In this document: in pieces, positions 1 to 64,000 of the stretch
Layout: the number at the start of each line of letters is the position of its first letter
Position numbering within the stretch: the stretch's first letter is position 1
Source of the DNA: Gammaproteobacteria bacterium 45_16_T64
GTDB lineage: Bacteria > Pseudomonadota > Gammaproteobacteria > Pseudomonadales > Ketobacteraceae
Assembly (NCBI GenBank): GCA_002162955.1
Contig: MABD01000030.1
Coordinates: 208,740 to 272,739 of the forward strand
Length of the DNA: 64,000 bases
Direction: 5' to 3'
Notes under the pieces: generated by a model
What the model was told of the DNA's origin: nothing
Seen by the model: the letters and a program-made list of their open reading frames with translations, nothing else
The model's database searches: none
Translations under genes and position numbers: made by a program

Positions 1-513
1 GTTGGCCAAAATGAGGGCCATTGCCGCGCCATGGCTAACCGCAACAATTGTTTCCCCGCGATGTTTTTTTGCCAGCGTTGTAACGCTATCCAATGCGCGT
101 GAGCTCACATCGTTCATCGACTCTCCATCTTTTGGGGCAAAGTTAGGGTCTTGTTTTAACCGATCAAAAAACTTGTGTTGGTCCCTTAATTCTTCAAATC
201 GAACGCCTTCCCATTCGCCAATGCCGTATTCCTTTAGGCCTTCCGCAATTTGTATGTCGAGGCTAAGGGCGTCACCAATGGCTTGAGCTGTGTGGCGTGT
301 TCGCTCGAGCGGGCTTGCATAGATAGCAGCGATTTTCGGGTGGCGACGCTTAAGGTGCTTGCCTGCACGAGATGCTTGTTGTTGCCCTGTGCTTGTTAGG
401 CTGCTGTCGGTCCAGCCATGCCATCGTTTATCGACATTGGCCTGAATCTGGCCGTGGCGAACAAACAAGATGCGGGTGCTTGCCGGGGAGAGCTCTGATA
501 AGGATTGTGGCAT
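1..513 (-). CDS. Histidine phosphatase family protein, C-terminus outside window
   Basis: Phosphoglycerate mutase-like (histidine phosphatase) enzyme, a fold that removes phosphate from small molecules or proteins through a phosphohistidine. Reading leftwards from an ATG at 511-513, the frame stays open to base 1. The RHG motif (Arg19-His20-Gly21) carries the expected nucleophile. ASPLERTRHTA and a Glu-rich IGEWEG segment follow, and the second catalytic His is in AVSHGAAMA near the edge. The start lies 14 bases after the stop of the exported protein at 528-1856, so the two probably share a transcript. The substrate cannot be read from the sequence; CobC, GpmB-like and SixA-like roles are all possible. 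The missing end is a window effect, not damage. Confidence 0.9.
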   Translation of the reverse strand, partial: MPQSLSELSPASTRILFVRHGQIQANVDKRWHGWTDSSLTSTGQQQASRAGKHLKRRHPKIAAIYASPLERTRHTAQAIGDALSLDIQIAEGLKEYGIGEWEGVRFEELRDQHKFFDRLKQDPNFAPKDGESMNDVSSRALDSVTTLAKKHRGETIVAVSHGAAMALILAN

Positions 514-527
514 CGATTTTCCTATGG

Positions 528-1856
528 TTACTGGGGAGTGTTCTCCCCCTGAACGAGGGTGAATTCTTCATTAATCGTTTGACTTGCAACGGCGGGAATA
601 TCTTTGATCCTGCTGGCGAACTCGTATGGATTGCCAATTTTATCTGCGAAGTATGCGTCAAACTGAAACTTGAACGTTTCATCCAATGGGATTTCTCTTA
701 GGCTATAACCAATGTTAGGTCCTTGTCCAGTGAACCTCTCAGGTAGTTCGGCTAGTTCAAAGTTATCTACATAAAGAAGGCTTATCGGTGCGTCAAAATT
801 ACTAGGGACATAAAGCTCTGTGTAAATGTCGAACCCTTCATTGGTGCTTAGCATGACCCAGGTCCTATCTTCTGAGATGACCTTATGTAACAAGGCGAGC
901 TCTGAAGAGGACATCTTGCCATCGACTTTAGTGGGGAGTATGGGATTAAATGAGGAGAGAACTTCACTGTTGAGCAAGTTGTTACCGTCAATGGATAGCG
1001 TTGCCTTGGGGTTACTTAGCAGAGTGGCAATAATGGACGGTACGTGAATATCGACACTGATGTTGAATTGCTGAGGCAATACTTTGAAGCGGATATCCAA
1101 GTACACGACGGGTACAGATGCGAACGTAAACTGGCTCTTCGCAAGAATTGTTGTTCGTATGGGACCTTGTTTTACCGCTAGAACTTCAGTGTTGATATCG
1201 TTGTTATCGAGAGTGACTGAGGCGGTGTTAAATAGTATGCCTGCCGTTATACGTAGTTTTAGGGTGTCGAGCAAGCTGGACTGTTGTTTGCCTTCGTAGC
1301 TTGAGTAGGTGAAGTCGTTCCAAGAAAGGAAGTCTTTTGGATTGGTGCGTAGCGTAAAATAGTCAGATTTGATAATGCCAGCTTTCTGATCGTATTGGGT
1401 TAGTGGTTTGTAATGGAAGCCCTCGAGGTGCCTAGAAACGTAGAGGTAGCGTACTTCGTTGGTATGGCTACTTAGTACCTGTATTTCGGTGTAAAGCTTA
1501 GTGAATTCTGCATTATAGGCGTCGAGCCGTTGCCCCATATCAACATAACGAAATAGCAGTGAGTCGTGGGGGTCGATGATACCCTCTGTTCCGAGCAGCG
1601 GGGTCTTCGATTCTTTAAACCAACTTTCTCCTTGCTCGTCAAAATCTTCCAGCTGGTGAGGGACGGGAATGAGAATGCCGTCCTTTACGGCTAGTAACGT
1701 TATTTTAGCAAACGAATTCCCCACTAGGTTGGGCAGCTCTATGGCCTTAAGTTCTACCACCTGCTGGTCTTCGATCTGGGACTGAGCGGAGGCGTAGTTG
1801 CCAATCGACGCTAAAAGACTGATGCATATGGCGAGCGGATATAGTCGTTTGTTCAC
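528..1856 (-). CDS. Exported protein of unknown function
   Basis: 442 residues beginning with a clear Sec signal peptide (basic MNKR, hydrophobic core, cleavage near ASA-Q), so the product is probably periplasmic or surface-exposed. No transmembrane helix follows. The body is rich in beta-type alternation and contains a DPHDSLLFRYVDMG segment, but I do not recognise a catalytic motif. It probably lies in one transcript with the histidine phosphatase, which starts 14 bases downstream. It is divergent from the patatin gene. Real gene on length, signal peptide and codon use; function unknown. Confidence 0.8.
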   Translation of the reverse strand: MNKRLYPLAICISLLASIGNYASAQSQIEDQQVVELKAIELPNLVGNSFAKITLLAVKDGILIPVPHQLEDFDEQGESWFKESKTPLLGTEGIIDPHDSLLFRYVDMGQRLDAYNAEFTKLYTEIQVLSSHTNEVRYLYVSRHLEGFHYKPLTQYDQKAGIIKSDYFTLRTNPKDFLSWNDFTYSSYEGKQQSSLLDTLKLRITAGILFNTASVTLDNNDINTEVLAVKQGPIRTTILAKSQFTFASVPVVYLDIRFKVLPQQFNISVDIHVPSIIATLLSNPKATLSIDGNNLLNSEVLSSFNPILPTKVDGKMSSSELALLHKVISEDRTWVMLSTNEGFDIYTELYVPSNFDAPISLLYVDNFELAELPERFTGQGPNIGYSLREIPLDETFKFQFDAYFADKIGNPYEFASRIKDIPAVASQTINEEFTLVQGENTPQ

Positions 1857-2088
1857 AATGGTTCCCTTTGGGTATCTATCACGCCACCCCGGCGTGGGTT
1901 GTAACCTCGGTAGCTTGATGGTCGCTACGGGTTATCTTTGTCATTATACAGAATGTAGAGTATGTATCTCCCGGCGGGATTAGACCATAGGCCTATTGCA
2001 AGATTCAACAAAACGGTTTAGGAGAATGGTGTCAAATTATGTCAAGCCAGCTATGATAAAAGAACGTTGAACAGGCAGTAGGGAAGTA

Positions 2089-3243
2089 ATGACTAAGAAA
2101 GAGCAATCCAGGGAAACACATTTACATTGCGGGTTAGTGTTGTCAGGGGGAGGGGCTAGAGCTGCGTACCAAGTGGGAGTGCTTAAGGCGATTGCTGATA
2201 TTATGCCTGTCGATATACGTAACCCTTTTGGGGTGATTTCTGGAACATCCGCAGGTGCGATCAATGCGGTGGCGCTAGCAGCACATGCAGAAAATTATCG
2301 AAATGCTGTATATGCAATTGAACAGGTGTGGCGGCACTTTAAGCCCCATCTGGTTTACAGGACGGACCCTATTGGGGTTGGGGTGTGCGGCATAAAGTTC
2401 TTAATGAGGATGTTTATGGCGATGCCCAATCATCCTGCATCTTTGCTGAATAACAAGCCGCTGGCTAAATTGTTAGAAGAAATGATCCCGTTTGATCATA
2501 TTAAGGAGGCGATTCGGCATGGGTATTTACGCTCAATTAGTGTTACAGCGTCAGGGTACAATAGTGGCCACTCGGTGGCTTTTTTTGATGGAAGTCCTGA
2601 TATTAGTAGCTGGAAGCGCTTTCAGCGTGTGGGTTTAAGAGCGAGCTTGAGTGTGGAGCATTTGTTGGCGTCTTCAGCAATACCGACTGTCTTTCCCGCG
2701 GTACGTATTAATAGAGAGTATTTTGGTGATGGGGCGGTGCGTCAGCTGGCGCCGTTGAGCCCAGCGTTGCACATGGGAGCAAAAAAGCTCTTGGTGGTCG
2801 GGGTTAGCGGTAATCGTAGCGCGCCTCAAGTACGAAAAGCGACAGAAGCATATCCATCATTGGCTCAAATTGGTGGCCATTTACTGAATAGTGTTTTTCT
2901 CGATAGTTTAGAATACGATGTTGAGCGGTTGGAACGTATCAATGACACTTTGGAGCTCATTCCCGATAATGTTAGGGAGAAATCAGGGATAACGATGAAC
3001 CCCATCGAGTGTCTGCTTATTTCGCCTTCTCAGTGTGTTGATCAAATTGCCGCAAAGTTTGCTAAGAATTTACCCTTAACCATTCGTATTTTCTTACACG
3101 GCATTGGGGCAACGGATACTTCAGGGTCTAGTGTGCTCAGCTACCTCTTGTTCGAGAGGCAGTTCTGTAATGCGCTTATTGAGTTGGGCTATCATGATGC
3201 AATGGAGCGGGAAGAGGAAATTCGCACTTTCTTGCACCATTAA
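2089..3243 (+). CDS. Patatin-like phospholipase
   Basis: Patatin family lipid acyl hydrolase using a Ser-Asp dyad. The oxyanion-hole glycine run (SGGGARAAYQVGV) lies around residues 19-31, the nucleophile elbow GTSAG puts Ser at about residue 54, and the catalytic Asp is at about 214 in YFGDGAVRQL (DGA in place of the commoner DGG). The 384-residue length fits bacterial members with a C-terminal extension. There is no signal peptide, so it acts in the cytosol or at the inner leaflet, or is secreted another way. It converges with an alpha/beta hydrolase gene 31 bases away. Substrate is probably phospholipid or acylglycerol by family; specificity unknown. Confidence 0.88.
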   Translation: MTKKEQSRETHLHCGLVLSGGGARAAYQVGVLKAIADIMPVDIRNPFGVISGTSAGAINAVALAAHAENYRNAVYAIEQVWRHFKPHLVYRTDPIGVGVCGIKFLMRMFMAMPNHPASLLNNKPLAKLLEEMIPFDHIKEAIRHGYLRSISVTASGYNSGHSVAFFDGSPDISSWKRFQRVGLRASLSVEHLLASSAIPTVFPAVRINREYFGDGAVRQLAPLSPALHMGAKKLLVVGVSGNRSAPQVRKATEAYPSLAQIGGHLLNSVFLDSLEYDVERLERINDTLELIPDNVREKSGITMNPIECLLISPSQCVDQIAAKFAKNLPLTIRIFLHGIGATDTSGSSVLSYLLFERQFCNALIELGYHDAMEREEEIRTFLHH

Positions 3244-3274
3244 GGCCGTGGTGGGCGTTGATTTCGAGATAGTG

Positions 3275-4219
3275 TCAATAGATATGATGAACAAAGTCGG
3301 TGTCTGAAGGGCTGTTCCCATCTATGTATTTAAATAAGCGAGAGGTTTGACTGCAGTATTCTCCCCGTTCGAGTGAGGCGACATAGTGATCGTTGAGTAA
3401 ATGTCCCTTTTTATCGGCACTGAATACCGCGCCAGCAGTATGGTCTTTGTGAGCTAGCACACCAATTCGGCCAAAAAAATCAAGGTTGTTAACGAAGTGC
3501 TCTACGTACGGGACCCCTCGCTTGTATTCTTCTGATAGTTCGGTGTCTACTCGGAAGCTATCGGCCACACCTGCCATGCAATAAATTTCCAGCTTATGGG
3601 CTAGGTGACGGTATTTCTTGTCTTTGAGTAATTTGCGAGAGATATAGCTGGAAACAATCGTGCCTTGGGAGTGTCCGAGAAGTACAACTTTATCGTGGGT
3701 GACGAGCGCTTCCTTTACCAGGTCATAGGCTGGGCGAGACAATACCCCATCTTTGCGCAGTGTTCGTGCGGTTATCGAGTCGACCAGGTCCCACACAATA
3801 CCATAGGTGGGTGTGTGAATAAGGTGTACCGAACGATGAAATATTCTGGCAAGCTCCTGACAGTTAAGAATTGCAACCGGCGGGGAGGTGGCTATACCAT
3901 TGATAAAAAACCATTTTTCGCTATCTCCCGAGTGTGTGTAATGCTCTGGGTTACATGAGATGGTGCCAGTGCTGTACGCATTGCGCTCAAAGGGCAGAAT
4001 TATTTGTAGTCCTGCGTTGATGTAATCCAGGATGCTGCTGTAACTTTTCCAGTGTAATTCTGATTTAGTAGAGGCTTCAGAGTTGATAGGGCTAATTAAA
4101 TAAGGCATGGTCCAGAGGTGTTCTAGGACTAGCAATAGATCCTTCTCAACAGACGTTCTGTTGTTTAGAAAGCGAGAAGCAAGCTTCTTGATTTTTTTTG
4201 GGGTATCAAAGGGAAACAT
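3275..4219 (-). CDS. Alpha/beta hydrolase-like protein
   Basis: 314-residue protein with a nucleophile elbow GHSQG, Ser at about residue 184, preceded by a VVLL beta strand and followed by a helix, as in alpha/beta hydrolases. A late HLLNDHYV segment could supply the catalytic His. No signal peptide is visible. The N-terminal 90 residues are helical and match no motif I know. It converges with the patatin gene, so the two are not in one operon, but two lipolytic-type enzymes side by side suggest lipid turnover. Substrate unknown; a DUF676 or lipase-like assignment is an inference. Confidence 0.7.
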   Translation of the reverse strand: MFPFDTPKKIKKLASRFLNNRTSVEKDLLLVLEHLWTMPYLISPINSEASTKSELHWKSYSSILDYINAGLQIILPFERNAYSTGTISCNPEHYTHSGDSEKWFFINGIATSPPVAILNCQELARIFHRSVHLIHTPTYGIVWDLVDSITARTLRKDGVLSRPAYDLVKEALVTHDKVVLLGHSQGTIVSSYISRKLLKDKKYRHLAHKLEIYCMAGVADSFRVDTELSEEYKRGVPYVEHFVNNLDFFGRIGVLAHKDHTAGAVFSADKKGHLLNDHYVASLERGEYCSQTSRLFKYIDGNSPSDTDFVHHIY

Positions 4220-4432
4220 AGTTACTGCGATTCCTTAGGAGTTCTTGTTATTAATAAGGGTAGGTTAGTGGGCTTTAATTTTCCTAGAACTTGTTAGTCA
4301 ATAGAAGCTTAGTATACTCATGATCCTGAATGTGGACATAACTTATCCCTCTGAAAAACGTTGTGTTTTTGTTACTGAATCAACTGAAACGGCCGTTGTC
4401 CAAAAGGGTCAGATAAAAAAGGAATAACTTAC

Positions 4433-5053
4433 ATGAAAAAGATACCAATGATTGTTGCGCTGGGCCTGGTTGGGGTTTTGTCCTTACTGGGGAATACTGC
4501 TCAGGCGATGGAGCGTTACATTGCGGGCGTTCATTATAAAATAGTTGCCCCAGAGCCGTCGAAAACAGCGACACCGCATGTGCTTAACTTTTTTTCCTAT
4601 GCGTGTCCTCATTGCTATCACCTTGAGCCTCAGGTCGCAAAGTGGAAGCAAACGCTGAAACCGAGTGTTTCATTCGACCGTGTGCCAGCCCAATGGAATG
4701 CATTTTTTACCGATATGGCCAAATTTTATTACACATTGGACCTCATGAAGGTAGAAGAACAGCATAGCGATACTATCTTTGACGTAATTCACAAGAAAAA
4801 GCGGAGCTTACATACTCCGGGCGGTATCGTGGCTTTTGTGCCTTCTTTGGGAGTCGATAAAGGAAAGTTTGAAACGATCTTTAAGTCTGCTGATGTAGAG
4901 AAAAAAATGCGTGAAGGCAAAGGGCTGCTAGCCAAATACAAAGTGCCTGGTGTGCCTAGTTTTGTGATAAATGGGCGATATTTCGTTAACGTGAGTATGG
5001 CAGGGTCAGTGGAGGAACTGTTTAGTGTGATGGATTTCTTGCTGGATAAGTAG
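4433..5053 (+). CDS. dsbA: Periplasmic thiol:disulfide interchange protein DsbA
   Basis: Introduces disulfide bonds into exported proteins; normally reoxidised by DsbB, which is not in this window. 206 residues with a signal peptide (cleavage near AQA-M). The redox motif CPHC (Cys58, Cys61) sits in FSYACPHCYHLEP, which is diagnostic of DsbA. The cis-proline loop GVPSFVING is present near residues 175-183. Length is normal for the family. The gene stands alone, with a hairpin terminator about 165 bases after its stop. Start chosen because the ATG directly begins the signal peptide. Confidence 0.95.
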   Translation: MKKIPMIVALGLVGVLSLLGNTAQAMERYIAGVHYKIVAPEPSKTATPHVLNFFSYACPHCYHLEPQVAKWKQTLKPSVSFDRVPAQWNAFFTDMAKFYYTLDLMKVEEQHSDTIFDVIHKKKRSLHTPGGIVAFVPSLGVDKGKFETIFKSADVEKKMREGKGLLAKYKVPGVPSFVINGRYFVNVSMAGSVEELFSVMDFLLDK

Positions 5054-5217
5054 ATTTTAGGCGGGTTAAGAGGGGCAATTGCTTCATTCTTCGGAAAATC
5101 GCTTGGATCGCTGGCAATGCTAACACTTTGTTCTACACTCAAATTAACAGTTTATTTGTGCCGCTCTGCTTGTCGTAGAGCAATTCATTAACGTGTTGAT
5201 TTATGAGTGTAATTTTT

Positions 5218-5246
5218 AAACCACCTTATCTAAGGTGGTTTTTTTT
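5218..5246 (+). terminator. Rho-independent terminator after dsbA
   Basis: An 11-bp perfect stem AAACCACCTTA / TAAGGTGGTTT with a 2-base apex (effectively a tetraloop) is followed by a run of T. On the plus strand this is a strong terminator, closing the dsbA unit. On the minus strand it follows the stop of the convergent gene immediately but has only a weak T tract, so it may serve both directions. Confidence 0.88.
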
Positions 5247-5964
5247 ATGCGGATTTTATGTCTAGAGAGTAGCTGCTCTGATCGCCTACCAACTGATTCT
5301 CAAGGATGTAGGAGAATGCTATCAGCTCTTTTTGACGTGTTTTCTTAAAGAGCTGATGAATGACAAAGTGAATACCCTTATTGACCGTTTTTATTCCCAG
5401 GTCAGCTGACTTCTTGATAAAGGGGCGAACTTTGAACAGTTGTGTCGGTTTACTGTAAAAATTGATAACCGCTAGATCGGTAATAGAGCAAAGCAAGTCT
5501 GCGATTTGATGATTGTAGTGCTGTGTGTGTTTATCGTTTCGAATACGGGTAATGAGTTCTTGAGTTTGCTCTGCAGTGCCGTTAATCAATGGAAAGGCGA
5601 TATAGGGTTCACCATTCTTTTCTTTGATTAGCGTTAACATATACTCAGAAAAAATAACCAATTCATGGGGCTCTAAGCTGTTAACCATTTTTCTGATAAC
5701 GAGCTTCGCACCTTTGATTACTGTCGATATTCCTTTGTCTGCTGAGCGCCTTGCCGCGGGGTGTACCCGAACGTCTTTCATGATATCGAAGTAAAATTGA
5801 TCAATCGCCATCGTTAGAAGCTCTGACAGAACTTGAGCTGAGCGGGCGCTTAACCCCGGGTGCTTGGCGTTTGTGCTAATAGAATCAAACAGGTCGAGTA
5901 TGTCCATATGAATCTCTGGGGTGAGTTTAAACCCTAAAGATATGTGCGAAGTCTGATTGTCCAC
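5245..5964 (-). CDS. Unknown protein with an internal duplication
   Basis: 239 residues, soluble and mostly helical, with no signal peptide. Two copies of one module are visible. In the first, around residues 70-95, the text reads ARRSADKGISTVIKGAKLVI. In the second, around 188-210, it reads IKKSADLGIKTVNKGIHFVI. Each copy is preceded by an aromatic-rich helix and followed by an ELIxFSxxL segment. I do not recognise the family. It stands alone, convergent with dsbA, and its stop codon overlaps the T run of the shared hairpin. Confidence 0.7.
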   Translation of the reverse strand: MDNQTSHISLGFKLTPEIHMDILDLFDSISTNAKHPGLSARSAQVLSELLTMAIDQFYFDIMKDVRVHPAARRSADKGISTVIKGAKLVIRKMVNSLEPHELVIFSEYMLTLIKEKNGEPYIAFPLINGTAEQTQELITRIRNDKHTQHYNHQIADLLCSITDLAVINFYSKPTQLFKVRPFIKKSADLGIKTVNKGIHFVIHQLFKKTRQKELIAFSYILENQLVGDQSSYSLDIKSA

Positions 5965-6184
5965 TATTTCACCCTATGCTACTGCTCGTGAGGGCTGCAC
6001 TCTATTGTTGTCTGAAGGACAAATCAAGGCAGATTGATTACTTTAGCGGCGCTATCAGCTAAATATTTGAATATAAGGAGATTAAATATTGAATTGAGTT
6101 AGTTTTAGAGGGGTTGTAAGTGACGCTTTGTCTATACTGATTTGAGAGTACGTTAAATTTGTAATGATGGGTTTTTAATATCTA

Positions 6185-7750
6185 GTGGATGCATTGGAAA
6201 GTAAGGCAAAGGTAGAAAGGAGCGGAAGGGGTATCGCCGGGCTCCTCTATCACATCGTAGGGTGTGCTTTATACTGCCTGTTAAATGGAGTTTCGGCCCA
6301 CGCTGCACCAGTGGAAATGGTGCTCAAGCAAGAGCCAAATTCGATGGCGTCCGATGACTGGCTGTCGCTGGTGGTTTGGGTGTTAGTATCATTGGGTATA
6401 GTGATATGCGTTCTGCTATGGAGTCTTTATCGATTAAAATCCGCCCTAGAAAAAGCAGAGCGGGAACTCAAAAACTCCGAGGAAGGGCTAAGCGAAGCTC
6501 AGTCAATCGCACAGATGGGAAGCTGGTCCCGAGATTTTGAGCATGGCACTAGCTTTTGGTCCGCAGAAGCGCGTTCTGTCTTGGGTCTAGATGAAGAGCA
6601 AGAGTCGTTTAAACATTATGAAACATTGCTCCATCCAGACGATCTGGAGGGCATGATGGAGGCGGTAGCCTCTGCGTATCATCAGGGGGGAGGGTATATC
6701 CATGAGCATCGTGTTATCGCTCCTTCAGACAATAAAGAGCGTTGGATTAGACTTGCAGGCAAGGTGTTTTTGGGTGAAGAGGAAATGTGTCCTGTAAGGG
6801 AAACAGGCACGGTTCAAGATGTGACATTAAAGAGACAAGCAGAGGAAGCGTTGCGGGAGAGTGAAGAAAAGCTACGGTCTATTTTGGAGGCCGCACCTTA
6901 TCCCATTATTATTCTTAAAGCAGGGCAGTCATTCACGTTTCGATATGCCAACAAGAGTACATTCTACTTATTTGAAATGGCGATGGAGCAGCAAGCGCTG
7001 GATACCATTGATATGCAGTCATTTTGGGTCAGTGATGATGGTCATGAGCAGTTTGTCGAGGCGTTCTCTGAGGGCGAGGTATCAAACTACGAAGTGCTGA
7101 TGAAGACACAGAAAGGCAAAGTGTTCTGGGGGATGCTGTCCTCTACCCCAATGGACTTTCAGGGGGAGGCAGCATTATTTGTATCTGTCCTCGATGTTAC
7201 TGATAGGAAGCTGATACAAGAAGAGCTGGAGCGGTTAGCGACCACCGACCCTCTCACTGGATTACTTAATCGACGTAGTCTCTTTGATATGGCGAAAAAA
7301 GAAATTCGTCGAGCAATTCGTTACAAATACCCATTCACAATCCTAATGTTGGATATTGACCACTTTAAGCGCGTCAATGATACCTATGGTCATGCGGTTG
7401 GCGACAAAGTCATTCAGCGGTTTTCTGAGGTGTGTACTTCGTGCTTACGGGAGGAAGATGTGCTCGGCCGAGTAGGGGGGGAGGAGTTTGTTGCAGTGCT
7501 TGTGTCCTCCAGTGCGGAGGGGGGGTACATTGTAGCTGAAAGAATGCGTAAACTCTGGGAGGCCGAAATTATTGATGTTGGCGAAGGTAAAGATAGCTTT
7601 TCCGTGAGTATTGGTGTGTCGGAACTGTTGAATCAGGGCGAGGCCTTTGATGTTGTCTTAGAAAGAGCCGATAGGGCCTTGTATGATTCTAAATCGGCGG
7701 GGAGGAATTGCGTTACGATTAATGCAGAGCAAATTGGCCACATTTCCTAG
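6185..7750 (+). CDS. Membrane-bound PAS-PAS-GGDEF diguanylate cyclase
   Basis: Makes the second messenger cyclic di-GMP from GTP. A GTG start gives 521 residues. There is a hydrophobic segment near 21-40, a transmembrane helix near 60-82, a short coiled coil, a PAS/PAC unit at about 100-220, a second PAS at about 228-345, and a C-terminal GGDEF domain at about 350-515. The active-site signature is GGEEF in GRVGGEEFVAVL, so it should be catalytic. The inhibitory-site motif RxxD (REED) lies exactly five residues before it, predicting product feedback. A PstS-like periplasmic protein is encoded about 190 bases downstream and might feed the sensor; this is inference. Confidence 0.92.
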   Translation: MDALESKAKVERSGRGIAGLLYHIVGCALYCLLNGVSAHAAPVEMVLKQEPNSMASDDWLSLVVWVLVSLGIVICVLLWSLYRLKSALEKAERELKNSEEGLSEAQSIAQMGSWSRDFEHGTSFWSAEARSVLGLDEEQESFKHYETLLHPDDLEGMMEAVASAYHQGGGYIHEHRVIAPSDNKERWIRLAGKVFLGEEEMCPVRETGTVQDVTLKRQAEEALRESEEKLRSILEAAPYPIIILKAGQSFTFRYANKSTFYLFEMAMEQQALDTIDMQSFWVSDDGHEQFVEAFSEGEVSNYEVLMKTQKGKVFWGMLSSTPMDFQGEAALFVSVLDVTDRKLIQEELERLATTDPLTGLLNRRSLFDMAKKEIRRAIRYKYPFTILMLDIDHFKRVNDTYGHAVGDKVIQRFSEVCTSCLREEDVLGRVGGEEFVAVLVSSSAEGGYIVAERMRKLWEAEIIDVGEGKDSFSVSIGVSELLNQGEAFDVVLERADRALYDSKSAGRNCVTINAEQIGHIS

Positions 7751-7939
7751 GTTGGGACCATGGTTTTGTAACCTTATGTAATAATCGTTGAAATAAGTAC
7801 TTGATATAGGGAAGGAACTATCAGTATATTTGCCTTAAGAATTTTAATAAAATTGACTAATTAGTTTAGTTGCTTTAGCTTTTCGCAATTCAGCGATGAA
7901 ATGGCAAAAATAACGATAAATATGTGCGGGGCAGTATCA

Positions 7940-8374
7940 ATGGAGTTTCCGGGGGTGGGCAAATGGGTCGGGGTGCTGGCTGCATTCTTGCTTTGTTCTT
8001 CTAGTGTCCAAGCTGAGTTGGCCATTATCATTAATAATGATAATGCAACCAATGATATAACGATTGAAGAAGTAGTGAGTATTTTCTTGGGGAAGAGCAG
8101 GAATCTCCCTGATGGTACAAAGGTCGTTCCGATTGATCAGTGGGAAGGGGAAGAGGCAAGGGAGTCTTTCTATCACGACGTGGTTAAGAAGACTCAATCA
8201 CAACTTAATTCTTATTGGTCTCGAATTATTTTTGCGGGCAAGGGGCAGCCCCCTTTCGCGGTAAGCGATAGTCGAGAGGTTATGGAGTTTATTGCAGGCA
8301 ATCAGAATATGATTGGCTATGTGGACACCGATGCCGTTGATGAGTCAGTAAAAGTTATTCTTATAGCACCATAG
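7940..8374 (+). CDS. Small PstS-like periplasmic binding protein
   Basis: 144 residues with a signal peptide ending VQA-E. The mature part matches the compact single-lobe relatives of phosphate-binding PstS: an EEVVSIFLGKSRNLPDG opening, a YWSRIIFAGKGQPP centre and an MIGYVD end. I prefer the ATG at 7940 because GGGG lies eight bases upstream and the signal peptide then begins correctly; an in-frame ATG at 7901 would add 13 residues. No permease or ATPase genes are adjacent, so it is unlikely to be part of a transporter. It follows a diguanylate cyclase, so it may be a sensor partner. A relative is encoded at 38292-38750. Confidence 0.78.
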   Translation: MEFPGVGKWVGVLAAFLLCSSSVQAELAIIINNDNATNDITIEEVVSIFLGKSRNLPDGTKVVPIDQWEGEEARESFYHDVVKKTQSQLNSYWSRIIFAGKGQPPFAVSDSREVMEFIAGNQNMIGYVDTDAVDESVKVILIAP

Positions 8375-8396
8375 CCTATCTGCTTTGCGTGCTGAA

Positions 8397-8416
8397 CCCA
8401 GGCAGGGGTGCCTGGG
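8397..8416. terminator. Hairpin between convergent genes
   Basis: Perfect 8-bp stem CCCAGGCA / TGCCTGGG with a GGGG loop, 23 bases after the PstS-like gene's stop and 25 before the end of the convergent small gene. Neither side has a T run, so it is terminator-like rather than a canonical intrinsic terminator. Confidence 0.5.
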
Positions 8417-8440
8417 GGGCGTCAAACTCAGCGAAATAGC

Positions 8441-8629
8441 TTACTCTGCTGGAGTCGTTTCTGTTATTTCGACCGTTGAGTTGTCTATTATCTCCGTTGC
8501 AACTTCTTCCTGGATTTCGACAATGCCTGTGGGCTCGTCAGCTGATTGATCATCTAACATATCCGAACCATAATATACTGCGCCAAAATTGGCGGCGACC
8601 AATACTGCTAGAATGGCAAATAGTTGCAT
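8441..8629 (-). CDS. Small acidic single-helix membrane protein
   Basis: 62 residues from the ATG at 8627-8629: one N-terminal hydrophobic helix (MQLFAILAVLVAANFGAVYY), then a very acidic, Thr/Glu-rich tail. The ATG is favoured over an upstream in-frame start at 8656 because a G-rich Shine-Dalgarno (seven G then AATT) lies just before it. No family recognised. The tail probably faces the periplasm. The G/C run in the ribosome-binding site could vary in length by slippage. Confidence 0.55.
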   Translation of the reverse strand: MQLFAILAVLVAANFGAVYYGSDMLDDQSADEPTGIVEIQEEVATEIIDNSTVEITETTPAE

Positions 8630-8767
8630 AGTAATTCCCCCCCTTTGGGTACTCAATAGAGACCTAGTTTGTTTCCCCCACCATATTGATAATAACCTCT
8701 TGAATGATCAACCTAAATTTTGCAGTTGCATGGCAAAATTAGCACTTTGTAACGATTTTCTTGCTTT

Positions 8768-9775
8768 GTGACAATGTTTTTGGGATTCATCTTGATGAGC
8801 GGTGTGATTAGTGGTGCAATCGCTGCCCTAATTGAGAGAGTTATTGGTATGGCAAAGAGTGTTGAAATTCAATCCTGGAAGGAGGCGGTGACCTTTCGTT
8901 TTATCCCTGATTGGATTGCTATTGGCTTTTTATGGTGTATTGCCCAGTTACCCTATGCACTATTGAGGCGCTTTGGTGAAGGTTGTGGTGTTCTCGCTTA
9001 CACGCTTGCTCGTAAGCGTTGTCATATAGTCAGGGTGAATATTGCGCTATGTTTTCCAGAAAAAGCGCCCGCTGAAAGAGAGGAATTGGTAAAACAGTGT
9101 ATCAAAGAAAATATCGTGGGTGTTTTTGAATCAGCCTACGCGTGGTGGGGCAAGCCTGAGAGATTGAAGGCCCAAATTGATGTCATCGGTCAGGAGAATA
9201 TTCAGAATGCGGTGGCTCGAGGAAAAGGGGTGCTTTTGGTGGGGGCGCATTACAGTAACCTGGATTTGGGCGGCGCTCTGATTTCTTATTGCGTACCGAT
9301 CGATGTTACGTATCGACGACATAATAACCCGTTGTTTGATTATTTTATAAGGACTCGGCGGGCACGATTCTTTGATCACATTATAGAACGCTCTGCGTTA
9401 CGCTCTATGCTGAAAGGGCTAAAAAAAGGGCGTGTATTGTGGTACGCGGCAGATCAGGATTATGGAACAAAGCATTCGGTGTTTGCGCCTTTTTTTGGTA
9501 TTGAGGCCGCGACGTTAAATAGTACTGCAAAGTTAGTTCAGATGACGGGAGCTGCTGTTGTGTTTGTGGGTCACCATAGGAAAAGTGATGGCCGTTTCGA
9601 ATTGGAATTCAGTCCTATATTAGAGAACTTTCCTCGTGGAGACGATTGCACGGATGCCGCGCTAATTAACGAAGGTCTGGAGCGACAGATACGAAAGTTC
9701 CCAGAGCAATATATGTGGGTGCACAGGCGTTTTAAGACACAGCAACATGAAAAGAAAGGTCACTTTTACCGTTAA
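8768..9775 (+). CDS. LpxL/HtrB-family lysophospholipid acyltransferase
   Basis: Transfers an acyl chain to a lipid acceptor at the inner membrane. The family includes the late lipid A acyltransferases LpxL, LpxM and LpxP. The HX4D catalytic motif is HYSNLD, in LLVGAHYSNLD; later motifs include YAADQDYG and an EQYMWVHRRFK end typical of the family. Length is 335 residues from the GTG at 8768. An ATG at 8849 (308 residues) with GAGAG eight bases upstream matches the usual family length better, and the longer form would add a second hydrophobic segment. Acyl donor and exact acceptor cannot be decided. Single-gene unit. Confidence 0.88.
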   Translation: MTMFLGFILMSGVISGAIAALIERVIGMAKSVEIQSWKEAVTFRFIPDWIAIGFLWCIAQLPYALLRRFGEGCGVLAYTLARKRCHIVRVNIALCFPEKAPAEREELVKQCIKENIVGVFESAYAWWGKPERLKAQIDVIGQENIQNAVARGKGVLLVGAHYSNLDLGGALISYCVPIDVTYRRHNNPLFDYFIRTRRARFFDHIIERSALRSMLKGLKKGRVLWYAADQDYGTKHSVFAPFFGIEAATLNSTAKLVQMTGAAVVFVGHHRKSDGRFELEFSPILENFPRGDDCTDAALINEGLERQIRKFPEQYMWVHRRFKTQQHEKKGHFYR

Positions 9776-9801
9776 TTACTCCTAAGGAATGGCATGGGGG
9801 C

Positions 9802-10209
9802 TTAATCTATTAGCTCACATAAACCATGTAGCACTAATTCACCGTAACTTACCACGCCAATAATATCCTGTCCTTGTAGTACGGGAGCTACCGACAGTCC
9901 GAAACGGTCAAACAAACGCGCGCAATACCGGACATCCATTTCCGGCGGAACCGTTAACATGGGTTTTGACATTATTTCATAAAGGTTAACCCGCTCAGGT
10001 GCTCTATCTCGTGCCAGTACTTTCTTCGCAATATCAGACAGTAACACCAAGCCATGGGCGTCATGCTCGTGCCGTTTTTTGATGATAACAACCTTGGCCC
10101 CTTGTTGATTCATTAGTTGGATTGCCTGTTTTACCGTTGCCATGCCATCGAGTTCTACAAAGTGGTTGCGCATGACATCTTTGGCTAAAATGTTTTTTCG
10201 AGAAGTCAT
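9802..10209 (-). CDS. CBS-domain protein
   Basis: 135 residues consisting almost wholly of a CBS pair (about 8-65 and 75-132), a module that binds adenine nucleotides such as AMP or ATP and regulates a partner. VMRNHFVELDG and IMSKPMLTVPPEM mark the two repeats. Last gene of a four-gene minus-strand operon; its start overlaps the end of the PII-like gene by four bases (ATGA), so translation is probably coupled. With two integral membrane proteins upstream, a role in nucleotide-dependent gating is a reasonable inference. No enzymatic domain. Confidence 0.88.
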   Translation of the reverse strand: MTSRKNILAKDVMRNHFVELDGMATVKQAIQLMNQQGAKVVIIKKRHEHDAHGLVLLSDIAKKVLARDRAPERVNLYEIMSKPMLTVPPEMDVRYCARLFDRFGLSVAPVLQGQDIIGVVSYGELVLHGLCELID

Positions 10210-10556
10210 AGTAAGTCCTCCATTTCACTTGTTATTTTTTGAACTTGGTGGCTGACGCCCACCGCATCCTCAACATCTAGTTGCAGAGCGATACCGGTAC
10301 CTGGCTTGTCATCGAAATGGCCCGCGCGGCCTATCTCCTCAAGGATATGTCGACTTAAATGCTCCTCTACCAGAAATAACACGACATCCCTTTGTGTTTC
10401 CAAAGTAAGCCCAAAAAATGTCTTAGAGCGTTTCAGGCCCTCCCCACGAGCGTTGTTAATGATGGTCGCTCCGGTCGCCCCTGCTTGCCGAGCGGCGTTC
10501 ATCACCGCATTGGTTTTATCATCCTCTACAAAAACGACGATCATTTTAAAGTGCAT
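10206..10556 (-). CDS. PII-like nitrogen-regulator family protein
   Basis: 116 residues with the small alpha/beta PII fold pattern: MIVVFVEDDKTNAVMNAARQAG (first strand and helix), GATGATIINNARGEG, then a short T-loop-like region and VVLFLVEEHL. It lacks the canonical uridylylated tyrosine context of GlnB/GlnK, so it is a divergent PII-like protein rather than GlnB. A GGAA ribosome-binding site precedes the ATG. It lies 23 bases after a DUF1538 gene and overlaps the CBS gene, so it probably senses a small molecule and controls the membrane pair. Ligand unknown. Confidence 0.82.
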   Translation of the reverse strand: MHFKMIVVFVEDDKTNAVMNAARQAGATGATIINNARGEGLKRSKTFFGLTLETQRDVVLFLVEEHLSRHILEEIGRAGHFDDKPGTGIALQLDVEDAVGVSHQVQKITSEMEDLL

Positions 10557-10579
10557 GATGGTTTCCTTGTTGCTGTGAG

Positions 10580-11407
10580 TTACTGTGAGTCATTGTGTTC
10601 AGACGTTATGGGTTTGATGCTGGTGCTATCTTTCTTTCGATTGAGCCAAAATTGTGACGCTTGGGCGTAGGCCATGACGGATATGATTGGGAAAAGGCTG
10701 GCAAAGGCAATGAGACCAAAGCCATCAATGAGAGGGTTTCTGCCAGGAACGGTCTCCGATAACCCTAAGCCAAGAGCCGCCACTAAAGGCACAGTGACTG
10801 TTGAGGTGGTTACCCCCCCTGAGTCAAAGGCAAGTGGGATAATAAGTTTGGGGGCAATGGTTGTTTGTAAAATGACAATAATATACCCGGCGATGATGTA
10901 CCAATGTATTGGGTCACCTACAACGATGCGATATGAGCCAAGAGTAATGCCCACGGCAACGCCAATGGCAACCGATATTCTTAGTCCAGTCACACTAATT
11001 GCTCCACCAGAGACTTCATTGGCTTTTATTGCGACGGCGATTAACGATGGTTCAGCAATGGTGGTACTAAAACCAATAAGGAATGCGAACAGGTACACCC
11101 AGTAATAATTAAGCCAGTGGCTTCCCTGCTCGCTGGAAGTGAGATTAGCCATTAGGCGTGAGCTTTCAATAAAGATGGGGTCAGTGAGTTGCTCTGCCAT
11201 GAGTCTTCCTAGAGGAAATAGACAGAGTTCTAGCCCAACAAGGAATAGTGCTAACCCAAAGAGGACCCAAAGAAACCCACCCACAACCCGCCCCAAATTA
11301 GGGGGTACTTTTCGAATGACGGCAAATTGAAATCCAAAGATAATGACGACAATCGGAAGGATATCGAGAGCGGTATTCATCAGAGTGTTGATTAAAGTAC
11401 TAATCAT
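10580..11407 (-). CDS. DUF1538 membrane protein, second of pair
   Basis: 275 residues, strongly hydrophobic, about seven transmembrane segments. It carries two conserved stretches: [12 protein letters not shown] in the first half, and [20 protein letters not shown] followed by [17 protein letters not shown] in the second. Both are shared with the neighbour at 11404-12144, which identifies the pair as DUF1538. Its start overlaps that gene's end by four bases. The glycine- and threonine-rich motif inside the membrane resembles a permeation or binding site. Family function is not established to my knowledge; a transport role is inferred from topology. Confidence 0.87.
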
Positions 11408-12144
11408 TGGGTGATCGCCATGCCGTAGGCCATGACAAATATCATGGGTAATAAAGATGCAAAAGCAATGAGCCCAAACCCATCGATCATTGGGTTGCGT
11501 CCTTTAATTGACGACGCTAAGCCAACTCCTAAGGCCGTGACCAGTGGAACGGTAATCGTAGATGTTGTTACGCCACCAGAGTCATACGCTATACCGATGA
11601 TCTCTTTCGGGGCAAAAGCAGTCATGATGACGACCAACACATAACCACCGGCAATTATCCAGTGAATGGGCCACCCTCGTAGGATACGTAATACACCGAT
11701 GACAATGGCCAGCCCAACTGAAAACGCGACGGTATAGCGTAGACCATTGGCGTAAGAGGATTGGGCTTGCACTTCACGTTCAATCATCCCCCCTTCAGCG
11801 GCCACTTTGGCTGCTTCTGCGGCAACGGCGATCAGTGCAGGTTCGGCTACGGTTGTCCCAAAGCCTAAAGAAAAGCTAAATATCAGTAACCAGGTGACAC
11901 TACCTTTGCGTGCGAAGGCGTGTGCAAGGGACTCGCCAATAGGAAATAAGCCTTGCTCCAACCCATGAATAAAGAATGTTAGCCCTAAAATGACGAGAAG
12001 TAGCCCGGCTATGAGCTGGCCATATTCCGGCAAGGGCTGTTTTAACACCACTAACTGGAAGAAAAGTACCACCAGCACAATGGGGGTGAGATCCTTGATG
12101 CTACCGATGGCAGCTTGAAATAGCTTGAATAGGGTTTGATACAA
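11404..12144 (-). CDS. DUF1538 membrane protein, first of pair
   Basis: 246 residues, multi-spanning, paralogous to the next gene. The same signature occurs: [12 protein letters not shown], then [20 protein letters not shown] and [17 protein letters not shown]. It opens the four-gene minus-strand operon whose members overlap or nearly touch. Two non-identical subunits made together suggest a heteromeric membrane complex. The second gene is longer at its C-terminus by a basic cytosolic tail. Substrate unknown. About 180 bases separate it from the first kinase gene on the plus strand, giving space for divergent promoters. Confidence 0.87.
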
Positions 12145-12327
12145 ATTTTAGTTTCCAGGAACAATATGCCATCAACAGTGTAGCAAGTGAATTAGGTTCG
12201 GTGTTGCTATCGATACTCAAAGATTACTGTTTTCAAAAATAATGTGGGTTATTAACAGGTTAACGGGGTGGTAACCGCATATTGAGTGGCTAGTTGAGTA
12301 TGCCTTAAGCTCTGCTGGTAAAAACTA

Positions 12328-15300
12328 ATGCTCAACTATACTGGTAATAGGTACGCTTATAAGTTGCGTAGTCGTTTGTTAGGGGGCGGCAAGTATTGGT
12401 GTTATTGCAGATTGGCGTTAAGTCGCAGGTGTTCTGCAGTGTATAGAGGGCGCAGATTACTGGTATTAATGTGTTGGTTTGTATTCTTGGGGTTGTCCAG
12501 TTCAAGCCTAGCGGACGCCCCTGTGCGATTGTTTACCAAGGACCGGTTGCCGCTTAATCTTCATATGTATGTGCTAGAGGATAAGACGAATGGCCTATCT
12601 ATTGATCAAGTGTCTTCTTCTGCTTATGACGAGCTATTTGTAAAAAATGAGGTGGCACTGCCTAACCTTGGCATAACGACCCATACTTTCTGGATTCGAG
12701 CGACGTTACTTTACCCGGCGACCTACCCAAATGTACAGCCACATAAACGCTGGTATTTGGAAGTTGAAAAGTCGTTGCTAAATGTCGCTGAGCTCTATGT
12801 CCCTGAATTGGATGGAGCCTTTCAGGTAAGTAGCTCTGATCTACGAATACAGTGGGAGCAGCGCCCTGTTAGTCATATTTATAGTGTTTTTCCGATTATA
12901 ACGTATCTAGATGAAGAGCTGACTTTCTATTTAAAGATAGAGAATAAGACATCTTTGAGAATCCCTTTAGTGTTATGGAGTCAAGAAGGCTTTGCAGCTA
13001 AGGTTGCTATAGAAGAGTTTATCTACGGAACCTTCTTTGGTGGGATGCTGATTATGATGATCTACAATCTTTTTGTGTATTCATCTGTGAAAGATGTTGG
13101 TTACCTCTACTATGTGATGTATCTCAGTGGCGTTACCTATTTCGAAATGCTCGAAGTGGGACATGGAAGTATTCATGCGGGCGAAATTTTTCAAGTAGTA
13201 GGTAAAGAATTTATTCCTTTTATTGTATTGTTTTCGCTATTCTCAGGAATACTATTTGCCAGGACATTTTTGGAAACACATAGATTATACAAAAAGATAG
13301 ATACAATATTCTTACTGCTCCTTGGTGCAGTGAGTGTAAGCCTTTTCTCCAATTTTCTTATAAATTTTAAGGATTCTGTTGTTTGGATAACAACAATTTC
13401 ATCTGTTGTCCTTTGCTATATGCTTATCGCCAGTGCGTACGCGTGGTCCAAAGGAAGTGTGAATGCAAAATTCTTTTTCTTCGCATGGAATTTCAATTGT
13501 TTTGGATTCATTATCTATTCATTGATGGTTAACCAGATTCTGCCATCCAATACATTTACCATCATGTCTGCACCTTTGGGCGTATTTTTCGAGGCAGTAA
13601 TACTCTCGTTTGCCCTGGCAAATCGTATAAAAATGGCTCAAAAATCGGCATTGGATTCTGATGACGAAGCGATGAGCAACCTATCTAAGTATCGATCAGT
13701 CTTTGAGAATTCACAGGAGGGTATGTATCAAATGACTCTGCAGGGGGTTATCAAAAATGCTAACCCGTCTATGGCATCGATCATGGGGATGAAGAGTGTC
13801 GGAGAAGTTGTTGAAAATGGGAATAGTGTAGCAGCGAAGCTGTTTGATGATGGTGAAAAGCAATTGCGGATCTTGTTGGATAAAGGCGAGATGATTAATG
13901 AGCTGAAATTCAGCGTGCGCGGGGGGGGGAGTCGATGGTTGCATCATCGAGCTCATCTAAGTTACACCTCTGAGAATGATGTGATTAGTATCAAAGGTGC
14001 AGTGATTGATATGACAGAAATCAAGGAAAAGGAATATGCGATTAAAAAGGGATTTAGAGAGAGAGTTGACAGGAATATAGCCACTGCGGCGGCTTCCGAG
14101 AAGAGTGTGTTTTTATCGATGATGAGTCATGAGATACGAACGCCTCTAGCCGCGATAATTGGATACAGTGAGTCACTGCAAGAGGGTGTGTTTGACAAAA
14201 GTCTGAAGAAAGAATATATCGATACGGTAATGGGGAACAGTCAAAATCTTCTGAAAATAATCAATAATATACTGGATATTTCGAAGCTAGAATCGGGCAG
14301 GTTTGCAGTAGAGAATATTGATGTAGATACCGGTGGATTACTTTTGAATATTGATTGCGAGTTTCAAAAAAAGTCGATCCAAAGAGGCTTACATTTCAAT
14401 GTTGAATTCGCTTCTAGATTACCTTCAAAAATTGAAGGGGATCCTACAAGAATTCGTCAAATTATAACGAATGTGTGTGACAACGCGGTTAATTTTACAA
14501 CGCAAGGGAAAGTGAATGTACATGTATCTTGGTTGAACGATAGTATGTCGATAGTTGTTGTTGATACAGGTGTAGGCGTTTCTGACTTCGCGGTAAGGGA
14601 CTTATTCGAGCTAAGAAATAATGAGGACGGTTTAGATGAAAGGTGTATTAAAGGGGCGGGGCTAGGGTTACCAGTATCAAGGTATCTAGCCAGAATAATG
14701 GGGGGGGATGTTGAATATAAGAAAGGGAAAAGAGAAGGTAGTGAATTTAGTATTAGTTTTCGGGCAAAGAAGAGTGATGGTGCTGATTGGATAGATAGAT
14801 TGCCAGATATAAATGAGATAACCAGTACTGTGGATAAATATAATCAAAAATCCACGAGTAAACCAACGGTGCCAGTGCCAAGCCTAGAGGGAGTCGTACT
14901 GCTTGCTGAGGATAATGTAGTTAATCAAAAGTTGATAAAAAAGTTAATAGAGAAAACAGGCGTGACGGTGTTGCTGGCAAATGATGGCATCGAAGCATGT
15001 GAATGTTGTGATAAAAGGCTTCCCGATGTGGTACTTATGGATATCAATATGCCGAATAGAAATGGACTGGAAGCTACGGCGTATATTCGTGCCCAGGGAT
15101 ATGCCAGACCTATCTTTGCCCTCACTGCGGAATTGGGTCAAAAGGAAGTTGAAGACGCTATTAGTGTAGGGTGTCAGGGTGTTTTATCCAAGCCGATCAA
15201 TAAGAAAGAGATCTATTCGATGTTAGAAAATCATTTGCTTGCGTCGCCTCCCGCTATTGTTTCACTTAACGATGAAAGGGGGGGGGATAAAACGAGTGTT

Positions 15301-15609
15301 AGTGAAATTCATCCACCTGAAAAGTTGAACCCTGAGGTCAATCGATTCACCGATGAATTGCCTCAGATAGAAGTTTTTATGCGTGACCTGATAGAGGCTA
15401 AGAAATGGGGGAGGCTCAGGGAACTAAGCGACCAGATTGTGGAGGTTGCTGATCAATGCTCCCTCCTTGATTTAACGACCTATTGCCGTTGTCTATCTGA
15501 AGCATTGATATCTGATAATGAAGAAGACGTTAATAGATGGCTACCTATCGTAGAAACGGAACTGAACTTGGTTGCGGCCTCAGAGAAAACGAATCATAAG
15601 AAAGCATAA
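12328..15609 (+). CDS. 7TMR-DISM hybrid histidine kinase 1
   Basis: Sensor kinase of 1093 residues. After a hydrophobic export segment near 43-62 come a periplasmic DISM extracellular domain (about 65-220), a seven-helix 7TMR-DISM region (about 228-445), a PAS domain (about 455-575), HisKA with His601 in MMSHEIRTPL, an HATPase domain (about 695-815), a receiver with Asp905 (about 856-975), and an Hpt-like tail (about 1000-1093) lacking the histidine. The F-box region of the ATPase is eroded, although N, G1 and G2 motifs remain. A GTG at 12439 (1056 residues, AGG upstream) gives a more normal signal peptide. Three G tracts of 8-9 bases lie in the coding sequence. Ligand unknown. Confidence 0.9.
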   Translation: MLNYTGNRYAYKLRSRLLGGGKYWCYCRLALSRRCSAVYRGRRLLVLMCWFVFLGLSSSSLADAPVRLFTKDRLPLNLHMYVLEDKTNGLSIDQVSSSAYDELFVKNEVALPNLGITTHTFWIRATLLYPATYPNVQPHKRWYLEVEKSLLNVAELYVPELDGAFQVSSSDLRIQWEQRPVSHIYSVFPIITYLDEELTFYLKIENKTSLRIPLVLWSQEGFAAKVAIEEFIYGTFFGGMLIMMIYNLFVYSSVKDVGYLYYVMYLSGVTYFEMLEVGHGSIHAGEIFQVVGKEFIPFIVLFSLFSGILFARTFLETHRLYKKIDTIFLLLLGAVSVSLFSNFLINFKDSVVWITTISSVVLCYMLIASAYAWSKGSVNAKFFFFAWNFNCFGFIIYSLMVNQILPSNTFTIMSAPLGVFFEAVILSFALANRIKMAQKSALDSDDEAMSNLSKYRSVFENSQEGMYQMTLQGVIKNANPSMASIMGMKSVGEVVENGNSVAAKLFDDGEKQLRILLDKGEMINELKFSVRGGGSRWLHHRAHLSYTSENDVISIKGAVIDMTEIKEKEYAIKKGFRERVDRNIATAAASEKSVFLSMMSHEIRTPLAAIIGYSESLQEGVFDKSLKKEYIDTVMGNSQNLLKIINNILDISKLESGRFAVENIDVDTGGLLLNIDCEFQKKSIQRGLHFNVEFASRLPSKIEGDPTRIRQIITNVCDNAVNFTTQGKVNVHVSWLNDSMSIVVVDTGVGVSDFAVRDLFELRNNEDGLDERCIKGAGLGLPVSRYLARIMGGDVEYKKGKREGSEFSISFRAKKSDGADWIDRLPDINEITSTVDKYNQKSTSKPTVPVPSLEGVVLLAEDNVVNQKLIKKLIEKTGVTVLLANDGIEACECCDKRLPDVVLMDINMPNRNGLEATAYIRAQGYARPIFALTAELGQKEVEDAISVGCQGVLSKPINKKEIYSMLENHLLASPPAIVSLNDERGGDKTSVSEIHPPEKLNPEVNRFTDELPQIEVFMRDLIEAKKWGRLRELSDQIVEVADQCSLLDLTTYCRCLSEALISDNEEDVNRWLPIVETELNLVAASEKTNHKKA
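13921..13929 (+). repeat. Homopolymeric G9 tract in kinase 1
   Basis: Nine consecutive G encode consecutive glycines in RGGGS near residue 532, before the kinase core. A one-base slip would end the protein before HisKA, leaving only the sensor. Confidence 0.85.
14700..14707 (+). repeat. Homopolymeric G8 tract in kinase 1
   Basis: Eight consecutive G lie in the ATPase region (IMGGDVEY). A length change here would remove the receiver and tail. Confidence 0.8.
15278..15286 (+). repeat. Homopolymeric G9 tract in kinase 1
   Basis: Nine consecutive G in the linker after the receiver domain (ERGGD, residue about 983). Slippage here would change only the Hpt-like tail. Confidence 0.85.
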
Positions 15610-15854
15610 ATGCTAGACCGTTAGCTTATCGAGTTAGCTCTGTTATTCCTTCTTTGTACATAGAATGTCGATTTCTATGGTTCCTGTTATTAGCTATAAA
15701 AATTATCCTTAAAAAAGCTATTGCAGGGGAATAACTTGTGCTTTGTCAGTGTTAACTATACTAAAGTAAGGGAACTAACTCCTTATTAATGTTAGAAAAT
15801 TTGGCGGGGTGAGGGTAATCGTATCTCTAGCAGTCTTCATTGGAGCGTGTGTTC

Positions 15855-18800
15855 GTGCGTATCCATAAAATAATAATTACGATTTTTTTTGCATTATTAC
15901 CTTTCCTTTCATGTGCAGCTATTTTCGCCGAAGAGGCGGAGCAGGGTGTTCGTTTGTTTTCGAAAGGTCAGTACCTGCTAACGCCACATATGTTGTATTT
16001 TGAAGATGTCAGTAATGATCTAACAATAGATCAAATAGCATCATCGAAATATGCATCCGAATTTGTTAAAAATAATAACCCTATTCTTAATACAGGGATT
16101 ACAACGTCGACATATTGGGTGAAATTCACGTTGGATTATCCTGATGCATACCCCAATGAAACCGTGTTGAAGCGATGGTATTTGGAGGTGGGAGGAAGCC
16201 AGCTAAACGAGGTTGAACTTTTTATTTCTGAGTATGATGGAATATACGAAGTGAAAACGTCGGATATGAGGGTCGATTTCAGCGATCGCGATATTTCACA
16301 TGCGAATAGTGTTTTTCCGCTAGATATCGGCATCGGTCAGAAAATCGACCTATACCTTAAAATAAAGAGCAATACTTTATTAAAATTCCCCCTATTCTTG
16401 TGGTCTCCAGAGGAGTTTATTCACAAAGTAGCGATAGAAGAATTCTTATACGGTGTTTTGCTTGGAAGCATGATCATATTGCTTGTCTATAATCTGTTTT
16501 TGTATTTCTCCATGAAGGATGTGAGCTATTTATACTATGTGCTCTATTTGTTTGGTATCGTGGTTTTTGAATTCCTAGAGTTAGGGCACGGGGTTATCCA
16601 TGTTGAGAATATAATAGGAACGTTTAATAAAGAGTTTATTCTATATTTTATTTGGGAGAGTTGTATAGCGGGCTCTATGTTCTCAAAGACATTTATGGAA
16701 TTGAATCGTTTTCACCCGAGAATAGATAAGATAGTTAACGTATTTATCGCTGTAGCATTGATTAGTTTTTTTCTGGTTCCATTTTCTGAATACAATATTT
16801 CGGCGCTATGGAATCTAATCTATATGTCGATATTTCTTCCTCTATTTTTAATGATGATATCTTATTGTTGGATTACCGGTAATGAAAACGCTAAGTATTT
16901 TTGTTTGGCGTGGTTGTCAAATGTCGCAGGTTTGATGATATTCTCGGGTGTTACTTATCAAATAATCCCCGCAACGCCACTGACATTGGCAGCAACGCCT
17001 ATCGGAATTTTAGTCGAGGCGGTGACGTTATCACTCGCGCTTGCAAATAGAATTAAGAATGAACAAGCGCTAGCGTTGACAGCGGATAAACAGGCGATGG
17101 GGTATTTGGAGAGGTATCAGTCTGTATTTGATAACGCATTGGATGGTATGTATAAAATGTCGTTGTCGGGGACGGTAGTTAGTGCTAACCCTGCATTGGT
17201 GAAGTTGTTTGGCTTTGAAAGCACTCAGGATATCCTCCGTTGCAAGGATATTGCCAGTAGAGTTTTTGAAGATACCGATAGGCAATTTGGAGAAATGATA
17301 GAGCATGGAGTGTCGATTAACTATTTCTCATTTATTATGCCAGGGAAAAAGCAGGTATGGGCAAGTCATAGTGCTCGATTAATCGTTGGGGAGTCTGGCC
17401 TCTATAGTCATATCGAGGGCTCAGTTACCAATATTACGCAAATAAAATTGAAGGAGTTGGCGATAAAGGATAAGGAAAACGAAAAAACGGAGCGGGAAAT
17501 TGCAGAAGCTTCAACGTCGGCAAAAAGCGAATTTCTAGCGAATATGAGTCATGAAATACGCACGCCGCTAAATGCTATTATTGGATTCAGTGAGTCTCTC
17601 AAAGAACCTGCATTATTAGGTAGAGAAAGAAAAAATGCAATAAAATTGGTCTTTGACAGTAGCCATAATTTGCTAAGTCTTATTAATGACATCTTGGACT
17701 TTTCGAAGATTGAAGCTGGTATGCTCATGATAGAGCAGGTTCCGATAAATTTGGTGACCTTTGTTGAGAAAATTAAGAGTGAGTTTCATGAGGAAGCCAA
17801 GAAAAAGAAACTTAGATTTGATGTGGTTTATCGTTACCCCATTCCGGAAACGGTGGTTAGTGACCCTCTACGTATAGCGCAAGTACTCCAAAATATCTGT
17901 TCCAATGCGCTGAAATTCACCGAGAAAGGTAGTGTGATATTAGCGGTGTCGTGGGAATACGATAGTGAGCGTCTTTGCTTTGAGGTGATCGATAGTGGTG
18001 TGGGGATGAGTAATAAGGTTAGGGATAACCTGTTTCACGTGTTTGACCAGGCTGATACCTCTTCAACTAGACAATACGGTGGTGCAGGACTTGGCTTGGC
18101 GATATCCCGGAGATTGGCCAGCCTAATGAATGGAACCATCGATGTTCTTAGTGAGCATGGCAAAGGCAGTGTGTTTACATTTGTTGTAGGGCAGTGCCTC
18201 GAAGGCAAAACGGTGTGGCTAGATAGAAAACCGGCACCACAGAAAATGACCAAACGTTCGGAAGTCGTCATTCCTAAGCTTTTTGGTACAGTGTTGTTGG
18301 CGGAAGATAATGTAGTGAATCAGAAGCTTATTGAGCGAATCATCAAAAAAACAGGGATTAACGTTGTGATTGCTAATGATGGTATCGAAGTGTGTGAAAA
18401 AACCCTGCAAATTCACCCTGACCTGATCTTGATGGACATCAATATGCCTAGAAGAGATGGGGTTGAAGCAACGAAATACCTTATAGAGCAAGGCTGCGAT
18501 ATACCTATTTACGCATTAACCGCAGAGCAAGATTCTGTGGAAATAGATAAAGCACTGTCTGCGGGATGCATGGGGTGTATTTCTAAGCCTTTGAATAATA
18601 AAGAATTGTATTCTAGTTTGGAGAGGCATTTGGCAACCCAGCCTTCACTAATACCCGCAAAACCTGAACAGATTCGCGAACCTGGCTTACAAGTGCAGAA
18701 GAGAGCAGTGATGCGTCGGTTTGCGAATGACTTACCGAGAATTCAAGAAATGATGATTGAGTTAGTTAAGAGTGAAAATTGGGCTAAGCTTAGAGAGTTA

Positions 18801-18974
18801 GCCAGTGAAGTGAGCGAAACCGCTATCTCATTTCAATTAGAGGGTTTGACTAAAAAAAGTCAGCAGTTGGAGCAAGCGCTTAAGAATGGCGATACTCAAG
18901 ATGTGAGCCACTGGTTACCCAAGATAGTAAAAGAGTTTAGTCTGGTTGTTGATAGTATTGATGAGAAACACTGA
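15855..18974 (+). CDS. 7TMR-DISM hybrid histidine kinase 2
   Basis: Paralogue of the kinases on either side with the same order: signal peptide, DISM extracellular domain, seven-helix region, PAS, HisKA (MSHEIRTPL), complete HATPase including FDQAD and GAGLGLAIS, receiver (LMDINMP) and an Hpt-like tail. Counting from an upstream TTG at 15840, the phospho-His is about 571 and the receiver Asp about 866. I prefer the GTG at 15855 because GGAG sits nine bases before it and MRIHKIIITIFF is then a normal signal peptide. In the tail the position expected for the phosphotransfer His is not His (RELASEVSETA). About 245 bases separate it from kinase 1. Confidence 0.91.
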   Translation: MRIHKIIITIFFALLPFLSCAAIFAEEAEQGVRLFSKGQYLLTPHMLYFEDVSNDLTIDQIASSKYASEFVKNNNPILNTGITTSTYWVKFTLDYPDAYPNETVLKRWYLEVGGSQLNEVELFISEYDGIYEVKTSDMRVDFSDRDISHANSVFPLDIGIGQKIDLYLKIKSNTLLKFPLFLWSPEEFIHKVAIEEFLYGVLLGSMIILLVYNLFLYFSMKDVSYLYYVLYLFGIVVFEFLELGHGVIHVENIIGTFNKEFILYFIWESCIAGSMFSKTFMELNRFHPRIDKIVNVFIAVALISFFLVPFSEYNISALWNLIYMSIFLPLFLMMISYCWITGNENAKYFCLAWLSNVAGLMIFSGVTYQIIPATPLTLAATPIGILVEAVTLSLALANRIKNEQALALTADKQAMGYLERYQSVFDNALDGMYKMSLSGTVVSANPALVKLFGFESTQDILRCKDIASRVFEDTDRQFGEMIEHGVSINYFSFIMPGKKQVWASHSARLIVGESGLYSHIEGSVTNITQIKLKELAIKDKENEKTEREIAEASTSAKSEFLANMSHEIRTPLNAIIGFSESLKEPALLGRERKNAIKLVFDSSHNLLSLINDILDFSKIEAGMLMIEQVPINLVTFVEKIKSEFHEEAKKKKLRFDVVYRYPIPETVVSDPLRIAQVLQNICSNALKFTEKGSVILAVSWEYDSERLCFEVIDSGVGMSNKVRDNLFHVFDQADTSSTRQYGGAGLGLAISRRLASLMNGTIDVLSEHGKGSVFTFVVGQCLEGKTVWLDRKPAPQKMTKRSEVVIPKLFGTVLLAEDNVVNQKLIERIIKKTGINVVIANDGIEVCEKTLQIHPDLILMDINMPRRDGVEATKYLIEQGCDIPIYALTAEQDSVEIDKALSAGCMGCISKPLNNKELYSSLERHLATQPSLIPAKPEQIREPGLQVQKRAVMRRFANDLPRIQEMMIELVKSENWAKLRELASEVSETAISFQLEGLTKKSQQLEQALKNGDTQDVSHWLPKIVKEFSLVVDSIDEKH

Positions 18975-18984
18975 TGGTGATGTT

Positions 18985-19533
18985 ATGAATGGTAAAGATA
19001 GTCTCGTAGCTGATGAGAAAGAGCTGAACAAAATCAAACAGGGAACCTATGCTGATATTTTGTTTATAATGCTTCCGTTTATGGCGATCTTATTACAAAC
19101 ACTGTGGGCAGGAGAAGCAAAAAGCATATTATTGGGCCCTGAGTTATCCATTGCGGCATCTATATTGACAGGGCTCAGTGTCAGTAAGTTTTTTCAGGGG
19201 TTGGTTGCGGATAAATCGCTTGGGATTTATAAAGAGCGGGTTGTACTTATTATATCGACAACCCTATTTTTGATACTTATTCCGTCGTTAATTCTTACGA
19301 TGAAACTTACGACGGCGACTGAGCCTCCTGAGATAGTGGCTTTTGTACAGCCCGCATTGTTAATTGTCGCGATGTCTTTGTATATCAGTGCGATTAGTAT
19401 TATTAGAGCGAGAGAGGATGATGATGAGAGCGAATCGGAGACAACAGTAAAAGACGACGTGGAGAAAGGTATTTTTCCAGTGGAAATGCTTAAGTCAAAG
19501 GATGAACCTGAAACCAAAGAGAAAATACTGTAG
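18985..19533 (+). CDS. Small four-helix membrane protein in kinase cluster
   Basis: 182 residues from the ATG at 18985; an in-frame ATG at 18961, overlapping the end of kinase 2, is also possible. Four hydrophobic segments are visible (ADILFIMLPFMAILL, LSIAASILTGLSVSKFF, VLIISTTLFLILIPSLIL, ALLIVAMSLYISAISII). The C-terminus is acidic and charged (EDDDESESETT). No family recognised. It is wedged between kinases 2 and 3 with only 10-18 bases on each side, so it is surely co-transcribed and may be an accessory subunit of one of them; that is inference. Confidence 0.72.
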   Translation: MNGKDSLVADEKELNKIKQGTYADILFIMLPFMAILLQTLWAGEAKSILLGPELSIAASILTGLSVSKFFQGLVADKSLGIYKERVVLIISTTLFLILIPSLILTMKLTTATEPPEIVAFVQPALLIVAMSLYISAISIIRAREDDDESESETTVKDDVEKGIFPVEMLKSKDEPETKEKIL

Positions 19534-19551
19534 TACGCCTGGTGCTTTTGT

Positions 19552-22419
19552 ATGAGGATTTACCTTAATACACGACTAATATCACAAATCGTATTCTTGA
19601 TAATAATATTTGCGAATTTGCCTCGCGTTGCTTTCTCTGAAAGCTGGATTGATTTTGATAAACCAGTAGAGATGATTAAGTTAGATTATCAGCAGCGATC
19701 GATTGACCTTTTTGGTGCAGTGGATTCCTATTCAGTTAATCCTAAAATGGAAGTGCTAGAGGATAAGCTGGGTGAACTTACGGTCGATGATGTATCCAGT
19801 GGCCGTTTCGATGATGAATTTGAAGTCAGTGAAGGAAGTATTCTAAATAAGGGGATTACCGGGCATACTTTTTGGCTACGTTTTACTTTGACATCAAACC
19901 CATCTATTGCCGACGTCGGGCCTAACAGATTGTGGTATCTAGAAGTCGGGCGATCACAGCTGAATATTGCAGAGCTGTATTCTCCTGATGGAATTGGTGG
20001 ATATACAGTACAATCTGCAGACATTAGAAAGCCTATATCTGACCGTAAAGTAATTCATGTTAATAGCGTATTCCCTATTACTACAACGTTATTTCAAGAA
20101 AAGACCTACTACCTAAGAATAAAAAATGAAAACGCATTGTTTTTACCGATAATGTTATGGAATCCTATTGCGTTCGCTGAAAAAGTCGCATACGAAGAGT
20201 TTGTTTACGGCCTTTTCTTTGGTGGCATGCTAATAATGGCTTTGTACAATGTATTTGTTTATCTCTCTGTCAGGGATTCGGGTTATCTTTTCTATTTCCT
20301 TTATGTTTTTGGAATTACACTATGGCAATTTATCGAAATTGGTCATGGGCTAACAGTTTTTGGTGATGGCGGTGCACTTCTTTCAAAATACTATTTGCCT
20401 CCGTTACTGTGGAGCACTTATTTTGTCATGGTACAGTTCTCCAAAATATTCCTGGAAACCAAAGATAAAATGCCAGGTTTTGATTTGATATTTAATATCA
20501 TTGGAATGGTTATTATCGTCAATGGTAGTGTGGGGCTGTTTGTTGATTTTATTACCGAGCAGTTATGGCTCACCGGAATCTCACTTGTATTCATGGCAGT
20601 GTTGATGATAACGGCGATAGTCGCTTGGGCTGGGGGAAATGAAAGTGCGCGTTATTACTTCGCGGGGATTCTAGCGACGGTGACTGGAGGGGCGTTGTTT
20701 ACGAGTGTGATCGCAGGTTTCATGCCAGCGACCCCGTTGTTACTCGTGTCGGCTCCTATTGGAACGTTGGTTGGGGCTGTGTTGCTTTCTTTTGCCTTAG
20801 CGGATCGTATTAAATTCCTTCAGTCAGCTGCGCTGGAAGCGAACCAACGCTCGATGGAGAGTTTGTCAAAATTCAGATCCATCTTTGATAATGCAGTTGA
20901 GGGTATGTACAGGATGACTCTTGATGGAAAGATGGTTAGTGCCAATCTCTCGATGGCAAAACTGTTGGGTTATGAAAATGTTGAATCGATGATTACCTCC
21001 GGTAATAGCGCGACAAACATGTGTTATACGGACCCTCAACTACAATATCACATGCTGGCAAGAGACGGTATGTTTCAGACTGAGATTGCTTATGAGAGGA
21101 TCTCTGGAGGTAATGCGTGGGGTAGGCATTCAGCGCAGTTGATTCTAGGTGATGACGGTAGGCCGAGTCATATTGAGGGTACGTTAGTCGATATTACTGC
21201 TAGAAAGGAAAAAGAACAGGCGGAAAGGGAGAGGGAGAAAAATCGTGTTGAGAAAGAAGTGGCAAGTGCCTCTGCCTCTGCGAAGGGTGAATTTCTAGCA
21301 AATATGAGTCATGAGATCCGAACGCCCCTGACAGCGATTATCGGTTACAGTGAGTCATTATCCGATGAGGAGTTAACCTTTAAAGAAGAGCAAAATGCGG
21401 TGGATACTATTATCCGCAGTAGCCATCACTTACTCGGATTAATCGACGATATTCTCGATTTCTCAAAAATAGAAGCGCATGAATTAGAAGTTGAACAAAT
21501 TGACGTTGATTTAGCGTTATTGATGAAAGATATAGAATCATACTTTGTGATGAAAGCGATATCGCAAGGTTTATATTTTAAGGTGAAGTACCTATTCCCT
21601 ATACCGGTGAAAATAATTGCGGACCCTAAGCGGCTCAAACAAATTCTACTAAATTTGTGCAGCAATGCGCTAAAATTCACTAAAGATGGTGGTGTGACAA
21701 TTGAAGTGGGTTGGAGTGAAGAAAAGTCCTTGATGCGATTCGCTGTCATCGATACAGGGATTGGATTGAGTGAAGAACAGTTAGGTCGCTTGTTTCAGGA
21801 GTTTTCTCAAGCAGATGAATCTACTGCGAGAAATTTTGGCGGTACAGGATTGGGTCTTGTTATTTCCAAGACCTTATCTGAATTGATGGGGGGCACGATT
21901 GAGGTTACAAGTACTCCCGATAAAGGCAGCTGCTTTGCATCTTATATAGGCGGAGAGCTTCCTGATCGAAGTGAATGGATTAATAGCTGGGAAGAGAGTA
22001 AGCAAGTTAAAGAGGAAAGCACGACGACCACGGTTTCTATTCCTGTGTTGCGAGGGAAGATTCTTTACGCAGAAGATAATCCGGTAAATCAAAAATTAGT
22101 AGAAATGTTGATTAAGAAAACGGGAGCGGAGTTAACGTTAGTCAATAATGGGAGAGAAGCGGTAGAAGCGGTCGAAAATAACACGTTTGATTTGGTGCTT
22201 ATGGATATTCAAATGCCAGTTATGAATGGTGTCGATGCGATTAGAGAAATTCGATCGAAAGGCCATGGTGTACCTATTTTGGCGTTAACGGCAAATGTCA
22301 TGCAGGAAGATGTTAAAACCTATGAGGAGGTTGGCAGCAATGGATGTTTAGCGAAGCCAATCGTAAGGCCCGTTTTCTATCAATTGTTAGAAGGGTATTT
22401 AGGCCAAGTAAAACAGTAA
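19552..22419 (+). CDS. 7TMR-DISM hybrid histidine kinase 3
   Basis: 955 residues: signal peptide, DISM extracellular domain (about 60-220), seven-helix region (about 220-425), PAS (about 440-560), HisKA with His587 in MSHEIRTPL, an intact HATPase (NLCSNALKF, DTGIGLS, FSQADEST, GTGLGLVIS) and a receiver with Asp885 in LMDIQMPVMNG. It ends at the receiver, so it lacks the Hpt-like tail of the other two. It is the most canonical of the three and probably a fully active phosphorelay enzyme. It follows the four-helix protein by 18 bases. No separate DNA-binding response regulator is nearby, so the output target is elsewhere. Confidence 0.92.
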   Translation: MRIYLNTRLISQIVFLIIIFANLPRVAFSESWIDFDKPVEMIKLDYQQRSIDLFGAVDSYSVNPKMEVLEDKLGELTVDDVSSGRFDDEFEVSEGSILNKGITGHTFWLRFTLTSNPSIADVGPNRLWYLEVGRSQLNIAELYSPDGIGGYTVQSADIRKPISDRKVIHVNSVFPITTTLFQEKTYYLRIKNENALFLPIMLWNPIAFAEKVAYEEFVYGLFFGGMLIMALYNVFVYLSVRDSGYLFYFLYVFGITLWQFIEIGHGLTVFGDGGALLSKYYLPPLLWSTYFVMVQFSKIFLETKDKMPGFDLIFNIIGMVIIVNGSVGLFVDFITEQLWLTGISLVFMAVLMITAIVAWAGGNESARYYFAGILATVTGGALFTSVIAGFMPATPLLLVSAPIGTLVGAVLLSFALADRIKFLQSAALEANQRSMESLSKFRSIFDNAVEGMYRMTLDGKMVSANLSMAKLLGYENVESMITSGNSATNMCYTDPQLQYHMLARDGMFQTEIAYERISGGNAWGRHSAQLILGDDGRPSHIEGTLVDITARKEKEQAEREREKNRVEKEVASASASAKGEFLANMSHEIRTPLTAIIGYSESLSDEELTFKEEQNAVDTIIRSSHHLLGLIDDILDFSKIEAHELEVEQIDVDLALLMKDIESYFVMKAISQGLYFKVKYLFPIPVKIIADPKRLKQILLNLCSNALKFTKDGGVTIEVGWSEEKSLMRFAVIDTGIGLSEEQLGRLFQEFSQADESTARNFGGTGLGLVISKTLSELMGGTIEVTSTPDKGSCFASYIGGELPDRSEWINSWEESKQVKEESTTTTVSIPVLRGKILYAEDNPVNQKLVEMLIKKTGAELTLVNNGREAVEAVENNTFDLVLMDIQMPVMNGVDAIREIRSKGHGVPILALTANVMQEDVKTYEEVGSNGCLAKPIVRPVFYQLLEGYLGQVKQ

Positions 22420-22526
22420 CTCTTCTTTCGCAGCGTTAATATACTCCTTTTGGTAGATATCCCATATCTATTGCGTATGTAACGATAGCCGCTCTTAAGT
22501 AGTGTTCTTCAGGGAGTGGGGATCTT

Positions 22527-23555
22527 ATGGTGTTACCTGTACAAGCGCGCCTACAACCGTCTTTTGATGTTCAAAGATTGCAGGCTGACTTGCAACTAGC
22601 AAAGACGTTGTTCAAATCACAGCCGCAAGTTGGGCCGTATCACGATGGTAGTTGGAAAGGAATATCGTTACGCAGTGTCGATGGAGACTACAGGAACGCC
22701 ATTGCTTTTGTGGAAGGGGGAATATATAAAGACACAGAGGTATTAACACGCTGCTCCTACTTTAAGGAGGTTCTTGATGGGTTTTTATTTCCCATCACAA
22801 CGGCTCGGCTACTCTTTCTTCCGCCGAATAAGAAGATAGGGGAGCATAAAGACACTGGGTTTAGTTGGGACATTGGTGTAATTCGACTTCACATACCCAT
22901 AGTGACTCATAAGGATGTTGAATTCCATATTGGCGGTGAGAGGGTTAAATGGGGTGAAGGGGAGTGCTGGTTCGGGGATTTTTCTCAAACTCACCGGTTG
23001 CATAATCGGAGTCAGGTGACCAGGGTGCACTTGGTGATTGATTGCCTCGTCAATGATGAGTTGTTATCACTATTTCCTGATGCAACTATTACTGATATTA
23101 AGGAGAAATCTGAGATTACAACGCATCGTCCAGCGGTAGCCGTATCCTCCATTGTGGCACAGCAATGCACGGGTATTTTTCGGGTGCCAAAATCAATGTC
23201 ACCATTACCTCTATACGGTTCTATGCGGGTTAGAAACGATCAGCTGCAAGCCATTATTTTCGGAGTTCCCCTGCCTTTTGGGTTCAACGCAACGAATGAG
23301 CGGCGGTTTAGGTATTTGGGAAACGCAATTACTGTTGATGACGCCTCGACGGACGACGGGATTGATAACACAAGGTTGTGTTTACACAATGATGTCACAG
23401 GAAAGCAATATCGATTTGAATTGAGAAAAGATATTCCGTTAAAAGTGCGGTGTTATATTGTTTTTCAGAGGGCCTTATTGGTGTGCGGTGGATTTTTTGT
23501 AAAGGCAGCCAACAGAAATAAGCAGCGTTGGAATCGCATGACTGGAGCGGTTTAG
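22527..23555 (+). CDS. Aspartyl/asparaginyl beta-hydroxylase-like dioxygenase
   Basis: 342 residues. The first 200 match the AspH-type Fe(II)/2-oxoglutarate oxygenase fold: a GEHKDTGFSWD segment with the first metal His, RLHIPIVTH, a GEGECWFGDFSQTHRLHN segment with the distal His, and RVHLVIDCLV at the end. The C-terminal 130 residues are separate and unassigned. A strong Shine-Dalgarno (GGGAGTGGGG) precedes the ATG. It lies 107 bases after kinase 3 and could share its transcript. Substrate unknown; related bacterial proteins hydroxylate proteins, peptides or lipids. Confidence 0.85.
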   Translation: MVLPVQARLQPSFDVQRLQADLQLAKTLFKSQPQVGPYHDGSWKGISLRSVDGDYRNAIAFVEGGIYKDTEVLTRCSYFKEVLDGFLFPITTARLLFLPPNKKIGEHKDTGFSWDIGVIRLHIPIVTHKDVEFHIGGERVKWGEGECWFGDFSQTHRLHNRSQVTRVHLVIDCLVNDELLSLFPDATITDIKEKSEITTHRPAVAVSSIVAQQCTGIFRVPKSMSPLPLYGSMRVRNDQLQAIIFGVPLPFGFNATNERRFRYLGNAITVDDASTDDGIDNTRLCLHNDVTGKQYRFELRKDIPLKVRCYIVFQRALLVCGGFFVKAANRNKQRWNRMTGAV

Positions 23556-23560
23556 CAGAG

Positions 23561-23599
23561 AGTATGGAGCGCAGAAATAGATAGCGCTCCATACTTTTG
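23561..23599 (+). terminator. Terminator after the hydroxylase-like gene
   Basis: Perfect 12-bp stem AGTATGGAGCGC / GCGCTCCATACT with an 11-base loop, then TTTTGT. It begins six bases after the stop and lies between convergent genes. The minus-strand side lacks a T run, so it mainly serves the plus-strand gene. Confidence 0.82.
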
Positions 23600-23621
23600 T
23601 AACGGCAACGTTACTTGGGTA

Positions 23622-24662
23622 CTATTTTACAGAGCTTACCTTCCAGTTCACATATTCTCCTGCAAAAAATGGAACGATGGGCTCGTCATTGGGTAAAATG
23701 ATTTCTTCGGGAATTGTCCAGCTTTCTCTGGTGAGTGTGACGGACCCAGAATTACGCGCTAGTCCGTAAAAATCGGCGCCATGATGGCTGGCAAAGCCCT
23801 CTAATTTATCGAGGGCTCCAAGGTCATCAAATACTTGAGCATAAAGTTCTAATGCACTCCACGCGCTGTAACACCCAGCGCAACCACAGGCGTTTTCTTT
23901 TTTGTTTTTCGCATGGGGAGCAGAGTCTGTTCCGAGGAAAAATTTAGGTGAGCCCGAAGCGACCACTTTACGCAAGGCTTCCTGGTGGATATTACGTTTC
24001 AGAATCGGCAAACAAAAGTTGTGTGGGCGTATGCCACCGACTAATAGATCGTTACGATTAAGCAGTAGATGCTGCGGTGTAATAGTTGCCGCAACCATGT
24101 CAGAGCTCTCGCTGACAAAGGATGCAGCCTCTGCCGTGGTTATATGCTCAAATACCACTTTAAGCTGTGGAAATTTGTCTACGATAGGCTGTAGATGCAA
24201 ATCGATAAACACCTTCTCTCGGTCAAAAATATCGGTCTCAGCAGTTGTTACTTCGCCATGAATCAGTAGTAGCATACCGATATCGGCCATTGCTTCTAAC
24301 GCTGGGTAGATATTTGTGATGTCGGTGACCGCTGCATCTGAATTTGTTGTGGCGCCAGCAGGATATAATTTCGCCGCGACTACGCCAGCATCATGGGCGC
24401 TCTTAACCATTGCAGGAGTTGTGTTGTTGGTGAGATAGATTGTCATCAATGGTTGGAAAGAACTGTCTTTTGGGCGAGCGGCAAGAATTCGTTCTTTGTA
24501 AGCTTGCGCCATATCCCCATCAATCACGGGCGGGACCAAGTTTGGCATTACGATAGCCCGTTGGAAGCAGCGTGCTGTCGCCGGTACCGTTTCGATGAGC
24601 ATATCATCATCTCGAAAGTGGAGGTGCCAGTCATCGGGAGTGGTTATCGTAATTGTATCCAT
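23622..24662 (-). CDS. pyrC: Dihydroorotase, class II
   Basis: Cyclises carbamoyl-aspartate to dihydroorotate in pyrimidine biosynthesis. 346 residues, the normal class II length. The binuclear zinc ligands are all present: HLHFRD (His-x-His) near residue 15, the carboxylated Lys in AAKLYPAG, His in LLIHGEV, His in EHITTAEA, and Asp in GTDSAPH. Monocistronic and convergent with the hydroxylase gene; a core gene that argues for a chromosomal location. Confidence 0.96.
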
Positions 24663-24870
24663 TGAACTTCCTACTAAGTACGCTGATAGTGAAATAAATG
24701 CGGCTATTATGCCTTATTTTGGATCGTTAATTAAGCGAATGAATAGGCACCAAGCAGTTGACTTGCTAGTATTACGCTCCCTTCTAGGGGCTTAGAAAAA
24801 GATTCGAAGGTCATTTCAATGGAAAGAGGCCTTTTAGAACAATAAAAATAGAAATTTACAGGAGTAGTCA

Positions 24871-25920
24871 GTGAAGAAAATCCTAGTGGCAACAGCCTTA
24901 TCTCAACTCTTTTTCCTACCTTCCGTTGGGTATGCGGATTACCAGGGCGAGCTCTCTATTTCTTATGATCGGGCCGAGATGTCTGCGCTTGAGACTGATA
25001 CAGGAAGAGTGAAAGCGGCCTTTTATATCGATCCTGTCGTGACTGGTGGTTTACCCCTCGGGGAAGCCAGCTTTTTGGGGCGCTCAAGCCATGTTGGCTT
25101 CGGGTATGCGGAAACGACTAATAGTGAATTTGATAGCGTTAAAGTGACCGACGCGAGTGTTGGTGTGGAGTATTTCGGGAAGGCGACTCCGATCTATTTC
25201 GCATTTGATTATCATCGTTTGAGCACTGATATTGATGGTTTAGATGAAGAGATTGATGAGTTGCAAGCGGAGGCTAATGGCAGCATCGAGTTAAATGCTA
25301 TTGAGGAATTAGCGGATGATATTGACGGTAATGATCAAACTTTTTTTACGTTAGCTGGTGGAGCGCTGATAGGTGATAATTTGCTTGTGGGTGGAAAGTG
25401 GAACCGAGTGTCTGTAGATAAGTATACTGACATCGACTCGATAGGTCCGATGGTCAGGTATGTCGCAATGTTTGGACCAGGTTTTGCGGTTAACCTTGAA
25501 GGTGAATACACTGTTTCTCGGCTCTCGGATAGTGAATCGGATAGTGACGGCGAGGGTTCCGGTGCTAGGACTTCTATTGATTTCTATTTTAGTCGGCAGT
25601 TCAGCTTAGGTGCTGAATATCGGTTTTCTGAAATAGAAGATATTGAAAATACGACAGCGGAGTTTCGCGCGAAAATATACTTTACCGATAATCTTAGCCT
25701 TGGAGCTTCATATGCAATGACAGAGGTAGAGATAGGGCCCAACGTAGATAAGGATGTTTACTCAATAGAGTTTGCGTATCGATTTGGAGTAGGGCGTTCA
25801 TTACTGTCTACCCCTGATTCCCCCAAAGCTAAGCAAGGTAGGGGGCAAACTAGTTCGTCAGAGGGAGGGAGTTTGGCTTGCAAGGGGAAATATAAACATT
25901 TATTCAGCCTGTGTAACTAG
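24871..25920 (+). CDS. Outer-membrane beta-barrel protein
   Basis: 349 residues. A GTG start preceded by AGGAG begins a signal peptide (cleavage near GYA-D). The rest alternates polar and aromatic residues in short strands, with strands such as LSLGASYAMTEVEIG near the end, typical of a porin-like barrel. An acidic loop rich in Asp and Glu lies around residues 120-155. The last 45 residues are a low-complexity Ser/Gly stretch ending in a Cys-rich SLACKGKYKHLFSLCN. Specific function unknown. Single gene followed by a hairpin. Confidence 0.72.
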   Translation: MKKILVATALSQLFFLPSVGYADYQGELSISYDRAEMSALETDTGRVKAAFYIDPVVTGGLPLGEASFLGRSSHVGFGYAETTNSEFDSVKVTDASVGVEYFGKATPIYFAFDYHRLSTDIDGLDEEIDELQAEANGSIELNAIEELADDIDGNDQTFFTLAGGALIGDNLLVGGKWNRVSVDKYTDIDSIGPMVRYVAMFGPGFAVNLEGEYTVSRLSDSESDSDGEGSGARTSIDFYFSRQFSLGAEYRFSEIEDIENTTAEFRAKIYFTDNLSLGASYAMTEVEIGPNVDKDVYSIEFAYRFGVGRSLLSTPDSPKAKQGRGQTSSSEGGSLACKGKYKHLFSLCN

Positions 25921-25950
25921 AACCAGCATAGTTCCTCGTATCTCTTTGTC

Positions 25951-25984
25951 GTTGCGCCGCCTTGACTCCAGAAGGTGGCGCAAC
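25951..25984 (+). terminator. Hairpin after the barrel gene
   Basis: A 13-bp stem with one G-T pair (GTTGCGCCGCCTT / AAGGTGGCGCAAC) and an 8-base loop, 31 bases after the stop. Only a broken T run follows, so termination may be partial. Confidence 0.6.
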
Positions 25985-26076
25985 ATGTTACTTTAAGGCT
26001 TTTTAGGTGGTTGGTTGTATCTCCCATGTTCTGCTAGAGTAATTACTCTAATGCGTTCTGTTGTCGGAGTTTGTCT

Positions 26077-27288
26077 ATGCTGTTCTCGCTTCAAGTGAAA
26101 GGTTATAAGAGTATCATTGCTGGGTTCAAAGCACTGAGTAAAGTGCTGCCTGTTCCACAGCCCACGGTGTTTTCAGGGCCGGGTTCATCCCTAGAATTAT
26201 GTCGCTCGATGGCACACTTAGGGGAGAAGAATGTACTGATTGTGACGGATAAGGTGTTAAGGGAGTTAGGCTTGCTAGACCCAGTAATGGCGGAACTCGA
26301 ATCGCTTGGGGTGACGGTTGCAGTGTATGACGGTGTACTGCCTGACCCTACCAATGATCAGGTCGAAAACGGTGTTGAGATACTAAAGCAGCATAATTGT
26401 GGTGCGGTGCTAGCATTTGGCGGTGGTTCTTCGTTGGATGCTGCAAAGGTGATTAGCGCTCGAGCGACCAATGATAAAACCGTGGATCAACTGAAGGGAG
26501 TGCTTAAATTGCGTAATGCACCGTTACCTCTTTATGTCATTCCGACGACAGCGGGCACAGGGTCTGAGGTATCTATAGCAGCCGTGGTGTCTGATAGCGT
26601 GACTCACCAAAAATCATTGGTATTAGACCCTAAACTTGTACCGAGAATGGCTGCACTCGATGGTGCGTTGATGACGGGCCTCCCCCCCTTAGTGACCGCA
26701 GCGACAGGTATGGATGCGCTAACCCATGCAGTGGAAGCTTATGTCTCAACGATGTCTACAGAGGAGTCAGATAGGTTGGCATTAGCGGCAACGCGAATGA
26801 TTATGGAAAACCTGCCTAAAGCCATTGAAAATGGGAAGGATGAAGGCGTGCGACAAGCCATGGCGACAGGCTCATCTTATGCAGGTATGGCAATGACGAG
26901 AGCGAGTTTGGGTTATGTGCATGCGATTGCCCATACCTTTGGCGCTAAGTACCATACGCCACATGGGATTGCGAATGCGCTTACGCTGCCCCATGTGCTT
27001 GATTACTGCAAATTTGGATCAGAAGATCGGTTAGCAAAATTGGCTGAAGTGAGTGGGTTGCCGGTAGCGGGCAAAACCGACCGGGAAGCCGCGCAGCTAT
27101 TTATTGATAGGATTCGCCAGATGCTAGTGGAGTTTGGTATTACAGAAACACTAGAGGCGCTAAATAAAGAAGACATTCCTCAATTGGCGAAAGACGCGCT
27201 AAAAGAAGCTCACTATAATTATCCGGTGCCTCGTTATATGGATCAAAAAACCTGTGAGGCCGTGATAGAAAAACTATTGGTTGCTTAG
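26077..27288 (+). CDS. Iron-containing alcohol dehydrogenase
   Basis: NAD(P)-dependent type III alcohol dehydrogenase, 403 residues. The nucleotide-binding GGGSSLDAAKV and PTTAGTGSEVS motifs are present, along with the iron ligands in MDALTHAVEAYVS and HAIAHTFGAKYHTPHG. The ATG at 26077 is preferred over a TTG six bases earlier because GGAG lies seven bases upstream. Residues 1-30 carry a short extension seen in some family members. Substrate cannot be told from the sequence; 1,3-propanediol, lactaldehyde and long-chain alcohol oxidoreductases share these motifs. Stands alone. Confidence 0.92.
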   Translation: MLFSLQVKGYKSIIAGFKALSKVLPVPQPTVFSGPGSSLELCRSMAHLGEKNVLIVTDKVLRELGLLDPVMAELESLGVTVAVYDGVLPDPTNDQVENGVEILKQHNCGAVLAFGGGSSLDAAKVISARATNDKTVDQLKGVLKLRNAPLPLYVIPTTAGTGSEVSIAAVVSDSVTHQKSLVLDPKLVPRMAALDGALMTGLPPLVTAATGMDALTHAVEAYVSTMSTEESDRLALAATRMIMENLPKAIENGKDEGVRQAMATGSSYAGMAMTRASLGYVHAIAHTFGAKYHTPHGIANALTLPHVLDYCKFGSEDRLAKLAEVSGLPVAGKTDREAAQLFIDRIRQMLVEFGITETLEALNKEDIPQLAKDALKEAHYNYPVPRYMDQKTCEAVIEKLLVA

Positions 27289-27394
27289 CTGTTTTATTTA
27301 AGGTGAGGCATCTACTTTGGCTTCACCTTGACGGGACGTAATTGCTCTACGATACTGGCCGTTTCGTTCTGTAAGACGATGGATTTAGTGGTCA

Positions 27395-28699
27395 ATGCGC
27401 AAAAAATGGTACGTATTCTTACTGTCCTCAGGGCTGCTTTGTTCACAAACGTCGATAGCAAAAGAGCATTCCTATGATGAAATTTTAGCGGAATATAGTT
27501 TTCTTCAAAGTCTATCTGTCGATACCGGCGACTTTGAGGTGATAGAGCCCTGGCGATTCATGCTAGAGGTTAATAATTCTGCCAATACCGATCGTGATAG
27601 CAGTGCATTCCAGTCCATATTATCCGCCGCCAAGTTCTCACTATTGACTGCAACAGACAGCGTCGATCTCTCCTATGAGACCGATGGTGGTGATGCCTAC
27701 CATGGATTTAATGGAATATATGATACTGGGTCCTCGAGTCATCAATCGTGGCATGTTGAGTTTGTCGGGGATTATTCGTTAAGTCGGGTTGAGATAGAAG
27801 ACAGTGGTGGGCTAGAGGATGATGTTGCATGGAACCTCGGGGCTTACGGACTATATGACGCTGACTTTTCTGAGCCAGAAGGTGTTTACCAATGGTCAAT
27901 AGGTGCCCGTTGGCAGGTGCTTAACAATGCCGTTGATACCGCAATTGGAGACATCGAAGAGAGCCAATTCTTGCTACCTGGCTTCGCGTTTCGTTGGCGC
28001 ACGGTGTCTTCTTGGGGGGAATCTCAAGGGCGTCTGGGGTTTGAGTGGAACGACGCTGGATTGGCTAATACAGAAACAATAGAGGCGAGCGCTTTACTGT
28101 GTACCAGCTTCTACATGGAAATAGCACCGGCTTGCGGTGTGCAAATAGACAGCATTATCGGTACTGATGACGGTGTCGATTTTCAGCTGGCCACCGCAGA
28201 ATATCAGTATTCCCTTGGTTTTGGGGCCGAAGCGTTTGATGCGACTCGTTCACGAATAGTATGGATTGTTTCCGCGCAATCTAGTCTTGGATTCCCACTG
28301 CAATCTTATTTTCAGCGCAGCATAGGGGGATTACATTCGGTAAGAGGTTATAAAGAGCAAGCGCTTAGCGGTGACAACGTTATTGAGTCATCGATAGAAT
28401 ATCAACAGCGCTTCTTCGTGGGAAAAGTGGATTTGTGGGGGCGTATTTTCGTTGATTGGGCCCAGGTAGAAACTGAGTCATTTACCATACGTGCAAGGGC
28501 TGTTGATCTAAGTGTGACAAGGGAAAGAGAAATAGAGGGGCAGCGCAGGTTTATGCGTTCTTGGGGGGGAGGTTTTGATATAAGGGTAGATCAACAGCTC
28601 ACACTCTATGTCATGTGGGGCACTGTGCTTACCGGTATAGACGAAGACAATGAAGAGGGAGACTCGCGCCTTCACGGTTATCTCCGATACTTGTTTTAG
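27395..28699 (+). CDS. Omp85/ShlB-type outer-membrane barrel without POTRA domains
   Basis: 434 residues with an N-terminal signal peptide (cleavage near IAK-E). The C-terminal 150 residues contain the Omp85-superfamily hallmark: a GGLHSVRGY segment (the VRGF/Y lid-loop motif) followed by an ESSIEYQQRF strand, and the sequence ends in an aromatic strand (LHGYLRYLF). Between the signal peptide and barrel there is no room for a recognisable POTRA array. Full-length FhaC/ShlB proteins are about 550 residues. Could be a haemolysin-activator-like translocator or a barrel of unknown cargo; no exoprotein partner is adjacent. Confidence 0.75.
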   Translation: MRKKWYVFLLSSGLLCSQTSIAKEHSYDEILAEYSFLQSLSVDTGDFEVIEPWRFMLEVNNSANTDRDSSAFQSILSAAKFSLLTATDSVDLSYETDGGDAYHGFNGIYDTGSSSHQSWHVEFVGDYSLSRVEIEDSGGLEDDVAWNLGAYGLYDADFSEPEGVYQWSIGARWQVLNNAVDTAIGDIEESQFLLPGFAFRWRTVSSWGESQGRLGFEWNDAGLANTETIEASALLCTSFYMEIAPACGVQIDSIIGTDDGVDFQLATAEYQYSLGFGAEAFDATRSRIVWIVSAQSSLGFPLQSYFQRSIGGLHSVRGYKEQALSGDNVIESSIEYQQRFFVGKVDLWGRIFVDWAQVETESFTIRARAVDLSVTREREIEGQRRFMRSWGGGFDIRVDQQLTLYVMWGTVLTGIDEDNEEGDSRLHGYLRYLF

Positions 28700-28801
28700 G
28701 TAAGAAAGTAGTATCTAAGGGTATTTTTTCACAATCATGTCAACCAAACGTGCTCAAGCTCGTTATTACTCATAGAACACAATGAAAACCCACGTCATAG
28801 G

Positions 28802-29452
28802 GTGAGGGAAAGATACCCTCTTCGAATTAGGGATACTTGGTGTACACTGGATATGTCTTCTAACGTGTTAGGGTTCACTCAACCTCCTATTGATACTGGA
28901 TTAGAATTTGTGGATAAGGATAAAGCGCTGAATCGATTTTTGAGCAGCGTGCAACAGCGTGGATTTCAAATGGCGAGAATCGCGACGGGTAATGACGATG
29001 ATGCGTTAGATATAGTCCAGGATACCATGATGAAATTGGTACAGAAGTATCGCGATAAGAGTGAGGCGGATTGGAAGCCGTTGTTCTTTCGGATATTGCA
29101 AAGTCGAATATACGATTATCACCGTCGAAATAGTGTGAAACAAAAAGTATTTAGTTGGTTTGGATTAGCAAAAGAATCGGATGAAGATACCGACGATTTT
29201 ATTCAGGTAGCCCCTGATCAACGGGAGTTAACGCCGGAAAAACAAACGCAGTTAACTCAGGCAACAACACAATTAAAAGTAGCGATAAGTCAGCTACCGA
29301 TAAGGCAGCAGCAGGCTTTTCTCATGCGAATGTGGGAAGGCATGAGTACCGCAGAAACGGCCCAGATTATGGAGGTTACCGAGGGAAGTGTGAAAACCCA
29401 TTATTCTCGGGCACTGTCTAGCTTGCGCAGTCAATTAGAGGGGCATTGGTGA
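28802..29452 (+). CDS. ECF-type RNA polymerase sigma factor
   Basis: 216 residues with sigma-70 region 2 (NDDDALDIVQDTMMKLVQKY then LFFRILQSRIYDYHRR) and region 4 (LPIRQQQAFLMRMWEGMSTAETAQIMEVTEGSVKTHYSRA; the helix-turn-helix is in the second half). The linker between them is long and acidic. A GTG at 28802 and an ATG at 28853 are both possible starts; the shorter form keeps all domains. First gene of a cassette whose next member starts on the last base of this stop (TGATG), the usual arrangement for a sigma factor and its membrane-bound anti-sigma. Confidence 0.9.
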   Translation: MRERYPLRIRDTWCTLDMSSNVLGFTQPPIDTGLEFVDKDKALNRFLSSVQQRGFQMARIATGNDDDALDIVQDTMMKLVQKYRDKSEADWKPLFFRILQSRIYDYHRRNSVKQKVFSWFGLAKESDEDTDDFIQVAPDQRELTPEKQTQLTQATTQLKVAISQLPIRQQQAFLMRMWEGMSTAETAQIMEVTEGSVKTHYSRALSSLRSQLEGHW

Positions 29453-29826
29453 TGAGTAATAAACCATTCGATGATGCGCACGAACGTGTATTTATCGAAA
29501 AAGCGAAATCGGCGCTGGATGAAAGTGTGAATGATATTGATGCTGACACGCTTATTCGACTGAATGCTATCCGTCAGCAAGCGGTGTATCCCGCCGAGGA
29601 AAGCTCACGTTCTTGGTGGCAGTGGAGCGGTGCAGGCAGCATCGTCATGGCGCTTGTTGTCGCTATGTTTTGGTTTGCTAACCCTGTCGTGGAAGCCCCT
29701 GATCATTCGGAGGCAAACCTTGCTTTATTGAGCGATGAAGCAATATCAGATGAGGATATTGAACTGTTGGAAGATATAGAATTTGTTGCGTGGTTGATGG
29801 AACAGGATGCATTAAATGCAGGTTAA
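29452..29826 (+). CDS. Single-pass anti-sigma-like protein
   Basis: 124 residues: a cytosolic N-terminal helical region (KSALDESVNDIDADTLIRLNAIRQQAV) resembling DUF3619, one transmembrane helix (WWQWSGAGSIVMALVVAMFW), and an acidic periplasmic tail. The ATG overlaps the sigma stop by one base; an in-frame TTG at 29446 is less likely. The architecture suits a membrane anchor that holds the sigma factor, but no zinc-binding anti-sigma motif is present, so this is an inference from position and topology. Confidence 0.72.
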   Translation: MSNKPFDDAHERVFIEKAKSALDESVNDIDADTLIRLNAIRQQAVYPAEESSRSWWQWSGAGSIVMALVVAMFWFANPVVEAPDHSEANLALLSDEAISDEDIELLEDIEFVAWLMEQDALNAG

Positions 29827-30061
29827 GACGCTGAGTATTAGAACACTATTTATATTGTTATGTTTTACCGGAGTGGTCATTGCAGAAGAGGTGTTATCGA
29901 TCGAATTTCTGGACTACTTAGTGGAATTCGAAGATGCAGAAGGTGAATGGGTTGATCCTATGGAATTGGAAATGATGGCGCAGTTAAATCAACACGCTGA
30001 TGGTCAATCAAGTGCAATAATGTTGGAGTCAGAAAGAGAGGGGGCCCCAGGTAATGAATAA
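29816..30061 (+). CDS. Small acidic exported protein of the sigma cassette
   Basis: 81 residues with a signal peptide (hydrophobic TLFILLCFTGVVIA) and a short, strongly acidic mature part (EFLDYLVEFEDAEGEWVDP). It overlaps the upstream gene by 11 bases and the downstream gene by 8, so it is translationally embedded in the cassette. No family recognised. The mature peptide's negative charge contrasts with the very basic neighbour downstream, suggesting they may bind each other in the periplasm; that is inference. Confidence 0.65.
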   Translation: MQVKTLSIRTLFILLCFTGVVIAEEVLSIEFLDYLVEFEDAEGEWVDPMELEMMAQLNQHADGQSSAIMLESEREGAPGNE

Positions 30062-30608
30062 ATTTGCAACGAATATGTTAGTGCTAGGGTTACTGTTCTT
30101 AGCTCCGTTATCTTATGCCAAAGGGGTAGCTTGGAGTGATTTGAGCCTATCAGAACAACAGGTATTGCAATCGTATCAAGATCGATGGTCAGCATTGGAG
30201 CCAGGGCAGCAGCAGAAATTGCAAAAAGGGGCTGCACGTTGGGAGAGTATGCCTGCCGATAAAAAAGCGTTGATGCAAAAGCGTTTTAAGCATTGGAATA
30301 ATTTGCCGGATGAGAGGAAAGTAGCGTTGCGCAAACGCTTTCGAAATTTTCAGTCACTGCCAGCAGAAGACCGTAAGCGACTACGAAAAAAGCATCAATG
30401 GTATAAGTCACTTCCGAAAGAGAGGCGTCAGACCCTTCGAAAGCGCTGGCAGAAATTACCCAAAGCGGAAAAAGAGGCGATGCGAGAACGTTGGTTAAAG
30501 ATGAGCCCTCAAGAGCGTCGGGCTTTGCGCAAGCGTCATAAGTCGATGACGCCTGAGCAGCGGAAAAAAATGCGTTCTACATTCGATCGCATTCCAAAAG
30601 AGTCATAA
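30054..30608 (+). CDS. DUF3106 basic repeat protein, exported
   Basis: 184 residues: signal peptide (cleavage near SYA-K), then about eight degenerate 13-16-residue helical repeats of the form LPxExRxxLRKRWxx, for example SLPAEDRKRLRKKHQWYK and SLPKERRQTLRKRWQKL. The mature protein is extremely rich in Lys, Arg and Gln. This matches DUF3106, a family found in operons with ECF sigma factors. Repeated amphipathic basic helices suggest binding to an anionic partner such as membrane, LPS or the acidic peptide encoded just upstream. Function unproven. Confidence 0.82.
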   Translation: MNKFATNMLVLGLLFLAPLSYAKGVAWSDLSLSEQQVLQSYQDRWSALEPGQQQKLQKGAARWESMPADKKALMQKRFKHWNNLPDERKVALRKRFRNFQSLPAEDRKRLRKKHQWYKSLPKERRQTLRKRWQKLPKAEKEAMRERWLKMSPQERRALRKRHKSMTPEQRKKMRSTFDRIPKES

Positions 30609-30687
30609 TTTTTGTCAACCTATTGTCGATTGCTGCGTTCTCGTAAGTAAGTCAAGGTAGATCGATTAACATTGGATGGCAAATATA

Positions 30688-30852
30688 ATGAAAAAACTCT
30701 TACTCTTAATGATCATTTCACTATTTGTACTCTCAGGCTGTGTTCATCATGGGCGTCATCATCACCGCGGGCACGGGGCAAAACCAAAAGTTAAGGTTGT
30801 GGTACCGGCGAGAGTTCTGGTGAGTCCTCGTGCTGCTAGAGTGGTGTTTTAG
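30688..30852 (+). CDS. Small His-rich lipoprotein
   Basis: 54 residues starting at ATG 30688. The basic MKK start, hydrophobic core and lipobox LSGC (lipidated Cys at about residue 18) make it a textbook lipoprotein signal. The mature part opens with a His cluster (VHHGRHHHRGHG) and continues with a Val/Lys/Pro stretch. The His cluster could bind nickel, copper or zinc. It sits 79 bases after the DUF3106 gene on the same strand, and its last 17 bases overlap the 3' end of the convergent LysR gene. Confidence 0.65.
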   Translation: MKKLLLLMIISLFVLSGCVHHGRHHHRGHGAKPKVKVVVPARVLVSPRAARVVF

Positions 30853-31777
30853 TTTCTGTTAGTAGCTCTTCTAAGCTGTAAGACCAAGGTGCTCTTGGTT
30901 TGTAGCTTTCAATGACAAAATCCACAAAGGCTCTTACCTTTGGTGTAAGGTATGCGTCTTTGTGATAACACAAATATAACTGGTTTGGTTTTAGTTGCCA
31001 GTCGGTGAGTAAGGGTATTAGCTTACCCTCTGCGATATCTGTTGCGACAATGGCTAGCGGTAGCATCGATATTCCCATTCCCAACACCGCTGCCCGGTGA
31101 GCGGTGCTGAGGTCATCGGTTTCGAAACGGCTGCTGACGTTAATCGTTGTATTGATCATTTCCTTTCGAAAGGTCCAATTGTTACTGTTTAACCAGGACT
31201 TAAATAGGACGATGCGATGCTTATTTAACGCATCAGGTGAGGAGGGCTGTCCCCATTGTTCAAGGTAACCTGGACTTGCGCAGATACAGCGTGCAGCTTT
31301 TCCCAAAGGTGTGGAATTGTACGCTGGGTGGCTGGACTCCGTTGCTCCAAAAGAGACATCAATGTGATGCTCCAAGAGATCTAATCCATGATTAGTGACC
31401 ACAATGTCGACATCGACTTGTTGGTATTGCTCCTGAAAATCTCTTAACAGTAAGGTTAATATTTCAGAACCGAACACGGCAGGTGCCGAAATTTTTAAGG
31501 TTCCAGTGGGCAAGGTCTGCATTTGAGAAAGAGCGATATTAGCTGCATCAACCTCTTCGGCGACTCGTCGGCAATGCTGGAAATAGACCTTTCCGGCTTC
31601 GGTTAATGTTAAGGACCGAGTGGAGCGAAGTAATAGTTGGGTTGACAGACGTTCCTCTAGGGAAGCAACCTTGCGACTCACCTTTGATTTTTGTAGCCCC
31701 AGGCTATGTGCTGCTGCAGTAAAGCTACCATGTGTCGCCACCGCAGAAAAAATCACCATCTCGTTTACGTCATCCAC
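30836..31777 (-). CDS. LysR-family transcriptional regulator
   Basis: 313 residues from a GTG at 31777 preceded by TAGGTAA; an upstream in-frame GTG at 31834 would add 19 residues that do not look like LysR. The winged helix-turn-helix is at about residues 5-60 (FSAVATHGSFTAAAHSLGLQKSKVSRKVASLEERL), followed by the periplasmic-binding-like effector domain. It is divergent from the MMPL exporter, the usual geometry for LysR control, so the exporter and perhaps the P450 are likely targets. Effector unknown. Confidence 0.9.
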   Translation of the reverse strand: MDDVNEMVIFSAVATHGSFTAAAHSLGLQKSKVSRKVASLEERLSTQLLLRSTRSLTLTEAGKVYFQHCRRVAEEVDAANIALSQMQTLPTGTLKISAPAVFGSEILTLLLRDFQEQYQQVDVDIVVTNHGLDLLEHHIDVSFGATESSHPAYNSTPLGKAARCICASPGYLEQWGQPSSPDALNKHRIVLFKSWLNSNNWTFRKEMINTTINVSSRFETDDLSTAHRAAVLGMGISMLPLAIVATDIAEGKLIPLLTDWQLKPNQLYLCYHKDAYLTPKVRAFVDFVIESYKPRAPWSYSLEELLTETKTPL

Positions 31778-31895
31778 AGAGTTACCTAATGTATTTTGTT
31801 GTTCTAAATTTAGGACAATTGATCCTAAAAGCACGCTCTATTTTAATTATCGAAATAATCATACACTGATTGTTCGTCAATAGGGGAGAGTAACG

Positions 31896-34256
31896 ATGGG
31901 TTTCGTAGAGCGATATGCAGCCGGTGTTGTACGCTGGCGCTGGATGATTATTCTGGGAACGGTGGTGTCATTGGCATTTCTCGCCAGCGGCATGAAAAAC
32001 CTGTATTTCACCTCGGATTACAGAATCTTTTTTGGTGATGAGAACCCGCAATATCTATCTTATGAGTCGCTAAAGGATGAATACCAACATTCAGATAATG
32101 TGGTATTGGTATTGGCGCCACGTTCTGGAAGTATCTTTGATAAAGGCACGTTGCGTCTATTGGAGCAGTTGACCGATAAATCCTGGCAATTACCTTACGC
32201 TATCCGCGTGGATTCACTGGCAAATTATCAGCATACCGAAGCGCAAGGGGATGAGCTTTCTGTTGCACCTTTAGTGGATGTTGATACCGCCCTTGATGAT
32301 CATGGCGTTGCGCGAATCAAAAACATTGTCTTACATGAACCATCGTTATTGAATAATATGGTGTCGGAGTCTGGACACGTTACCGGTATTAATATTACGG
32401 TTCAATTGCCAGGAGAAAACCGCTCAGAAGGTGAATATCTTATGACAGCGGTGAGGTCGTTGGTCGCAGATATTCGCAATGAGCATTCTGAGCTAGATGT
32501 GTATGTAACGGGATTGATTCCTTTTAATAATGCGTTTTCTGAAGCGATGAGAAAGGATCTAACGACACTCATGCCGGCGATGTATTTGTTAATGATCGTT
32601 TGTTTATGGTGGTTGTTACGCTCAATACCGGCGGTGATAGGTACATTGTGTGTGATTCTATTTTCAGTGATTGCTGCACTGGGTACGTTGGGGCATCTTC
32701 ATATACCCATTAGCCCCCCCAGTGTTTCTGCTCCGACCATCATCTTAACCATTGCGATTGCGGATTGTGTTCATATTTTGGTGGCATATATAGGGTTTCT
32801 GCGACAAGGATATAGTCGCAATAAAGCCATCGAAGAAAGTTTAATTGTAAACTTCTATCCTATTGTCATTACGAGTGTGACGACGGCTGTTGGTTTCTTG
32901 TCGATGAATCTCAGTGAGGTGCCGCCTTATCGAGATATGGGTAATTTGATTGCCTTTGGCGTTATTGCAGCGATGCTGAGTTCTATGCTTTTTTTACCGG
33001 CTTTTATTTCTTTATTACCGGCTAAGGTGAAGCAGAGACAAAGCCGTCAAAGCGTACGCATGGAGCAGTTTTCAGATTGGATCATCAAGCATAATCGCGT
33101 GCTACTTGTATCGATGACGGCTGTGGTTATTGGTTTGGTTCTGATGATTCCATTAAATGAATTGGACAACAAATTTGTAGAGAATTTTTCCGAAGATATT
33201 GAATTTAGACTGGATTCACAATTTACCAGTGAAAACCTGACGGGCGTATATACCATCGAGTACTCCATTGATAGTGGTGTTGAAGGTGGTGTTAATGGGC
33301 CGCAATACCTACGGTTACTGGATGATTTCTCCAATTGGTTGAATGCTCAGCCGGAAGTGATGCATGTGACATCCGTGGTCGATGTTTACAAGCGTCTGAA
33401 CAAAAATCTACATGGTGATGATAGCGAATGGTTTAGAATCCCGGAAAGTAGGGCGTTAGCTTCACAGTATTTATTATTATATGAGCTGTCACTGCCTTTT
33501 GGTTTGGATCTTACCAATCAGGTTAATCTGGATAAATCGGCGGCAAGAGTGGTGGTGGTATTTGAAGATTTATCCTCAACACAAATGCTTAATATTGAAC
33601 AGCGGGTGAATACATGGTGGAGTCAGCGAACGGAAGTGGCAACGTTATTGGCATCGCAACCGGTGGGCTCCAGTACCACACTTATGTTTAGTCACATGGG
33701 AGAGCGTAATTCCAAAAGTCTGTTGTTTGGTTCTTTTCTCGCACTGGTAGTGATCTCTTTTATTTTGATTTTTGCACTTAGGTCACTAAAAATCGGTTTG
33801 TTAAGTTTGATACCCAACCTACTCCCAGCGGCTATGGCGTTTGGGATTTGGGGCTTGATGGTGGGTAAAGTCGGCATGGGGTTAAGTGTTGTTACTGGAA
33901 TGACATTGGGTATTATTGTTGACGATACGGTCCACTTCCTTAGCAAGTATTTGCGGGGGCGCCGTGTGCAGCAGCTATCACCAGAAGAATCAATTCGATA
34001 TGCGTTTTCAACGGTTGGGGTAGCGTTATGGTATACCTCTCTGATTCTCGTGTTAGGGTTCTTGTTGCTGGTATTTTCAACCTATTATCGAAATGCAGAA
34101 ATGGGTTTGATGTCAGCAATTACGATTGGCATTGCACTGCTGGTGGATTTTGTATTGCTACCCTGTTTATTGCTATTGGTCGACGGTGAAAAAACCGATA
34201 AAAAGCGAGGGGCGCTCCCCGTGGCCTCACAGAACCTCCCAATAAATACCGCATAG
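31896..34256 (+). CDS. MMPL/RND-superfamily exporter
   Basis: 786 residues with two repeats, each with one N-terminal helix, a large periplasmic loop and a five-helix bundle. The bundles fall near 215-375 and 615-765 and carry the sterol-sensing-like pattern (ADCVHILVAYIGFLRQG and DDTVHFLSKYLRG). The Asp-containing DCVH and DDTVHF motifs are the expected proton-relay positions. Such proteins move hydrophobic molecules (lipids, hopanoids, sterol-like) across the inner membrane. It is divergent from the LysR regulator and 164 bases upstream of the P450 gene. Confidence 0.9.
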   Translation: MGFVERYAAGVVRWRWMIILGTVVSLAFLASGMKNLYFTSDYRIFFGDENPQYLSYESLKDEYQHSDNVVLVLAPRSGSIFDKGTLRLLEQLTDKSWQLPYAIRVDSLANYQHTEAQGDELSVAPLVDVDTALDDHGVARIKNIVLHEPSLLNNMVSESGHVTGINITVQLPGENRSEGEYLMTAVRSLVADIRNEHSELDVYVTGLIPFNNAFSEAMRKDLTTLMPAMYLLMIVCLWWLLRSIPAVIGTLCVILFSVIAALGTLGHLHIPISPPSVSAPTIILTIAIADCVHILVAYIGFLRQGYSRNKAIEESLIVNFYPIVITSVTTAVGFLSMNLSEVPPYRDMGNLIAFGVIAAMLSSMLFLPAFISLLPAKVKQRQSRQSVRMEQFSDWIIKHNRVLLVSMTAVVIGLVLMIPLNELDNKFVENFSEDIEFRLDSQFTSENLTGVYTIEYSIDSGVEGGVNGPQYLRLLDDFSNWLNAQPEVMHVTSVVDVYKRLNKNLHGDDSEWFRIPESRALASQYLLLYELSLPFGLDLTNQVNLDKSAARVVVVFEDLSSTQMLNIEQRVNTWWSQRTEVATLLASQPVGSSTTLMFSHMGERNSKSLLFGSFLALVVISFILIFALRSLKIGLLSLIPNLLPAAMAFGIWGLMVGKVGMGLSVVTGMTLGIIVDDTVHFLSKYLRGRRVQQLSPEESIRYAFSTVGVALWYTSLILVLGFLLLVFSTYYRNAEMGLMSAITIGIALLVDFVLLPCLLLLVDGEKTDKKRGALPVASQNLPINTA

Positions 34257-34420
34257 TAGCTCGTAATTATTTGAAAAATAACAACTTTGTTGTGTAATAT
34301 CAAAACCAGGTATACGCTGTAGACTCGCGCACTGAGTCAGCGTAGACTGGTTTATATACGAGACGAGTTGAGCCTCCAGGGTTTGTGGAGGGAATTACAA
34401 TAAGAATGAGGAGATTGTGA

Positions 34421-35899
34421 ATGTCGGATTTAGCACTGCCACCAGGGCCGCGGGGATTAAAATTCAAAACGGCCATGAAAATGGGGTTGGGAATTTATAG
34501 TTTTTTGGAAGAATGCCATGAGAATTATGGCGACGCTTTTTCATTGTTATTGCCAGGTATGGCGCCCTTTGTGTGGTTGGCAGATCCGGCTCAAGTAAAA
34601 GACTTCTTTAATCTAAAGCCGGATGCGGTTGATCAGTCTAAGCTGCCTATTCCGATTGACCTTGGTGATCGGCAAACGGGCTTTTTAAACGGCAAAGAGC
34701 ATCAAGATTCACGTAAAATTGTAATTCCACCGTTAATTGCTGGGCGTTTAAAGAAACGCGCAGATGTAATGCATGAGATTGTCGAAGAGCATTTAAACAA
34801 TTGGAAAGTAGGAGACGCATTCGATACGCCTCGTAAAGTGGGAGATGTATCGCTGGATATCGCTATTTATACATTGTTCGGTTTGCGGGAAGGTGAAAGA
34901 AAAGATCGTTACGCCAAGCTGATGTTGGATTGGATCGGAGCCGCCACCAATAACACCATGTTTGCCATTGGCACGTTATACGGGCCTTTTAAGTTTCGGA
35001 ATAAATTGCATAGAGATTATCTGAAGCAAACGGCCAGTGGGAAATTTGGCGATGGTAAAAAAGGGTTGTTACCCTGGAAGCAAGCCATTGACCTGAAAGT
35101 GTTGCTGGCTGACATGATGCGTGAAGATATTCGTCGGATTCGACGTGAAAATGATGAGACGGCAATCGATATGTTTTCGATGATGTCGCGATCAACCTAT
35201 GAAGACGGTACTTTACTCGACGAAGAGCGTGTCATTGCCGAGGCTATGGGAATACTGGTCGGTGGGCATGAAACTAGTGCTGCCAGCAGTGCTTGGCATA
35301 TGTTATGGGTGCTGAAGAAGCCAGAGGTTGTGGCCAAGTGCCGTGCTGAAGTTCTTGCGTCGATCAAAGAGCATGGAAAATTTGATGCACTGAAAATTTG
35401 CGAGTTACCGTATTGTAATGCGACCCTGAATGAATCAATGCGCTTAACACCGTCGGCGGTTGGTACACTCCGTTATTTGGTGAAGGACTCAACGTTTGGT
35501 GGTATCACTATTCCAGCGGGAACCAATGTGTTGGCGGCTGCGTATCTTATTCAGCGACGCAAAGATGTGTGGGGGGAGGACGCAGAAGAGTTTAAACCAG
35601 AGCGCTGGCTTGATGGCGGATTTAGACCCGGGCCATTCGAGTACTTCCCGTTTGGCGGTGGGCGACGGGCCTGTATCGGATCAAATCAAGCGAAGCAACA
35701 GTTACGTATTATGTGGGCTGATCTATACCGCCGCATTGAGTTTGATTCACCTTATTCAAATAATGATGAATGGCCAGGGCAAATGCAGGTGAGCGGTCAG
35801 ACTGAGCCGCAAGATGGTGTGCCGGTGACGGTGACTAACGTTTTTCCTGCCGATATTGGTTATCCTTTGGAGAAAGTGGCTGAATCGGAGACAGCGTAA
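34421..35899 (+). CDS. Cytochrome P450
   Basis: Heme-thiolate monooxygenase of 492 residues. The heme-binding loop FPFGGGRRACIG (Cys near 422) is canonical, the I-helix oxygen-activation motif is GGHETSAAS, and the K-helix ExxR is ESMR. A strong GGAG ribosome-binding site lies seven bases before the ATG. No N-terminal anchor, so it is soluble. Redox partners are not encoded alongside. Neighbouring MMPL exporter, nitronate monooxygenase and nearby crotonase point to oxidation of a hydrophobic compound such as a fatty acid or steroid; substrate unproven. Confidence 0.94.
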   Translation: MSDLALPPGPRGLKFKTAMKMGLGIYSFLEECHENYGDAFSLLLPGMAPFVWLADPAQVKDFFNLKPDAVDQSKLPIPIDLGDRQTGFLNGKEHQDSRKIVIPPLIAGRLKKRADVMHEIVEEHLNNWKVGDAFDTPRKVGDVSLDIAIYTLFGLREGERKDRYAKLMLDWIGAATNNTMFAIGTLYGPFKFRNKLHRDYLKQTASGKFGDGKKGLLPWKQAIDLKVLLADMMREDIRRIRRENDETAIDMFSMMSRSTYEDGTLLDEERVIAEAMGILVGGHETSAASSAWHMLWVLKKPEVVAKCRAEVLASIKEHGKFDALKICELPYCNATLNESMRLTPSAVGTLRYLVKDSTFGGITIPAGTNVLAAAYLIQRRKDVWGEDAEEFKPERWLDGGFRPGPFEYFPFGGGRRACIGSNQAKQQLRIMWADLYRRIEFDSPYSNNDEWPGQMQVSGQTEPQDGVPVTVTNVFPADIGYPLEKVAESETA

Positions 35900-36009
35900 G
35901 ATCTATCTTGGTGCTTACAGGTGCTATATAGATACTAAAACGGTAACGTGAGTACTCAGATTAACCTTGTTCAGCAACTAATCTACTTGTAAGCTGAAAC
36001 AAGCAATGA

Positions 36010-36043
36010 AAAGGGAAGTAACATCGGTTGCTTCCCTTTTTTT
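36010..36043 (+). terminator. Terminator after P450
   Basis: A 13-bp stem with one G-T pair (AAAGGGAAGTAAC / GTTGCTTCCCTTT), ATCG loop, and a trailing T run. Strong intrinsic terminator about 110 bases after the P450 stop. Confidence 0.9.
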
Positions 36044-36093
36044 ATCTATCGCATTTTGGCACGTGTGTGTTGAATCTCACTAAGATCTAAACA

Positions 36094-36690
36094 ATGGAAG
36101 AAGCGTTAGCGCAAGATCGTATGTATCAGTATTTGCATCAGCAATTTGATATGACTGAAGCGGAATGGTCCAAATATGCTGCTGGCATGTCAGTGATCAA
36201 TGTGGATGCAAAATTTATCTTACAAGAAGCGGGTCAGCGGGTAACAAAGTTCTACTTTTTGGTAGAAGGCTTGGTCCGTTTTTATTATGTGACCCCCGAA
36301 GGCAAAGAGCTTAACAAAGGGTTTTATGCGGAAAACAATATTGTTGGTAGTCTTAGTGCACTGATAATGAATGAAGACTGCCGCTTTTATGTGGAGACAC
36401 TCGAGCCTTGTTGTCTGGTGGAATTACCTTACAGCCGTGACGCTGCAATGTGGGCTAATTCATCAGAATGGCAGTTGGTATTTAACCGTTGTTGTCAATT
36501 CATGTTAGTGAGAAATGAACGCAGAGAGGCCGAGCTATTGACCCTGTCCACCAAGCAGCGATTCCTTCAATTTGTACAAAATTTCCCCGAATACCTTGAG
36601 CGTATCCCCCAATACCACATTGCATCGTACCTTGGTATTACCCCGGTTGCGTTATCTAAGTATAAAAATCAATGGCTTAGCGAGCTTTAG
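36094..36690 (+). CDS. Crp/Fnr-type cyclic-nucleotide-binding-like regulator
   Basis: 198 residues. An N-terminal cNMP-binding-like beta barrel (KFYFLVEGLVRFYYVTPEGKEL) is followed by a long dimerisation helix and a short C-terminal helix-turn-helix (IPQYHIASYLGITPVALSKYKNQW). This subfamily lacks the Arg/Ser pocket that marks true cAMP binding, so the ligand is uncertain. It has its own promoter space between a terminator and the nitronate monooxygenase gene 107 bases downstream, which it may regulate. Confidence 0.85.
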   Translation: MEEALAQDRMYQYLHQQFDMTEAEWSKYAAGMSVINVDAKFILQEAGQRVTKFYFLVEGLVRFYYVTPEGKELNKGFYAENNIVGSLSALIMNEDCRFYVETLEPCCLVELPYSRDAAMWANSSEWQLVFNRCCQFMLVRNERREAELLTLSTKQRFLQFVQNFPEYLERIPQYHIASYLGITPVALSKYKNQWLSEL

Positions 36691-36797
36691 CGGTCCTATT
36701 AAACTAGTTTAATGACAGCGGATGTGCCGACATATTACTGTAGGTTTCTTGATATCACATGACCAATGTGACTAACCCGCAGAATGGATGTAGAACT

Positions 36798-37775
36798 ATG
36801 GCAATTCCCGCTCAATTCGAAAATCAACTCGAGCTCCCTATTATTGGTGCTCCGCTGTTTATTATATCGACGCCAGATTTAGTGATTGCGCAATGTAAAG
36901 CCGGTATCGCGGGTAGCTTCCCTGCGCTTAATGCTCGCCCTCAGCCTGAGTTAAGTACCTGGCTAACGCGTATTGAGGATGAATTGGCAGCACATAAAGA
37001 GGAAAACCCTAACGCGGTTATTGCCCCTTATGGCGTTAATCAAATTGTGCATCACTCTAACGATCGGTTGGATGCGGACTTTGAAACGATTATCGAACAT
37101 AAAGTGCCGCTTATTATCACTAGTCTGGGTGTACCAGAGAAAAAATACATCGATCGAATTCACGAATACGGCGGCATCATCATGAGTGATGTCATTAGTG
37201 TGCGTCATGCGAAAAAGGTGATCAGCGCCGGTGTTGATGGACTCATCCTTGTGTGTGCAGGCGCAGGTGGTCATGCAGGAACATTAAGTCCGTTTGCACT
37301 CGTTAGCGAAGTTAGAGAGTTCTTTGATGGTCCCTTGGCGTTATCTGGATCTATCGCAAATGGTCAATCGATCTTATCGACCCAGGCGCTAGGAGCTGAC
37401 TTTGCCTATTTAGGAACCGCCTTTATTGCGACAACAGAAGCGAATGCTGATCAAGGATATAAAGATTCATTGGTAGAATGCGCTGCGAGCGATATCGTCT
37501 ATAGCTCGCTCTTTACTGGTGTGTTAGGTAACTACCTTAAGCCAAGTGTTAAGAATGCCGGGCTTGATCCTGATAATTTGCCTGAAGCAGATAAGACCAA
37601 AATGAACTTTGGTAGCGGCGGTAATACTGGGGCGAAAGCCTGGAAAGATATTTGGGGCGCGGGGCAGGGTACAGGGTCTATTCATGCGGTTGAATCGGTG
37701 GCAGATGTGATGGCTCGATTTAAGCGTGAGTACACAGGTGCGTTGGATAATCTAAAACACGTTGTAAGGGATTAG
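36798..37775 (+). CDS. Nitronate monooxygenase (2-nitropropane dioxygenase family)
   Basis: FMN enzyme that oxidises alkyl nitronates such as propionate 3-nitronate. 325 residues from the ATG at 36798, giving the family's usual MAIPAQF-type start; an ATG at 36759 would add 13 residues. FMN-phosphate loops are GAGGHAG and SGSIANGQSI, with ADFAYLGTAFIAT near 215-228. Class I features (GAPLFIISTPDLVIAQCKAG) are visible. It lies in a cluster with P450 and DUF6506 genes. Role is either detoxification of nitro compounds or oxidation of a related substrate. Confidence 0.9.
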   Translation: MAIPAQFENQLELPIIGAPLFIISTPDLVIAQCKAGIAGSFPALNARPQPELSTWLTRIEDELAAHKEENPNAVIAPYGVNQIVHHSNDRLDADFETIIEHKVPLIITSLGVPEKKYIDRIHEYGGIIMSDVISVRHAKKVISAGVDGLILVCAGAGGHAGTLSPFALVSEVREFFDGPLALSGSIANGQSILSTQALGADFAYLGTAFIATTEANADQGYKDSLVECAASDIVYSSLFTGVLGNYLKPSVKNAGLDPDNLPEADKTKMNFGSGGNTGAKAWKDIWGAGQGTGSIHAVESVADVMARFKREYTGALDNLKHVVRD

Positions 37776-37795
37776 TCGTTTACTATCAGCTTTGC

Positions 37796-37835
37796 GTAAT
37801 TGACAGAGGGCGGGACACTATCTTCTGTCAATTAC
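37796..37835 (+). terminator. Hairpin after nitronate monooxygenase
   Basis: Perfect 12-bp stem GTAATTGACAGA / TCTGTCAATTAC with a 16-base loop, 20 bases after the stop, then an interrupted T run. Probable terminator separating the DUF6506 gene. Confidence 0.65.
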
Positions 37836-37945
37836 AGACTTTCGTTATTTTTCATCACTATAAGCACTATTGATTTTATCAATTTCAGCTTCGGCATTCT
37901 CTAGCGTAATATTCTTAGTTCAATTGCTTATCTAGGAGAGGAATA

Positions 37946-38230
37946 ATGGCGCTGTCGTATTTTGGATTTATTGTTACCGGTGATCGTTTTGAGCAAATGC
38001 AGGGCACGGAGCATTTCAAAATGAAGGTGGTTGGTGTGAGAAAACCAGAGGAGGGTATTAAGGCTGCTCAACAAATGGTTGATGAAGGGGTTCAGCTTAT
38101 TGAACTTTGTGGTGGTTTTGGGCCGGTATGGACAGCCAAAATTATCGATGCAATAGATAAACAAGTACCTGTTGGATCGGTGGGGTATGGTCCAGAATCC
38201 ATTGAACAGATGTATCATTTGTTTAAATAA
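37946..38230 (+). CDS. DUF6506 family protein
   Basis: 94-residue soluble protein. The MVDEGVQLIELCGGFGPVWTAKI stretch and a PVGSVGYGPESIEQMYHLF end match the small DUF6506 family. A strong ribosome-binding site (GGAGAGG) precedes the ATG. The LCGGFGP loop with a conserved Cys suggests a binding or catalytic site. It follows the nitronate monooxygenase by 170 bases with a hairpin between, so co-regulation is possible but not certain. Function unknown. Confidence 0.75.
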   Translation: MALSYFGFIVTGDRFEQMQGTEHFKMKVVGVRKPEEGIKAAQQMVDEGVQLIELCGGFGPVWTAKIIDAIDKQVPVGSVGYGPESIEQMYHLFK

Positions 38231-38291
38231 TTAGGTCATGCTTGATAGGTCACTGCTTGGTATCCAGGGAGTGGCCTCGTGATGTAATCAC

Positions 38292-38750
38292 TTAGTGTGC
38301 GGGGATTTCTAGTAGGACAGTAATGCCTTCGATTTTCTCTAGCTCTCCAAAAAAATACCCAAGTGCAGTTTCACGTTGTGATACGAGCGCTATTATCTCT
38401 TTGGGACTGGGGTATTCCTTGGGAGGACGACCCTTACCGGTAAAAATAAGCCGTGCCCAATGGGATCGCCATTTTGTTTCGCTGGTCTGAATGATTTCAT
38501 CCATAAAGAATTTTCTTGAAGAAGAGTCTTTTCGAAGGTTTAGCGGCGTGGCTTGCGATCCGTTCGGGAATGATCGTATTTTTCCCAAGAAAATATTTTT
38601 AATATCGCTCTTTGATAGGGATAACACGGAATTGTTGGCATTGGTAATGACGTAAAACGAATCCTTGGCGATCGCGGAAAAGGGTAAGGCGAGACATAGC
38701 ATTAGGCCTGTTATTTTAAGGGCGGATCGTATTGCTGTGCTGATGTTCAT
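38292..38750 (-). CDS. Small PstS-like periplasmic binding protein
   Basis: 152 residues: signal peptide (cleavage near AIA-K), then the compact single-lobe phosphate-binding-like domain with KNIFLGKIRSFPNGS, HWARLIFTGKGRPP and ALGYFF. These match the protein encoded at 7940-8374 segment by segment. It lacks the second lobe of true PstS, and no permease follows. Last gene of a three-gene minus-strand unit after a beta-barrel and a solute-binding protein, 13 bases from the barrel. Role is probably sensing or envelope binding. Confidence 0.78.
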   Translation of the reverse strand: MNISTAIRSALKITGLMLCLALPFSAIAKDSFYVITNANNSVLSLSKSDIKNIFLGKIRSFPNGSQATPLNLRKDSSSRKFFMDEIIQTSETKWRSHWARLIFTGKGRPPKEYPSPKEIIALVSQRETALGYFFGELEKIEGITVLLEIPAH

Positions 38751-38763
38751 TACAATCCTCCGG

Positions 38764-40143
38764 TTAAAATATTACGTCGATGACAAAGCTGAGGATATGA
38801 TTAATATCATCCTCAGTGGCGTATTCAAAGAAGCCTGTGGATTCTTTGTTCTCTATTCTACTGAGTTCTAGTTTGCCAATCATTGTCTCACTAAAGGAAT
38901 AGCTTACTCCTAGGGTCAATGAATCACTTTCGTTATCTTCCGTTCCGATGCCGGCATGATTAAATGCAATGAAATTGGCGGCAAGGGTGGGTGATATTAT
39001 TATCAATTGGTCGAGGTCCGAATGGAACCGGTCGTCCTCATTGAGTTCCTTACGGCCAGCAATTGTCATGTGGCTATGCCAGCGCTGCCATTGATATTGT
39101 AAGGTGATGTAGTATCCATCAACGGCGGGTCCACCCTCTGGATTTTTGCGTCTTGCCCACTCTGATTGCAGCGTCCACTGGGATATTGCGAATTGAATTC
39201 CGGCAGTAAGGAAGCGGGTGATTTCTTGATTAGGGTCATGGTATTCCAGTAACTCATCAAGTCCTACGAGTAACAATGCATCGACGAGGGACGCATGGCT
39301 ATCGTTAAAGGGCCAGGGCTCAATGGAGAATTCATACTCCATATACGCGAGTCGAAAGGTGAAGTAGTCTTGCGTAAACGTGGTGCTGATGCCATATAAA
39401 TTATCAAATTCTGCGGTGAAATCCCCGCGTTCAAACACTGATGTTCCTATGAAGGGCTGTGTGCTCCATATCCAATCGCCGATTTGTACAGAATACAGAA
39501 GGTCAACGCCGGTGAGATTGCTCATATTGATGGTGCTGTAGACTTCTGTGGGGGGGCGAATCCAAGGGTACGCTAGGCCAACGTCAAGATAATCGGAAGC
39601 AAGATAAATGGGGAGGCGAAATCGTCCGCCTCGTACCGTTAAGTCAGGTAGTAGTTGATGAGATAGGTAGGCCCAAGATAATTCCGGGTCATAGTTGTTA
39701 ATGGCGGCCTTTGATACAAATTGAAGTGTGGCTACTGTTTTTTCGTCAATCTCAAAATCAAACTGAATGCCGGCGCGAGTATCTTGTTCAAAACTCAATT
39801 GATCATCTAAAATAAAGCGGCCGGAGCCTGCTGTGTACTTGGGAGTCTCTTCTTCACTATTGTTGTTGTCTTCTGGGTCGTTGGGATTATTCCCGCCAGG
39901 GTAAGGTTCTGCATCGGTAATACCTGCACCAAAGCTTAGGAAACCGCTTATTTGTAACTGCTCTTCGAAATCAAATGCAAACGAGACGGGGGATACTAAT
40001 AGCGTGATCAACAATACTATTTGTTGAAGTCTCTCTGGAGCTAAATAGATGTTAGCAAAGCGCATTGTTGGTGTTCTCATTCGACTATCTTGTAGGAGGT
40101 AAGTGTAGTGTTTTTCGAATGCACTTGCCATGTTAGCGGTCAT
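38764..40143 (-). CDS. Porin-like outer-membrane protein
   Basis: 459 residues. An export signal lies near residues 35-57 (QQIVLLITLLVSPVSFAF), so the true start may be an internal ATG (residue 22 or 27) rather than the ATG that overlaps the upstream gene by four bases. The mature part opens with LQISGFLSFGAG and continues as antiparallel strands (TVATLQFVSKAAI, FTFRLAYMEYEFSIEP, SLTLGVSYSFS), ending in a Phe: a porin-like barrel. An acidic Asn/Asp/Glu-rich loop lies near 85-100. Middle gene of a three-gene operon. Confidence 0.82.
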   Translation of the reverse strand: MTANMASAFEKHYTYLLQDSRMRTPTMRFANIYLAPERLQQIVLLITLLVSPVSFAFDFEEQLQISGFLSFGAGITDAEPYPGGNNPNDPEDNNNSEEETPKYTAGSGRFILDDQLSFEQDTRAGIQFDFEIDEKTVATLQFVSKAAINNYDPELSWAYLSHQLLPDLTVRGGRFRLPIYLASDYLDVGLAYPWIRPPTEVYSTINMSNLTGVDLLYSVQIGDWIWSTQPFIGTSVFERGDFTAEFDNLYGISTTFTQDYFTFRLAYMEYEFSIEPWPFNDSHASLVDALLLVGLDELLEYHDPNQEITRFLTAGIQFAISQWTLQSEWARRKNPEGGPAVDGYYITLQYQWQRWHSHMTIAGRKELNEDDRFHSDLDQLIIISPTLAANFIAFNHAGIGTEDNESDSLTLGVSYSFSETMIGKLELSRIENKESTGFFEYATEDDINHILSFVIDVIF

Positions 40144-40877
40144 TGTACGCTATTCATAGAGTTGATCGGCAGCAGTGAGCAAGGGGGAATGTGACGATTA
40201 AACGCGCTGAGAAAGGTAGGGTGTGAGGTTAAAAAAGCGAGACTAAAATAGACACCCATGTTTTTCGTTTGATAGATGATTTCAACATAATCGTCGATTT
40301 TTCGCTGATGTTTCTCAAGTAGTCCTCTAAATACAATGGTGTTTTCCAAGATGGCACCAACCCTATTGGCGTTGATCATTCTAAAAAGAAGGTCTTCAGA
40401 TTTAGGTTTTCCTGCGATGCTAAAGTTATCTTTCTCTAGGGACTTTAACGCATTAGAGGCAAATCTTGCGGAGACGGTCATATGGGCACGAATATATTCG
40501 ACGTCATAATTATTGATGGCAATAGGGACATGTTGTTTTAACGTATAAAACGCACGAGTCTGTGGGATAAAGACATCGCTTTGAGCAGCGTAGCTATCTC
40601 TCACATCATTCTGGGATGCTGAAAAAAAACCGTCTGATTTACCTTCTTTCGTTAGCCCCTGTGCGCGAGCCCACGGGACTTTGTTGATCGTAAACGGTTG
40701 GTTGATCCGGGCCATAATACAGGCGACTGCTCTTACCGCAATTCCGTCAGCGCCGGGATCGATATCTTTGTGGTAGGGAGGCCATGAGGCTTTAGTCGAG
40801 AGGGTGACGATGTGGGGAGAGTGAGCGTATACGCTTACACAGGATAGCCAGAATAATGTGAGCAAGAGTGCTTTCAT
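40140..40877 (-). CDS. Periplasmic solute-binding protein, family 3-like
   Basis: 245 residues from the ATG at 40877, where a clean signal peptide begins (MKALLLTLFWLSCVSVYA); a TTG at 40910 is less likely. The mature sequence resembles amino-acid/quinate-type family 3 binding proteins (ASWPPYHKDIDPGADGIAVRAVACIMARI and VPWARAQGLTKEGKSDGFFSAS). No ABC permease or ATPase gene is adjacent. First gene of an operon with a barrel and a PstS-like protein, an arrangement suggesting sensing or capture rather than classical uptake. Confidence 0.8.
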   Translation of the reverse strand: MKALLLTLFWLSCVSVYAHSPHIVTLSTKASWPPYHKDIDPGADGIAVRAVACIMARINQPFTINKVPWARAQGLTKEGKSDGFFSASQNDVRDSYAAQSDVFIPQTRAFYTLKQHVPIAINNYDVEYIRAHMTVSARFASNALKSLEKDNFSIAGKPKSEDLLFRMINANRVGAILENTIVFRGLLEKHQRKIDDYVEIIYQTKNMGVYFSLAFLTSHPTFLSAFNRHIPPCSLLPINSMNSVQ

Positions 40878-40974
40878 TGTGTACGGCCTATGTGAATGAC
40901 GATTGATCAATTAATAAGCGCAGCTCATTCAATATAGAAGGTATCAGTGTTTTTGCAATAAGTGGGAAAGGGGC

Positions 40975-41571
40975 CTAATTGAGTTTCGGAAGGGACCACT
41001 GCTTATTAATTGCCAGAATTCGAATGACAACGCAGGTTACCATCGACAGGCACTCTGCTACACCAGAGGGGATAGGTAGGTGGTATAGAGCGATATAGAC
41101 TATTCCCCCCATTAATGCGGCTGTGGCGTATATTTCATGCCTAAGCACAAGGGGGATTTCGCTCACGAGCAAGTCACGAATCATGCCACCAAAAGTGCCT
41201 GTGGCCATTCCCATGAATACTGCGACAATAAGAGAGCTTCCGCTAGCGAGTGCGACCTGACAACCAATGACATTAAATAATGCCAAGCCAAACGCGTCAG
41301 ACCATACAAGCCAACGACCAGGAGAGTGCATTCGTGAAATGAAAGGGGTGGCAATAATCGCGGTCGATAAAATCACCCAAAAGTAAGCGTCATCTTGTAT
41401 CCAAAATACCGGTGTTCTTCCTAGGGCGATATCTCGAAACGTACCTCCACCTATAGCGGTGACCATTGCTAAGACAACACCACCATACCAATCCAGTTTC
41501 TTATCTTTTGCTGCGAGCAATCCGGTTAACGCGAATACTGCGGTGCCAAACAGGTCGAACCAATAAATCAT
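40975..41571 (-). CDS. TRIC-family cation channel / UPF0126 membrane protein
   Basis: 198 residues, seven hydrophobic segments in two repeats. The signatures FDLFGTAVFALTG, AMVTAIGGGTFRDIALGR and GTFGGMIRDLLVSEIP are those of the trimeric intracellular cation channel family (YadS/YicG). The two GGxxRD motifs mark the internal repeat. Bacterial homologues conduct monovalent cations, and glycine transport has been proposed for some. Its ATG shares a base with the stop of the PAS-like gene (TAATG), so translation is coupled. Confidence 0.9.
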   Translation of the reverse strand: MIYWFDLFGTAVFALTGLLAAKDKKLDWYGGVVLAMVTAIGGGTFRDIALGRTPVFWIQDDAYFWVILSTAIIATPFISRMHSPGRWLVWSDAFGLALFNVIGCQVALASGSSLIVAVFMGMATGTFGGMIRDLLVSEIPLVLRHEIYATAALMGGIVYIALYHLPIPSGVAECLSMVTCVVIRILAINKQWSLPKLN

Positions 41572-42680
41572 TACTCACTCGTTGTCATCGCGAGACCCGC
41601 TAGGTCTTGTCTTACTTTGGTTAGGTTTCTATCGATGGCGACTTCTGTACTATACAGCGCGACTAAGTGATCCATACCTTCATTGATCACTTTTAGGATT
41701 TGCTCTTCTTGTACTTCGTCGAGATCGAGGCTACAGAATGCGGAGTGTACTCCAGACAAGGTTGTATTGATAGCGGCACTTATTTTCGAACTATGATCGT
41801 TGAACATAGAATCAATATAGCCCAGGGCATCACTACTCATTGATATGGCTTCCAACAAGGTCGAGTCTTTCTTGGCATCAACGGTCTTTCGCAAGAGCAG
41901 TGAGTTGATCACCCCTTCAGCCCCTTCAACTAACAATGCAAGGTGGTCTTTATAGCGCCCGTAACGTTCAGGTTCATCAACCGGCATATTCTTGATTAAC
42001 ACGGTAATATGCTCGTCATTGACCAGCGTTCGTTGTTTGTGGTGAATAAAACGATCACAGCGATGTGCCTTTTTCATGAGTTCATCATCACGGCTATGGC
42101 GTACGCCATCGCTTTCAAATATTAGATAGTGATCATCTAAAAAAAGGCACAGGGATGAGCGTAATCCAAGCTCATTTAATGTGGAGAAACATAATTGGGA
42201 GAGCGAAGCGAAATCGTTGATACGATTACAATCATTCATAAAACGAACAAGATTACCTTGTTCACTCTGCATTCGTAGTAATTCGTGAGCAGCAGCTTTG
42301 CTAGCATTGGACTGTTGTTGATGTCTATCAAGAGAATCTAGATTATCAAAATGAATGAGTACAAAATAGTGATTATCATCTTCGGAAATTTGATTGAAAA
42401 AATTAAAAAATAGCGGGAGTGAATTATCGTCATTTTCATTATCAAAACACAGCTGTATCCCTGGGTCCGAAATGGCGGAGACAGAAAGGTTACGTTGCAT
42501 AAAGTCGGCTAACGTTGTTTTACTGTGGGAGGAGAGTGCATTAAAAATATTGGATGTTAACGTTGGTGATTGTAAGGGAGGGATTTTCTGGTTGTTATAG
42601 GCAATGTGCCCGTTCGTATCAATCGCAATGACCGCGCCTGGAAATGTATCCCATGTGGCTTTTTCGAGAAACCGTTGCAT
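41571..42680 (-). CDS. PAS-like signalling protein of unknown output
   Basis: 369 residues. The N-terminus reads as a PAS fold (AVIAIDTNGHIAYNNQ) to about residue 125. A helical linker rich in Gln and Ala follows, then a GAF-like segment (LRSSLCLFLDDHYLIFESDG) to about 260, and a C-terminal helical region ending in a coiled coil. No kinase, GGDEF, EAL or DNA-binding motif is present. AGGGG lies six bases before the ATG. It is coupled to the TRIC channel gene. I do not recognise a family name. Confidence 0.72.
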   Translation of the reverse strand: MQRFLEKATWDTFPGAVIAIDTNGHIAYNNQKIPPLQSPTLTSNIFNALSSHSKTTLADFMQRNLSVSAISDPGIQLCFDNENDDNSLPLFFNFFNQISEDDNHYFVLIHFDNLDSLDRHQQQSNASKAAAHELLRMQSEQGNLVRFMNDCNRINDFASLSQLCFSTLNELGLRSSLCLFLDDHYLIFESDGVRHSRDDELMKKAHRCDRFIHHKQRTLVNDEHITVLIKNMPVDEPERYGRYKDHLALLVEGAEGVINSLLLRKTVDAKKDSTLLEAISMSSDALGYIDSMFNDHSSKISAAINTTLSGVHSAFCSLDLDEVQEEQILKVINEGMDHLVALYSTEVAIDRNLTKVRQDLAGLAMTTSE

Positions 42681-42782
42681 CTAGTACCCCTAGAAATGAA
42701 TACAAGCTAAGAATAACGCTAAAGAGAATATATATTTTTTTCGTATATAGTTATGTATAGATTGTATAGGGGGAATTGGCCA

Positions 42783-42843
42783 AGTTCTAGGTGAAAAGGA
42801 GAGAAAAGCCAATGCACTTGGCTCGCATTGGCTGTCTAGAACT
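42783..42843 (-). terminator. Nested hairpin after the crotonase gene
   Basis: Inner perfect 9-bp stem AGCCAATGC / GCATTGGCT with a 9-base loop, enclosed by an outer perfect pair AGTTCTAG / CTAGAACT. On the minus strand the inner stem is followed by TTTCTC, directly after the crotonase stop, so it is a probable intrinsic terminator. The outer pair is an alternative fold. Confidence 0.78.
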
Positions 42844-42858
42844 AATGGTTATAAAGAA

Positions 42859-43737
42859 TCATTTCCACCAAGGGTAAAAGTCAGGCATATCCTCTGAGAC
42901 CGTAGAGGTGAATTCAGGCGCGCGTTTTTCAAGGAAAGAGGCTACCCCTTCTTTACCATCCACAAGGCTAGTGTAGAACATCGCGAGAGAGTCAATTTTG
43001 TGAGCTTCTAACGGGTGATCTAGTGCCGAGTTTCTGTAGAGCATCTGGCGGGTTAATGCCGTGGCTACGGGGGAGCGGTTGTCGGCAATCCTACGGGCAA
43101 TTTTGTAGGCTTCTTCTAATAAAGCCTCTGGTGCATAAACGCCTTTTACTAATCGCCCTTCTTTCGCAGCTTCTGGCGTGAGTATCTCTGCGCTGTATAC
43201 CCATTCTAAGGCTTGGGAAATGCCAACAATTTTAGGCAAGAACCAGCTTGAACAAGCTTCAGGAACGATACCAAGTTTGTTAAAAACAAAACCAATACGG
43301 GCTTTTTCTGAGGCGAGTCGAATATCCATTGCCAGAGTCATGGTTGCGCCAATACCGACGGCGGCGCCGTTAATAGCAGCGATAACGGGTTTTGTGCATT
43401 CGTAGATGGCCAGGGTGACTCTACCGCCAGTATCCCTAACGTTGTGAAATATTTCTGGGTCATCCAATCGGTTATTTACATCATCGATCGTTGGCTGGAG
43501 ATTTTCGTCGAGACCAAACACATTGTTATCTGCAGACAAATCCATACCTGCACAAAATGCTTTCCCTGCGCCGGTAACGACGATGGCGCGTACCTCATCA
43601 TCTTGACTTGCTGTGGTAAAAGCTTCAACTAATTCGTTGGCCATTTCTACCGTAAAGGAGTTAAGTTGCTCAGGTCTGTCTAATGTAAGGGTTAATATAT
43701 AATCAGCTACTTCGTAACGTAAGGTGTTATAGGGCAT
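42859..43737 (-). CDS. Enoyl-CoA hydratase/isomerase (crotonase) family protein
   Basis: 292 residues. The oxyanion-hole segments are present: AFCAGMDLSADN and INGAAVGIGATMTLAMDIRLAS, the latter also carrying the CoA-binding fold. In the catalytic region, LGIVPEACSSWFLP holds one Glu at the position of the second catalytic acid; the first acid is not in the classical hydratase context, so dehydration/hydration is not certain. Family members act in beta-oxidation and related acyl-CoA pathways. Single gene. Confidence 0.92.
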   Translation of the reverse strand: MPYNTLRYEVADYILTLTLDRPEQLNSFTVEMANELVEAFTTASQDDEVRAIVVTGAGKAFCAGMDLSADNNVFGLDENLQPTIDDVNNRLDDPEIFHNVRDTGGRVTLAIYECTKPVIAAINGAAVGIGATMTLAMDIRLASEKARIGFVFNKLGIVPEACSSWFLPKIVGISQALEWVYSAEILTPEAAKEGRLVKGVYAPEALLEEAYKIARRIADNRSPVATALTRQMLYRNSALDHPLEAHKIDSLAMFYTSLVDGKEGVASFLEKRAPEFTSTVSEDMPDFYPWWK

Positions 43738-43837
43738 GCCTTTTCTCTCGATAGGTGTGAGACGAATGAATAGCGTTTTCCGCTAAAAACAGGCTTTAAT
43801 ATAACGTAGGATTTTTAATGGGTCTACAGCGTGTTTC

Positions 43838-43871
43838 ATTGGGCCTAAAGTGAATGCTGACTTGGCCCAAT
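43838..43871 (-). terminator. Hairpin after the RND pump operon
   Basis: Perfect 8-bp stem ATTGGGCC / GGCCCAAT with an 18-base loop, 20 bases after the pump's stop on the minus strand. There is no T run, so this is a weak or Rho-assisted terminator candidate. Confidence 0.45.
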
Positions 43872-43891
43872 ATGAGTGAAAATCGAAGGCA

Positions 43892-46800
43892 TTATGCCGC
43901 TACAGGGGTAGGGGAGAGTAATCTTTTAATGTCGACACTGATCGCGATAAGGATTGGGACAAGTAGTAAGGTAATTGTTGTCGCAAATATCTCGCCAAAC
44001 GCCAATGATACTGCCGCAGGGATTAGATATTGAGCTTGCTCGGATGTTTCATTCATTAGAGGAACCAGGCCTGCAACGGTGGTTGCCGTGGTTAGAAAAA
44101 TGGCGCGAAAGCGGCCTGTGCCTGCATCCACCAATGCATCGGAAAGTGATTTTCCATCGTCGCAAGCTTGGTTATAGCGAGTGATCATCACAAGACAATC
44201 ATTAACCACAACGCCTGCTAGCGCTAGCATACCTAAGAAAGACAGAAGGCTAAGTGGCAGGGCCATAAACCAATGGCCGGCGGCGGCGCCGACAAATCCA
44301 AAGGGGATAACGGCCATTATAATGAAGGGTTGCCAGTAGGATTTGAGAGGGATGGCAAGTAATACGAATATGAGTACGCAGGTAAATAGTAACGCTTTTA
44401 CCATGCCGTTTTTTAGGGAGCCAATTTCTTCCAGTTCGCCTGCCATCGAAATAGTGACATCTGGGTATGCTAAATGAAGTTGAGGAATTATCTCTTGATA
44501 AAGGGATTGCTCTACTTCGGAAGGTGACACCAAGGCTTTATTGACGGAAGCATAGGTGGTATTGACGCGTTGGCCATCGCGGCGTGCAATATAATTGGTC
44601 GCATAGGATGAACTTACTTTGGCAATAGCATGGAGTGGATACGAGTGACCGGTGTTATTTTTGATGTGACTGTTCATCAGGTCTGTGATGGTATCTCGAC
44701 GATCAATATCGTTTCGTACCATGACTTTCACTTCTTGATGGTTGCGTTGAATTCGTTGGGCCTCCGCCCCGCCAAAATGACTGCTCACATAGGTCGATAA
44801 CGCGGCATCTGTAAAACCTTGGTGGTAGGCGTGCGGCAGTAATTTAATATTGAGTTCGGGTTTTCCGCTGTTGAGGTCGTCCCTTAGGTTGCTAATGCCT
44901 TCAATATTATTTAAGAACAGAGACAGATTCTTGCTTGCTTCAGTGAGGTTCTGTTCGTTCTTGCTGAATAGCTGAACGGCAAACCCACCACCGGTTTCTT
45001 CTGTACCACTAAAGGTAAGCTGCGACGTACCTTCTAGCTGCCCAACGGTGTGTTGCCATTGCTGCAATATTTCCAGCGTGCTCAGTGTGGGCCGCTGTTC
45101 GGGAGGGGATAACTCCGCATACACTTCAACAGAATAGCTCCCGACGACTGCAACCAGTATGTGTTTGATGGGAAGTGTGGGCAATGCGTGTTGCTGTTGT
45201 AGTTGTTGGTTAAGCTCATTAGCAATAGATTCTATCGTATTGGTATTGGCTTCCGTTAACTGGAAGGGGGCTCTCGGGTCCATTTCCATGCTGACGGTAA
45301 TGGTTTGGCCAGGAATGTCTGGGAAAAAGACGGTGTTAATTTTACCATTGTTAATTAGGCCCAGTCCGAGTGTTGCCAGCGAAATAAATACGAGAAAAAC
45401 GGCGTATCGATTGTGAATACTCCACAGTAATATCGGACGGTACAGACGAAGATTGATTGTGGAAAGTGATGACTGCGCGATATGCTGACTTTGGGCCCAA
45501 ACGCGAGACACAATATTTTGGGGTGGTGATTGCGTAGTGGGTATTGCTGCTAAGTGGGAGGGTAGGATAAATTTACTTTCAAAGAGAGAGAATAATAGAG
45601 CAAAGATAACAACACCCGAAAAGCTTCCGAGCATCTTTCCCATTGCATTATCGATTAGCATCATGGGGAAAAACGCTGCTACTGTCGTGAGCACACCAAA
45701 GATAGTGGCGGTGGCCACGCGGTCGACACCGTTGGCAGTACCAATCATTGGGTCTGGATGACGTTTGCGTTCGGCGAAGACACTTTCCCCAACCACAACG
45801 GCGTCATCGACTAATATGCCCAGCGCAATGATGAGCCCAAAGGTAGTGATATCATTCAGCGAATAATCTGCCCAGGAGGTTCCCATCAAGGCCAGTGCAC
45901 CCGCGATGGATATCGGTATGCCCATGGCGACCCAAAACGCTAATCGCAAATTAAGAAATAATCCAAGTAAGATAAATACGAGAAATAATCCTTGGATTGC
46001 GTTGCCTTGTAAAAGCGATAAGCGGTCAGAAATATAGTGACTTGAATCTGCCCAGATGCTGAGTGATACATCGGAGGGCATTGTGGTTTTTAGTGACTGG
46101 ATGGTGTCTTTAACTGCGCTGGCAATATCGAGAAGGTTTTCCTTGCGACCTATAAGCACTTCGAAGCCCAGTGCTGGCTGGCCATTAAAGCGAACGATAA
46201 CGTCGTCGTCTTCATAGTGGTCAACAATTTGGGTAATGTCTCCAAGTCGTAGCTGAGTCCCGTTGCTATTTTTGAACACAGGGATTTGGCGAAAGTCCGA
46301 TTCGAAGAACGCTTGATTATCCGCACGTAGAGAGATACGCCCACCTTGGGTTTTTAGGGTTCCCGCAGTATACGTTAATGAAGACTGTTGGATGACACTG
46401 ACAATGTCGCCAATACCTAGGTTGTATTGTTGTAATAATTCGGGTTTTACGGCGATTGATATTTCAGGGGTTCTTTCTCCCCAGGATTTCAATTTAGAGA
46501 CTTCAGGTAGTGCAAGTAATGTCTCTCGAACCTGTTTGCCAAGTTGCTGTAGGGTACGTTGATCGGTATTTCCATAGAGTTGCACGATTAATGCAGGGAA
46601 ATCGAAGTCATTACGAGTGATAACGGGTTTGTCTGCATTACTGGGTAGAGAGCCCATCCCATCGACTCGAAGACGAATATCATCGAGTAGCCGCTGCAGA
46701 GCGTAGCCCTCTTTTTTTTGTACGTAGACATCCGAGAAACTATCAGTGGAGGTTGATTGTAGGCGTTTGATTCCAGGCAGTCCTTCTAGGGCCTTTTCTA

Positions 46801-47002
46801 TTTTTTGAGTAATCTGCTGGTCTATTTGTTCTGCATGGGCGTCGGCGAATGTTGTTTGTATCTGAATGGTGTCAGCAGGGAGTTTGGGGAATCCCTCAAT
46901 GCGTATTGTCATTACGCTCACAATGCCGCCGACAATAATAAGCATCATGATGAGGTTTGCTGCAACGGGGTTATGGATAAACCAACGTGTTAGTGCCGCC
47001 AT
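43892..47002 (-). CDS. RND-family efflux permease
   Basis: 1036 residues with the AcrB-type layout: an N-terminal helix, two large periplasmic loops and twelve helices. The proton-relay Asp pair is in ILVDDAVVVGESVFAERKR. The motif GIPISIAGALALMG and a C-terminal VVVNDCLVMITRYNQ support a three-component pump. It exports drugs, metals or metabolites across the envelope with an adaptor and an outer-membrane channel. The adaptor gene ends on the base where this gene begins. No TolC homologue is nearby. Confidence 0.93.
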   Translation of the reverse strand: MAALTRWFIHNPVAANLIMMLIIVGGIVSVMTIRIEGFPKLPADTIQIQTTFADAHAEQIDQQITQKIEKALEGLPGIKRLQSTSTDSFSDVYVQKKEGYALQRLLDDIRLRVDGMGSLPSNADKPVITRNDFDFPALIVQLYGNTDQRTLQQLGKQVRETLLALPEVSKLKSWGERTPEISIAVKPELLQQYNLGIGDIVSVIQQSSLTYTAGTLKTQGGRISLRADNQAFFESDFRQIPVFKNSNGTQLRLGDITQIVDHYEDDDVIVRFNGQPALGFEVLIGRKENLLDIASAVKDTIQSLKTTMPSDVSLSIWADSSHYISDRLSLLQGNAIQGLFLVFILLGLFLNLRLAFWVAMGIPISIAGALALMGTSWADYSLNDITTFGLIIALGILVDDAVVVGESVFAERKRHPDPMIGTANGVDRVATATIFGVLTTVAAFFPMMLIDNAMGKMLGSFSGVVIFALLFSLFESKFILPSHLAAIPTTQSPPQNIVSRVWAQSQHIAQSSLSTINLRLYRPILLWSIHNRYAVFLVFISLATLGLGLINNGKINTVFFPDIPGQTITVSMEMDPRAPFQLTEANTNTIESIANELNQQLQQQHALPTLPIKHILVAVVGSYSVEVYAELSPPEQRPTLSTLEILQQWQHTVGQLEGTSQLTFSGTEETGGGFAVQLFSKNEQNLTEASKNLSLFLNNIEGISNLRDDLNSGKPELNIKLLPHAYHQGFTDAALSTYVSSHFGGAEAQRIQRNHQEVKVMVRNDIDRRDTITDLMNSHIKNNTGHSYPLHAIAKVSSSYATNYIARRDGQRVNTTYASVNKALVSPSEVEQSLYQEIIPQLHLAYPDVTISMAGELEEIGSLKNGMVKALLFTCVLIFVLLAIPLKSYWQPFIIMAVIPFGFVGAAAGHWFMALPLSLLSFLGMLALAGVVVNDCLVMITRYNQACDDGKSLSDALVDAGTGRFRAIFLTTATTVAGLVPLMNETSEQAQYLIPAAVSLAFGEIFATTITLLLVPILIAISVDIKRLLSPTPVAA

Positions 47003-48180
47003 TATTGATCCCTCTCTACATACGCCGTATGTTGTGTATCCACAATCTGCGCTTCAACCGTATTGCCCGCAATAAATGAGGCAAGAGGGGTGGTGGCAAT
47101 ACGCCAGGTTGGCGTTGCATTAGGGAGCGTTGGCGTTTTAATGATAACCTTGTCGTGACGATAGAAAAGAACGGATGCACTGAAATGCCGTAGGGTATCT
47201 GATGCATCTAGATACCATACATTGCCGTCTTGGGCGAGGGCGCTAGCGGGAATCACGAGTGCGTCTTCGATATTTTTCCCTTGTATCTGTACGTTGATAA
47301 AATCCCCCGCAAGTAATGATGTATTTTCAGTATGTGTCACTCGCAGTATGAGTGGGTATTGTCTTGTTTCTGAATCAAGATAGTCCCCGCCCCGAATAAG
47401 CTCGGCTGTTCCTATGGGGTTATTGGATAAGTCGAGAAGCTGTGCCGTAATCGTTTTCCAATCATGGGGTAGGCTTGTCCATTGTGCTTTGCTTAACGTA
47501 ATGGCAATGTCAATCTGCTGATCATCGACGATATGAAATAAGGGCGTGCCTTCATTGACCACTTCCCCAGGGCTTACAAAGCGTTGCGTAATGATGCCTG
47601 AGAAAGGACTCTCAATATGGGTTTGATCTAACGTGATTTGCGCAGCGTTTACTTGACTGAGTGCCACTTTGACTCGGTGTTCAGCAATTTTCTGTTGTGG
47701 CTGCCTGAGGGCGAGAGCAGTGGCTGTACGTCGGATGCCTGACTGTTGCCAATCTTTTTTGGCCTGTGCTGCTTCATGTTCAGCTTGAAGTAGCTGTAAT
47801 CGAGCTTCTGCGAGACCTAGCTCAGATTGAAAGAGGTTGGCTTGATAACGGCTATTTTCGATGTCGATAAGCGGCGTATCTTTGGTGACATTATTACCAA
47901 CAGTGAGTTGAGGGTTTAACGCTAAAACTTCCCCACTAACCTGAGATTTAACGGTGACTTGCCAGTGAGGTTTTACCTCTCCATAGCTGTGCATCAGCGC
48001 TTGCTGGGTAGAAGGGATAATTTGTATGACGCTTACCAAAGGGACGCTGGGCAGGCTGCTGCTATGTTCTACATCGGCTGTGTCTTCAATGTCATCTAAC
48101 GCTATGACAATAATGACTAGGATACTTATGGATATGACTAACCACCAACGTCTTGAATTCATAGTGTTCTTTTCTGGCAA
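47002..48180 (-). CDS. RND efflux adaptor (membrane fusion protein)
   Basis: 392 residues: N-terminal membrane anchor (WWLVISISILVIIVIAL), a lipoyl-like half (VTVKSQVSGEVLALNP near 70-90), a helical hairpin (AEARLQLLQAEHEAAQAKKDW), the second lipoyl half (SPFSGIITQRFVSPGEVV), and the beta-barrel and membrane-proximal domains. It joins the inner-membrane pump to an outer-membrane channel. Its stop overlaps the pump start by one base. Divergent from the TonB-dependent receptor, leaving a 178-base shared promoter region. Confidence 0.92.
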   Translation of the reverse strand: MPEKNTMNSRRWWLVISISILVIIVIALDDIEDTADVEHSSSLPSVPLVSVIQIIPSTQQALMHSYGEVKPHWQVTVKSQVSGEVLALNPQLTVGNNVTKDTPLIDIENSRYQANLFQSELGLAEARLQLLQAEHEAAQAKKDWQQSGIRRTATALALRQPQQKIAEHRVKVALSQVNAAQITLDQTHIESPFSGIITQRFVSPGEVVNEGTPLFHIVDDQQIDIAITLSKAQWTSLPHDWKTITAQLLDLSNNPIGTAELIRGGDYLDSETRQYPLILRVTHTENTSLLAGDFINVQIQGKNIEDALVIPASALAQDGNVWYLDASDTLRHFSASVLFYRHDKVIIKTPTLPNATPTWRIATTPLASFIAGNTVEAQIVDTQHTAYVERDQ

Positions 48181-48358
48181 TAAGTGAGTTGGCAGTAAAA
48201 CACAGAGAATATTAAGGCCATATTAAGAGGTTATTAAGGGTGCTTCATAACACAGTTAGGAGGCGCATATGCTATAAGTTAAGTCTCTAGTATTGCGATA
48301 AACGTACCTCAATAACCGGGGCTTTCCTATAGGGGCTGCCTTTGTCAGGGTTTGAGAG

Positions 48359-50704
48359 ATGAAAAAGTATTGTGCTGTCATTGGGTTATGTTGTGTCATC
48401 TTTACAATATATCGGCCGTTTAATGCCATAGCGCAGACGGAGGATGTTGGTCGCGTACTTGAAGAGGTTGTGGTGACCGCGACAAAGCGGGAATCAAATT
48501 TGCAAGACGCCCCGCTATCGGTATCCGCCGTGCCCAATGAAAAAATACGATCACAGGGAATGAGTGAGCTTGAGGATTTAACACTTTATATACCCAACGT
48601 GCATATCGCTGAAGGTGGCACGGGTACTCAACTCTTTATTCGTGGGATAGGTTCAGGCATTAATTACGGATTTGAGCAATCCGTCGGTATCTTTATTGAT
48701 GGTGTGTATTTTGGGCGAGGTCGCAGTGCGCGATCTAAGTTCCTTGATGTAGAGCGAGTGGAAATTCTAAAAGGGCCGCAATCGGTATTGTTTGGGAAAA
48801 ACACCATCGCGGGAGCGGTCAATATTACCACCCATTTACCCACTACAGAATTAGAGCGCTATATCGATGATCGTTATCAAATTGAGTTTGAGGGGCGAAC
48901 CTTAAGTACGTTGTTGTCTGGAGAGTTAACGGAAAACCTAGCGGGACGATTTGTTGCAAGAATTCATAAGGACGATGGCTATGTGGAGAATACCTATTTG
49001 GGTGATAGTGGCCCGAAGGAGGATAGCTGGGCGGCTCGCCTTAGCCTTCTTGGTTCGTTGGCATCGGATATAGAGTATGTGATTAAACTGGAACATGCTG
49101 ATATCGATGTGTTGGGGCGTCAGGATATGATTTCCATTGCCAGTCCAAACGCAACGTTATTGTATCAATTGTTTGGGGATCCCAATTTTGAAGCCGATTT
49201 TAATTATGAGAAATCAACGGCCGATTTTTCGGGTTCTAAACAATACGATGATACTGAGTCAGATATTATTCAATTGACGATCGATGCACCGTTCGGCGAG
49301 CATGATTTGCGCTCAATCAGTGCCTACACCAGTTATACCTTTGATAATGTGTTAGATGGTGATTATGGGCCACTTGCATTTATTGAGGCGAAGCGAGAAG
49401 AGCACTATAATCAGACGAGTCAAGAATTCCTTCTACAGTCCCCTGATGGTCAAGCGTTGGAATATCTGTTGGGCGTTTATTATCATCAGAGTGACCTTGA
49501 TAGTGAAAGGCAAGTACCCGTGGCATTTAGTGTGTTGCCTCCGATAGAAACTGCATTGTTAACTCCTATTAATGCAGCGTTGATGACAAGCCTTGGGGCA
49601 GGTAGTTTGGATTCTTCTAGCACTGGCTCCTTTAAGCAGCGTACCGCGGTGTTATCCAGCTACGCACAATTTATATGGCATCACAATGATGTGTTTCGTT
49701 CCTCAGTAGGGATTCGATTTTCTCAAGAACATAAGGATATGAAAAAATCTTATGTTACCACTGATCCAAATGGCAACCCTGATGATCTGTTGGCATTAAT
49801 TTATGACGATGTACTTAATTTTAGTAGTAACCATTATTTAGACCTGGATCGCACAGAGCGTCATTGGACGGGCAATGTGGGGGTTCAATATGATATACGC
49901 GATAATTGGATGACATACCTGAATATTGCCAATGGCGTCAAGGCGGGAGGTTTTGATGAGAGTAATAGCTTTGGCGTTGCCGAAGACGCTGAATTTGAGG
50001 ATGAATATGTAGAGTCCATTGAATGGGGAGCCAAAGCTGAGCTATTTGATGGCCGAGCGAGGTTTAATATTGCGTGGTTTCACAGTGAATTTGATGATGT
50101 TCAGGTCAGTACCTTTGATGGTAACGCGGGCTTTATCGTCGGTAATGCAGCAAGCTCTACAGTGGAAGGGGTAGAGTTGGATATTGAGTCCGTTGTGACT
50201 GAGAGTACGAATGTGTTTTTTTCTGTTGCTTATCTTGATGCGTATTATACGTCTTTTCCTGATGCAGCGTGTAATACTTATCAAATTGTTGCGGCGGTGG
50301 CGGACACTGGCAGTCGAACGTGCCAACAGGATTTATCAGGAAAGCCATTGCAGTTTTCACCGACGTGGTCAGCGAACATGTCTTTATCTTATATGACTTG
50401 GGTGATGTCGAAGTATGTGCTCAACACGGGTATGGATATTAACTGGGTTGATGATACTGTGGTGGCAAATGATCATGATCCTAATTTGATACAGGATAGT
50501 TACTATAAAGTAAATGGATTTGTGCAGGTGAACTCGGAAGATGAACAATGGTTTATTACCCTTGTGGGTAAGAATCTTACCAACGAAAAAACCTTTTCTT
50601 GGGGTAACGACGTACCGCTAGGTTCCTTGGGTTTTGATTTTACCTATTTTAAACACATCGACCCACCAAGGACGATAGAGTTACAAGTGCGCTACCATTA
50701 TTAG
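48359..50704 (+). CDS. TonB-dependent outer-membrane receptor
   Basis: 781 residues: signal peptide, a TonB-box-like EEVVVTATKRESNLQDAPLS, a plug domain to about residue 180 (IRGIGSGINYGFEQSVGIFIDGVYFG; VERVEILKGPQSVLFGKNTIAGAVNI), then a 22-strand barrel ending in an aromatic strand (IELQVRYHY). Energised uptake of siderophores, vitamins, carbohydrates or other large solutes. The plug matches the receptors common in marine carbohydrate- and xenobiotic-using genera rather than a known siderophore type. Divergent from the efflux operon; its 3' end overlaps the convergent kinase by four bases. Confidence 0.93.
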   Translation: MKKYCAVIGLCCVIFTIYRPFNAIAQTEDVGRVLEEVVVTATKRESNLQDAPLSVSAVPNEKIRSQGMSELEDLTLYIPNVHIAEGGTGTQLFIRGIGSGINYGFEQSVGIFIDGVYFGRGRSARSKFLDVERVEILKGPQSVLFGKNTIAGAVNITTHLPTTELERYIDDRYQIEFEGRTLSTLLSGELTENLAGRFVARIHKDDGYVENTYLGDSGPKEDSWAARLSLLGSLASDIEYVIKLEHADIDVLGRQDMISIASPNATLLYQLFGDPNFEADFNYEKSTADFSGSKQYDDTESDIIQLTIDAPFGEHDLRSISAYTSYTFDNVLDGDYGPLAFIEAKREEHYNQTSQEFLLQSPDGQALEYLLGVYYHQSDLDSERQVPVAFSVLPPIETALLTPINAALMTSLGAGSLDSSSTGSFKQRTAVLSSYAQFIWHHNDVFRSSVGIRFSQEHKDMKKSYVTTDPNGNPDDLLALIYDDVLNFSSNHYLDLDRTERHWTGNVGVQYDIRDNWMTYLNIANGVKAGGFDESNSFGVAEDAEFEDEYVESIEWGAKAELFDGRARFNIAWFHSEFDDVQVSTFDGNAGFIVGNAASSTVEGVELDIESVVTESTNVFFSVAYLDAYYTSFPDAACNTYQIVAAVADTGSRTCQQDLSGKPLQFSPTWSANMSLSYMTWVMSKYVLNTGMDINWVDDTVVANDHDPNLIQDSYYKVNGFVQVNSEDEQWFITLVGKNLTNEKTFSWGNDVPLGSLGFDFTYFKHIDPPRTIELQVRYHY

Positions 50705-52005
50705 CCTCTTGTGTCTTTCCAGGTAATCGTTACAAGAAAGTGTTCGTCGGGCTGTGATACCGATAGCTTCCAATGCAGTTTTTTACAAATTCTATCCACT
50801 AGTTGCAATCCTAATCCAAACCCTTGGGTGTTATTTCGGGTGGGGTTATTATGTGAACTGAGTGGGTTGGAAATAGTAAGCTGCTGGGTGGTAATTGAAA
50901 TGTCGATGTCGCCAGCAGCACTATACTGATAAGCGTTTCGTATTAAATTTGTGAGGACTATAGAAAATAGGGTGTGTTCAATTAGAAGTGAGGGTATTGA
51001 AATATTCAATGTAGAGTGTATATCGCGATGTTCAGCGAGGTATTCGTGATCTTTGATGATACTTTGGCAAAGGCTTTTTGGATTGGTAACCACCTTTTCG
51101 ATAGGAGCCTCGGACTCGTGGGCAAGCCATAGTAGGGTGTTGGTCAGTGTGCTCATCTTAGTGCTAGCCCTTAACGCACGTTGCACAGGTCGCTGGGATT
51201 TTTCGTTTACTTGAAGTGAAAGCGTATCAAGGCTCGCTTGCATTATTGCCAATGGAGTTCGTAATTCGTGGCTTGCATGTTTAAGGAATTGTTGTTCCCG
51301 CTGGTTGCTGGCATGTACATCTGCAACCCCTCGCTCAAGCTGATTGGCAATATCATTAAGCTCAGCAATGGGAAAGTTTGGAGTTAATGATTGCTCTGGA
51401 TTGTGACTTAGTTCAGCGGCCCATTGGGATAGCATTTTAAATGGTTCACTGGTTTTACGTAGTATCCAGGAAATTAGCACGAACAGTGCGAGAAATAGAA
51501 GCAGAGTCACCCAGAGGGCCTGATTTACGATGGCGCTAATAAACGTTTCTGTGAAAGCCTCCATGTCCTGTTCATCGTAGCGGTTTAGCACAAATAATTG
51601 TTGTAAGCCTTCTGACGATGCCTCGTTGATATAATGGAAAACATAGATGACTTCAACTTGTCCATTACTCAGTGTTGTTTCTGCTTCAGCGGCATCACCC
51701 GGCTCTGGCGGTTGTGAAAAGAGCGTACGAGTGGTGTGTGGAATATCGTCCCACTGTTTGTAGGCGCTAAAGCTCTTGTCTCTGGGTAATGTATGGCTCG
51801 GGTTTTCATTGATGTTGCGCAGTAGTACCTGTGCATCCAGGGCCATGACACGATCGGCGGTAAAGTCCAGCGTGTAAGCGGTAAATAAAATTTGTAGGAT
51901 AAGAAAAGCGCCAAACAATATGCCGACAAGTAATAGCAATTGACTACGTACCTGTTGCGATAGTGTTCTTGCTTCTGTGTTAATTGCGATTCCAGAATTA
52001 TCCAT
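50701..52005 (-). CDS. Two-component sensor histidine kinase
   Basis: 434 residues from the ATG at 52005, which overlaps the response-regulator stop by eight bases; a longer frame to 52041 is open but unlikely. Two transmembrane helices flank a periplasmic domain (about 30-170). HisKA carries KHASHELRTPLAIM. The ATPase domain has the N box LTNLIRNAYQY and a GFGLGLQLV G2 box, but the usual DxGxG at the G1 position reads ISNPL, so the adenine-contacting Asp is replaced by Asn. It partners the adjacent OmpR-type regulator. Confidence 0.88.
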   Translation of the reverse strand: MDNSGIAINTEARTLSQQVRSQLLLLVGILFGAFLILQILFTAYTLDFTADRVMALDAQVLLRNINENPSHTLPRDKSFSAYKQWDDIPHTTRTLFSQPPEPGDAAEAETTLSNGQVEVIYVFHYINEASSEGLQQLFVLNRYDEQDMEAFTETFISAIVNQALWVTLLLFLALFVLISWILRKTSEPFKMLSQWAAELSHNPEQSLTPNFPIAELNDIANQLERGVADVHASNQREQQFLKHASHELRTPLAIMQASLDTLSLQVNEKSQRPVQRALRASTKMSTLTNTLLWLAHESEAPIEKVVTNPKSLCQSIIKDHEYLAEHRDIHSTLNISIPSLLIEHTLFSIVLTNLIRNAYQYSAAGDIDISITTQQLTISNPLSSHNNPTRNNTQGFGLGLQLVDRICKKLHWKLSVSQPDEHFLVTITWKDTRG

Positions 52006-52684
52006 GATTCTCTGTGTCCTTTTCTCTGAGGCAAATGCCAACGCCGGTGAGGGTGTGGATCATGGGAGAGTCAAAGGGCTTGTCCACGGCCTTACGCAGT
52101 TGATGTAATTGAACGTTCACGTTGCGGGCATCAACATCGGTATCGGGCCAAGCATGCTCTTCCAATTCTGACCTTGATACAACATTAGGGCTACGTTTGG
52201 CCAATAGGGAGATAATCTGCCAGCCGGTAGGGGTTAATCGTAACTCTTGATCATCTCTTGTGATGCGTCGCTCTTTTAGATAAAGCGTGAGCGGGCCGAT
52301 GGTTAATGTATCGGCCTGGGGGGTGTTACGTCGATGCAATGCCTGTAATCGTGCCCAGAGTAGAGGCATTGAGCAAGGCTTAACAACATAATCATCAATG
52401 CCAACCTGAAAGCCCTGCAATTGGTCTGATTGAGTATCACAGGCGGTTAGCATTAATACGGGGGTGGTTATGCCGCTGGCGCGCAATTGCGTACAGACAT
52501 CAAAGCCGCTCATATTGGGCAGCATAAGGTCAAGTATGATTACGTCTGCCTGGTGTGGCTGTTGGGCAATCTCGAGCCCCGCAGAACCACTATAAGCAAA
52601 GTCGCAGGTGGCGCCTTGTAGCTCAAGGAAGTCAGCCATCGCCTCGGCAAGCTCTGCATTGTCTTCGATCAGTAAGATCTTCAT
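51998..52684 (-). CDS. OmpR/PhoB-family response regulator
   Basis: 228 residues from the ATG at 52684 (the receiver starts MKILLIEDNAELAEAMADF); an upstream in-frame start at 52735 would add 17 untypical residues. Receiver domain with phospho-acceptor near residue 52 in IILDLMLPNMSGFDV, the conserved Lys in VVKP, then a winged-helix DNA-binding domain (LTPTGWQIISLLAKR; DVDARNVNVQLHQLRKAV). Paired with the overlapping kinase gene. Proximity to the TonB receptor and RND pump makes those likely targets, by inference. Confidence 0.93.
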   Translation of the reverse strand: MKILLIEDNAELAEAMADFLELQGATCDFAYSGSAGLEIAQQPHQADVIILDLMLPNMSGFDVCTQLRASGITTPVLMLTACDTQSDQLQGFQVGIDDYVVKPCSMPLLWARLQALHRRNTPQADTLTIGPLTLYLKERRITRDDQELRLTPTGWQIISLLAKRSPNVVSRSELEEHAWPDTDVDARNVNVQLHQLRKAVDKPFDSPMIHTLTGVGICLREKDTENHG

Positions 52685-52895
52685 CGTGACCGCGCTTTCC
52701 TTTATCATTGAAGTTAGATTGAACCGTAAAATCACACAAAACCTATATCAAACCCCTACCAAACTACATCATTTAGTATATTGGCCAATCACGCAGATGC
52801 ATAGGGCTGGTTGTCTATGAATAGAGATCGAGTTCCTATGAAATGCTCCAGAGATTCACTACAATGGCGCCACTAATAGGTTTGGCAAAATAACC

Positions 52896-53342
52896 ATGAT
52901 TAAGGTAAGTATTATGCAGTGGGCAGTACCGAAGATGATAGGGCGAACAAAGGGACAAGTGATACGGCACTTACACTATGCCGCAATATCTTTACTTATT
53001 ACGGTCTCTGGTTGTGACTCTAAGGCACCAGAGCCTCCCGTGGCGAAAGAGAAAGCGGCAGTGGTCACTGACGCACCTGTGGAAGCGACGGCAAGCACTA
53101 AGAAGCAGGAAGAGAAAAAGAAGGTGAAAAAACCGTTAAACCTAGCGATGCCCGATCAAGAAGGAGTTGTTGCCGAGGACGGGGTTGTGATCGCGGAGAA
53201 TAATAAATTGCCTAATATGTTCCATGACTCAAAAGCAGAGGGAACCAAAGTGGGCGGTGGAATCATTCGTGACGAAGAGAATGAAAACTACGTGGATTCA
53301 ATTCAAGGGGCTGAGGTCAACGTCGAATTCAGTATCGATTAG
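52896..53342 (+). CDS. Putative lipoprotein, Lys/Glu-rich
   Basis: 148 residues from the first ATG; an ATG at 52935 would give a more usual signal length. Lipobox VSGC with the lipidated Cys near residue 40, following an AAISLLIT core. The mature part is low complexity: Pro/Lys/Glu-rich (PPVAKEKAAV, KKQEEKKKVKKP), then an acidic region. No domain recognised. It lies 39 bases upstream of the flavoprotein gene, so the two may be co-transcribed. Confidence 0.65.
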   Translation: MIKVSIMQWAVPKMIGRTKGQVIRHLHYAAISLLITVSGCDSKAPEPPVAKEKAAVVTDAPVEATASTKKQEEKKKVKKPLNLAMPDQEGVVAEDGVVIAENNKLPNMFHDSKAEGTKVGGGIIRDEENENYVDSIQGAEVNVEFSID

Positions 53343-53381
53343 AAAATATCGCCAATGACGTTTGGAGTATAGGCAAGCCTG

Positions 53382-54512
53382 ATGGATAAAGTAGATGCAA
53401 TTGTTATTGGTGCGGGTGCTGTAGGCTTAGCGGTTGCGGCTGCACTGAGTCGCATTTTGCCAAACGTATTGGTGGTGGATAAAAACAGTGGTTTTGGTGA
53501 GGAAACCAGCAGTCGTAACAGTGAAGTGATTCATGCAGGAATCTATTATCCGCAGGGCTCGTTAAAAGCCCAATGTTGTGTCGAAGGCAAGCAGGCCCTT
53601 TATACCTACTGTGAGGAACGGAACATCCCCCACAAAAAGATAGGGAAACTCATTGTTGCCCAAACCCCTGAGGAAGAGGCCTATCTGAGTACAGCGTTAG
53701 AGAAGGCGCGTACGAATGGAGTTGACGATGTCAGGCGAGTAACAGCATCTGCGCTGTCCACAATGGAGCCTTTTCTATGTGCTACTGCGGGATTGTTGTC
53801 ACCCTCCACGGGTATAGTCGATGTTCACAGTTACATGCAAAGCTTATTGGCAGAGATTGAAGTAAATAAGGGGCAATTTATAGGACAAACCTACATGGAA
53901 TCTGCAACGGTTTCGGATAGTGGGTTTAAGGTAGCGTTCAACAGCCAGGGCGAAAAGGTAAGGTTGGCCTGCCGTTATCTAATAAATAGTGCTGGATTAA
54001 AAAGTGAGGCTGTTGCGCGCAATATTGATGGTATGCCTGAATGTCATATATCGACGGTGCATTGGTGCCGTGGACACTATTTTTCGTACGCGGGGAGGAG
54101 CCCTTTCTCTCGTCTAATTTATCCTGTACCTGAGGCCAGTGGTGCAGGGCTCGGTATTCACGCAACACTGGATCTTGGTGGGCAGCTAAAGTTTGGTCCA
54201 GATACTGAGTATATCGATCATTTAGCTTACGGGGTTTCACCGCGTTTGGCACCGAAATTTACGGAGGCAATTAAACGGTACTTTCCTGCACTAGATGAGG
54301 CAAGGTTAATGCCTGCTTATTCCGGTATTCGGCCAAAATTACAAGGTCCTGGTGAAGCTGTGCAAGACTTTGAGATTCAAGCTGAAGATGATCATGGAGT
54401 GAAGGGATTAGTGAATCTATTTGGGATTGAATCACCCGGTATTACTGCCAGTTTAGCGATAGCGGAACGGGTTGTTCAGAGGCTGTATCTTGGAGAGGAT
54501 TCATCAGTGTAA
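53382..54512 (+). CDS. FAD-dependent oxidoreductase, L-2-hydroxyglutarate oxidase-like
   Basis: 376 residues. The dinucleotide-binding motif is IGAGAVGLAVAAAL at residues 8-21. ETSSRNSEVIHAGIYYPQGSL is the signature that places it with LhgO/L2HGDH-type enzymes within the DAO family. The C-terminus IESPGITASLAIAERV is the second FAD contact. Family members oxidise L-2-hydroxyglutarate or related 2-hydroxy acids, passing electrons to oxygen or quinone. Substrate specificity cannot be fixed from sequence. Follows a lipoprotein gene by 39 bases. Confidence 0.9.
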   Translation: MDKVDAIVIGAGAVGLAVAAALSRILPNVLVVDKNSGFGEETSSRNSEVIHAGIYYPQGSLKAQCCVEGKQALYTYCEERNIPHKKIGKLIVAQTPEEEAYLSTALEKARTNGVDDVRRVTASALSTMEPFLCATAGLLSPSTGIVDVHSYMQSLLAEIEVNKGQFIGQTYMESATVSDSGFKVAFNSQGEKVRLACRYLINSAGLKSEAVARNIDGMPECHISTVHWCRGHYFSYAGRSPFSRLIYPVPEASGAGLGIHATLDLGGQLKFGPDTEYIDHLAYGVSPRLAPKFTEAIKRYFPALDEARLMPAYSGIRPKLQGPGEAVQDFEIQAEDDHGVKGLVNLFGIESPGITASLAIAERVVQRLYLGEDSSV

Positions 54513-54675
54513 TCACAATGGTTGTTGATAACTTGTAAGATTTGGACCGGAATTTTATGTTACCAAATCAACACATTCCTAGTGCTTTTCCTCCCTTGCT
54601 TTTGGTTGTTATAAGCGATTACACTGCCGTGATAATTATAAAGTCTTGGCTGCTTGAGTAGCTAACAATAACAAA

Positions 54676-55530
54676 GTGATTCGATCAATGTACCCAATAT
54701 CTTCATTGTATTTGTGGGATCAGCGTACCCTGTATGTAGGTGAGGCATTTGACCTTGCCTCGATTACGTCGGGGGCATCGATATTGGTCTATTGCATTGA
54801 GGGGGCGATGAAAATCACGTTAGCGGATTGCGCTGAGCCCGTTGTTACTCGGTCTGCGCTTATTCCTGCGGGAATGTCTTTTAATGCATCCACTAATGGT
54901 AAACGTGTAGGGATTTGTTTTCTGGATCCATGTGGAGGTGACTTGTATCAGTGCAAGAAATTCATGGGGAAATCCTTGGGCGGCATATACTTTGATAGCA
55001 ACGACGAGAGCCATCAAATTCAAGTGCTAGAGAATATATTTTCCAAAAGAATGTCGGAGGATATCGCCTATGAGGAGATGAAGAGATATTTTTTCTCACG
55101 TTCAAATACTCCCGATAAAGAGCATCTTGTCGATGATCGTATCGTACATGTTATTGCGTTTATCAAAAATAATGTCGCGGGAAATCACTCAAATAGGTAC
55201 TTAGCGGACCTTGTTGATATGTCAGATATTCAACTGCGTCGAATATTCAAAAAGACGACAGGAATTCCTATACGACGGTATCGATTATGGCATCGTTTAT
55301 TTGTTACTGCGAACCTTATGGCGTTGGGGAATACATTAACAGAGGCATCGATAGCGGCAGGTTTTTCAGACTCCTCCCATTTTAATCATGTTTTTAAAAG
55401 TATGTTGGGAATAAGGCCATCGTTCGTTCTAAAGCGTGCTGAAAATATTCGAATTTTTGCGCCATATATCAACAACTGTTTGATTGGCGATGTCTTGAAT
55501 TTTCGATCCCCGAGCGACGTAGCATTATAA
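54676..55530 (+). CDS. AraC-family transcriptional regulator
   Basis: 284 residues (GTG start; an ATG at 54688 is also possible). The N-terminal 150 residues resemble the AraC-type effector domain but are divergent. The C-terminal DNA-binding domain has two helix-turn-helix motifs, RYLADLVDMSDIQLRRIFKK and TLTEASIAAGFSDSSHFNHVFKS, ending in GIRPSF. It lies 163 bases after the flavoprotein gene with space for its own promoter. Target genes unknown; the flanking oxidase and amidohydrolase are the natural guesses. Confidence 0.9.
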   Translation: MIRSMYPISSLYLWDQRTLYVGEAFDLASITSGASILVYCIEGAMKITLADCAEPVVTRSALIPAGMSFNASTNGKRVGICFLDPCGGDLYQCKKFMGKSLGGIYFDSNDESHQIQVLENIFSKRMSEDIAYEEMKRYFFSRSNTPDKEHLVDDRIVHVIAFIKNNVAGNHSNRYLADLVDMSDIQLRRIFKKTTGIPIRRYRLWHRLFVTANLMALGNTLTEASIAAGFSDSSHFNHVFKSMLGIRPSFVLKRAENIRIFAPYINNCLIGDVLNFRSPSDVAL

Positions 55531-55556
55531 ATGTCATGCTGCGTCTCGTGGCGTTT

Positions 55557-56363
55557 TTATAGTGCAAATACTTGCTCCGCATTCTTATATAAAAAACACT
55601 GTTGAGTCTCATCATCAAGTTTAAGCAGGTCTAGCTGTTTTAGGCATTCACCTGGCAGCAACATGGGGAAGTTCGAGCCAAACATAACCTTGTGCTTTCC
55701 ATGAGTCTTCATGTAATCCACTAATTCCGCAGGGTAGCGTTTGGGCATGTAGGCGCTGGTATCAATATATACATTAGGGAATTTACGTGCGTAGGCGATC
55801 ATTTCTTGATGCCAAGGTGCTCCAATATGTCCACAGACAATCTTTAGCTCAGGGAAATCTAAGGCGATGCGTTCGATATGTTGTGGTTGGCCGGTTCGAG
55901 ATGTACACAGGGGGCCTGTGAGGCCTACTTGTAAACAGACAGGCACATCCAATTCTACACACTCTGCGAGTAGGGGATAATACAATGGGTCTGTGCAGGG
56001 CATATCCCACAGCCATTGAACGATTCGTAAACCCTTAAATCCGTGCTCTTTTACATACTTACGGAGCTCTCTAACGCCCTCAACAGGTTTCCTCAGGTCG
56101 GTAGAAGCGAGTCCAACAAATAGGTCAGGGTGTTGCTCAATACAGTCTTTGACCTCTTCATTGCTGATTAAGTCGCCATTAGGCCCATGCCAAGCGGCAA
56201 TAAGCGCTTTTTGCACGCCAGATTGCTGCATTGCTCCAACCGTACAATCTAACGGTATCGCAAGTTCTGCGGTGCTCTGTCCTGTCCAGCGTTTCAGGGA
56301 ATCAAAGCAAGGGTGGTTAATAAAGCGATTGGTTGGGTGTTGTGCCCATACGTCGATGACCAT
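55557..56363 (-). CDS. Amidohydrolase-like (Amidohydro_2/ACMSD-type) protein
   Basis: 268 residues with the TIM-barrel pattern of the Amidohydro_2 family (ACMSD-type decarboxylases and hydrolases): VIDVWAQHP, GLASTDLRKP, GFKGLRIVQWLWD, LKIVCGHIGAPW and KVMFGSNFPML. The N-terminal HxH metal pair is absent (DVWAQH), and the Asp that normally follows GS near the C-terminus reads Asn (FGSNFP). The central His in CGHIGAPW is kept. It is divergent from a MarR gene with two operators between them, so it is probably repressor-controlled. Confidence 0.85.
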   Translation of the reverse strand: MVIDVWAQHPTNRFINHPCFDSLKRWTGQSTAELAIPLDCTVGAMQQSGVQKALIAAWHGPNGDLISNEEVKDCIEQHPDLFVGLASTDLRKPVEGVRELRKYVKEHGFKGLRIVQWLWDMPCTDPLYYPLLAECVELDVPVCLQVGLTGPLCTSRTGQPQHIERIALDFPELKIVCGHIGAPWHQEMIAYARKFPNVYIDTSAYMPKRYPAELVDYMKTHGKHKVMFGSNFPMLLPGECLKQLDLLKLDDETQQCFLYKNAEQVFAL

Positions 56364-56384
56364 GTATAGCTCCTATTGCAACAT

Positions 56385-56401
56385 TGACAATCATGTTGTC
56401 A
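56385..56401. promoter_or_regulatory. Palindromic operator 1 (MarR-type)
   Basis: TGACAA-TCATG-TTGTCA: perfect 6-bp arms with a 5-base spacer, 22 bases upstream of the amidohydrolase start. A second site with identical arms lies 20 bases away centre to centre, two helical turns on the same face, so cooperative binding by the divergent MarR protein is likely. Confidence 0.82.
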
Positions 56402-56404
56402 TAG

Positions 56405-56421
56405 TGACAATGCTGTTGTCA
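56405..56421. promoter_or_regulatory. Palindromic operator 2 (MarR-type)
   Basis: TGACAA-TGCTG-TTGTCA: same arms and spacing as operator 1, about 80 bases upstream of the MarR start. The pair occupies the whole likely divergent promoter region, so both genes are probably controlled together. Confidence 0.82.
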
Positions 56422-56501
56422 ATGGCGCGAGGTTCTCAAATAGAGTATTTAGTAGTAGGCTTCGCACCTTCTATTGTTAGATATTGCAGGGTTGTGGTGT
56501 T

Positions 56502-56972
56502 ATGGGGTCAACGAAGCGTTCCAGTAAGAGTGAAATACTCCAAGATATGATTGGAAAGCTGACGACCTGCTTTCAGAGTCTGCAGCGACAAGGCATGAGT
56601 CTGGGGTCAGTGAGTAAAAAAGGTAATACGTTTTGGGGTGTGTTGAGACTTATTGATAAGCATGGGCCTATGACCGTGCCACAAATCGCATTGCAGCGCC
56701 AAGTCAGCCGCCAGCGTATTCAAGTGATGGTGGATGAGTATGTAGGGGAGGGGTACTTGGAATGTGTTACAAACCCGAGCCATAAACGATCAAAACTAAT
56801 TGCATTAACTCAAGCTGGTGAGATTGAACTAGGTGAGTTATCTGATGCTATTTTTGGCTATCTCGATCAAGCATCGAATGAGTTTGAGCAAGAAGAGTTG
56901 GAGGTTACCGTAAGGGTGCTGGATAAATTACAACGTTTAATTGAGCTGGAGCGGACTCAACGCGGGGATTAA
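56502..56972 (+). CDS. MarR-family transcriptional regulator
   Basis: 156 residues from the ATG at 56502; a TTG at 56484 would add six residues. Winged helix-turn-helix core: GPMTVPQIALQRQVSRQRIQVMVDEYVGEGYLE, then wing NPSHKRSKLIALTQAGE, flanked by N- and C-terminal dimerisation helices. MarR proteins usually repress until a small ligand binds. The divergent amidohydrolase and the two shared palindromes make it a candidate repressor of that gene and of itself. It ends 9 bases before the frameshifted Crp gene's 3' end on the other strand. Confidence 0.9.
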   Translation: MGSTKRSSKSEILQDMIGKLTTCFQSLQRQGMSLGSVSKKGNTFWGVLRLIDKHGPMTVPQIALQRQVSRQRIQVMVDEYVGEGYLECVTNPSHKRSKLIALTQAGEIELGELSDAIFGYLDQASNEFEQEELEVTVRVLDKLQRLIELERTQRGD

Positions 56973-56981
56973 GTTCTGCCC

Positions 56982-57646
56982 TTACAGTGTTGGCATCTCG
57001 GCCAGTGATGTTGGTGAGAGTATTTTTATTTTCATTCGGGCCAATTCTATATGTCCTAAATTCTCCAATGATTTAAGGTGCCTAGAAACCACTTCGCGGG
57101 CAGTACCCAGTTGCCTAGCAATATCTTGATGGCCAACTCTTAAAATACCGTCCTCAGGGCAGGCTCGGACTAAATAGCTGTTGATGCGCTGACCTACACT
57201 TGGGTAGTAACCTCTTCAATTGACGACATTAAGTCAAAAATTCGGTGTGATAACGAATTGACTAAGTAATCGCGTACCCATAATTCGCTGTCGTATAATT
57301 CCTGGAACACCTGGGTGGGTATGGAAATAATATGGGTATCTTCTGTTTCATTCCTTACCCATGCGGGGTAAAGCATTTTGTTAAAAATACAATTCACAGA
57401 GAAGATACATAGTTCTCCAGAGGAGACGTGATAAATCGGCTTTTCATTCCCGTTTACGTCAAGGGTGTAGACCTTGAGAGTGCCCGAGCTGATAAGATAA
57501 GCCCCGCCAATCTTGTCACCTTTATGGATAATGGTCGCACCTTCATTGGGGTATAGGGAGCTTGTGTTCATCTCAAGTGTGTTCACGGCATCACTAGATA
57601 AGCCATCCAAGAACGTAGTGGGTTTGTTTTTATCTGCGCTGGCCAT
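56982..57646 (-). pseudogene. Crp/Fnr-family regulator broken by a frameshift
   Basis: From the ATG at 57646 a cNMP-binding-like domain and dimer helix run to a stop at 57194-57196 (150 residues). Directly beyond, in another frame from 57197 to a TAA at 56982-56984, lies the missing helix-turn-helix: GHQDIARQLGTAREVVSRHL followed by KSLENLGHIELARMKIKIL. One extra base near 57195-57202 would join them into a normal protein of about 221 residues. The break is a one-base deletion in a functional gene, or a sequencing error; the local sequence (CAAGTGTAG) is not a classic slippery site. Without repair, the product would lack DNA binding. Confidence 0.88.
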
Positions 57647-57804
57647 AAGTTGTTATTCGCTGTATACCCTGAGTTGTTGTCACCACTTTAGCCATTTTGT
57701 TCTTTTATTCAACCTACACCGTCGATAGTCGGCTGTAAGGTGAGACCCATTCTCAACGGTTATGAAAAGAATGGGGCAATGGCATCGTATTCGTTATCCG
57801 TGTG

Positions 57805-58416
57805 CTATGCCGTTATTTCATTAATGAATGAATCATGGGTCATTGGTTTGGAAAATAGTGGAAAATTCTCTTCTACGCTATTGATGTGGGCTGTTTGGTT
57901 AATTGACGCCATACAATCTACCAACGAGATAGCTTCGAAGCCAAAGTCATAGGCTGAGCGTACAGAGGCCTCTAGGCAGAGGTCAGTTACTAATCCACCA
58001 AAGATCAGGCGGCTAATACCTTGCTCGTCGAGAGTTTCTTTGAGGTTCGTTTGCTTAAATGCACACATTGTATTCTTTGGAATAACGAGGTCTTGCTCGC
58101 CCTTGTTAATTCCGTCGGCAATTGCCGAGCCCCAGGTGTCGCGTACAAAAGCGCCGGATTGTTTGACCGTAGCAAGAATGCCGTAAGGGCTTTCGCCCAT
58201 TTCCGAGTAGCTGTCGCTAAAGGTCATTGAGGTAAATATGACGGGTATTCCCTGCTCTCGAGCGCTGGCAATGCTACGATTGATATTTTGAATAGTATCG
58301 TTGGCATTTAAACTATCCACTATCGCAGGGTATAACAGACCTTTTGTAGATAGAAAGTCGTTTTGGCAATCGACAAGTATTAGCGCTGATTTAGTTGTGT
58401 TCATCGTATTATTCAC
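57805..58416 (-). CDS. Isochorismatase-like cysteine hydrolase
   Basis: 203 residues. The catalytic triad positions are recognisable: Asp in LILVDCQNDF, Lys in VIPKNTMCAF, Cys in GGLVTDLCLEASVR. A cis-peptide-type GGLVTD precedes the Cys. Family members cleave isochorismate, nicotinamide, N-carbamoyl compounds or other amides. It lies 158 bases upstream of the Crp/Fnr fragment on the same strand. Specific substrate unknown. Confidence 0.92.
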   Translation of the reverse strand: MNNTMNTTKSALILVDCQNDFLSTKGLLYPAIVDSLNANDTIQNINRSIASAREQGIPVIFTSMTFSDSYSEMGESPYGILATVKQSGAFVRDTWGSAIADGINKGEQDLVIPKNTMCAFKQTNLKETLDEQGISRLIFGGLVTDLCLEASVRSAYDFGFEAISLVDCMASINQTAHINSVEENFPLFSKPMTHDSFINEITA

Positions 58417-58470
58417 CTTAAAGATTTGATTCTACTGAGTGGGTAAGACAGCACTATAGAACTCACTCAG

Positions 58471-58504
58471 ATAACCGTAAGTGACTTGGGTCACTTACGG
58501 TTAT
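58471..58504. promoter_or_regulatory. Perfect 14-bp inverted repeat
   Basis: ATAACCGTAAGTGA and its exact reverse complement TCACTTACGGTTAT, separated by CTTGGG. It lies in the intergenic region between the divergent isochorismatase-like and PEP-CTERM genes, with no T run on either side, so it is not a simple terminator. Could be a dimer operator with a wide footprint, or an RNA hairpin. Confidence 0.65.
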
Positions 58505-58657
58505 ATATCAAACTGGATCCTCCCTTGATAAATGTCAGACTGTTTTACATATGCCATTAGGTAAAAAATGAATAAACAGCAAAAACATCAACTTAAGAAC
58601 TCGGCATGAAAAATGCTGCTTTTTCTCCTGCGTATTTTTATTCAATTGGAGAAGAGA

Positions 58658-59221
58658 ATGAACAGAGTATTGGTGTTGGTCGTTATGCTATTTTCTATGC
58701 AGGTAAATGCCGCTGTTATCGATACAACTGCTACCTGGAGTGGATGGATAAATAATGGTTGGCTGGGAAGTGGGCAGTCGTTTACGGTAGATGCGGTAGA
58801 TACATTTTTCGATGATATTACATTTTCTTTTGATGCGGCTTCCAATGGTAAGACTTTTAACTTTTTGCTTTCCGATGGATTGAATACCGGCAGTACGTTG
58901 TTCTCGACTTCTTTTGATGTCAATAATGGCTATGGTTTTATTGATATAGATACCGATCTAATTGCGGGCAGTACGGTTTATGCATTAATTGATTATAATG
59001 GATATTCTGGATTTTCTGCCTATTATCAAACCGGTGTATATGCGGGGGGAAATTCGAATTTTGGTCCAAACGGCACTAAGGTTGAGTATCAAAACCTTGA
59101 TCATGTGTTTGTGGCGAATTTCACCGAACCAGGTCAGGTGGCTGAACCAGGGATGATTGGCCTATTTTTTCTCGGCCTTATTGGACTTCGTCTATCCAGA
59201 AGGTACAGGGTGTGTAAATAA
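58658..59221 (+). CDS. PEP-CTERM sorting-domain protein
   Basis: 187 residues from the ATG at 58658, preceded by GGAGAAGAGA; an in-frame ATG at 58613 would add 15 residues. N-terminal signal peptide (MNRVLVLVVMLFSMQVNA), then a Gly/Ser/Asn/Asp-rich beta-type body, and a C-terminus AEPGMIGLFFLGLIGLRLSRRYR: a Glu-Pro-Gly motif, hydrophobic helix and basic tail. This is the PEP-CTERM signal recognised by exosortase, which anchors or exports surface proteins with exopolysaccharide. No exosortase gene is in this window. Confidence 0.82.
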   Translation: MNRVLVLVVMLFSMQVNAAVIDTTATWSGWINNGWLGSGQSFTVDAVDTFFDDITFSFDAASNGKTFNFLLSDGLNTGSTLFSTSFDVNNGYGFIDIDTDLIAGSTVYALIDYNGYSGFSAYYQTGVYAGGNSNFGPNGTKVEYQNLDHVFVANFTEPGQVAEPGMIGLFFLGLIGLRLSRRYRVCK

Positions 59222-59238
59222 TTTTGTGTTAGGGACAG

Positions 59239-59281
59239 TGTTAGGCTTGCTCGTTGTTTATAGCTTTGATCAAGCCTAACA
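59239..59281. terminator. Hairpin between convergent genes
   Basis: Perfect 11-bp stem TGTTAGGCTTG / CAAGCCTAACA with a 21-base loop, in the 81-base gap between the PEP-CTERM gene and the convergent XRE regulator. Possible bidirectional terminator; no strong T run. Confidence 0.6.
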
Positions 59282-59302
59282 TCGTACTCTTTACGCCCTA
59301 TA

Positions 59303-60055
59303 CTAAAATACCCGCTTATCTTGTTCACGGCGTAAGCTTTCAAATGCTGTCAGCTCCCAAGGGCGTATCGCAACCACCATGCTTGTGCCAAAGCGTTTTT
59401 CTAGCGGAAGACTAGAATCTTCGTTATGAAACTGTCGAAATTCTTGCGCGAGTCTCTCCATGCGTTTGAGTAATGTAGCGTTGGAGTTTCGAGACAACAT
59501 ACCGGTGGTGAATAACCTCAGTTCGCCCTTATTCGTAAAGCTGGAATTGAGAAAATCCGTTTGAACTTGGCTTTCGAAGTACCGTTGGATAGGCCCGTTT
59601 TTTATCCAATTAAAGTGAGGGGCGATAAGCAACTTAATCTTATTCTTAGGGAGCAGTTCAATCATCTGCAACTTGTCTAGTTTCGCAAGGCATTGGATAA
59701 GTTCTGTTTCTGAGATGGTGTAGCGCGTTGTGATTTCGCTAAAGCTCCAATGATTCATCGCGCAAGACGCGACCACCAACAATTTTAAATCCGATACCAA
59801 TAACTGTTCTTGATCAAGACTTAAGCTTTCAATATGTTGTTTCCCCTCATCCAGTTGGCGCATTAAGTCAGATATTTCCATATTCATTAACTGGCAGACT
59901 TGGTCTAATCGTTTTAGGGAGAAATCCTGATCTGAAAAAAGACGCTTTACGCTGGATTCCGAGAGATCCAGCGCGGCGGCTACATCGGCATAGGTGACAT
60001 TGGCGGTACGTAATAACTTTTTGAGGGTTTGCACGATTGCGCTAGTTTCCGACAT
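59303..60055 (-). CDS. XRE-family transcriptional regulator
   Basis: 250 residues. N-terminal Cro/CI-type helix-turn-helix (VTYADVAAALDLSESSVKRLF, then FSLKRLDQVCQLMNMEISDL) at about 20-65, followed by a winged-helix-like region (YTISETELIQCLAKLDKLQMIELLP) and a C-terminal effector-like domain. It is divergent from the YiaA-like and PspA genes, with 156 bases between, so it probably controls that envelope-stress pair. Effector unknown. Confidence 0.85.
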   Translation of the reverse strand: MSETSAIVQTLKKLLRTANVTYADVAAALDLSESSVKRLFSDQDFSLKRLDQVCQLMNMEISDLMRQLDEGKQHIESLSLDQEQLLVSDLKLLVVASCAMNHWSFSEITTRYTISETELIQCLAKLDKLQMIELLPKNKIKLLIAPHFNWIKNGPIQRYFESQVQTDFLNSSFTNKGELRLFTTGMLSRNSNATLLKRMERLAQEFRQFHNEDSSLPLEKRFGTSMVVAIRPWELTAFESLRREQDKRVF

Positions 60056-60211
60056 CTATTTCTCCATGATATGTCATAAGGTATCGTCTAACAGTACCAT
60101 TGGGGGCGCTTAGTGCAACTCTTTTTAGTAAGGTTTTCTATACTGATGCTTTTGAGTAATCTGTTTTCAACGGCAGGGCACTGGGCTTTGCAGCTAATTC
60201 GGAGCACTAAC

Positions 60212-60484
60212 ATGGCAGGTTCAGATATTCAGAGTAATTCGGCAAGTTGGCTTATGTATGTAAAAACCTCCTTTGCTATCTCACTGGCGGCAATGGCAAC
60301 AAGTATTGTGTTTATGCCTGGTAGTTTTGAAACTAAGGCGTATTTGGCCATTTGTGCATTATTTATGTTGAGTTCGACGATTACGATATCTAAAACCATG
60401 CGGGATGAGCATGAGAGTAAACGATTGATGAATAAAATATCTGATGCGAAGACACAACAAATCATCAAAGAATATTCGGAATAG
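60212..60484 (+). CDS. YiaA/YiaB-type two-helix membrane protein
   Basis: 90 residues from the ATG at 60212, which has GGAG eight bases upstream; an open frame back to a GTG at 60113 is not needed for the domain. Two hydrophobic helices (FAISLAAMATSIVFM and AYLAICALFMLSSTITI) separated by a short turn, then a charged tail, which is the YiaA/YiaB family layout. It is 14 bases upstream of the PspA gene, so the two are co-transcribed. Probable role in envelope stress; mechanism unknown. Confidence 0.8.
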   Translation: MAGSDIQSNSASWLMYVKTSFAISLAAMATSIVFMPGSFETKAYLAICALFMLSSTITISKTMRDEHESKRLMNKISDAKTQQIIKEYSE

Positions 60485-60498
60485 GCGAGGGTAATACA

Positions 60499-61176
60499 AT
60501 GAGTGTTATGACAAAAATTCATACGTTATTTAGAAGCCGTGTTCGAGAGAGCGCAGAAATGTTAATTGATGCCAATGCTATTCGCGTGTTTGAGCAAGAA
60601 CTTGTGGATTCCCATGGGGCGATCACGGAGGCAAAACATCAGCTTACGCTTTTGATGGCGGAGCGCCTTCGTGTTGAGCGTGTGAACCATGATTTAGAGC
60701 AGCAGATTAAAGAGAGAGAAAGTCAGGCGACGAAAGCGTTGAATAAAGATAAAGGCGAACTGGCTGCAGCGTTAGCTGGAGACATTGTTGACCTTGAGCA
60801 TATGTTAGAAAGGCAGACATCAGTATTGAGTGCCTTGCTAGAAAGGGAAGTTGCTCTTAAAGGTACCGTACAACGCAGGGTGAAAAGAATGCAAGAGTTT
60901 CAACGGGAGCTAAGAGTCGTGAAGGCCACACAAAACGCCCATCGAGTGATGGGGAATATCGAAGGGGAAGTTGGTGTGCGTGCGGGGCAGGTTGATTTAC
61001 AGGCGTCGCTTAATCGTATTCATGACCTACAACAACAGGTGGATGATCAGTATCAAGCAGCTGACGAGCTTGAATCTTATGTTTCATCCAGGGGGCTTGA
61101 TCAGCAGCTAGAAGATGCGGGCATCGTGTCGAAAGACGAAAAAGTAAATGCGGTACTGGCTCGCATACAATCATAG
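60499..61176 (+). CDS. PspA/IM30 (ESCRT-III-like) membrane-stress protein
   Basis: 225 residues, almost all helical. Two long coiled-coil stretches (residues about 30-80 and 85-150) with heptad hydrophobics, and QASLNRIHDLQQQVDDQYQ near 170. The N-terminal MTKIHTLFRSRVRESAEML is the membrane-interacting helix 0 region. PspA/IM30 proteins polymerise on damaged membranes and stabilise them. The usual PspF, PspB and PspC are not adjacent; instead a YiaA-like protein and a divergent XRE regulator are. Name restricted to the family because the paralogue is uncertain. Confidence 0.9.
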   Translation: MSVMTKIHTLFRSRVRESAEMLIDANAIRVFEQELVDSHGAITEAKHQLTLLMAERLRVERVNHDLEQQIKERESQATKALNKDKGELAAALAGDIVDLEHMLERQTSVLSALLEREVALKGTVQRRVKRMQEFQRELRVVKATQNAHRVMGNIEGEVGVRAGQVDLQASLNRIHDLQQQVDDQYQAADELESYVSSRGLDQQLEDAGIVSKDEKVNAVLARIQS

Positions 61177-61197
61177 GGAAGCTTGCAGGCTAGGCAT

Positions 61198-62190
61198 TTA
61201 CGCCGCAGCCTGTAAGTTCTGCTGTATATAGTTCAATACACCGTTGTTGCGCTGTAATTGAACGTGATTAACACCAGGAAACAATCGGTATTGATATTGG
61301 ATACCCTGCTCAGAGAAGTAACCTTGCTCTTTTATTGGCATGGCGCTGAGTTGTCTTACCAATAGATCACCTAAGAAGAATGAAATAGGGTTGCTCTCGT
61401 TGGCAGATAACGTGCCTCCAATAAAATGATGCTCAACGTCTTTTACCCAATATGCATTGGGGTAGGGGGTGACATCACCAAAACCAAGATCCTTGATACC
61501 TTGGCTGCGCCCGTTCATGATGTTACTGACGAGGGTTGTAATGGGAAAGGGGAGGCGGTCTAAGACCATGTGGGCAATTTTGGCGATCTTTTCCAGCGGC
61601 GCTCCATGATGAGGAGTGCCCAAATAGAAGGCCTGCTTGATGAGAGGGAGAAACGTATTGTTGTGTTTTGATGCCCACGCCATCGCAGACTTCTGGACCA
61701 GACCGCCCATGCTGTAACCGATAAGGATAATCTCCTCAACGTCAACGGTAAGTTCCCCTAGCAGCTGATCAAGGTGTTCAGCAAAGAGTTCACCGTTCTT
61801 AGCGATAGACAGTCCGCTGTTGTAGCGATAGTAAAACGGACGGTAACCCAAAGCAGAATGAATCAGTGTGCCATAGTCCGTCGGGTCGAGGTCTGAGGAT
61901 TCTAGATCGATGGTTTTTGGAGAGAACTCCCAAATGTGTTCGTTACAACAGGCACCATGAAGAAAGATGGTGAGCTTCTTGGATGCAGCGCTGCCAGGGG
62001 TAGTCACTGTATTGGCATTGCCAATGGGGTGGCCGCGGTAGTAGAAACCAGGTTTTACAGTGAGCGAGTGTTCTCTTTTCTCTAAGGTGTCGCCGATAGC
62101 ACCATTGAGTGCCGCATTGGCCATTGAGGCAAGTTTAGGGGCGAGGTAGTAAGGCGCTTCTTTACCGTTTTCGAGAGTCTGCTCGTTCAT
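61198..62190 (-). CDS. Alpha/beta hydrolase, lipase-like
   Basis: 330 residues. The nucleophile elbow is IGYSMGG (Ser in EIILIGYSMGGLVQKSAM), a beta strand KLTIFLHGACCNEH supplies an oxyanion-hole HG dipeptide, and NHVQLQRN near the end carries the likely catalytic His (GVNHVQLQ). No signal peptide. The core resembles PGAP1- or lipase-class alpha/beta hydrolases. It converges with the PspA gene, 21 bases away. Substrate unknown; an acyl ester is likely by family. Confidence 0.85.
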   Translation of the reverse strand: MNEQTLENGKEAPYYLAPKLASMANAALNGAIGDTLEKREHSLTVKPGFYYRGHPIGNANTVTTPGSAASKKLTIFLHGACCNEHIWEFSPKTIDLESSDLDPTDYGTLIHSALGYRPFYYRYNSGLSIAKNGELFAEHLDQLLGELTVDVEEIILIGYSMGGLVQKSAMAWASKHNNTFLPLIKQAFYLGTPHHGAPLEKIAKIAHMVLDRLPFPITTLVSNIMNGRSQGIKDLGFGDVTPYPNAYWVKDVEHHFIGGTLSANESNPISFFLGDLLVRQLSAMPIKEQGYFSEQGIQYQYRLFPGVNHVQLQRNNGVLNYIQQNLQAAA

Positions 62191-62313
62191 TGCTATGCCT
62201 AGTTCAGTGTCTAAGTGTTCACTTAGTCTAAGCGGGGCAGTGGTGAGCTGTCAAACAAAATTGGCGGTTTTGTATATATCGTGGCGTTCTATTCTAGCGG
62301 TTAGGACGGCTGC

Positions 62314-63501
62314 CTAACCTGCGCGTAGGGTATTTGTTAAACAATCTGCCCATTGAATACTATGGAGGTAAGCGCTGTTGGAGTGTTTGGCAATTTTTCG
62401 TTGGCTGTGAAATATGCCCCTTTCAAACGCGATGGTGATGGCCAGGACTTCGCCTATAGGACCGGCGTGGCAAACGATAGGGTCGACTAGCTCCTGTGGC
62501 AAATTGGATTCGAGTGCGATTTTGTCGAAGGGCATGCCAATCATTGCATCCAGTAATGAGAAAAGGCCGACGGTAAAATATTGCCCCATGTTGTCCGGCG
62601 CCAGCGTTCGACACATTTCAGCGCGAACCATTGCCTGGTGTAATAAAGCGGAAGGTACATCGTCTAATGAGGTCAAAGACAACAAGGTGACCCAGCGTTT
62701 TAGCTCTTCGTGCCCTAAAACCACGATGGCCCGTTGTAACGAATCTATTTCCCCTGGGTAGGAATACAGCGCGGAATTTACAATGCTAAGGAGTTTTACC
62801 GCAAGCCTTGCATCCATGGATACTATGCGTTCAATATGATCCGCATCAACAGTGGGGTCATTTAGCGTCTTAATCAGCTTCATTATTACCGCACAGTTCT
62901 TCGGCATTTTTGTTCGATTCATTATTTCCGGTTTTGCGAGGAAAAAACCTTGGAATAATTCAAAACCGAGTTGGTGATAGTGAACAAATTCGCTGACTGT
63001 TTCGACTTTTTTTGCGAGCAATGTAATATCAAAGTGCTTCAATATGGATATTTGATCGAGTAATTCTGCTTCGCTTAAGGCTTGTACATCCAGTTTTATG
63101 ATGTCCGCAAGCTCCAGGATAGGGCCCCATTGTTCACTAAAGACAAAGTCATCAAGAATGATGGTAAAGCCCTTAGCACTAAGGGAGGTTACAGCGGTTA
63201 TCAGAGGCTCATCAATTGAAATAGTATTGGGTAACTCGGGGGCAAGGAGGTGTTTGCACTCGGTAGGAAATAACCCGGATATCAATAGCTCTGGGGTGAC
63301 ATTGATATGAGCGAGCCGTCCCTGGGTGATTTTTTCCAGGCCCATCTCCATAAATGAACTGATAATAACTTCAGACGTTGCGGTGTCTGGAGCTTCTAGT
63401 TCACCAGTCGCATTGGTTGTTCCTTTGCGATATAGCAATTCATAGGAAACCATGCTGCTATTTCGATCGAATATAGGTTGTCTTGCAACAAATGCGTCCA
63501 C
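62314..63501 (-). CDS. EAL-like and HDOD-domain signalling protein
   Basis: 395 residues from the GTG at 63501, which has GGGG a few bases upstream and gives the family start VDAFVARQPIFDRN; an ATG at 63600 would add 33 untypical residues. The N-terminal EAL-like domain reads YELLYR where EAL should be and lacks the metal-binding residues, so it is probably inactive. The C-terminal HDOD domain (MDARLAVKLLSIVNSALYSYPGEIDSLQRAIVVLGHEELKRWVTL) is normal. YuxH-type proteins regulate motility or c-di-GMP responses. Single gene. Confidence 0.88.
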   Translation of the reverse strand: MDAFVARQPIFDRNSSMVSYELLYRKGTTNATGELEAPDTATSEVIISSFMEMGLEKITQGRLAHINVTPELLISGLFPTECKHLLAPELPNTISIDEPLITAVTSLSAKGFTIILDDFVFSEQWGPILELADIIKLDVQALSEAELLDQISILKHFDITLLAKKVETVSEFVHYHQLGFELFQGFFLAKPEIMNRTKMPKNCAVIMKLIKTLNDPTVDADHIERIVSMDARLAVKLLSIVNSALYSYPGEIDSLQRAIVVLGHEELKRWVTLLSLTSLDDVPSALLHQAMVRAEMCRTLAPDNMGQYFTVGLFSLLDAMIGMPFDKIALESNLPQELVDPIVCHAGPIGEVLAITIAFERGIFHSQRKIAKHSNSAYLHSIQWADCLTNTLRAG

Positions 63502-63654
63502 CGTCGTCCCCTGGGAAATCAGCGTATACGTAAAGGGTAGCAAAAAGGCTGAGTACGCATACGCTGAATCACAATTTTTTTGTTTTCGCCCCCCGTCCAT
63601 TCTGAGTGAATGGGCGAGGTATCTCCCGTAAGTCGATGATCCTTGGCTTGTAGT

Positions 63655-64000
63655 TTATGGGGTATCGCGATTGGAGTGTGAGCTGATAAATTGTTTGTAG
63701 TGAGTGGTGACTAACGCTGGGGCTTCTATATGTGGGTAATGACCAATATAAGGGAGTTCGATAATATTGGCACTAGGAACTAATTCCCGATATTTTTTTA
63801 CCATTGCGTCGCCTGCGACAGGGTCAGCTAGACCGGTGATGGAGAGCATGGGTATACGGGTTTCTCGGATGGCTTTTAACCAGCGTTCTCGTTGTTGCAA
63901 ACTCTCGTTATAGTAATGAATGAGCTTATGACTTAATCGATGGCCATTTTGTTGTGAAATAACATACCAGTCGTCTTTTAAGGCGTCTGGGGAGGGTTGT
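63655..64000 (-). CDS. Alpha/beta hydrolase, N-terminus outside window
   Basis: The last 115 residues of an alpha/beta-hydrolase fold protein, open through the right window edge. TGLADPVAG carries the acid of the catalytic triad and YIGHYPHIEAP the catalytic His, as in many soluble esterases and hydrolases. The nucleophile Ser lies beyond the window. The truncation is a window effect. It ends about 153 bases before the EAL-HDOD start on the same strand. Confidence 0.85.
   Translation of the reverse strand, partial: QPSPDALKDDWYVISQQNGHRLSHKLIHYYNESLQQRERWLKAIRETRIPMLSITGLADPVAGDAMVKKYRELVPSANIIELPYIGHYPHIEAPALVTTHYKQFISSHSNRDTP

What the first reader, a model, noticed from the sequence alone, without database searches (positions are those of the whole stretch)
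9802..12144. Four-gene DUF1538 pair with PII-like and CBS proteins
Two paralogous polytopic proteins with the same GGVTTSTxTVPLV and [11 protein letters not shown] motifs are encoded as a pair overlapping by four bases, followed at 23 bases by a PII-like protein and, with another four-base overlap, a CBS protein. Sequence shows the pairing and coupling. By family knowledge, PII and CBS modules sense small molecules and nucleotides. I infer a heteromeric transporter or channel gated by two sensors, a system with no established function that I know of.
Basis: partly seen in the sequence, partly recalled or inferred. Interest (0 to 1): 0.62.

Follow-up and report, generated by a model that had tools for sequence, protein, structure and literature searches.

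The report
PII-linked UmpAB-like antiporter operon
Four genes in a row encode a two-part membrane protein related to a known sodium/potassium-proton exchanger plus two small sensor proteins that travel with it in many bacterial genomes, which suggests that the exchanger is switched on and off by a sensor of the cell's state.

Summary
In detail: four minus-strand genes, two DUF1538 membrane proteins, a PII-like protein and a two-CBS protein, with the stated overlaps. In 80 loci of named genomes, all 77 complete DUF1538 pairs are followed by a PII-like gene and 76 by CBS (one contig ends), while the commonest flanking gene family reaches 9 of 58 loci. In one locus from each of 120 genomes of a phylum sample, 111 of 115 complete, uncut DUF1538 units are followed by a PII-like gene; 64 then have CBS, 21 a second PII-like gene. 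The PII link recurs on Bacillota replicons, so PII looks like the core partner and CBS an accessory. 'No established function' is wrong: a DUF1538 pair was described in 2017 as UmpAB, a heterodimeric Na+(Li+,K+)/H+ antiporter. The window proteins score below NCBI's strict cut-offs. Best reading: a cation/proton antiporter set by a PII-like protein at the membrane, as GlnK acts on AmtB or SbtB on SbtA, with CBS as a second input. Binding, ligand and ion are untested. New here, as far as I could search: the coupling, and proteins with three diverged PII domains beside fused UmpA-UmpB chains.

The parts
11404..12144 (-). UmpA-like DUF1538 membrane protein, 246 aa, TTG start
   Evidence: Pfam DUF1538 238.9 bits; NCBIfam UmpA 380.4 bits, cut-off 490; AF2 pLDDT 90.2, all helical
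10580..11407 (-). UmpB-like DUF1538 membrane protein, 275 aa
   Evidence: Pfam DUF1538 223 bits; NCBIfam UmpB 344.5 bits, cut-off 500
10206..10556 (-). PII-like protein, 116 aa
   Evidence: Pfam P-II 36.5 bits, cut-off 25; AF2 model matches PII structures, 1ufl_B Z 13.0, rmsd 4.2, 88 aligned
9802..10209 (-). two-CBS (Bateman module) protein, 135 aa
   Evidence: Pfam CBS 55.1 bits, cut-off 24, two stretches
11539..11577 (-). [13 protein letters not shown] motif of the UmpA-like protein (just after invariant D188)
11452..11484 (-). [11 protein letters not shown] motif of the UmpA-like protein
10781..10819 (-). [13 protein letters not shown] motif of the UmpB-like protein
10694..10726 (-). [11 protein letters not shown] motif of the UmpB-like protein

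Best explanation
The four genes form one unit (overlapping or close genes) for a regulated cation/proton antiporter. The two DUF1538 subunits (UmpA-like, UmpB-like) form the membrane pump as a heterodimer and exchange Na+ (Li+, K+) for H+. The PII-like protein, expected to form a trimeric ring as PII proteins do, docks on the cytoplasmic face of the pump and blocks or releases it according to a bound small molecule, most likely an adenine nucleotide or another energy or carbon signal. The CBS protein joins the complex and adds a second nucleotide input; in other lineages a second PII-like chain takes that place. Shown here: gene order, families, near-universal co-inheritance. Published for a relative: antiport and heterodimer. 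Inferred: antiport by this pair, docking, gating and ligand.
For: NCBIfam puts each protein nearest to its own subunit of UmpAB (380.4 and 344.5 bits against 190.9 and 194.5 for the other subunit). A UmpAB pair restored salt tolerance of E. coli KNabc, co-immunoprecipitated and gave Na+(Li+,K+)/H+ antiport in vesicles (PMC5484666: abstract, cloning section, discussion). PII-like gene next to 77 of 77 complete pairs in the named set and 111 of 115 complete uncut units in the phylum sample; flanking genes are not conserved (commonest family 9 of 58 loci); 100 of 105 genomes with the PII subfamily also have DUF1538, out of 398. Same link on five Bacillota replicons. PII fold of the model. PII proteins gating transporters by direct binding is established for GlnK-AmtB and SbtB-SbtA, and CBS modules regulate transporters (passages of PMC10710835, PMC13249358).
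Against: Both window subunits score below the NCBI equivalog cut-offs (380.4 of 490, 344.5 of 500), and no genome searched reached the UmpA cut-off. The antiport assay is one study from one group, in E. coli, without the PII or CBS protein; the paper's main text holds neither 'PII' nor 'CBS'. Four complete pairs in the phylum sample have no PII-like gene beside them (L219, L256, L258, L290), nor has L319. The PII-like protein lacks the canonical B-loop and C-loop motifs of the genome's own PII proteins, so nucleotide binding cannot be read off. PMC10710835 remarks that PII control seems restricted to trimeric transporters, whereas UmpAB is reported as a heterodimer. No binding or interface was tested here.
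Confidence: 0.5

Rival explanations
1. The pair is a PII-gated transporter, but its real substrate is not Na+/K+ against H+ (for instance a cation-coupled metabolite or anion); the antiport seen with UmpAB in E. coli is a side activity.
For: Well-known PII-gated transporters carry nutrients: ammonium (GlnK-AmtB), bicarbonate (SbtB-SbtA) (passages). The window pair is below the UmpAB equivalog cut-offs. The UmpA model shows no clear match to any solved antiporter.
Against: The one functional study of the family found antiport and growth rescue. DUF1538 appears in a list of features linked to growth pH, among Na+/H+ antiporter and K+ transport families (PMC13255231, one passage).
Confidence: 0.2
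2. The direction of control is reversed: the DUF1538 pair is the sensor and sequesters or releases the PII-like and CBS proteins, which act on a target elsewhere in the cell.
For: AmtB sequesters GlnK at the membrane (reference listed in PMC10710835). In three genomes of family f94 a PII-CBS pair lies apart from DUF1538 (L286, L287, L288), and some genomes carry further PII-like genes away from DUF1538, near dusB-ntrB-ntrC-like or argB-like genes.
Against: No target gene recurs around the operon: flanking families reach at most 9 of 58 loci. A transport activity is published for the pair.
Confidence: 0.13
3. The pair is a gated channel rather than an antiporter, comparable with CBS-regulated MgtE.
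For: CBS protein in the operon; MgtE membrane domain among the weak fold matches (2zy9_A Z 5.0, rmsd 3.5, 97 aligned; 4u9l_A Z 5.5, rmsd 3.6, 99 aligned).
Against: These Z values are tied with unrelated helical proteins; CBS is missing from many units; antiport was measured for the relative.
Confidence: 0.1

Closest known systems
UmpAB of Halomonas zhaodongensis, two-component Na+(Li+,K+)/H+ antiporter (PMC5484666; NCBIfam NF041627 and NF041628)
   Same: Two overlapping genes for homologous DUF1538 subunits; each window protein is nearest to the matching subunit model
   Different: Window proteins are below both equivalog cut-offs; the paper mentions no PII or CBS protein; whether the Halomonas operon has them was not found out here
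GlnK-AmtB and SbtB-SbtA: transporters gated by a PII or PII-like protein (passages)
   Same: Transporter gene and small PII-fold protein in one operon, conserved together
   Different: Unrelated transporter family; two non-identical subunits instead of one trimeric protein; canonical PII motifs missing; extra CBS or second PII chain; binding unproven
Transporters with built-in CBS modules, such as MgtE or CBS-bearing ABC importers (passages)
   Same: CBS module tied to an ion or solute transporter
   Different: Here CBS is a separate small protein and is missing beside many related units

Membership tests
DUF1538 (PF07556) | Pfam score above the curated cut-off | tested here: met
   238.9 and 223 bits against 22.6
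UmpAB antiporter (NF041627/NF041628) | Paired homologous genes, each nearest to its own subunit model | tested here: met
   P0004 UmpA 380.4 against UmpB 190.9; P0003 UmpB 344.5 against UmpA 194.5
UmpAB antiporter (NF041627/NF041628) | Score above NCBI's equivalog cut-off | tested here: not met
   380.4 of 490 and 344.5 of 500 bits. So it is not filed as UmpAB, only as UmpAB-like
UmpAB antiporter (NF041627/NF041628) | Na+(Li+,K+)/H+ antiport by a heterodimer | not testable with these tools
   Published for the Halomonas pair only
PII superfamily (Pfam P-II) | P-II score above cut-off and ferredoxin-like PII fold | tested here: met
   36.5 bits against 25; 1ufl_B Z 13.0, rmsd 4.2, 88 aligned; Foldseek best E 1.8e-6
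Canonical GlnB/GlnK | T-loop YRGAEY, B-loop GDGK and C-loop RIRTGE as in the genome's own two PII proteins (meaning of the motifs recalled) | tested here: not met
   Replaced by a shorter loop, PGTG and GVSHQ in the alignment with L271 and L272
PII superfamily (Pfam P-II) | Homotrimer and small-molecule binding | not testable with these tools
   No assay; single-chain model only
CBS (Bateman) module | Two CBS repeats above cut-off | tested here: met
   55.1 bits against 24, two stretches
PII-gated transporter (GlnK-AmtB kind) | Conserved gene linkage of transporter and PII-fold protein | tested here: met
   77 of 77 complete pairs in the named set; 111 of 115 complete uncut units in the phylum sample
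PII-gated transporter (GlnK-AmtB kind) | Direct, ligand-dependent binding to the transporter | not testable with these tools
   No complex prediction or binding assay on hand
MgtE-type transmembrane domain | Shared membrane fold | tested here: inconclusive
   4u9l_A Z 5.5, rmsd 3.6, 99 aligned; 2zy9_A Z 5.0, rmsd 3.5, 97 aligned; tied with unrelated helical proteins

The most novel reading that the evidence does not exclude
DUF1538 transporters are a whole class of PII-controlled ion exchangers in which the regulator has moved away from the symmetric PII trimer: one PII chain in split UmpA/UmpB systems, two diverged PII genes or a two-domain PII in fused systems, and in some a single chain with three PII domains that have long been distinct (mean identities 37-57% repeat by repeat between proteins, 10-22% between repeats of one protein). 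An asymmetric PII ring would match a transporter built of two non-identical halves and could let each PII face read a different signal.
Probability: 0.3. Interest if true: 0.78.

Novelty: new variant of a known kind. Interest (0 to 1): 0.56.

Why it matters
DUF1538 is common: 126 of 398 genomes in the phylum sample, and hits to the UmpA model in 126 of 369 genomes in the class sample. Yet I found one functional study of the family and Pfam still calls it 'unknown function'. If the PII link is physical, a widespread pump gains a regulator and a likely kind of signal, PII control is extended to cation homeostasis, and there is a ready test system. The three-domain PII proteins would make the question of PII symmetry testable on one polypeptide.

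Tried and rejected
Internal repeat in UmpA (hhalign of five pairs of sub-alignments): nothing, best probability 1.2%. Fold match for UmpA in the PDB: no Foldseek match at E 0.001 or below, best VIA Z 6.1 over 68 residues; phmmer of UmpA against PDB sequences gave none up to E 10, and of the PII-like protein only weak ones, best E 0.12 to 1ufl. RNA family as a hint to the ligand: no Rfam match at gathering score in the window nor in 14 related loci, 7 of them plasmid loci. Promoter scan 9700-12400: 4 sites against 4.4 expected, so no claim. Locating the characterised Halomonas pair by NCBI's UmpA cut-off: 0 of 293, 0 of 116, 0 of 44 and 0 of 369 genomes reached it; whether that umpAB is itself followed by PII and CBS genes stays open.

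Exceptions and limits: L219, L256, L258 and L290 have a complete pair and no PII-like gene next to it; L319 has two DUF1538 frames 165 bases apart and none next to them. In L193 (chosen from the order sample) the pair has its PII-like gene upstream, not downstream. Dropped before the count of 115: four units cut by contig ends and three single-domain entries (two of L319; L314, which does have PII and CBS). The 120 phylum loci are one from each of 120 of the 126 positive genomes; other DUF1538 copies of the same genomes were mostly not fetched. The PII subfamily is not exclusive to DUF1538: 5 of 105 PII-positive genomes have no DUF1538 match and several others carry a second PII-like gene elsewhere. 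Presence counts are not corrected for relatedness of genomes.

Papers: searches that could have shown a printed link of DUF1538/UmpAB with PII or CBS were made; for tandem PII. I saw none in the listings. Seen: PMC5484666 outline with abstract, two sections and passages; passages only of PMC6516651, PMC12093952, PMC13255231, PMC10117731, PMC13249358 and PMC10710835. Only open PubMed Central papers are held; a 2024 review of PII-like proteins by Selim and Alva, cited in PMC13249358, was not seen.

Full report
What is there. The finding lies wholly on the minus strand. In gene order: a UmpA-like DUF1538 protein (12144-11404, TTG start), a UmpB-like DUF1538 protein (11407-10580), a PII-like protein (10556-10206) and a two-CBS protein (10209-9802). 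Pfam confirms the families. The two membrane proteins are 43% identical over 257 columns. The held assembly of this genome has no other DUF1538 match, and its two canonical PII genes lie on other contigs.

What the membrane pair is. NCBIfam places each protein nearest to its own subunit of a named system, the Na,Li,K/H(+) antiporter UmpA and UmpB (380.4 and 344.5 bits; cut-offs 490 and 500). The founding paper (PMC5484666; abstract, cloning section and discussion read) found umpAB of Halomonas zhaodongensis in a screen for salt tolerance in E. coli KNabc, showed co-immunoprecipitation of the subunits and pH-dependent Na+(Li+,K+)/H+ antiport. But the window proteins do not reach the equivalog cut-offs and are filed as UmpAB-like only. 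Two acidic residues, E101 and D188 of UmpA, are invariant in 13 of 13 aligned rows that include distant fused forms. D221 is invariant in the 66 nearer UmpA and UmpB rows but not in the 13. E101 and D188 are my candidates for ion coupling (inference). The AF2 model of UmpA is confident (pLDDT 90.2) but no solved fold stands out.

Are the sensors really linked? Named genomes: a scan with a UmpA alignment kept the best 80 of 579 confirmed loci. Of these, 77 hold a complete pair; all 77 are followed by a PII-like gene and 76 then by CBS, the contig ending in the other. Two more loci end shortly after umpA, and in one the frame runs off the contig and gave no hit. PII and CBS overlap by exactly four bases in 66 of the 76. 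Control: in the 58 loci with at least 2.5 kb on both sides, up to three frames per side were clustered; the commonest flanking family occurs in 9 of 58. The block is conserved against changing surroundings.

Phylum sample. DUF1538 occurs in 126 of 398 genomes. I fetched one locus from each of 120 of the 126. They hold 122 units; without four cut by contig ends and three single-domain entries, 115 remain, and 111 are followed by a PII-like gene. Next comes CBS in 64, a second PII-like gene in 21, neither in 25, and a contig end in 1. A profile of the PII subfamily (E 1e-15 or better) hits 105 of the same 398 genomes, and 100 of the 105 carry DUF1538 (odds ratio about 205, not corrected for relatedness). 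The 26 genomes with DUF1538 but no such PII hit are largely those with long fused forms, whose PII-like proteins are more distant and are found by a broader profile. In three genomes of family f94 a PII-CBS pair lies apart from DUF1538 (L286-L288).

Across phyla. A protein search of plasmid records gave 9 with a match. I opened 7; each has DUF1538 followed by a PII-like gene, annotated as 'P-II family nitrogen regulator' in five and found by profile in two without annotation. In one of the seven, a Chelativorans plasmid, the first DUF1538 gene is short. Five of the seven are Bacillota; there one chain of about 500 residues holds both DUF1538 domains and the PII-like protein has two PII domains. 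I saw no CBS gene in the annotation of the five annotated stretches.

Variants. (a) umpA, umpB, PII, CBS: the window's form. (b) The same without CBS. (c) umpA-umpB fused to about 500 residues, then PII and CBS. (d) A longer fusion of about 570-650 residues, then two PII-like genes. (e) A long fusion, then one protein with three PII domains: four proteins with three profile hits (L035, L037, L196, L200) and one with two (L191). In a tree of 114 DUF1538 domains the N-halves of form (c) go with UmpA (86/46, weak) and the C-halves with UmpB (100/96) (the window's own proteins were not in it, a congener was). In form (e) each repeat resembles the same repeat of the other proteins (means 47, 57 and 37%) more than its neighbours in its own chain (means 10 to 22%), so the three domains have long been different. 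Two loci carry a split and a fused system side by side with three PII-like genes (L184, L185).

The sensors. The AF2 model of the PII-like protein (pLDDT 76.5; residues 37-46 below 50) matches PII structures (1ufl_B Z 13.0, rmsd 4.2, 88 aligned; the 50 rows shown run from Z 13.0 to 11.6). Against the genome's own two canonical PII proteins it has a shorter T-loop, PGTGIA in place of GDGKIF, and no RIRTGE; the functional meaning of these motifs is recalled. Its own invariant residues include R37, G38, E39, G40, F47, G49, D57, E64, R69, G86, G88, D97, G100 and Q104 (57 of 57 rows). The ligand cannot be read from known motifs. In the CBS protein M13, D50, G53, P83, V110 and G118 are the same in 85 of 85 relatives.

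How it most likely works. A heterodimeric antiporter sits in the membrane; the PII-like protein, probably a trimer, docks from the cytoplasm and sets its activity according to a bound metabolite; CBS adds another input. This follows from linkage, fold and the precedents GlnK-AmtB and SbtB-SbtA (passages of PMC10710835 and PMC13249358). PMC10710835 remarks that PII control seems restricted to transporters that work as trimers. UmpAB either assembles as a trimer of heterodimers or breaks that rule, and the asymmetric PII proteins of forms (d) and (e) would fit the second idea. None of this was tested by a complex model or an assay here.

Verdict. The transport half is known. The coupling to a PII-like protein as the core partner, its near-universality and the three-domain PII proteins I did not find in the open literature searched. 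I rate it a new variant of a known kind, PII-controlled membrane transport.

Noticed in passing
L035:5331-6557, L037:5399-6661, L196:3021-4226, L200:3193-4446: Proteins of 401-420 residues with three PII domains in one chain, each directly downstream of a fused DUF1538 gene; the three domains are strongly diverged.
   Followed up: yes
L184:4142-9103, L185:4041-9024: A split and a fused DUF1538 system side by side, with three PII-like genes and two CBS genes in one cluster.
   Followed up: partly
L278:103-4026, L282:4930-9039, L285:2072-4128: PII-like genes of the same subfamily away from DUF1538: next to genes that look like dusB-ntrB-ntrC (L278, L282), or beside an SH3-like and an argB-like gene (L285); names by eye from the translations.
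   Followed up: partly
window 12328-15609 and 15840-18974: Two long tandem genes that look like paralogous membrane-bound hybrid histidine kinases, divergent from the operon (reading by eye).
   Followed up: no
L035:8520-9518: A frame that looks like a Ca2+/Na+ exchanger lies upstream of a fused DUF1538 gene on the same strand (reading by eye).
   Followed up: no
G001 (same genus as the window's genome): No DUF1538 match although rated 96% complete, while G000, G002, G003 and G004 have two matches each.
   Followed up: no
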